Of a DNA stretch of 24,204 bases, positions 1 through 24,204 are shown one piece after another (positions within the stretch are counted from its first letter, which is position 1; every line of letters starts with the position of its first letter). The stretch lies in the IMG/VR virus record IMGVR_UViG_3300022198_002669, positions 1 through 24,204 of that record. One strand, given 5' to 3'. The notes under the pieces were generated by a model. It saw only the letters and a program-made list of their open reading frames with translations, made no database searches and had not been told where the DNA came from. Made by a program: the position numbers and the translations under genes. Origin of the DNA: a virus.

Positions 1-560
1 CAGGATTTATTGCTGGGTCATACGGTGCAGAGTTTTTAATTTTTAATTGTACAGATACTGTTTTAAGTCTAGATGCGTCCAGCGGAAACTATCTAAGAAT
101 TTTGGGAATTACATTTACTCAGCAATCTCCAGAAACATTGACGGTAGACGATTATTTTCAAAATAGGGGAGATTTTTCTAGACCAGCCATTACTGCAAAT
201 GGAGAAATTGTTTCCCCACTGATATCTAACAATGAGTATCTAGATATTAAAAGTAGCAGAGCAACATATGGCTCTAGTGAGTTTAGCCTTGATTTGCCAT
301 ATGTTCAAACTGAAGATGAGGCTAGAGAGCTCATGGGCTGGATTATATCAAAAGTAATGAAGCCAAGAAAATCAGTCGGACTTCAAATATTTGCAAACCC
401 AACAATACAGCTAGGAGATATCGTAGAGCTTGAGTATGAGGATAGCACGGGAGCAAGGCAGGTGTCTTCTGGAAATTCTCGATTTGTTGTTTATTCCACT
501 AGCTACTTTAGAAATTCTGATGGCCCATCAATGGAAGTTTATTTAAGTGAGGTAAAATAA
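1..560 (+). CDS. Tail/baseplate-type structural protein, 5' end missing
   Basis: The reading frame is open from base 3 at the left edge and ends at the TAA at 558-560, so only the C-terminal 185 or so residues are present. A TTG at 102 could be read as a start, but the frame continues upstream without a stop and a truncated gene is more likely. The fragment is rich in beta-strand-type sequence. It ends with a segment about 75 residues long (from roughly GWIISKVMKPRK to YLSEVK) of the type found at the C-terminus of phage minor tail proteins. The following gene starts on the last base of its stop (TAATG), so translation is probably coupled. A virion tail role is inferred from this style of sequence and from the four following genes. 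The exact component (tail hub, tip or baseplate wedge) cannot be decided. Confidence 0.6.
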   Translation, partial: GFIAGSYGAEFLIFNCTDTVLSLDASSGNYLRILGITFTQQSPETLTVDDYFQNRGDFSRPAITANGEIVSPLISNNEYLDIKSSRATYGSSEFSLDLPYVQTEDEARELMGWIISKVMKPRKSVGLQIFANPTIQLGDIVELEYEDSTGARQVSSGNSRFVVYSTSYFRNSDGPSMEVYLSEVK

Positions 561-1039
561 TGGCAATTAATTCAGTTCCAAGCACCCCATCAATTAGCAG
601 TGTTGATATTTCTTCTGCCATTAAACCTGCCACCCCAGATATAATTACATTTGATTGGGAAGAGCTTCCTGTAGATCTTATGGCCGATCTTATATTTGAA
701 GACATCGGCGGCCAAGAATTAATTAACATTGCTCGTAATGATACGATAAATGGACAAAATATTATTTATCAACCTATTAAAAATTTAGCTTATGTTTTTA
801 GCAAGTATAACTCTAAAAATATAGTTCCTTTGCAAGATACCTCTGACTCTTTCTTTGCAAATTTTTCTATTAAACTTGAAGACTATTTGCCAATTGAAGG
901 GAACGGCCCAGCTGGGAAAAATGTCTACATAGATAATGATGGCAATTTGGTTGTTGAAATTATTAATGCTCAGCCAGACGAGCAGGTAGAAATTGAAATC
1001 CTTAACACAGGAGAGCTATTTGATGGTACAATATATTAA
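560..1039 (+). CDS. Putative minor tail / baseplate protein
   Basis: This 159-residue protein has no signal peptide or membrane segment. The first 30 residues are rich in Ser, Pro and Ile and look disordered. A middle part (about 35-75) contains the stretch GGQELINIARNDTINGQ, which resembles conserved stretches in actinophage tail proteins. The last 40 residues, with NVYIDNDGNLVVEI, look like beta-hairpins. The ATG overlaps the stop of the preceding gene (TAATG), and the next gene follows after 11 bases, so it sits inside a tail operon. Its structural role is inferred from this context; no enzymatic motif is visible. Confidence 0.5.
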   Translation: MAINSVPSTPSISSVDISSAIKPATPDIITFDWEELPVDLMADLIFEDIGGQELINIARNDTINGQNIIYQPIKNLAYVFSKYNSKNIVPLQDTSDSFFANFSIKLEDYLPIEGNGPAGKNVYIDNDGNLVVEIINAQPDEQVEIEILNTGELFDGTIY

Positions 1040-1050
1040 GGAGTTCTCAG

Positions 1051-2217
1051 GTGATCACTAATACAGGAAAAAATATATTGGCCAAATATCTAGTTGGTCA
1101 AGCCCCAGCTTACGCTTCTTATATAGCGGTAGGCTGTGGAGCCAAGCCCGTAGCATCTAACTATACTTTTAGTCCTTCTGAAATTACCAATATACAAGCT
1201 AAAGAAACTTTAGATTTTGAAATGTTCCGAGTTCCAATTATTTCAAGAGGATACGTTACAGAAAATGGAACCCCCAAAATTGTATTAACGGCAGAATTGC
1301 CAACAGAAGAAAGATACGAAATATCGGAAGTTGGTGTATATTCGGCAGGCTCAAATCCTTCAGCGGGAACAAATGATAGCAAGACAATTTATGCATTTAC
1401 TCAAAACGAAAACTGGGAATATCACTCTGCAACTTCTGCAACGTCTATTCCTATAATTTACGAGCCCCTTGATCCAGCTGAGGATAACGTTATTGATGTC
1501 GAAGCTATCCGTGGCGAAGATACTCCAGTATTTCAGACAAATGCCGATAACAGAGTATTTACTGATCAGGACAGAGCAAGCAGATACGAGCGTTGCAGAT
1601 TTTTAAATAACATTGTGGCACTTAGGGGAGACTCATCAACAATGTCCCTTGATTCGGGAGGACACTTAGTTGTAGATTCTGGAGATCATATTCACCTAAA
1701 CGGAGTAGCCCTAGACTTTAATAGAAACGCCCCGACAGATCAAATTAAGCTAGCATTTTCTGTTATTAATAAAGACGGAGATGCACCATCTGGAGTAGTG
1801 CCAGAAAACGTTAAGCTACTGCTGGAGTTTGCCTCTGAAGATGTTTTTGGGGCAGGAGAGTTTGCAAGACTTGAAATTAATCTAGACAATGGCACAGAGT
1901 CTGACGAGCACGACTTTTCTTCAAATAGATATGTCGTAGTAACTAGACAGCTTCAAGATTTATACAAGAGTGCTGGCTTTTCCTGGAACTCCGTAAATAT
2001 TGTAAAAGCATATACATCTGTTACTTATCAAGGACAGCCTTCTAACCAGTTTTATGTTTGCCTAGACGCTGCTAGGTTTGAAAATATCACAGACGTTAAT
2101 CCTTTGTATGGACTAACGGGATATTCGGTTATTAAGAATGCCGATGATGAGACTATTATTAAAAGATCAAACACCACTAACTTTATTGAGTTTAGATTTA
2201 GCATGGATGTGGCATAA
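1051..2217 (+). CDS. Putative minor tail protein with jelly-roll-like C-terminal half
   Basis: The gene starts with GTG at 1051, behind a clear Shine-Dalgarno AAGGAG at 1038-1043 that overlaps the stop of the previous gene. The protein has 388 residues. The N-terminus (ITNTGKNILAKYLVGQAP, then YIAVGCGAKP) is the kind seen at the start of phage tail-tip and baseplate proteins, where it anchors a distal domain to the tail. The second half (about 185-388) reads as alternating beta-strands, with sequence such as FYVCLDAARFENI near the end, typical of jelly-roll carbohydrate-binding modules in actinophage minor tail proteins. A receptor-binding or adhesin function is therefore a reasonable inference, but no binding residues can be identified. 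The last base of the stop is shared with the ATG of the following gene. Confidence 0.55.
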   Translation: MITNTGKNILAKYLVGQAPAYASYIAVGCGAKPVASNYTFSPSEITNIQAKETLDFEMFRVPIISRGYVTENGTPKIVLTAELPTEERYEISEVGVYSAGSNPSAGTNDSKTIYAFTQNENWEYHSATSATSIPIIYEPLDPAEDNVIDVEAIRGEDTPVFQTNADNRVFTDQDRASRYERCRFLNNIVALRGDSSTMSLDSGGHLVVDSGDHIHLNGVALDFNRNAPTDQIKLAFSVINKDGDAPSGVVPENVKLLLEFASEDVFGAGEFARLEINLDNGTESDEHDFSSNRYVVVTRQLQDLYKSAGFSWNSVNIVKAYTSVTYQGQPSNQFYVCLDAARFENITDVNPLYGLTGYSVIKNADDETIIKRSNTTNFIEFRFSMDVA

Positions 2218-2633
2218 TGGCAGACGCTGGAATTAAAAAAGCTACGGTGCTAAAGCAATCTTTGCCACCAGTTAATTCAGACAATGGATATTTAGTGAGA
2301 TATAGAATTGTTTCAGAAGACAGAAACAGATACTCTCACTGGTCACCAATTGTAACGCTTACTGGAAATGCTCCACAGACAGTCGCTGGATCCGTAATCT
2401 ATGCAGATGGCGTAGCAAATGCTGTATGGGGAGATGAGGCACAATATCCAGACTATGATGTTTTTGTAGGATTTGATAGTGCTACGCCAGCCTATCACGG
2501 AACAACCTCAATACACAATTATTCTTTTTTAAATGAAGGGACGACGCAGATTGAAGTAATAATTCAAATAGCTAGTTCATCAAAAACACTAAGCAATACT
2601 TTAGAGATATATTCAGAAACAGTTCTGATATAA
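2217..2633 (+). CDS. Small tail-associated protein, fibronectin III-like fold
   Basis: This 138-residue protein starts at the ATG that overlaps the previous stop (TAATGG). The segment YLVRYRIVSEDRNRYSHWSP (residues about 27-46) has the strand and Trp/Tyr pattern of a fibronectin type III-like beta-sandwich. The rest is also strand-rich, ending in NTLEIYSETV. Such proteins commonly decorate phage tails or link fibres. It sits between a putative minor tail protein and another small structural-type gene. The fold is suggested by eye only, and no catalytic motif is present. Confidence 0.5.
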   Translation: MADAGIKKATVLKQSLPPVNSDNGYLVRYRIVSEDRNRYSHWSPIVTLTGNAPQTVAGSVIYADGVANAVWGDEAQYPDYDVFVGFDSATPAYHGTTSIHNYSFLNEGTTQIEVIIQIASSSKTLSNTLEIYSETVLI

Positions 2634-2639
2634 TATAAT
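2626..2639 (+). promoter_or_regulatory. Extended -10 promoter candidate before the gene at 2651
   Basis: The sequence is TGA followed by TATAAT at 2629-2634, and a second overlapping TATAAT lies at 2634-2639. This matches an extended -10 (TGnTATAAT). No -35 hexamer is visible at the expected distance. Transcription would start near 2641, giving a very short leader whose first bases are the Shine-Dalgarno GGAG of the gene at 2651. A very similar string occurs at 12812-12825. Confidence 0.4.
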
Positions 2640-2650
2640 AGGAGATAAGC

Positions 2651-3100
2651 ATGGCAAAAGTACCTTTACCAGAACGTGGTCAACCACTAGACGTGGCATA
2701 CCTATACACGCTTGCCAATGCCCTAAACGATCTTTCTAGCCAGGTTTCGCCGTCTACCTACAAATATGTAACGGTAGATACACCAGGATCTGGTGCAGGA
2801 AAACAAAGCGTAAAAACCTCAGAGTCAAGAATCATTGGTGGCTATATCGAAGTCGCTAGTGGCAGCACAGTGACTGCAGGTAACGAAAAATCTTTTTCGT
2901 ATGAATTTCCTGCCGAATTTAAGTTTGCACCCATTGCAACTGCAACTCCAGTAAACTTTGGCAATACGGCAGCAGGTAGAAATGTGTCAGTAATTCTTAA
3001 AACGGTAACGACCTCAAAGGTTGAAGGCACTGTTAGGTTTAACGCAAGTGGTGACGTATCTGTTGCTATTAATTTAATTGTTGTGGGTATTCCAGTATAG
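2651..3100 (+). CDS. Putative virion-associated protein, last gene of the tail block
   Basis: This 149-residue protein is preceded by AGGAG (2640-2644) seven bases from the ATG. The N-terminal 35 residues (with ERGQPLDVAYLYTLANALND) are predicted helical. From about residue 40 the sequence is rich in Thr, Ser, Val and Gly and alternates like a beta-sandwich (for example GYIEVASGSTVTAG and the closing VAINLIVVGIPV). A short helical oligomerisation or attachment part followed by a beta domain is common in small phage fibre or head/tail decoration proteins. The structural role is inferred from this and from the preceding tail genes. I do not recognise the family. Confidence 0.45.
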   Translation: MAKVPLPERGQPLDVAYLYTLANALNDLSSQVSPSTYKYVTVDTPGSGAGKQSVKTSESRIIGGYIEVASGSTVTAGNEKSFSYEFPAEFKFAPIATATPVNFGNTAAGRNVSVILKTVTTSKVEGTVRFNASGDVSVAINLIVVGIPV

Positions 3101-3108
3101 GAAGGACC

Positions 3109-3651
3109 ATGGCAAATCGTAATGGCTTTAGGAGTCGTGAAGAATATAACAATGCCCCCGTCATCCCTGGCAATAAAAAGGTATGGTTTTTAAATGGAGA
3201 TTTGGTACGCATTCATCACCTTAATAGGTCTAATGGAATTATGTCTGTTTATAATATTATTCAAGATAGAATTGAAAGTTGCCTGGTCTCGGATTTTAAA
3301 AAGAATAGGGAGCGTGCGTACACTGTTGGAGAAACAGCGGATTTAGTTAATAGACATAAGAAGTATATGCCTCAACTAATGAAGCGTGGTGTAATCCCAT
3401 ATCCAACAGGTAGTCAAAAAGGCGGATCTACTGGATGGCAAGTAAGAAGTTATTATTCTGAGATGCAAGTAAAAGAAATTCGTGATATACTAGCTACCTA
3501 TCATATGGGCAGGCCTCGTAAAGATGGACTAATCACAAATGATATAACTCCTTCTCCACAAGAGTTGACACGGAGAATGGGAGATGGTATACTAACGTAT
3601 ACTAGAACTGAAGATGGTAGATTTATTCCAATATGGTCTGAATCTATTTAA
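3109..3651 (+). CDS. Helix-turn-helix (MerR-like) DNA-binding protein
   Basis: This 180-residue protein starts at ATG 3109, behind GGAAGGA at 3100-3106. Residues about 70-98 (AYTVGETADLVNRHKKYMPQ, then LMKRGVIPYPTG) match the winged helix-turn-helix pattern of MerR/excisionase-type proteins, in which the motif is followed by a basic wing that ends near W110. The C-terminal part (residues about 134-175, MGRPRKDGLITN onward) has an AT-hook-like GRPRK and a polar tail. It is the first non-structural gene after the tail block, so it may regulate the change from structural to replication genes, or it could be a recombination directionality-type factor. No integrase is visible in the window. The DNA-binding role is well supported; the target is unknown. 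Confidence 0.6.
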   Translation: MANRNGFRSREEYNNAPVIPGNKKVWFLNGDLVRIHHLNRSNGIMSVYNIIQDRIESCLVSDFKKNRERAYTVGETADLVNRHKKYMPQLMKRGVIPYPTGSQKGGSTGWQVRSYYSEMQVKEIRDILATYHMGRPRKDGLITNDITPSPQELTRRMGDGILTYTRTEDGRFIPIWSESI

Positions 3652-3659
3652 CAGAAAGA

Positions 3660-3875
3660 ATGGGTATGAATAACGAAGATACAAGAGTCAAGGTCGGACT
3701 TGGCTATACGCTAAATCTTGGCAATTTCCAATCACTTAGGGTGGACCTAGAGATTGCAGACAATAAGCGTGAAGGCGAAAACATTACCGAAGCCTTTGAT
3801 CGTGTATATGCTTTTGTAGAAGAAAAGCTTGCAGAAAAGGTAAAAGAGGCTTCGGGCGAGCTAGAGGCTAAGTAG
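3660..3875 (+). CDS. Small conserved phage protein of unknown function
   Basis: The protein has 71 residues if the ATG at 3660 is used. The ATG at 3666 (MNNEDTRVK) has better spacing from the purine-rich AGAAAG at 3653-3658 and may be the true start. The pattern LGYTLNLGNFQSLRVDLEI, followed by a helical, acidic C-terminal half, is one I associate with small conserved phage genes of unknown role. No catalytic motif, cysteine cluster or membrane helix is visible. The stop codon overlaps the GTG start of the next gene. It is transcribed with the genes leading to the replicative helicase. Confidence 0.55.
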   Translation: MGMNNEDTRVKVGLGYTLNLGNFQSLRVDLEIADNKREGENITEAFDRVYAFVEEKLAEKVKEASGELEAK

Positions 3876-4186
3876 TGGCAGACCGCAAAGAGCGGTTTGC
3901 TTTGCTAAGTCGGTACAGTAAGCTTCATGCTATTAAGTATGAGGCAAAGCCTCAGCTCAATCTTAATGTAGAACAGTGGGCAGCAGATGCCCTAGTAGAC
4001 TCATATGGTCTACAAGTCTGCTACGACCTACTACAATATTACTTTGACGTATCCCCTAGCCCAAACTGGAAGTATTTTGCTAACTATGCCCAGGATATTA
4101 TTGACCGTCAAGAACAGTATAGGCAAGATTTAAAAGAAAGAAAAGAGAGACGTGAGCAGGCAAGGAAGTGGTTGAGTGAAAATTAA
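3875..4186 (+). CDS. Unknown helical protein upstream of the helicase gene
   Basis: This 103-residue protein starts with GTG at 3875, which shares one base with the preceding TAG. It is mostly helical. A central segment (residues about 33-75) is rich in Trp, Tyr and Phe. The C-terminal 28 residues (DRQEQYRQDLKERKERREQA) are very charged and probably form a single long helix or coiled coil. It sits two genes before the replicative helicase. A helicase-loading or adaptor role would be compatible with the position, but the sequence does not show it. Its end overlaps the next gene by 11 bases. Confidence 0.5.
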   Translation: MADRKERFALLSRYSKLHAIKYEAKPQLNLNVEQWAADALVDSYGLQVCYDLLQYYFDVSPSPNWKYFANYAQDIIDRQEQYRQDLKERKERREQARKWLSEN

Positions 4187-4379
4187 AAAGAGACGATCAT
4201 GGGCCAAGTCTATTACGTGGAGGGTGCTTGCTGTTATTAGCACCTTTGGCGTAGGGTATGCAATGACATCAAGTCTGACCTTTGCAACTTCTCTCACCAT
4301 AGTTTCTAACACAATCAATTTTGTGTTATACTACATTCATGAGAGAGTTTGGCTAAAAGTAAAGTGGGGTAGGGTATGA
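4176..4379 (+). CDS. DUF2061 family two-helix membrane protein
   Basis: This 67-residue protein starts with GTG at 4176, inside the end of the previous gene. It matches DUF2061 closely: a basic N-terminus, the core SWAKSITWRVLAVISTF, then a second hydrophobic segment, and the family signature YYIHERVW at residues 52-59. Two transmembrane helices are expected at about 16-32 and 36-54. DUF2061 proteins occur in many bacteria as small inner-membrane proteins of unknown function, sometimes fused to other domains. It lies between an unknown helical protein and the helicase gene and overlaps the latter by ATGA. What a phage does with it is unknown; a change to the cell membrane during infection or a holin-like role would be speculation. 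Confidence 0.75.
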   Translation: MKIKKRRSWAKSITWRVLAVISTFGVGYAMTSSLTFATSLTIVSNTINFVLYYIHERVWLKVKWGRV

Positions 4380-5596
4380 GTAGCACAGAATCTAAGTTAA
4401 TATCTGCAGTCTTAAATGACAAGCAAGTGCACGTTATGCTACAAGCTAACGCAGATAATTTAATGGCAACCCACGGCGATGTCTGGGAATTTATTAGAAA
4501 ATATTTTGACAACAATGGCACAGTTCCGCCAACCTCTCTGGTGCTTGAAAAGTTTAGAGACTTTGAGGTTATAGAAAATACTGGTTCTACCAAGTATCAC
4601 CTTGATGAGCTACAGGCAGAATACCTAAACTCTAGCCTTAAGTCTATCCTTATGAGTGCTGCCTCAGAAGTCCAGGTAGGAGAAGGTGCCAAGGTTCTGG
4701 AAACCTTAATTACCCAAACTTCAGAGCTTAAGAAAAACACTGCTGTTATTAGGGATATTGATGTCACAGATCTTGAATCTGCCGTTGCCTATTATCAGGA
4801 GCAGCAAAGACTAGCTGAAACTGGCATAACTGGAATTAAGACAGGCCTACCAGGATTTGATAATTACCTGCCAGCAGGCATTCAGCCAGGCCAGCTAGGA
4901 GTTTTTCTTGCATACCCAGGCATTGGAAAGTCTTGGCTATCTCTATATTTTGCAGTGCAGGCCTGGAAGCAAGGCAAGTCGCCACTAGTAATTAGCCTTG
5001 AAATGAGCGAGACAGAGGTTCGTAATCGTGTCTTTACTATTATGGGTGAAGGCCTATGGTCACACAGAAAGCTAAGCTCTGGGCAAGTAGATGTAGATGA
5101 TTTGAAAAAGTGGCATGCCAGTAAGCTTGCTGGCAAGCCAGAGTTCCACATTATTTCAAACGATACTGGAGGAGATATTACCCCGTCTGTATTGAGGGGA
5201 AAGATTGATCAATACAGCCCAGATTTCGTAATTGTTGACTACCTACAGCTGATGTCTCCAAACCAGAAGTCCGATAACGAGACGGTGCGTATGAAGAACC
5301 TATCTCGTGAGCTCAAGCTTATGGCTATTTCTGAAGAGGTGCCAATCATGGCCATCTCATCAGCAACACCAGATGATGTTACCAAGCTAGATACCGTGCC
5401 AACCCTTGGCCAAACCGCATGGTCTAGGCAGATTGCCTACGATGCTGACTGGGTAATGGCCCTGGGACGTGCACCAAACTCAGACATTATAGAGTGTGTT
5501 TTTAGGAAAAACCGCAATGGCTTTATGGGAGAGTTCTTGGTCCAGGTAGATTTTGATAAAGGATGGTATAAGTACAAGGATTATGAAGATAATTAG
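4376..5596 (+). CDS. dnaB: Replicative DNA helicase, DnaB-like
   Basis: This 406-residue protein unwinds DNA ahead of the phage fork as a 5'-3' hexameric ATPase. The RecA-fold core starts near residue 150. The Walker A motif is AYPGIGKSW (179-187), with the catalytic glutamate in LEM (208-210). Walker B is VIVDYLQLM (285-293), and a later basic segment carries the expected arginine finger region (FRKNRNG, 376-382). The first 140 residues are shorter and more divergent than in bacterial DnaB and resemble an N-terminal collar domain. At about 400 residues it is slightly shorter than the usual 450. The ATG overlaps the upstream stop (ATGA), so expression is coupled with the DUF2061 gene. It is followed by the primase two genes later, a typical helicase-primase pairing. 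Confidence 0.93.
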   Translation: MSSTESKLISAVLNDKQVHVMLQANADNLMATHGDVWEFIRKYFDNNGTVPPTSLVLEKFRDFEVIENTGSTKYHLDELQAEYLNSSLKSILMSAASEVQVGEGAKVLETLITQTSELKKNTAVIRDIDVTDLESAVAYYQEQQRLAETGITGIKTGLPGFDNYLPAGIQPGQLGVFLAYPGIGKSWLSLYFAVQAWKQGKSPLVISLEMSETEVRNRVFTIMGEGLWSHRKLSSGQVDVDDLKKWHASKLAGKPEFHIISNDTGGDITPSVLRGKIDQYSPDFVIVDYLQLMSPNQKSDNETVRMKNLSRELKLMAISEEVPIMAISSATPDDVTKLDTVPTLGQTAWSRQIAYDADWVMALGRAPNSDIIECVFRKNRNGFMGEFLVQVDFDKGWYKYKDYEDN

Positions 5597-5597
5597 T

Positions 5598-5603
5598 TAT
5601 AAT
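5598..5603 (+). promoter_or_regulatory. -10 box placed for a leaderless start at 5611
   Basis: A perfect TATAAT ends seven bases before position 5610, so transcription would begin at or next to the ATG at 5611. No Shine-Dalgarno is visible before that ATG. There is no good -35 element. Leaderless mRNAs are common in actinobacteria, which makes this arrangement plausible, but it remains an inference. Confidence 0.4.
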
Positions 5604-5610
5604 TTACTGT

Positions 5611-5955
5611 ATGAACACCATACATCACAAGGCAATCAAGAGATTTTCTCTAGACGGTATTATTCAGGACGATTCCAAAATTGGAAGGCTCCACGAAGAA
5701 TACAAGAGAATTCTTGGCATAGAGATGAAGCTATCGGGTTATGTGCCGAGATTAGACATTGACCCAGACTTTACTATCAGCTATAATAGTGAGTCTAATA
5801 GCTTTAGCTTTGAGCTTAGTGTTTATGGAACTTATGTGGGAAAGAAGAGAGCAGAATGGATAATAGGAATAGACGGAACGGACGTGATTTCTTCACAGAC
5901 CGACAAGTCGAACGAGTCCTTACCGCTTCGGGTATCGAGATATCCCAAGAGCTAG
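5611..5955 (+). CDS. Conserved phage protein of unknown function overlapping the primase gene
   Basis: This 114-residue protein has no recognisable Shine-Dalgarno. A helical N-terminal third (IGRLHEEYKRILGIEMKL) is followed by beta-strands (DFTISYNSESNSFSFELSV), and the conserved-looking part ends near YVGKKRAEWIIGIDG. The C-terminal 30 residues overlap the start of the primase gene by 100 bases in another frame, a long overlap for this compact genome. This tail looks less conserved in style than the body. No catalytic residues stand out. Its position between helicase and primase suggests a replication accessory, by neighbourhood alone. Confidence 0.55.
   Translation: MNTIHHKAIKRFSLDGIIQDDSKIGRLHEEYKRILGIEMKLSGYVPRLDIDPDFTISYNSESNSFSFELSVYGTYVGKKRAEWIIGIDGTDVISSQTDKSNESLPLRVSRYPKS
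5759..5787 (+). promoter_or_regulatory. Near-consensus promoter inside the gene upstream of primase
   Basis: TTGACC at 5759-5764 and TATAAT at 5782-5787 are separated by exactly 17 bases, matching 11 of the 12 sigma-70 consensus positions. Transcription would begin near 5794, about 62 bases before the primase ATG at 5856. It is embedded in coding sequence (IDPDFTISYN), so chance cannot be excluded, but the fit is strong. Confidence 0.55.
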
Positions 5956-6800
5956 ATGCTGACTATTTAATTTTCTGCCCATTCCACAGCAATCACAGAA
6001 CACCAGCAGCTGAAGTAAATAAAGAAACGGGTATGCTATTTTGCTTTTCCTGTCACGTTACTTCAACACTTATAGAGCTTGTTATGCACGTGTCGGGTAG
6101 GTCATACTTTGAAGCAGCCAGACTTATTAAAAGTAAAGAGTCAAAAGATAGCCTAGTAGAACAGCTTAATAAAAAGCTTGTTGAAGAGCCAGAGTATAAG
6201 GCATTTGACCAAGAAATGGTTAGCAGGCTTGCGTCTCAGGCTTCTGCTTCAGAAACTGCTATAGATTATTTTGCAGGCCGTAAAATTACTAAAGAGTCTA
6301 TGTCTAAATTTAAGCTAGGATTCTCAGAAAAGCAACAAATGGTAACTGTTCCAGTGCATGCACCTGACGGCACCCTGGTAGGCTTTGTTGGCAGGTCTAT
6401 TGAGGGCAAGGTATTTAAGAATACTCCAGGCCTACCAAAAGCTAAAATACTTTTTAATTTGCACAGGATCAAGTCAGAAGATAGTGTCTACATTGTAGAG
6501 TCATCGTTTGATGCTATTCGTCTAGATCAATGTGGCATACCAGCAGTTGCTACTCTGGGGGCAAACGTGTCGAACAAGCAAATAGAGCTGCTGAAAAAAT
6601 ATTTTAATAGTGTTATCGTAGTTGCAGACAATGATGATGCGGGCGGTAACATGAAAAATAAGATCCTTGAATCTTTACGTTCAAGGGTATCTGTGGTACA
6701 ATTGGACCAGCGATACAAAGACATCGGAGACATGAGCGATGAAGATATTAAAAATCTTAAACCATCATTTGACAACTCCATAATGTCTATGCTAAAATAA
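5856..6800 (+). CDS. dnaG: DNA primase, CHC2 zinc finger and Toprim
   Basis: This 314-residue primase makes RNA primers at the phage replication fork. The zinc-binding domain is at the N-terminus with ligands C41, H44, C63 and C66 (CPFH ... CFSC). After a linker, the Toprim domain carries the conserved glutamate in VESSFDA (E215) and the acidic pair in ADNDDAG (D258 and D260). The helicase-interacting C-terminal domain of bacterial DnaG is absent, and the total length is about half that of host DnaG, as in many phages. The start at ATG 5856 puts the zinc finger at the expected distance; the 100-base overlap with the upstream gene is unusual but plausible. The gene lies between helicase and SSB. 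Good promoters are visible both before it and at its 3' end. Confidence 0.92.
   Translation: MDNRNRRNGRDFFTDRQVERVLTASGIEISQELDADYLIFCPFHSNHRTPAAEVNKETGMLFCFSCHVTSTLIELVMHVSGRSYFEAARLIKSKESKDSLVEQLNKKLVEEPEYKAFDQEMVSRLASQASASETAIDYFAGRKITKESMSKFKLGFSEKQQMVTVPVHAPDGTLVGFVGRSIEGKVFKNTPGLPKAKILFNLHRIKSEDSVYIVESSFDAIRLDQCGIPAVATLGANVSNKQIELLKKYFNSVIVVADNDDAGGNMKNKILESLRSRVSVVQLDQRYKDIGDMSDEDIKNLKPSFDNSIMSMLK
6769..6798 (+). promoter_or_regulatory. Strong promoter for the SSB gene in the 3' end of primase
   Basis: A perfect -35 TTGACA (6769-6774) is followed after 18 bases by TAAAAT (6793-6798), preceded by TGC, which makes an extended -10. Transcription would begin near 6805, giving a 20-base leader that carries AGGAG (6814-6818) six bases before the SSB ATG at 6825. 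Independent expression of an abundant ssDNA-binding protein makes biological sense. Confidence 0.65.
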
Positions 6801-6824
6801 AAAACCAAAAAACAGGAGAAAAAA

Positions 6825-7484
6825 ATGAGTGTAATTAAAGGGCTAAAGAATATCAATGCACTACTTGATAAGCCAAGATATGATGAAAACAAGCCACGAG
6901 TTCGTTGGCTAAAGCTTGCAGACGGTCAGTCTGTCAAGATTCGCTTTATTGAAGAGCTAGACGAAGATAGTGCTAGCTATGCTGACAATCGAGGTCTCGC
7001 ACTTGTAGTAAAGGAGCACTCGAACCCAAAGGACTACAAGCGTAAGGCTGTAGATACAATGGATACCGATGGCCGTGACTTTGCTGAGGAGATGTACCGC
7101 AAGGACCCAAAGGCAAACTCTGGCTGGAAGTCAAAGCTTCGCTTCTACTGCAACGTTCTTGTTGATGACGGCCTTGAAGATCCCTACGTTGCCATCTGGT
7201 CAATGGGTGTAAGCAAGCAGTCTGTATTCAATACAATTCGTGAGTATGCTCTAGATACTGGAAGCATTTCTAATGTTACATGGAAGCTAAAGCGAAATGG
7301 CCAGGGAACTGAGACCAACTATACTCTAATTCCAACAGCTCCAGACAAGGAGCCGTTCACATGGGATGGAATTGAGCCATTCCCATTGGAGTCTGCACTA
7401 AACAAGATTCCATACGCAGAGCAAGAGGCATTCTACCTCGGCTTTGATGCTCCATCAGTCACTTCTTCAAATCTTGACTGGTAG
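6825..7484 (+). CDS. ssb: Single-stranded DNA-binding protein, gp32-like
   Basis: This 219-residue protein coats single-stranded DNA during replication and recombination. It is not a classical bacterial SSB. The overall order resembles T4 gp32-type proteins of phages: a basic N-terminus (MSVIKGLKNINALLDKPRY), an early strand pair WLKLADGQSVKIRFIE, then a core with WKSKLRFYCNVLVDD (residues about 101-115) and DPYVAIWSMGVSKQSV. No four-ligand zinc site is present, in contrast to T4 gp32. The C-terminus is mildly acidic and ends SSNLDW, recalling the tip that SSBs use to contact partners. The start has a well-spaced AGGAG. It sits between primase and polymerase and has its own promoter candidate. 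Coding sequence here looks more G/C-rich at third positions than in the flanking genes, consistent with high expression. Confidence 0.68.
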   Translation: MSVIKGLKNINALLDKPRYDENKPRVRWLKLADGQSVKIRFIEELDEDSASYADNRGLALVVKEHSNPKDYKRKAVDTMDTDGRDFAEEMYRKDPKANSGWKSKLRFYCNVLVDDGLEDPYVAIWSMGVSKQSVFNTIREYALDTGSISNVTWKLKRNGQGTETNYTLIPTAPDKEPFTWDGIEPFPLESALNKIPYAEQEAFYLGFDAPSVTSSNLDW

Positions 7485-7492
7485 GAGATAGG

Positions 7493-10400
7493 TTGAGCTA
7501 TAACGGCCTTCACGTCCACACGCACTACTCTTTATTTGATGGCATTGCCACACCTGAAGAGTATTTGACTCGTGCCCAAGAACTGGGCATGAAGTCTCTT
7601 GCAATTACGGACCACGGATCACTTTCTGGGCACAGAGAGTTCTATCGTATCGCCAAAGAAAAGGGCATTAAACCAATTCTTGGTATTGAGGGATACATTA
7701 CAACGGATAGAAAAGATCAGCGTGCACCAGATGTTCGTGACGGCCTACTAGACCTTGTATATAATCACATTATTGTTATTGCAAAAAATCAAACAGGTCT
7801 AGAAAATCTTAACAAGCTCAACGAAATTGCGTGGACTGAAGGGTTCTTCAAAAAGCCACGCTTTGACTACGAGGTGCTAGAGAAGTACTCAGAGGGGCTT
7901 ATAGTCCTATCTGGGTGCCTCTCTGGTGCCCTAGCAAAGGCTATTGAGGCCGAAGAGTTGGCAGAGGCCAAGAGAATTATTGAGTGGCACAAGCGGGTAT
8001 TTGGTGAGGACTATTACATTGAAGTAATGCCACACAACCCACCAGAAGTAAACAAGCAGCTACTAGAGCTGGCAGATAAGTACGGTGTAACTCCAATTGT
8101 TACTCCAGACTGCCACCACTCTGATACCAGTCAAAAAGAAATTCAAGAACTTAAGCTCATCCTTAACTCTTATGCCAATAAGGTGGAAAAGAGTGCTACC
8201 TATGAGAAGTCTTTAAAGTATGACAACCTCATGGATAAGCTTAACTATCTCTACGGAGAAAGGCAGATTTCATTTGCTAATTTTGACATTCACTTGCTTT
8301 CAGATGAAGAAATGCATAGTGCAATGAAAGCACAAGGCATTGACAGAGAAGACATGTACCTAGCAACTCATGAAGTCTCAGACAAGATTGAAGACTACGG
8401 GATTAAGGATCACCTAGATCTGCTACCAGTACAATATCAAAATCCTGATGCAGAACTTAGGGAGCTAGCCATGGCTGGTTTAGAAAAACGTGGAGTCCTT
8501 AGTGATGAGTATGTGGCTAGGCTAGACGAAGAGCTTGAAGTAATTAAAGACAAAAACTTTGGCCCATACTTTTTGGTTGTTCGCTCTATGATTGCCTGGG
8601 CAAAGAAAGAGGGAATTATTGTAGGTCCTGGCCGTGGCTCAGCTGCTGGCTCCTTGCTTTGCTATGCACTAGAGATTACCGACATTGATCCAATTAAGCA
8701 CGGACTACTATTCTTCCGTTTTATTAATCCAGAGCGTAATGATTTTCCAGATATTGATACAGACATTCAAGACTCCCGTCGTGATGAAGTAAAAGATTAT
8801 CTGGTTAGACAATATAAGCACGTAGCATCGATTGCAACATTCTTGCAGTTTAAAGACAAGGGTGTTGTTCGTGATATTGCACGTGTTCTACATATCCCAT
8901 TAACGGATGTTAACAAAGTAATGAAGGTGGTGGACACTTGGGATGACTACTGTACATCAAAACAAGCAGCGTGGTTTAGAGAAAAATATCCAGAGATTGA
9001 AAAATATGGCGATCAACTGCGTGGGCGTATTCGTGGGACTGGCATACATGCTGCTGGTGTTGTTACCTCTAAGCATCCTATTTTTAGGTATGCTCCCATG
9101 GAAACTCGTACGGCTCCAGGTACAAAAGAAAGAATCCCAGTAGTAGGGGTAGACATGGAAGAGGCAGAGCGTATCGGTCTTATTAAGATTGATGCACTAG
9201 GCCTTAAAACACTATCAGTTTTAAGAGACACTTTAGATATTATTGAGCAAAGACACTATAAGAAAATTAACCTACTATCTATAGACATGGAGGACCCAAA
9301 AGTCTACCAGATGCTCTCTGACGGCTTTACAAAGGGTGTTTTTCAGTGTGAAGCAACGCCTTATACCAACCTACTTGTCAAGATGGGGGTAAAGAATTTT
9401 GCAGAACTTGCAGCTTCCAATGCACTAGTTCGCCCAGGTGCAATGAATACTATTGGTAAGGACTATATTCTTCGTAAACAGGGCAAGCAGAATATCGGCT
9501 ATCACCATCAAGTTATGAAAGAATTTACTTCAGAAACTTATGGGTGTATTTTGTACCAGGAGCAGGTTATGCAAGCCTGTGTAAACCTTGGCGGTATGAC
9601 AATGGCAGAGGCTGACAAGGTTCGTAAGATTATTGGAAAGAAGAAGGATGCAAAAGAGTTCGATCAATTTAGAGAAAAGTTTGTTGAAGGTGCTTCAAGG
9701 TATCTCACTCCTAATTTCGCAAGGGATTTATGGTCTGATTTTGAGGCCCATGCTGGGTATTCGTTTAATAAGTCTCACGCTGTGGCGTACTCTACGCTCT
9801 CGTATTGGACGGCATGGCTAAAGACATACTATCCACTTGAGTTTATATATTCTATCCTTAAGAATGAAAAAGATAAGGACGCACGCACCGAGTATTTGAT
9901 TGAGGCCAAGCGTATGGGCATTTCTATTAAGCTGCCACACGTAAATGATTCTGATGCAGACTTTAAGATTGAAGGCAAGGGCATTCGGTTTGGACTTACT
10001 GGCATTAAGTACATTTCAGATAATGTTGCCAGCAAGTTCTTGGCAAAGCGTCCATTTAAGTCATACAAAGAGCTAGAAGAGTTTACTATGCAAAAGGGTA
10101 GCGGAGTAAACACAAGATCATTGCAAGCATTGAGGGTAACTGGTGCAGCAACTTTTGAAGATAACCCTAGGAACGATGATGAAGTAAGGACTAACCTTTA
10201 TGAGTTTTTAAACCTTCCAGAGTTTAATGTCTCTGTTCCACCGCACTATTATGCATTTATTAATGATGTGGAAGAGTTTGAAGAAAAAGGATCTTTTATC
10301 TTAATGGGAATGGTCAAAAGCATTAAGCGTGGCAAGGGATGGTCACGAGTAGAAGTTCTTGACAAAACTGGAAGCATAGGAATATTTGATGAAGAGCAAA

Positions 10401-10768
10401 CTGAGATTGAGCCAGGCCGTACGTACCTGTTACTGGCTACTGATAATCGCATTGTGCATTATGTCCCTGCAGACGAGATAAGCAAGGCAGATTCGGCATT
10501 GGTTCGATATCTAAACTACAAGAGCTTGCCGTATAAAGAAGATGAGCTTTTTGTTGTATCTTTTAAGTCACGCACAACAAAGGCTGGGAAGAAAATGGCA
10601 TCAATGACTGTGGCAGATGTTGCCAGGGAGCTACACTCAATAACAGTATTTCCCACAGCATTTCCAAAGGCATATATGAAAATTAAAGAGGGCAAGGCAT
10701 ACAACCTAAGCCTAGGTAAAACAAAAGACGGAACGGTCATATTGGAGGATGTAATTGACAACAATTGA
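7493..10768 (+). CDS. dnaE: DNA polymerase III alpha subunit, DnaE type with PHP domain
   Basis: This 1091-residue family C polymerase replicates the phage genome. It starts with TTG at 7493, behind AGGAG (7483-7487). The PHP domain begins at once: H7 and H9 in HVHTHYSLFDG, D40 and H41 in ITDHG, and later DCHHSD. The metal residues look intact, so intrinsic PHP exonuclease activity is possible. The palm motif GPGRGSAAGS is at 378-387. The catalytic aspartates are D420 and D422 in PDIDTD, with the third at D567 in KIDALGLKTL. The fingers contain GYSFNKSHAVAYSTLSYW. The C-terminus holds OB-fold-like segments (around FILMGMVKSIKRGKGWSRV and the closing 80 residues). It is slightly shorter than bacterial DnaE because little follows the OB region. 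The last 14 bases overlap the RecA-like gene. Confidence 0.96.
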   Translation: MSYNGLHVHTHYSLFDGIATPEEYLTRAQELGMKSLAITDHGSLSGHREFYRIAKEKGIKPILGIEGYITTDRKDQRAPDVRDGLLDLVYNHIIVIAKNQTGLENLNKLNEIAWTEGFFKKPRFDYEVLEKYSEGLIVLSGCLSGALAKAIEAEELAEAKRIIEWHKRVFGEDYYIEVMPHNPPEVNKQLLELADKYGVTPIVTPDCHHSDTSQKEIQELKLILNSYANKVEKSATYEKSLKYDNLMDKLNYLYGERQISFANFDIHLLSDEEMHSAMKAQGIDREDMYLATHEVSDKIEDYGIKDHLDLLPVQYQNPDAELRELAMAGLEKRGVLSDEYVARLDEELEVIKDKNFGPYFLVVRSMIAWAKKEGIIVGPGRGSAAGSLLCYALEITDIDPIKHGLLFFRFINPERNDFPDIDTDIQDSRRDEVKDYLVRQYKHVASIATFLQFKDKGVVRDIARVLHIPLTDVNKVMKVVDTWDDYCTSKQAAWFREKYPEIEKYGDQLRGRIRGTGIHAAGVVTSKHPIFRYAPMETRTAPGTKERIPVVGVDMEEAERIGLIKIDALGLKTLSVLRDTLDIIEQRHYKKINLLSIDMEDPKVYQMLSDGFTKGVFQCEATPYTNLLVKMGVKNFAELAASNALVRPGAMNTIGKDYILRKQGKQNIGYHHQVMKEFTSETYGCILYQEQVMQACVNLGGMTMAEADKVRKIIGKKKDAKEFDQFREKFVEGASRYLTPNFARDLWSDFEAHAGYSFNKSHAVAYSTLSYWTAWLKTYYPLEFIYSILKNEKDKDARTEYLIEAKRMGISIKLPHVNDSDADFKIEGKGIRFGLTGIKYISDNVASKFLAKRPFKSYKELEEFTMQKGSGVNTRSLQALRVTGAATFEDNPRNDDEVRTNLYEFLNLPEFNVSVPPHYYAFINDVEEFEEKGSFILMGMVKSIKRGKGWSRVEVLDKTGSIGIFDEEQTEIEPGRTYLLLATDNRIVHYVPADEISKADSALVRYLNYKSLPYKEDELFVVSFKSRTTKAGKKMASMTVADVARELHSITVFPTAFPKAYMKIKEGKAYNLSLGKTKDGTVILEDVIDNN

Positions 10769-11765
10769 ACAAGCAATGGCTTTGCTAGACCCTAAGATAA
10801 GGGCAAAAGTCCAGCCAGCAATCGGAATTTCAACAGAGTTCCAACCAACACCCAGTGCAGGCCTAAATCGTGCACTAGGAGGGGGCTTTCCATACGGCAG
10901 GCTAGTTCTGTTGTGGGGTAGCAAGGCATCTGCCAAGTCATCTCTTTGCCTTCAAACAGTTGCTATGGCACAAAAAGAAGGAAAGCTATGTGCCTGGATT
11001 GATGCTGAAATGTCGTATGACGAAGAGTGGGCAAAAAAGTTGGGGGTAAATGCAGAACAGCTTATCTATTCAGAAGCTCGCAGTATTAATGACATGACTA
11101 ATGTTGTAATTGCACTAATCAATGCTGGAGTAGATATGATTGTGATAGATAGTATTAGCTCTCTTTTGCCAGCAGTGTTTTTTGAGAAAGACTCTGATGA
11201 GCTAAAGGCACTAGAAAATACTAAGCAGATTGGTGCGACATCTAAGGACCTATCCCATGCATGGCTAATGATTAATTGGGCCAATAATAGGGACAAGCCT
11301 GCACTTGTTGTAGCAATCTCTCAGTCTAGAAATAATATTCAGGCAATGTACACACAGCCAATGCCAACGGGAGGAAACTCTACCCAATTTATGTCTTCAA
11401 CAATTGTTAAATTATTTTCTTCTAACTCTGATGGTCAAGCCATCAAGGGCAAGATAAAGATAGGAGACAAGCTTATTGAACAAAAGGTGGGTAGGCGTGT
11501 TAGGTGGGAAGTTACAAACTCTAAAACATCTGCTCCAGGAGAGACTTCTGAGTATGACTTTTACTTTAAGGGAGACCATGTCGGAATAGACTCGGTAGGA
11601 GATCTTGTAGATACCTCAGAAATGCTAGGACTCGTAGAGCGTACGGGTGCTTGGTACAAGCTAGAAAATGGCGAAAAGATTCAGGGCCGTGATGCTTTTG
11701 TAAAGTATGTAAAAGAAAATAAAGAGTATCGAGATAAGCTAGTTGGGCTATTAAATGAGCAATAA
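10755..11765 (+). CDS. RecA-like recombinase with altered P-loop
   Basis: This 336-residue protein probably assembles on ssDNA and drives strand exchange for phage recombination-dependent replication. The start is TTG at 10755, with GGAGG at 10744-10748 as Shine-Dalgarno, inside the end of the polymerase gene. The core starts at about residue 30 (PTPSAGLNRALGGGFPYGRL). The P-loop reads WGSKASAKSS (54-63), where the last glycine expected before Lys is Ala60. The catalytic acidic region is LCAWIDAEMSYD, Walker B is VDMIVIDSISSLLP, and the loop-2 region contains QSRNNIQAMYTQP. It is close to RecA in length but diverges outside the motifs, as usual for actinophage RecA-like proteins. Whether the altered P-loop still hydrolyses ATP is open. 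Confidence 0.87.
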   Translation: MTTIEQAMALLDPKIRAKVQPAIGISTEFQPTPSAGLNRALGGGFPYGRLVLLWGSKASAKSSLCLQTVAMAQKEGKLCAWIDAEMSYDEEWAKKLGVNAEQLIYSEARSINDMTNVVIALINAGVDMIVIDSISSLLPAVFFEKDSDELKALENTKQIGATSKDLSHAWLMINWANNRDKPALVVAISQSRNNIQAMYTQPMPTGGNSTQFMSSTIVKLFSSNSDGQAIKGKIKIGDKLIEQKVGRRVRWEVTNSKTSAPGETSEYDFYFKGDHVGIDSVGDLVDTSEMLGLVERTGAWYKLENGEKIQGRDAFVKYVKENKEYRDKLVGLLNEQ

Positions 11766-11946
11766 GTATGAGGTTCATCCAGGAAAATTTCCTTGCCACA
11801 CGTGCAAGGAAGTGGTAAAATCATTAAGGCACTATATAGAAGCAAAAGAGTTAACGTGGGTGTGCAGTCAAAAGCACCTTACCAAAGTTAGCTTGGACGT
11901 AAAGAAAAAGAAAAAGAAAGATTATGAGCGAGAAAGCGGAAAGTAA
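11755..11946 (+). CDS. Small zinc-ribbon-like protein
   Basis: This 63-residue protein starts at ATG 11755, overlapping the RecA-like gene by 11 bases. The pattern FPCHTCKEVV near residues 12-21, then WVCSQKHL near 35-42, gives Cys14, Cys17 and Cys37 plus nearby His residues (H27, H41), compatible with one zinc site. The C-terminus is a run of lysines (SLDVKKKKKKDYERESGK), suggesting nucleic-acid contact. It is tightly embedded between recombination genes, so a DNA-binding accessory role is plausible but not shown. Confidence 0.6.
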   Translation: MSNKYEVHPGKFPCHTCKEVVKSLRHYIEAKELTWVCSQKHLTKVSLDVKKKKKKDYERESGK

Positions 11947-12211
11947 ACGAATTGGAGCTAGACAACATAAAAACTCTGGTCGTAATACCAAGAAAGGCGA
12001 TGCCACTTGGGAAAACTTTACCGTTGACTTTAAGGAGTATCCAAAAGGCTTCACTGTAAACCAGGACAACTGGGCAAAGGCCGTAACCGATGCAATGAAA
12101 AATAAGAATGACCCCGCAATCGTGGTTGTTCTGGGAGAAGGAATCAGGAAGACAAGGCTTGCAATTATAGAGTTCTCTCTATTAGAGCAGCTTATTGAGG
12201 AATCAAAATGA
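11924..12211 (+). CDS. Possible small Holliday-junction resolvase-like (PD-(D/E)XK) protein
   Basis: This 95-residue protein overlaps the previous gene by 23 bases and the next by ATGA. The N-terminal half contains a basic segment (SKRIGARQHKNSGRNTKKGD), then WENFTVDFKEY, where Asp-x-Lys (VDFK) after a conserved Gly-Asp (KGDA) could be the core of a restriction-endonuclease-like active site. The second half holds NQDNWAKAVTDA and two strands (AIVVVLGEG and RLAIIEFSLLEQL). This order resembles archaeal-type Hjc resolvases and small phage relatives. It lies between the RecA-like and exonuclease genes. Because the motif is short, the nuclease call is tentative; it could also be a DNA-binding protein without catalysis. 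Confidence 0.45.
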   Translation: MSEKAESKRIGARQHKNSGRNTKKGDATWENFTVDFKEYPKGFTVNQDNWAKAVTDAMKNKNDPAIVVVLGEGIRKTRLAIIEFSLLEQLIEESK

Positions 12212-12819
12212 AAAAAATACTAATGCTAGATATTGAAACAACACCAATTAAAGCGTATGTCTGGGGACTCTGGGATCAGAATGTCACTATTGATCAGATC
12301 ATTGAGCCGACAGAGATGCTATGCTTTGGTGCAAGGTGGCTAGGCAAAAAGCAAGTAATCTTTAAGTCAGTACATCATGATGGAAAGAAGGCAATGCTAG
12401 AAGAGCTTCACAGGCTTATGGACGAAGCTGATGTTTTGGTGGGGTGGAACTCTGCAGCGTTTGACCACAAGCACATCAACAGAGAATTTCTAGAGAATGG
12501 CATGCAGCCACCTTCTCCAGTAAAGGACCTAGATCTTATGTCTATAACAAAAGCAAACTTTGCTTTTCCATCAAACAAGCTTGACTATGTTGCCCAGCGA
12601 CTCGGGGTAGGTGCAAAGGTAAAGCACTCTGGGTTTAGCCTGTGGCTAAAGTGTATGGACGGCGATGACAAAGCCTGGAAGGAAATGAAGAAGTATCAAG
12701 TACAGGACGTTAACCTTTTGATTGATTTGTATTATGAGCTGCTTCCATGGTTTGTTGGCAAGGGTAATGTGACAAGCACAGAGAAGCAAAAAATTATAGA
12801 GTCTGAGTTCGTGGTATAA
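12208..12819 (+). CDS. DEDDy 3'-5' exonuclease (RNase H-like fold)
   Basis: This 203-residue enzyme probably removes nucleotides from 3' ends and may proofread in trans for the DnaE-type polymerase. All expected residues of the DnaQ/PolB-exonuclease type are visible: D8 and E10 in MLDIETTP, D86 in VGWNSAAFDHKHI, and Y163 with D167 in YQVQDVNLLI, giving the DEDDy signature. Segment KDLDLMS (about 106-112) supplies the middle strand of the fold. The ATG overlaps the stop of the preceding gene (ATGA). DNA repair end-trimming is an alternative role. Its presence in the recombination block of the module fits either role. Confidence 0.82.
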   Translation: MKKILMLDIETTPIKAYVWGLWDQNVTIDQIIEPTEMLCFGARWLGKKQVIFKSVHHDGKKAMLEELHRLMDEADVLVGWNSAAFDHKHINREFLENGMQPPSPVKDLDLMSITKANFAFPSNKLDYVAQRLGVGAKVKHSGFSLWLKCMDGDDKAWKEMKKYQVQDVNLLIDLYYELLPWFVGKGNVTSTEKQKIIESEFVV

Positions 12820-12820
12820 T
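12812..12820 (+). promoter_or_regulatory. Extended -10 promoter, probably leaderless, before the gene at 12824
   Basis: TGG followed by TATAAT (12815-12820) forms a perfect extended -10. Transcription would begin near 12827, which coincides with the ATG/GTG pair at 12824 and 12827. No Shine-Dalgarno lies upstream. The string TATAATATAAT recurs at 2629-2639 in front of another gene. Confidence 0.45.
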
Positions 12821-12823
12821 ATA

Positions 12824-13132
12824 ATGGTGGAACAAGAAACAAGTACAATAGATAAAATTAATGGGCTGTCTGAGATAGCGGACTTCATGCAAGATGAAGA
12901 GCTAACCCAGGCACTCACCACCATTGCCAAGCTAATCTTAAAGCCAGATATTCCAATTCAGGTAGCAACACTTGAAATTGTTAGGCTACAGGCTATTGCA
13001 GCTAAGATGTCACTAAGGGCAACCTGGATGGTCAATGTAGAAAAGGGAGATCGGGCGAAGAAAAATATATACTTTACAACAGCAGAAGCAGTCAATGACC
13101 TTGTTGCAGCTCTAAAGTATATAACTCGTTAA
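12824..13132 (+). CDS. Helical conserved phage protein of unknown function
   Basis: The protein has 102 residues from ATG 12824 or 101 from GTG 12827. With no Shine-Dalgarno and a TATAAT just upstream, it may be translated from a leaderless mRNA. It is almost all helical. A leucine- and isoleucine-rich middle (residues about 37-65, with IPIQVATLEIVRLQAIAAKM) is followed by a short basic part (NVEKGDRAKKN) and a last helix (EAVNDLVAALKYI). It resembles small actinophage proteins located next to Cas4-like nucleases, but I can assign no function. It sits between the exonuclease and the iron-sulfur nuclease. Confidence 0.55.
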   Translation: MVEQETSTIDKINGLSEIADFMQDEELTQALTTIAKLILKPDIPIQVATLEIVRLQAIAAKMSLRATWMVNVEKGDRAKKNIYFTTAEAVNDLVAALKYITR

Positions 13133-13135
13133 GAC

Positions 13136-13939
13136 ATGATGGCTAAAAATTTACTACAGCAAGTAATGCTAAAGGCAGACTCTGCTCAGCAAAAGAAGTC
13201 TTTTTTAAATACCCAAGAGCTAATAGACAAAATTAATTATGGGTATGTTGCCAAGCGTGGGACCAAGTTCCAAACAAAGAAAACTTTTGCCCCTAGCACA
13301 ATAGCATTTTCCCATGGCGAGTGCCCCAGATACTGGTATTTAGCATTTGAGGGAGCCGACTTTACGGATAACGCAGATGCTTATGGCGGTGCTAACATGA
13401 CATCTGGTACCAAGTCACATGAGCGTATTCAGCAAGCCATGGAAGATGCAGGCATTCTTAAAGACTCTGAGTTTAAAGTTACGTGGGAGGACCCACCAAT
13501 CTTTGGCTTTGGCGATGTAATTCTTGATTGGGCAGGCGAAGACTTGCTCGGAGAAATTAAGACTATGCCCATGGAGGGCTTTGAGTATCGACAGAGGGTG
13601 GGCAAACCAAAAACTGGTCACCTAATTCAGCTACTAATTTATATGAGAATTCTTAATAAGACTAAGGCAGTTCTTATTTATGAAAATAAAAATAATCATG
13701 ATCTACTAGTTATTCCAGTAGAAGCTAGCGATTATTATATCAAGTGGGTAAACCAGACATTTGACTGGATGAAGACAGTTCGCAAGGCCTGGGAGGACAA
13801 AAAGCTTCCAGAAAAGAACTATAGGTCTAATTCCAAGATCTGCAAAACCTGTCCAATTCGGGCGGTTTGCGATGAGGCTGGCAAGGGAGAGACAAAGATT
13901 AATTCCTTGGAGCCGATAGATGAAAACCAAATATTGTAA
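13136..13939 (+). CDS. Cas4/RecB-like PD-(D/E)XK nuclease with iron-sulfur cluster
   Basis: This 267-residue nuclease has all parts of a Cas4/AddB-like exonuclease. One cysteine near the front (C63 in GECPRYW) and three near the end (C236, C239 and C245 in CKTCPIRAVC) would bind a 4Fe-4S cluster. H95 (in GTKSHERI), D127 (GFGDVIL), E140 and K142 (GEIK) and Q165 with Y169 (QLLIY) form the RecB-family active site. Start codons at 13136 and 13139 are adjacent, and the first is used here. There is no clear Shine-Dalgarno. In phages such proteins resect DNA ends for recombination. No CRISPR array or other cas gene occurs here, so a replication/recombination role is favoured. It overlaps the next gene by 20 bases. 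Confidence 0.87.
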   Translation: MMAKNLLQQVMLKADSAQQKKSFLNTQELIDKINYGYVAKRGTKFQTKKTFAPSTIAFSHGECPRYWYLAFEGADFTDNADAYGGANMTSGTKSHERIQQAMEDAGILKDSEFKVTWEDPPIFGFGDVILDWAGEDLLGEIKTMPMEGFEYRQRVGKPKTGHLIQLLIYMRILNKTKAVLIYENKNNHDLLVIPVEASDYYIKWVNQTFDWMKTVRKAWEDKKLPEKNYRSNSKICKTCPIRAVCDEAGKGETKINSLEPIDENQIL

Positions 13940-14207
13940 GTGGTGCGATACACAGTTTGATACAGAAGTTTCTTATCAAATATATTGTTCAACAGGGTGC
14001 CGAGAAGAGGCTACTAAAGAAAAAATTGCTGATAGATATATCGCCAATAGAAGAAAGCAGCAACACAAAAAGCCTAAGACTTGCAAAAACTGTGACAGCA
14101 AGCTGTCCGTATACAATGACGAAGATTTGTGCGTAAAATGTATTGTCAATCCACCAGATGTTAAGGGTGCATTAAGAGACATTCGTAGAATGAGCAAAGA
14201 TGGCTAG
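13920..14207 (+). CDS. Double zinc-ribbon protein
   Basis: This 95-residue protein has two Cys4-type sites: C6, C9, C23 and C27 (YCKWC ... YCSTGC) and, after a basic helix rich in Arg, Lys and Gln, C55, C58, C71 and C74 (CKNC ... CVKC). The C-terminus (KGALRDIRRMSKDG) is basic. It overlaps both neighbours, the iron-sulfur nuclease and the RuvC-like resolvase, by 20 and 8 bases. The arrangement suggests a nucleic-acid-binding or protein-bridging accessory of the recombination module. No enzymatic residues are seen. Confidence 0.7.
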   Translation: MKTKYCKWCDTQFDTEVSYQIYCSTGCREEATKEKIADRYIANRRKQQHKKPKTCKNCDSKLSVYNDEDLCVKCIVNPPDVKGALRDIRRMSKDG

Positions 14208-14730
14208 GCTTTGTTCCATAGATGCTAGCACAAACAATCTTGCCTATGCAATCTTTGATGGAGAAGATTTAGAGAGATACGGAAAAATAAGCTTTGGCGG
14301 ACAAACAATATACGAAAAAATTTCAAATATAAACAACCTAATTTTAGGAGAGTTTGAGCATGACTGGATACACACTGCAGTAATGGAAAGAGCTGTTTTT
14401 ATGAATAGCCCAAAGACCATGTCAGAGCTATCTATGGTTCAGGGTGCAATCATGGCGGGGCTATCGTCTGCTAAAATTAAAAATTGTTTGGGGGTGCCAC
14501 CCATAACCTGGCAGAACGGAATTGGAAACAAGGCACTGACTAAATCAGAAAAGCTAGAAATCCGTAAAGAGTACCCAGACAAGTCGGCCTCTTGGTATAA
14601 AAATTATGAAAGAGAATTTAGAAAACAGAGAACAATTAAGTTTGTCAATATTAACTATGATGTTAGTATTGACGATAATGATATTGCAGATGCCATAGCC
14701 ATAGGGCATTACATAATTCATCATACTTAG
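14200..14730 (+). CDS. ruvC: RuvC-like Holliday-junction resolvase
   Basis: This 176-residue protein is likely to cut four-way junctions left by phage recombination before packaging. The RNase H-fold acidic residues are in the expected order: D8 in CSIDASTNNLAYA, E63 in AVMERAVF, and the pair D161 and D164 in DNDIADAIAIGHY near the C-terminus. The spacing suits RuvC. A basic linker (NYEREFRKQRTIKF) lies between the third and fourth strands. The ATG overlaps the preceding gene by 8 bases. The gene closes the recombination block: its stop is followed by the Shine-Dalgarno of a small helix-turn-helix gene. Confidence 0.82.
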   Translation: MARLCSIDASTNNLAYAIFDGEDLERYGKISFGGQTIYEKISNINNLILGEFEHDWIHTAVMERAVFMNSPKTMSELSMVQGAIMAGLSSAKIKNCLGVPPITWQNGIGNKALTKSEKLEIRKEYPDKSASWYKNYEREFRKQRTIKFVNINYDVSIDDNDIADAIAIGHYIIHHT

Positions 14731-14737
14731 GAGGGTA

Positions 14738-14766
14738 TTGACAATGACTTCATTTTCTGCTAAACT
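14738..14766 (+). promoter_or_regulatory. Promoter overlapping the start of a small HTH gene
   Basis: TTGACA (14738-14743) and TAAACT (14761-14766) are separated by exactly 17 bases. Transcription would start near 14773, which is downstream of the ATG at 14744. The promoter would thus serve the genes from 14909 on rather than the HTH gene, whose RBS overlaps the -35 region. Confidence 0.5.
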
Positions 14767-14908
14767 ATATACAAATAAAACATGGCTAGGTAAAAGATAT
14801 ATTATTGATCGTAAGACTCCGCAGGAGATTGCAAAAGAGTGCGGAACTAGCGTAGAAACAATATATGTATACCTTGCTAAATTTGGATTTAAGAAATCGA
14901 AACGATAA
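14744..14908 (+). CDS. 54-residue helix-turn-helix protein
   Basis: A short gene not easily found by length filters. The ATG at 14744 is preceded by a strong AGGAGGG (14729-14735) at 8 bases. The protein reads as an N-terminal strand-helix part (WLGKRYIIDRKT), then a resolvase-type helix-turn-helix (PQEIAKECGTSVETIYVYLA) and a basic end (KFGFKKSKR). This organisation is common in the DNA-recognition part of phage HNH and resolvase-like proteins and in tiny phage repressors. The promoter TTGACA/TAAACT overlaps its first codons, so the protein could repress its own region; that is inference. Confidence 0.65.
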   Translation: MTSFSAKLYTNKTWLGKRYIIDRKTPQEIAKECGTSVETIYVYLAKFGFKKSKR

Positions 14909-15082
14909 ATGAAAATTATTAAACACTTATTTAAAGTAGCCAGGGCACGGGCTAAAGCACTTGGCTGTAAGCACACAGACACTTCTGTTGCTTCCTGCCC
15001 ATATACTGGGCTAACATATACGACCTGTAACCGATGCTACGCAAGAAAGGCAGAGCCGACAGTTGTTAACAACGCAGAATGA
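14909..15082 (+). CDS. 57-residue zinc-ribbon protein
   Basis: The ATG at 14909 follows directly after the stop of the HTH gene. The first 18 residues form a basic amphipathic helix (IIKHLFKVARARAKALG). Cys20 and His22 (GCKH), then Cys30, then Cys40 and Cys43 (TCNRCY), can form a zinc ribbon. The end is polar. It overlaps the next gene by 20 bases in another frame. The protein looks like a small nucleic-acid-binding element; its role is unknown. Confidence 0.58.
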   Translation: MKIIKHLFKVARARAKALGCKHTDTSVASCPYTGLTYTTCNRCYARKAEPTVVNNAE

Positions 15083-15326
15083 TATTGCTAGGGTATGCAA
15101 AGACATTAGCGTTATGCTGCAAGAAAAGAACGTAGCATACGGAGATTCAGCACTAGACCCCGTACGCATTTTTTCAAAGTCAAATGCTATTGAGCAGCTG
15201 CTAGTTCGTATTGATGACAAGCTTTCTCGTTTTGCCAGGGGCATGGAATACCCTGGAGACAATGATATTGACGATTTAATTGGATACCTTGTTCTATTAA
15301 AAATTGCTAAGGAGAGAAATGGGTAG
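15063..15326 (+). CDS. MazG-like / DUF1599-type nucleotide-associated protein
   Basis: This 87-residue protein is read from TTG 15063; no in-frame ATG is available near the start. The sequence fits small phage proteins of the all-alpha NTP pyrophosphohydrolase-related group. It has a first helix with QEKNVAYGDSALD, a middle with LLVRIDDKLSRFARG, and a last helix with DDLIGYLVLLKIAKE. The acidic residues in these helices (E and D of EKN, RIDDK and DDLIGY) would bind metal. Relatives act on nucleotides, by cleaving noncanonical or signalling nucleotides or in modified-base pathways. This protein is near the minimum size. It stands just upstream of the terminase genes. The function is a family-level guess. 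Confidence 0.55.
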   Translation: MLTTQNDIARVCKDISVMLQEKNVAYGDSALDPVRIFSKSNAIEQLLVRIDDKLSRFARGMEYPGDNDIDDLIGYLVLLKIAKERNG

Positions 15327-15618
15327 AAGAAAAAGGGCAGTAGTAAAGCCAAGCTATTTTGTAACTGAGCCATATATGGAAATTGACGGTTTTCCAGTGC
15401 AGCAAGGTGATATAATTAAAGTGCATGGTGAATGGGGTGCTAGGTTTAAGTTTATGGGCGTTACAACCAATACACTTACTGGTGCTGACTGGGTAGACTG
15501 CTTTGAGATTATCAAGGGAGTTCCCTCAGTATTCCGTTCATTCAAGCAAGATCGTATTAAGCGAGTGCCAAAACGAGGAAAGAGGGCAACACGTGTCAAC
15601 GGAACAGGACCTAGTTAA
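15319..15618 (+). CDS. Basic beta-rich phage protein before the terminase genes
   Basis: The start is ATG 15319, behind GGAGAG (15311-15316), which gives 99 residues; an in-frame codon at 15304 lacks a ribosome site. The body (FVTEPYMEIDGFPVQQGDII, then KVHGEWGARFKFMG and DWVDCFEIIKG) reads as a small beta barrel. The C-terminal 30 residues are strongly basic (RIKRVPKRGKRATRVNG), typical of nucleic-acid contact. It overlaps the terminase small subunit start by 26 bases. I recognise the type from actinophages, always unassigned. A DNA-packaging accessory role is an inference from position. Confidence 0.55.
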   Translation: MGRRKRAVVKPSYFVTEPYMEIDGFPVQQGDIIKVHGEWGARFKFMGVTTNTLTGADWVDCFEIIKGVPSVFRSFKQDRIKRVPKRGKRATRVNGTGPS

Positions 15619-16123
15619 TCACCTAGATCAAGTAAACCTGGTCGTAGGAGAATATCTTAAAGGCAGTGATGCTACTAAGATATCTAAAGAGCTGTCTATT
15701 CCAAGACAAAAGGTTGTCTCTTATTTAAATGAGTGGAAAGAGATGGCTGCAGACAATGCAGCTATTCGTGCCCGTGCCAAAGAAGCACTGGTGGTTGCAG
15801 ACACCCACTATTCAAAGCTTATCGAAAAAGCTTATGAGGTTATTGATGAAGCAACAATGTCAGCAAACCTTAATGCTAAGTCTGGTGCCATTAAGCTAGT
15901 CATGGACCTTGAGTCTAGACGTATTGATATGCTTCAAAAAGCAGGACTGCTGGAGAACAAAGAGCTGGCAGAAGAGATGGTTGAAATCGAAAACCGACAA
16001 GAAATTTTAATTGCAATTTTAAAAGATATTGCAGCTGAGCATCCTGAGATTCGTGATAAGATTATGAATAGGCTATCTTCTGCAATGAAGCAGGGTGAAA
16101 CAATTACGGTGGTTGCTGAATAA
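15593..16123 (+). CDS. terS: Terminase small subunit-like DNA-binding protein
   Basis: The start is GTG 15593, with AGAGGG at 15581-15586 six bases before it, giving 176 residues. The frame is open upstream but has no better start. After a short N-terminal helix comes a helix-turn-helix (about residues 23-45, GSDATKISKELSIPRQKVVSYLNEW). Long helices follow (residues 55-165), such as ALVVADTHYSKLIEKAYEVI, which would form the oligomerisation region. This protein would recognise phage DNA and load the large subunit. The strongest argument is position: the stop shares a base with the ATG of the large subunit (TAATG). The call depends on that neighbour. Confidence 0.72.
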   Translation: MSTEQDLVNHLDQVNLVVGEYLKGSDATKISKELSIPRQKVVSYLNEWKEMAADNAAIRARAKEALVVADTHYSKLIEKAYEVIDEATMSANLNAKSGAIKLVMDLESRRIDMLQKAGLLENKELAEEMVEIENRQEILIAILKDIAAEHPEIRDKIMNRLSSAMKQGETITVVAE

Positions 16124-17898
16124 TGTTTGATGATTTTTTAGATGCACTTAAATCTGATGCGTTTGAAGAAGTGCCAGTTGACGCTAAGACTTTTGTAGAG
16201 GGCGAAGATTATTTGGGTCAGCCTCCGCTATCTCAGATACAGTATGACATTGTAGAGGCAATGAGTCAAATATATCGTCAAGAAGACTTAATTGATTTGT
16301 TGGGTACTGAAGAAGGCACCAGGTATTATAAAAAGTATACTAAGAATGAAATAATTCTTCAACTAGGAAAGGGAAGTGGTAAAGATTTTACGTCAACTGT
16401 GGCTTGTGCCTTTATCGTTTATAAGCTACTTTGCCTTAAAGACCCTGCTCGTTATTTTGGTAAACCTAGCGGAGATGCTATTGATATTATTAATGTTGCC
16501 ATTAATGCTCAGCAGGCCAAGAACGTTTTCTTTAAAGGTTTTAAGACAAAGATTGAAAAATCGCCGTGGTTTGCTGGAAGATTTTATGCTAAAGCTGAGA
16601 GTATTGAATTTGATAAAAGCATCACGGTATATTCAGGTCACTCTGAGCGAGAGTCCCATGAGGGCCTTAACCTTATACTGGCCGTTCTGGATGAGATTTC
16701 TGGATTTGCTAACGAAGTTGGCACGGGTAATGACCAGGGTAAGACTGCAGATAATATATACAAAGCCTTTAGGGCATCAGTAGACTCCCGCTTTCCAGAT
16801 CTGGGCAAGGTTGCCCTACTATCTTTCCCACGCTATCCTGGAGACTTTATTTCACAAAGATATGATGCTGTTATAGCAGAAAAAGAAGTGGTTACAAAGT
16901 CTCATACTTTTGTAATGAATCCAGACTTGCCAGCAGATGCACAGAGTAACTCTCTTACAATTAACTGGGACGAAGAAACAATTGTAAGCTATAAATATCC
17001 AGGAGTGTTTGCACTTAAAAGACCAACGTGGGTAGTAAATCCGACACGCAAGATTGATGATTTCAAGCTGGCATTTTACACAGACCTAGGAGATGCCATG
17101 CAACGCTTTGCATGCGTTCCAACCTTTGCATCTGATGCATTCTTTAAACAGCAAGAAAAAGTTCGTGCAGCAATGACACTTCGAAATCCTTTAGATAGCT
17201 TTAGAAGATTTGAAGAAACTTTTGTGCCAGACCCAGAAAAGACTTATTACGTGCACGCTGACCTTGCACAAAAACATGACAAGTGTGCCGTTGCAATTGC
17301 TCACGTAGAAAAGTGGGTCAACATACAGGTTGTAAAGGACTATGAGCAGATTGCCCCCATAGTGGTTGTAGATGCTGTTGCCTGGTGGGAGCCAAGAGTA
17401 GAGGGGCCCGTTGATTTGTCAGAGGTAAAGCAGTGGATACAAAACCTACGCAGGCTTGGGTTTAACATTGGACGTGTAAGCTTTGACCGCTGGCAATCAT
17501 TTGACATTCAGAATGAGCTAAAGGCTATTGGAATGAGAACTGAAACTGTTTCTGTTGCAAAAAAGCATTATGAAGACATGGCAATGCTTATTTATGAAGA
17601 GCGACTTGCAATGCCAGCCATCGACTTATTGTTTGAAGAACTTACAGAGCTAAAAATTATTCGTGAGAACAAGGTAGATCACCCACGTAAAAAGTCTAAA
17701 GACCTTGCAGACGCTGTGTGTGGTGCTGTGTATGGTGCTATTGCTAACACTCCACGCAACAACAATGAAGAAGTTGAAATCCATACCTTTAGAGATAGGC
17801 CCAAAACTGACGATTTACAAAATTCAAAAAACGTGATAGAATATAAGCTCGACAAAAAAGAGGTAGAGGACTATCTATCACAATTTGATTTAATCTAG
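16123..17898 (+). CDS. terL: Terminase large subunit
   Basis: This 591-residue DNA-packaging motor and nuclease drives the genome into the capsid. ATPase part: the P-loop is LGKGSGKDFT (81-90), with Asp in place of the usual Ser/Thr after Lys; Walker B is LILAVLDEIS with D190 and the catalytic E191. Nuclease part (RNase H fold): D380 in VHADLAQKHDKC, D455 in RVSFDRWQS, and D527 and D530 in SKDLADAVCGAVYG. Length is in the normal range of 500-600 residues. It overlaps the stop of the small subunit. The packaging genes lie downstream of replication genes rather than next to the virion genes seen at 1-3100, so the module order is unusual, or wraps if the genome is circularly permuted. The 3' end carries a promoter for the nrd genes. 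Confidence 0.93.
   Translation: MFDDFLDALKSDAFEEVPVDAKTFVEGEDYLGQPPLSQIQYDIVEAMSQIYRQEDLIDLLGTEEGTRYYKKYTKNEIILQLGKGSGKDFTSTVACAFIVYKLLCLKDPARYFGKPSGDAIDIINVAINAQQAKNVFFKGFKTKIEKSPWFAGRFYAKAESIEFDKSITVYSGHSERESHEGLNLILAVLDEISGFANEVGTGNDQGKTADNIYKAFRASVDSRFPDLGKVALLSFPRYPGDFISQRYDAVIAEKEVVTKSHTFVMNPDLPADAQSNSLTINWDEETIVSYKYPGVFALKRPTWVVNPTRKIDDFKLAFYTDLGDAMQRFACVPTFASDAFFKQQEKVRAAMTLRNPLDSFRRFEETFVPDPEKTYYVHADLAQKHDKCAVAIAHVEKWVNIQVVKDYEQIAPIVVVDAVAWWEPRVEGPVDLSEVKQWIQNLRRLGFNIGRVSFDRWQSFDIQNELKAIGMRTETVSVAKKHYEDMAMLIYEERLAMPAIDLLFEELTELKIIRENKVDHPRKKSKDLADAVCGAVYGAIANTPRNNNEEVEIHTFRDRPKTDDLQNSKNVIEYKLDKKEVEDYLSQFDLI
17814..17842 (+). promoter_or_regulatory. Promoter for nrdIEF in the 3' end of terL
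   Basis: TTTACA (17814-17819) and TAGAAT (17837-17842) are separated by exactly 17 bases and differ from consensus at one position each. The -10 is preceded by TGA, giving an extended -10. Transcription would start near 17849, 63 bases before the nrdI GTG. No better promoter is seen before the RNR genes. Confidence 0.55.
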
Positions 17899-17911
17899 GG
17901 AGCGAGGTAAA

Positions 17912-18311
17912 GTGTCTTCGCCAATATCCCTGGTCTACTATTCAAATTATTCGGAAAACACAAAACGATTTGTAGAGAAGGTGACTGATAATGGAATTCG
18001 TATTCCAGTTCGTGCTAGCGATGCTAGGGACTTTTGCGTGGCTAGGGACTATATACTGGTTGTTCCGACCTACGGCGGCGGAGCAGAAGGACCAGCCATT
18101 CCAAAACCTGTAAGGGTTTTTCTTAATAATCCTGCCAATAGGGATTTGTTGCGTGGTGTTATAGGCACTGGCAATACAAACTTTGGCGAACATTACTGCA
18201 AGGCAGCAGATATGATTTCTGCTAAAACTGGCGTACCCATTATTGCCAGGGTAGAGATCACGGGGACACCCGAAGATGTAGAACTAGTAAAGAAAAGGTT
18301 GGAAATATTAT

Positions 18312-18322
<11 letters not shown>
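17912..18322 (+). CDS. nrdI: NrdI flavodoxin-like activator of class Ib ribonucleotide reductase
   Basis: This 136-residue flavoprotein supplies the oxidant used to build the manganese-tyrosyl radical cofactor in NrdF. Start GTG at 17912 has AGGGAG (17897-17902) at 9 bases. Visible features are the phosphate-loop-like start [16 protein letters not shown], the flavin-region loop [15 protein letters not shown], and the NrdI-type [20 protein letters not shown] near the C-terminus. Length fits the family (about 130-150). It overlaps nrdE by 11 bases. No nrdH (glutaredoxin-like reductant) is present in the window, so electrons to NrdE must come from a host thioredoxin-type protein or a gene elsewhere in the phage. 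Confidence 0.93.
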
Positions 18323-21373
<3,051 letters not shown>

Positions 21374-21385
21374 TAGTTAAATAGT

Positions 21386-21436
21386 ATAGTTATAATTATA
21401 TTAGCATGCACTCGCATGCATTGGAGATATAACTAT
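21386..21436 (+). promoter_or_regulatory. -10 box and nested inverted repeats before the membrane-protein gene
   Basis: This 61-base intergenic gap holds TATAAT at 21391-21396 (no clear -35 element) and two inverted repeats. The inner one is GCATGC-ACTC-GCATGC (21404-21419), a 6-bp stem with a 4-base loop, placed just before the Shine-Dalgarno GGAG (21423-21426). The outer one is ATAGTTATA (21386-21394) matching TATAACTAT (21428-21436), which includes the first two bases of the ATG. If transcription starts near 21403, the mRNA begins with the inner hairpin. It has no U-tract, so it is not a terminator. Confidence 0.4.
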
Positions 21437-21668
21437 GAGAAAGCTTTGGCGAATATTTAAAAGAATTTTAGCTACTTTTGCACTTAATGCATTTGCCGTA
21501 ATTGGTGGTGGTGCACTTATTGGCCTAGATGTTATTGAAACTGTACTGCTAGCGGGCATCCTGGGCGTTGCAAATGTTTTAGAAGATTTGGCACGTGGCT
21601 ACGTAAACGACGGCTATTTGTCTGATGCAGAAATTGAGGCGGCATTTAGAAGGGCCTCAGAAGAATAG
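21435..21668 (+). CDS. Small membrane protein, possible holin-like
   Basis: This 77-residue protein starts at ATG 21435, behind GGAG at 21423-21426. The N-terminus is basic (MRKLWRIFKRI), followed by two hydrophobic segments, about residues 12-30 (LATFALNAFAVIGGGALIG) and 36-50 (ETVLLAGILGVANVL), and an acidic, soluble C-terminus (DGYLSDAEIEAAFRRASEE). This layout of two helices with a short charged tail recalls small actinophage membrane proteins that are sometimes near lysis genes. No endolysin is visible in the window, so a holin role is only a possibility. It is not co-translated with nrdF. Confidence 0.6.
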   Translation: MRKLWRIFKRILATFALNAFAVIGGGALIGLDVIETVLLAGILGVANVLEDLARGYVNDGYLSDAEIEAAFRRASEE

Positions 21669-21676
21669 TCTTAACA

Positions 21677-21705
21677 CTTGCACTGCACTCATTCTTAATG
21701 TATAA
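21677..21705 (+). promoter_or_regulatory. Promoter for the 59-residue gene and probably the tRNA cluster
   Basis: TTGCAC (21677-21682) and TATAAT (21700-21705) are 17 bases apart. Transcription would start near 21712, followed by AGAGGG (21717-21722) and the ATG at 21728. This is one of the best promoter matches in the window, and the only clear one in front of the three tRNA genes. Confidence 0.6.
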
Positions 21706-21727
21706 TTGACATAGAAAAGAGGTTGCT

Positions 21728-21907
21728 ATGTCAATGGAATTCGACAACGTGCATCAGTGGATTCAGCACGGAATTGACGAAGGCTGGATTACGCCTACAT
21801 TTTGCTTTACTCATGATGGTGACGCATACATGACACCAGAAGAAGAGGCAGAGTGGGAAGACGGCGGAGATCCCTGCTGCCACGTAGTCAAATTTATTCA
21901 TCAGTAA
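21728..21907 (+). CDS. 59-residue acidic protein before the tRNA cluster
   Basis: The gene has a good Shine-Dalgarno, AGAGGG, five bases before ATG 21728. The protein is acidic. It has a first helix (NVHQWIQHGIDEGW), then TPTFCFTHDGDAYMTPEEEAEW, and ends with DPCCHVVKFIHQ. The Cys and His residues (C26, H29, C50, C51 and H52) are arranged such that a metal site is possible. It resembles small actinophage proteins with the pattern cysteine-x-x-His-Asp-Gly followed by a Glu-rich helix and Asp-Pro-Cys. The function is unknown. The stop lies 6 bases before the first tRNA. Confidence 0.65.
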   Translation: MSMEFDNVHQWIQHGIDEGWITPTFCFTHDGDAYMTPEEEAEWEDGGDPCCHVVKFIHQ

Positions 21908-21913
21908 CCGCCT

Positions 21914-21985
21914 TCCCCCTTAGCTCAACGGCAGAGCAGAGAGCTGTTAACTCTAAGGTTCGTGGTTCGAATCCACGAGGGGGAG
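21914..21985 (+). tRNA. tRNA-Asn (anticodon GTT)
   Basis: A 72-base cloverleaf: acceptor TCCCCCT with AGGGGGA, D-arm GCTC/GAGC, anticodon loop CTGTTAA, variable loop of 5, T-arm CGTGG/CCACG around TTCGAAT, discriminator G. The outermost anticodon-stem pair is a G-A mismatch (positions 27 and 43). The CCA end is not encoded. It reads AAC and AAT codons. Confidence 0.95.
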
Positions 21986-21989
21986 CTTT

Positions 21990-22063
21990 GGCCTGGTAGC
22001 TCAGTTGGTTAGAGCACCACCCTGTCACGGTGGGGGTCGTGGGTTCAAGTCCCATCCAGGTCG
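21990..22063 (+). tRNA. tRNA-Asp (anticodon GTC)
   Basis: A 74-base cloverleaf: acceptor GGCCTGG with CCAGGTC (one G-T pair), D-arm GCTC/GAGC, anticodon stem CCACC/GGTGG with loop CTGTCAC, T-arm GTGGG/CCCAT around TTCAAGT, discriminator G. CCA is not encoded. It lies 4 bases after tRNA-Asn. The ATG of the oxygenase gene is the second base after its discriminator. Confidence 0.96.
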
Positions 22064-22064
22064 C

Positions 22065-22637
22065 ATGGAAAAACAAATATTAGCTCCAGGAATAGTTCAA
22101 TATGAGAATGTTGTAGATAGTCCTATGGGCTTTATCAATGTTTTGAATAACGGTTCGTTGTGGGAACCAGGCATAGCTGCACCATCAAGATATCTTAAAA
22201 AAGATGGACACGAAATGGAAAGGCTAGTAGAAGTTTTCTTTCTTCCAACTCGTGAAGAAATTCAGAATCAAGAAATGCTTTTTTGGAGGAATCGGTTTGT
22301 AGATGCAATTGAAGAATGCGAAAAAGATTATTTAGATTATTATGTGGTTGACACAGTATTTTATGAAAGAGAGTGGCTTCAGTTTTTAAAGTATGAAAAA
22401 GGCCATCATTTTGCTAACCATATAGATGATGTTCCAGATTCCAGAAGAACCTTATCTGGAGTTTACTATTTTAATGATGACTACTGTGATGGGCAGCTTT
22501 ACTTTAAACATTTTGATTTAACCATTAAGCCAAGGCCAAACACATACCTTTTGTTTCCCTCTAATTGGACGTATGCCCACTCTGCAAAAAAAGTTACTTG
22601 CGGAACTAAGTATGCTATGGTAAACTTTTTACTCTAG
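22065..22637 (+). CDS. 2-oxoglutarate/Fe(II)-dependent oxygenase, prolyl 4-hydroxylase-like
   Basis: This 190-residue enzyme starts at ATG 22065, one base after the end of tRNA-Asp, with no room for a ribosome-binding site. The conserved-looking N-terminus (QILAPGIVQYENVV) supports this start over the codons inside the tRNA. The double-stranded beta-helix core carries the iron ligands H119 and D121 (NHID) and H172 (YAHSAKK), and K182 (GTKYAMVN) as the likely 2-oxoglutarate contact. The strand YLLFPSNWTYAH before H172 is typical. Substrate is unknown: related phage proteins may hydroxylate proteins, nucleobases or cell-surface components. The final G of its stop codon is the first base of tRNA-Glu, so the gene fills the space between two tRNAs exactly. 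Confidence 0.82.
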   Translation: MEKQILAPGIVQYENVVDSPMGFINVLNNGSLWEPGIAAPSRYLKKDGHEMERLVEVFFLPTREEIQNQEMLFWRNRFVDAIEECEKDYLDYYVVDTVFYEREWLQFLKYEKGHHFANHIDDVPDSRRTLSGVYYFNDDYCDGQLYFKHFDLTIKPRPNTYLLFPSNWTYAHSAKKVTCGTKYAMVNFLL

Positions 22638-22709
22638 GTCCGTTGGAGTAGCGGTTATCTCGTCTGCCTTTCACGCAGAAGATCACGGGTTCGATCCCCG
22701 TACGGACTA
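22637..22709 (+). tRNA. tRNA-Glu (anticodon TTC)
   Basis: A 73-base cloverleaf: acceptor GGTCCGT with ACGGACT (first pair a G-T wobble), short D-stem GAG/CTC, anticodon stem TCTGC/GCAGA with loop CTTTCAC, T-arm ACGGG/CCCGT around TTCGATC, discriminator A. CCA is not encoded. The first base overlaps the stop codon of the oxygenase gene. Confidence 0.94.
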
Positions 22710-22713
22710 CCTG

Positions 22714-22722
22714 TGATATAAT
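22714..22722 (+). promoter_or_regulatory. Extended -10 promoter for the katG transcription unit
   Basis: TGA followed by TATAAT (22717-22722) is a perfect extended -10, just after tRNA-Glu. The -35 position would fall within the tRNA T-arm and has no consensus. Transcription would start near 22729, 16 bases before ATG 22745, with AGGA (22737-22740) as a possible ribosome site. No recognisable FurA or OxyR operator can be claimed by eye. Confidence 0.45.
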
Positions 22723-22744
22723 TAATATCTAGAGATAGGAAAAA

Positions 22745-24204
<1,460 letters not shown>

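Follow-up and report, generated by a model that had tools for sequence, protein, structure and literature searches.

A phage oxygenase gene set flush between two tRNA genes, with a candidate Shine-Dalgarno sequence inside tRNA-Asp

The window analyzed here, i.e., one strand of a 24,204-base virus record, contains a gene for a 190-residue protein that is bounded by tRNA genes on both sides. ARAGORN calls tRNA-Asn at 21914-21986, tRNA-Asp at 21990-22064 and tRNA-Glu at 22637-22711; these ends take in one or two trailing C's, and the true ends were set by acceptor pairing, which assigns the discriminator bases to G22063 in tRNA-Asp and A22709 in tRNA-Glu. With the ends defined in this manner, the features follow on the plus strand as tRNA-Asn (gtt; 21914-21985), tRNA-Asp (gtc; 21990-22063), the protein-coding gene (22065-22637) and tRNA-Glu (ttc; 22637-22709), and a CCA is encoded in neither tRNA-Asp nor tRNA-Glu. 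A single C (22064) separates the start codon (ATG, 22065-22067) from G22063, and the stop codon (TAG, 22635-22637) ends on G22637, which is at the same time G1 of tRNA-Glu (pair G1.U72); the spacing is thus 1 nt before the gene and a 1-nt overlap after it. No terminator was found in a search. The initial annotation had described a gene fitted exactly between two tRNAs with no terminator, and proposed that the tRNA ends and the homologous phages be checked; ARAGORN and acceptor pairing confirm the layout with all coordinates exact, and both junctions recur unchanged in two further IMG/VR contigs, L002 and L003, which are 851/851 and 848/851 identical over 21900-22750.

The translated product matches the Pfam family 2OG-FeII_Oxy_3 (PF13640, E 1.9e-13) and PHROG 61, and displays H-I-D, a distal H in YAHS, and GTK. 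The domain match is thereby accompanied by the HxD...H motif and the 2OG-binding Lys/Arg of 2OG-Fe(II) oxygenases, and assignment of the 190-residue product to these enzymes is credible from its sequence. Both the reading frame and the catalytic motif are intact, and a sequence search for relatives of solved structure gave none. Alternative starts could be discarded on both sides of ATG22065: the in-frame TTG at 22005 is part of tRNA-Asp, and resemblance to the family sets in shortly after ATG22065. A homing endonuclease (GIY-YIG or HNH) of the segB type, residing in the tRNA cluster, was likewise ruled out, 2OG-FeII_Oxy_3 being the only Pfam assignment.

The window further encodes a DnaB-type helicase, a terminase, a ribonucleotide reductase and other phage genes. 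The reductase genes are similar to those of phages of Arthrobacter, Gordonia and Mycobacterium, and an actinobacterial host is therefore likely on the basis of sequence similarity; KatG is uninformative in this respect, its best matches (58-66% identity) being spread over many phyla. Upstream of the tRNAs, a TATAAT at 21701-21706 was noted by eye as a possible -10 element for a 59-residue ORF, tRNA-Asn, tRNA-Asp and the oxygenase; it is not among the results of the consensus scan and serves as a candidate lead only. The 59-residue ORF (21728-21907) has a GAGG leader, lies upstream on the likely shared transcript, and has no match in Pfam or PHROG. Just after tRNA-Glu, the extended -10-like element TGATATAAT (22714-22722), recognized from the sequence and from relatives, is likely to be a separate promoter for a 35-residue ORF (22745-22852) and katG, the TAA of the former overlapping the ATG of the latter (TAATG). 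The catalase-peroxidase gene katG (22852-24204; Pfam peroxidase, E 3.1e-39) is cut by the contig end, and in L537, a near-identical contig, it is present in full length (4807-7008, 733 residues), placed between tRNA-Glu and tRNA-Thr. Among isolate phage records, katG is matched only by entries that look like bacterial sequence filed in error, and a viral katG has been reported from an estuary metagenome (PMC13390420). A TGnTATAAT element is found a few bases past the last tRNA of many clusters (the window, 22714-22722, and L002, L019, L050, L052, L054, L059, L061 and L064), which suggests that a new transcription unit may begin at this position.

For comparison, 80 related loci were gathered by a search with the neighboring NrdB. 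In many of these the tRNA cluster is ordered Asn-Asp-(Glu)-Thr, and the tRNAs are often 1-4 nt apart with differing genes between them. Only CACT separates tRNA-Asp from tRNA-Thr in the close relative L007, whereas the oxygenase, tRNA-Glu, the 35-residue ORF and the complete katG occupy this interval in L537, and we therefore regard the oxygenase as cargo at the 3' end of tRNA-Asp, i.e., as occupying a position between tRNAs that is filled differently in related phages. Within this phage group, genes of five unrelated families have their start codons 1-4 nt past a tRNA end: the oxygenase, a 211-residue ORF (L025), a family abutting tRNA-Thr (L007/L070/L073), a carbamoyltransferase (L026) and a DUF6065 gene (L057), the last of which is followed by the next tRNA 3 nt past its end. 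In the tRNA-Thr-abutting family a spacer of 2-3 nt is kept at 52-54% identity. A C directly follows the discriminator base in nearly every CCA-less tRNA of these loci; changing this C shifts the ARAGORN boundaries, and the pattern may thus be partly an effect of the tool.

Flush tRNA-gene junctions, on one or both sides, also occur in unrelated phages. In L209 (2668-3167) a 112-residue ORF starts 1 nt after tRNA-Ile and ends 0 nt before tRNA-Ser, and a different 2OG oxygenase in an unrelated context, L514 (4524-5250), starts 1 nt after tRNA-Gln, the acceptor arm of which contains GGGGAG. The clearest punctuation-like region seen is L536, an array at 4287-14326 of the 112-kb virus record G001, where four protein genes are sandwiched between tRNAs at distances of 0-5 nt, in the order Lys-(2)-ORF130-(4)-Lys, Met-(2)-ORF134-(1)-Ile, Cys-(2)-ORF71-(5)-Val and Val-(2)-ORF195-(0)-Asp, together with further genes that abut tRNAs on one side. 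ORF130 and ORF195 match the Pfam families of PD-(D/E)XK endonucleases and DNA methylases, respectively, and the tRNA region of L536 has no match among phage isolates. Across loci that were not selected for abutment, distances from tRNA end to ATG fall into two groups, 1-5 nt and from about 13 nt upward, with few values of 6-12 nt in between (16 vs 6 once homologues are merged, p = 0.004), and the distance from stop codon to tRNA peaks at 0/+1, with recurring one-base overlaps. The TAG/G1 overlap in particular is found again in L133 (twice), L160 and L265. Among the IMG/VR matches listed, the proportion of abutting triplets that open a long frame is not clearly higher for ATG than for the control triplet GTA (13/87 vs 7/66), and the reality of each abutting gene therefore rests on homology, which the oxygenase has; since each start was set to the first ATG of its long frame, the start may be wrong in some of the abutting cases. 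The layout is thus recurrent rather than unique to the window, the stop/tRNA overlap at the 3' side being ordinary in phages and abutment at the 5' side uncommon but recurrent, and the view that such an arrangement is rare in phages is not supported.

The initial annotation had also concluded that there is no room for a ribosome-binding site. This is probably wrong, because a Shine-Dalgarno sequence can overlap the tRNA: an AGGU in the 3' acceptor strand of tRNA-Asp (22058-22061) ends 3 nt before the oxygenase ATG. The AGG-to-ATG spacing is 4, within the range of the phage's own genes at 17912, 21728 and 22745, which show 4-5. IMG/VR tRNA-Asp genes followed by ATG were scanned for AGGTCGC, which was found in 5/5 cases abutted by ORFs of at least 80 residues and in 2/41 without an ORF, i.e., without one of 50 residues (p = 1.5e-5). 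The five cases stem from about three tRNA lineages. The idea was formed on the window and L025, which leaves three new cases from two tRNA lineages, and exact tests calculated by hand give about 8e-4 for the three cases and 0.007 for the two lineages. AGGU is hence shown to be associated with genes abutting tRNA-Asp. In the same phage group, the tRNA arms preceding the abutting genes of L007, L026 and L057 contain strong matches to a Shine-Dalgarno sequence (-9.4 to -11.9 kcal/mol), and L514 follows the same plan, its 2OG oxygenase lying behind a tRNA arm with GGGGAG. Against this, the match weakens for the tRNA-Thr-abutting gene in L070/L073 although the 2-3 nt spacer is kept. At the oxygenase, the possible pairing with the 16S tail is weak (-3.2 kcal/mol) and is equaled at 40% of random ATGs, few matches in the window are weaker, and AGGU would be base-paired in the folded tRNA-Asp. 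Across all phages sampled, Shine-Dalgarno matches at abutting starts are not enriched relative to tRNA ends at large (p = 0.32).

We consider a tRNA-borne Shine-Dalgarno sequence the leading mechanism for the start of oxygenase translation, with a probability of about one half, because of the association of AGGTCGC with ORF-abutted tRNA-Asp genes. The oxygenase is cargo placed next to the tRNA-Asp 3' end within a tRNA cluster, a site taken by other genes in related phages, and a single RNA most likely carries both it and the tRNAs. Translation most likely begins on RNA in which tRNA-Asp is uncut or unfolded, with AGGU probably acting as a short-spaced Shine-Dalgarno sequence, and would end at the TAG, the G of which is also position 1 of tRNA-Glu. 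That the same bases are both tRNA and translation signal is probably a by-product of compaction, and at each junction one RNA molecule could presumably serve only one of the two uses.

The main competitor, which we judge possible but doubtful, is true tRNA punctuation, in which 3' processing of tRNA-Asp (RNase Z type) frees a C-AUG mRNA that is translated nearly leaderless. Such translation stays conceivable because many flush genes in other phages, e.g., in L209 and the four sandwiched genes of L536, are without a Shine-Dalgarno sequence, and abutting starts are poorer in Shine-Dalgarno matches than the starts of genes located at 10-30 nt from a tRNA (p = 0.004); when only Shine-Dalgarno-using phages are considered, however, this difference is not significant (p = 0.14; L536 alone, p = 0.07). 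The C before the AUG also argues against it, since mycobacterial initiation is best with the start codon at +1 and its efficiency likely drops when the codon lies a few bases further in (PMC4633059). At the 3' end, cleavage by RNase P at G22637 would leave ...CUCUA, i.e., no complete stop, and the trimmed UA would have to be tolerated through prior translation, tmRNA rescue or a 3' A as in mitochondria. A primary leaderless mRNA from a promoter of its own is ruled out, as 22050-22058 is CCATCC-like tRNA sequence and no -10 is listed there; a leaderless mRNA would therefore need tRNA processing. The suggestion that leaderless translation is workable stands in so far as the actinobacteriophage-like genome makes it possible, but a -10 about 10 nt before the ATG is lacking. 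It is only tentatively, and with the odds against it, that phages are said to have repeatedly evolved mitochondria-like punctuation, with flush genes freed by tRNA processing and the oxygenase as one case; if so, L209 and the multi-gene array in L536 would be the clearest cases. There may also be two modes, a tRNA-borne Shine-Dalgarno sequence in groups like that of the window, and leaderless or other initiation elsewhere.

Neutral compaction, by which recombination joined the cargo to the tRNA end and the gene is little expressed, with neither a Shine-Dalgarno sequence nor processing under selection, would agree with the wide variation of cargo at these tRNA ends and with the poor Shine-Dalgarno match of the oxygenase. 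We judge it improbable, given the intact frame and catalytic motif and the spacing kept in the tRNA-Thr-abutting family. Even less credence is given to a regulatory switch, in which tRNA maturation and oxygenase translation compete for one RNA and thereby set the ratio of tRNA to enzyme. The two uses do overlap at both ends of the gene, and CCUGGUAGCU (21992-22001) in the 5' strand of tRNA-Asp can pair with AGCUCCAGG (22085-22093) early in the oxygenase gene, which would compete with the tRNA-Asp acceptor stem; this fold, however, is no better than that of shuffled sequence (z = -0.6), so that an alternative RNA fold under conservation was rejected, and a somewhat longer segment takes the cloverleaf fold. 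Stop/tRNA overlaps are, moreover, common behind ordinary genes, and the shared TAG/G1 need not be regulatory because it also follows genes with ordinary Shine-Dalgarno leaders in L133. A switch, though possible, is very unlikely and has no specific support.

If tRNA arms do act as ribosome-binding sites, the same bases would be read as tRNA and as translation signal, and tRNA supply would be tied to enzyme output on one RNA. If instead excision makes the mRNA, tRNA punctuation would not be confined to organelles. Given the large number of flush junctions between tRNAs and genes, the question of mechanism can be tested directly in either case, and annotation rules that bar overlap of genes and tRNAs may miss or mis-start such genes. 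No paper describing this tRNA-gene-tRNA layout, or tRNA punctuation, in phages was found in a literature search that covered few subscription journals.

In mitochondrial tRNA punctuation, protein genes lie directly between tRNAs, with leaders of 0-3 nt and stop codons completed by the first base of the next tRNA. The oxygenase is alike in being a tRNA-bounded gene without a real spacer and with a tRNA-completed stop, and the likeness drawn in the initial annotation is sound for the layout and unproven for the mechanism. Mitochondrial genomes are punctuated throughout, whereas in the window this applies to one gene, which has a candidate Shine-Dalgarno sequence; the other genes are not bounded by tRNAs on both sides and have leaders with Shine-Dalgarno sequences. 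Actinobacterial leaderless mRNAs share with the oxygenase an AUG at or beside the possible mRNA 5' end, but in those mRNAs the 5' end is where transcription itself begins, with a -10 immediately before it (PMC4633059), whereas the 5' end of an oxygenase mRNA would arise by tRNA cleavage. 2OG-Fe(II) oxygenases of marine and freshwater phages have the Pfam domain and catalytic motif in common with the window oxygenase; those found are at most 32% identical to it, and the relatives L004/L005 have, unlike the window, no tRNA nearby. T4 segB, located between tRNA-Arg and tRNA-Ile, is likewise a non-tRNA gene amid a phage tRNA cluster, and its ribosome-binding site carries RNA structure (PMC2988022); segB, however, is a homing endonuclease gene with its own upstream promoter, whereas the window gene encodes a 2OG oxygenase and has no intergenic leader.
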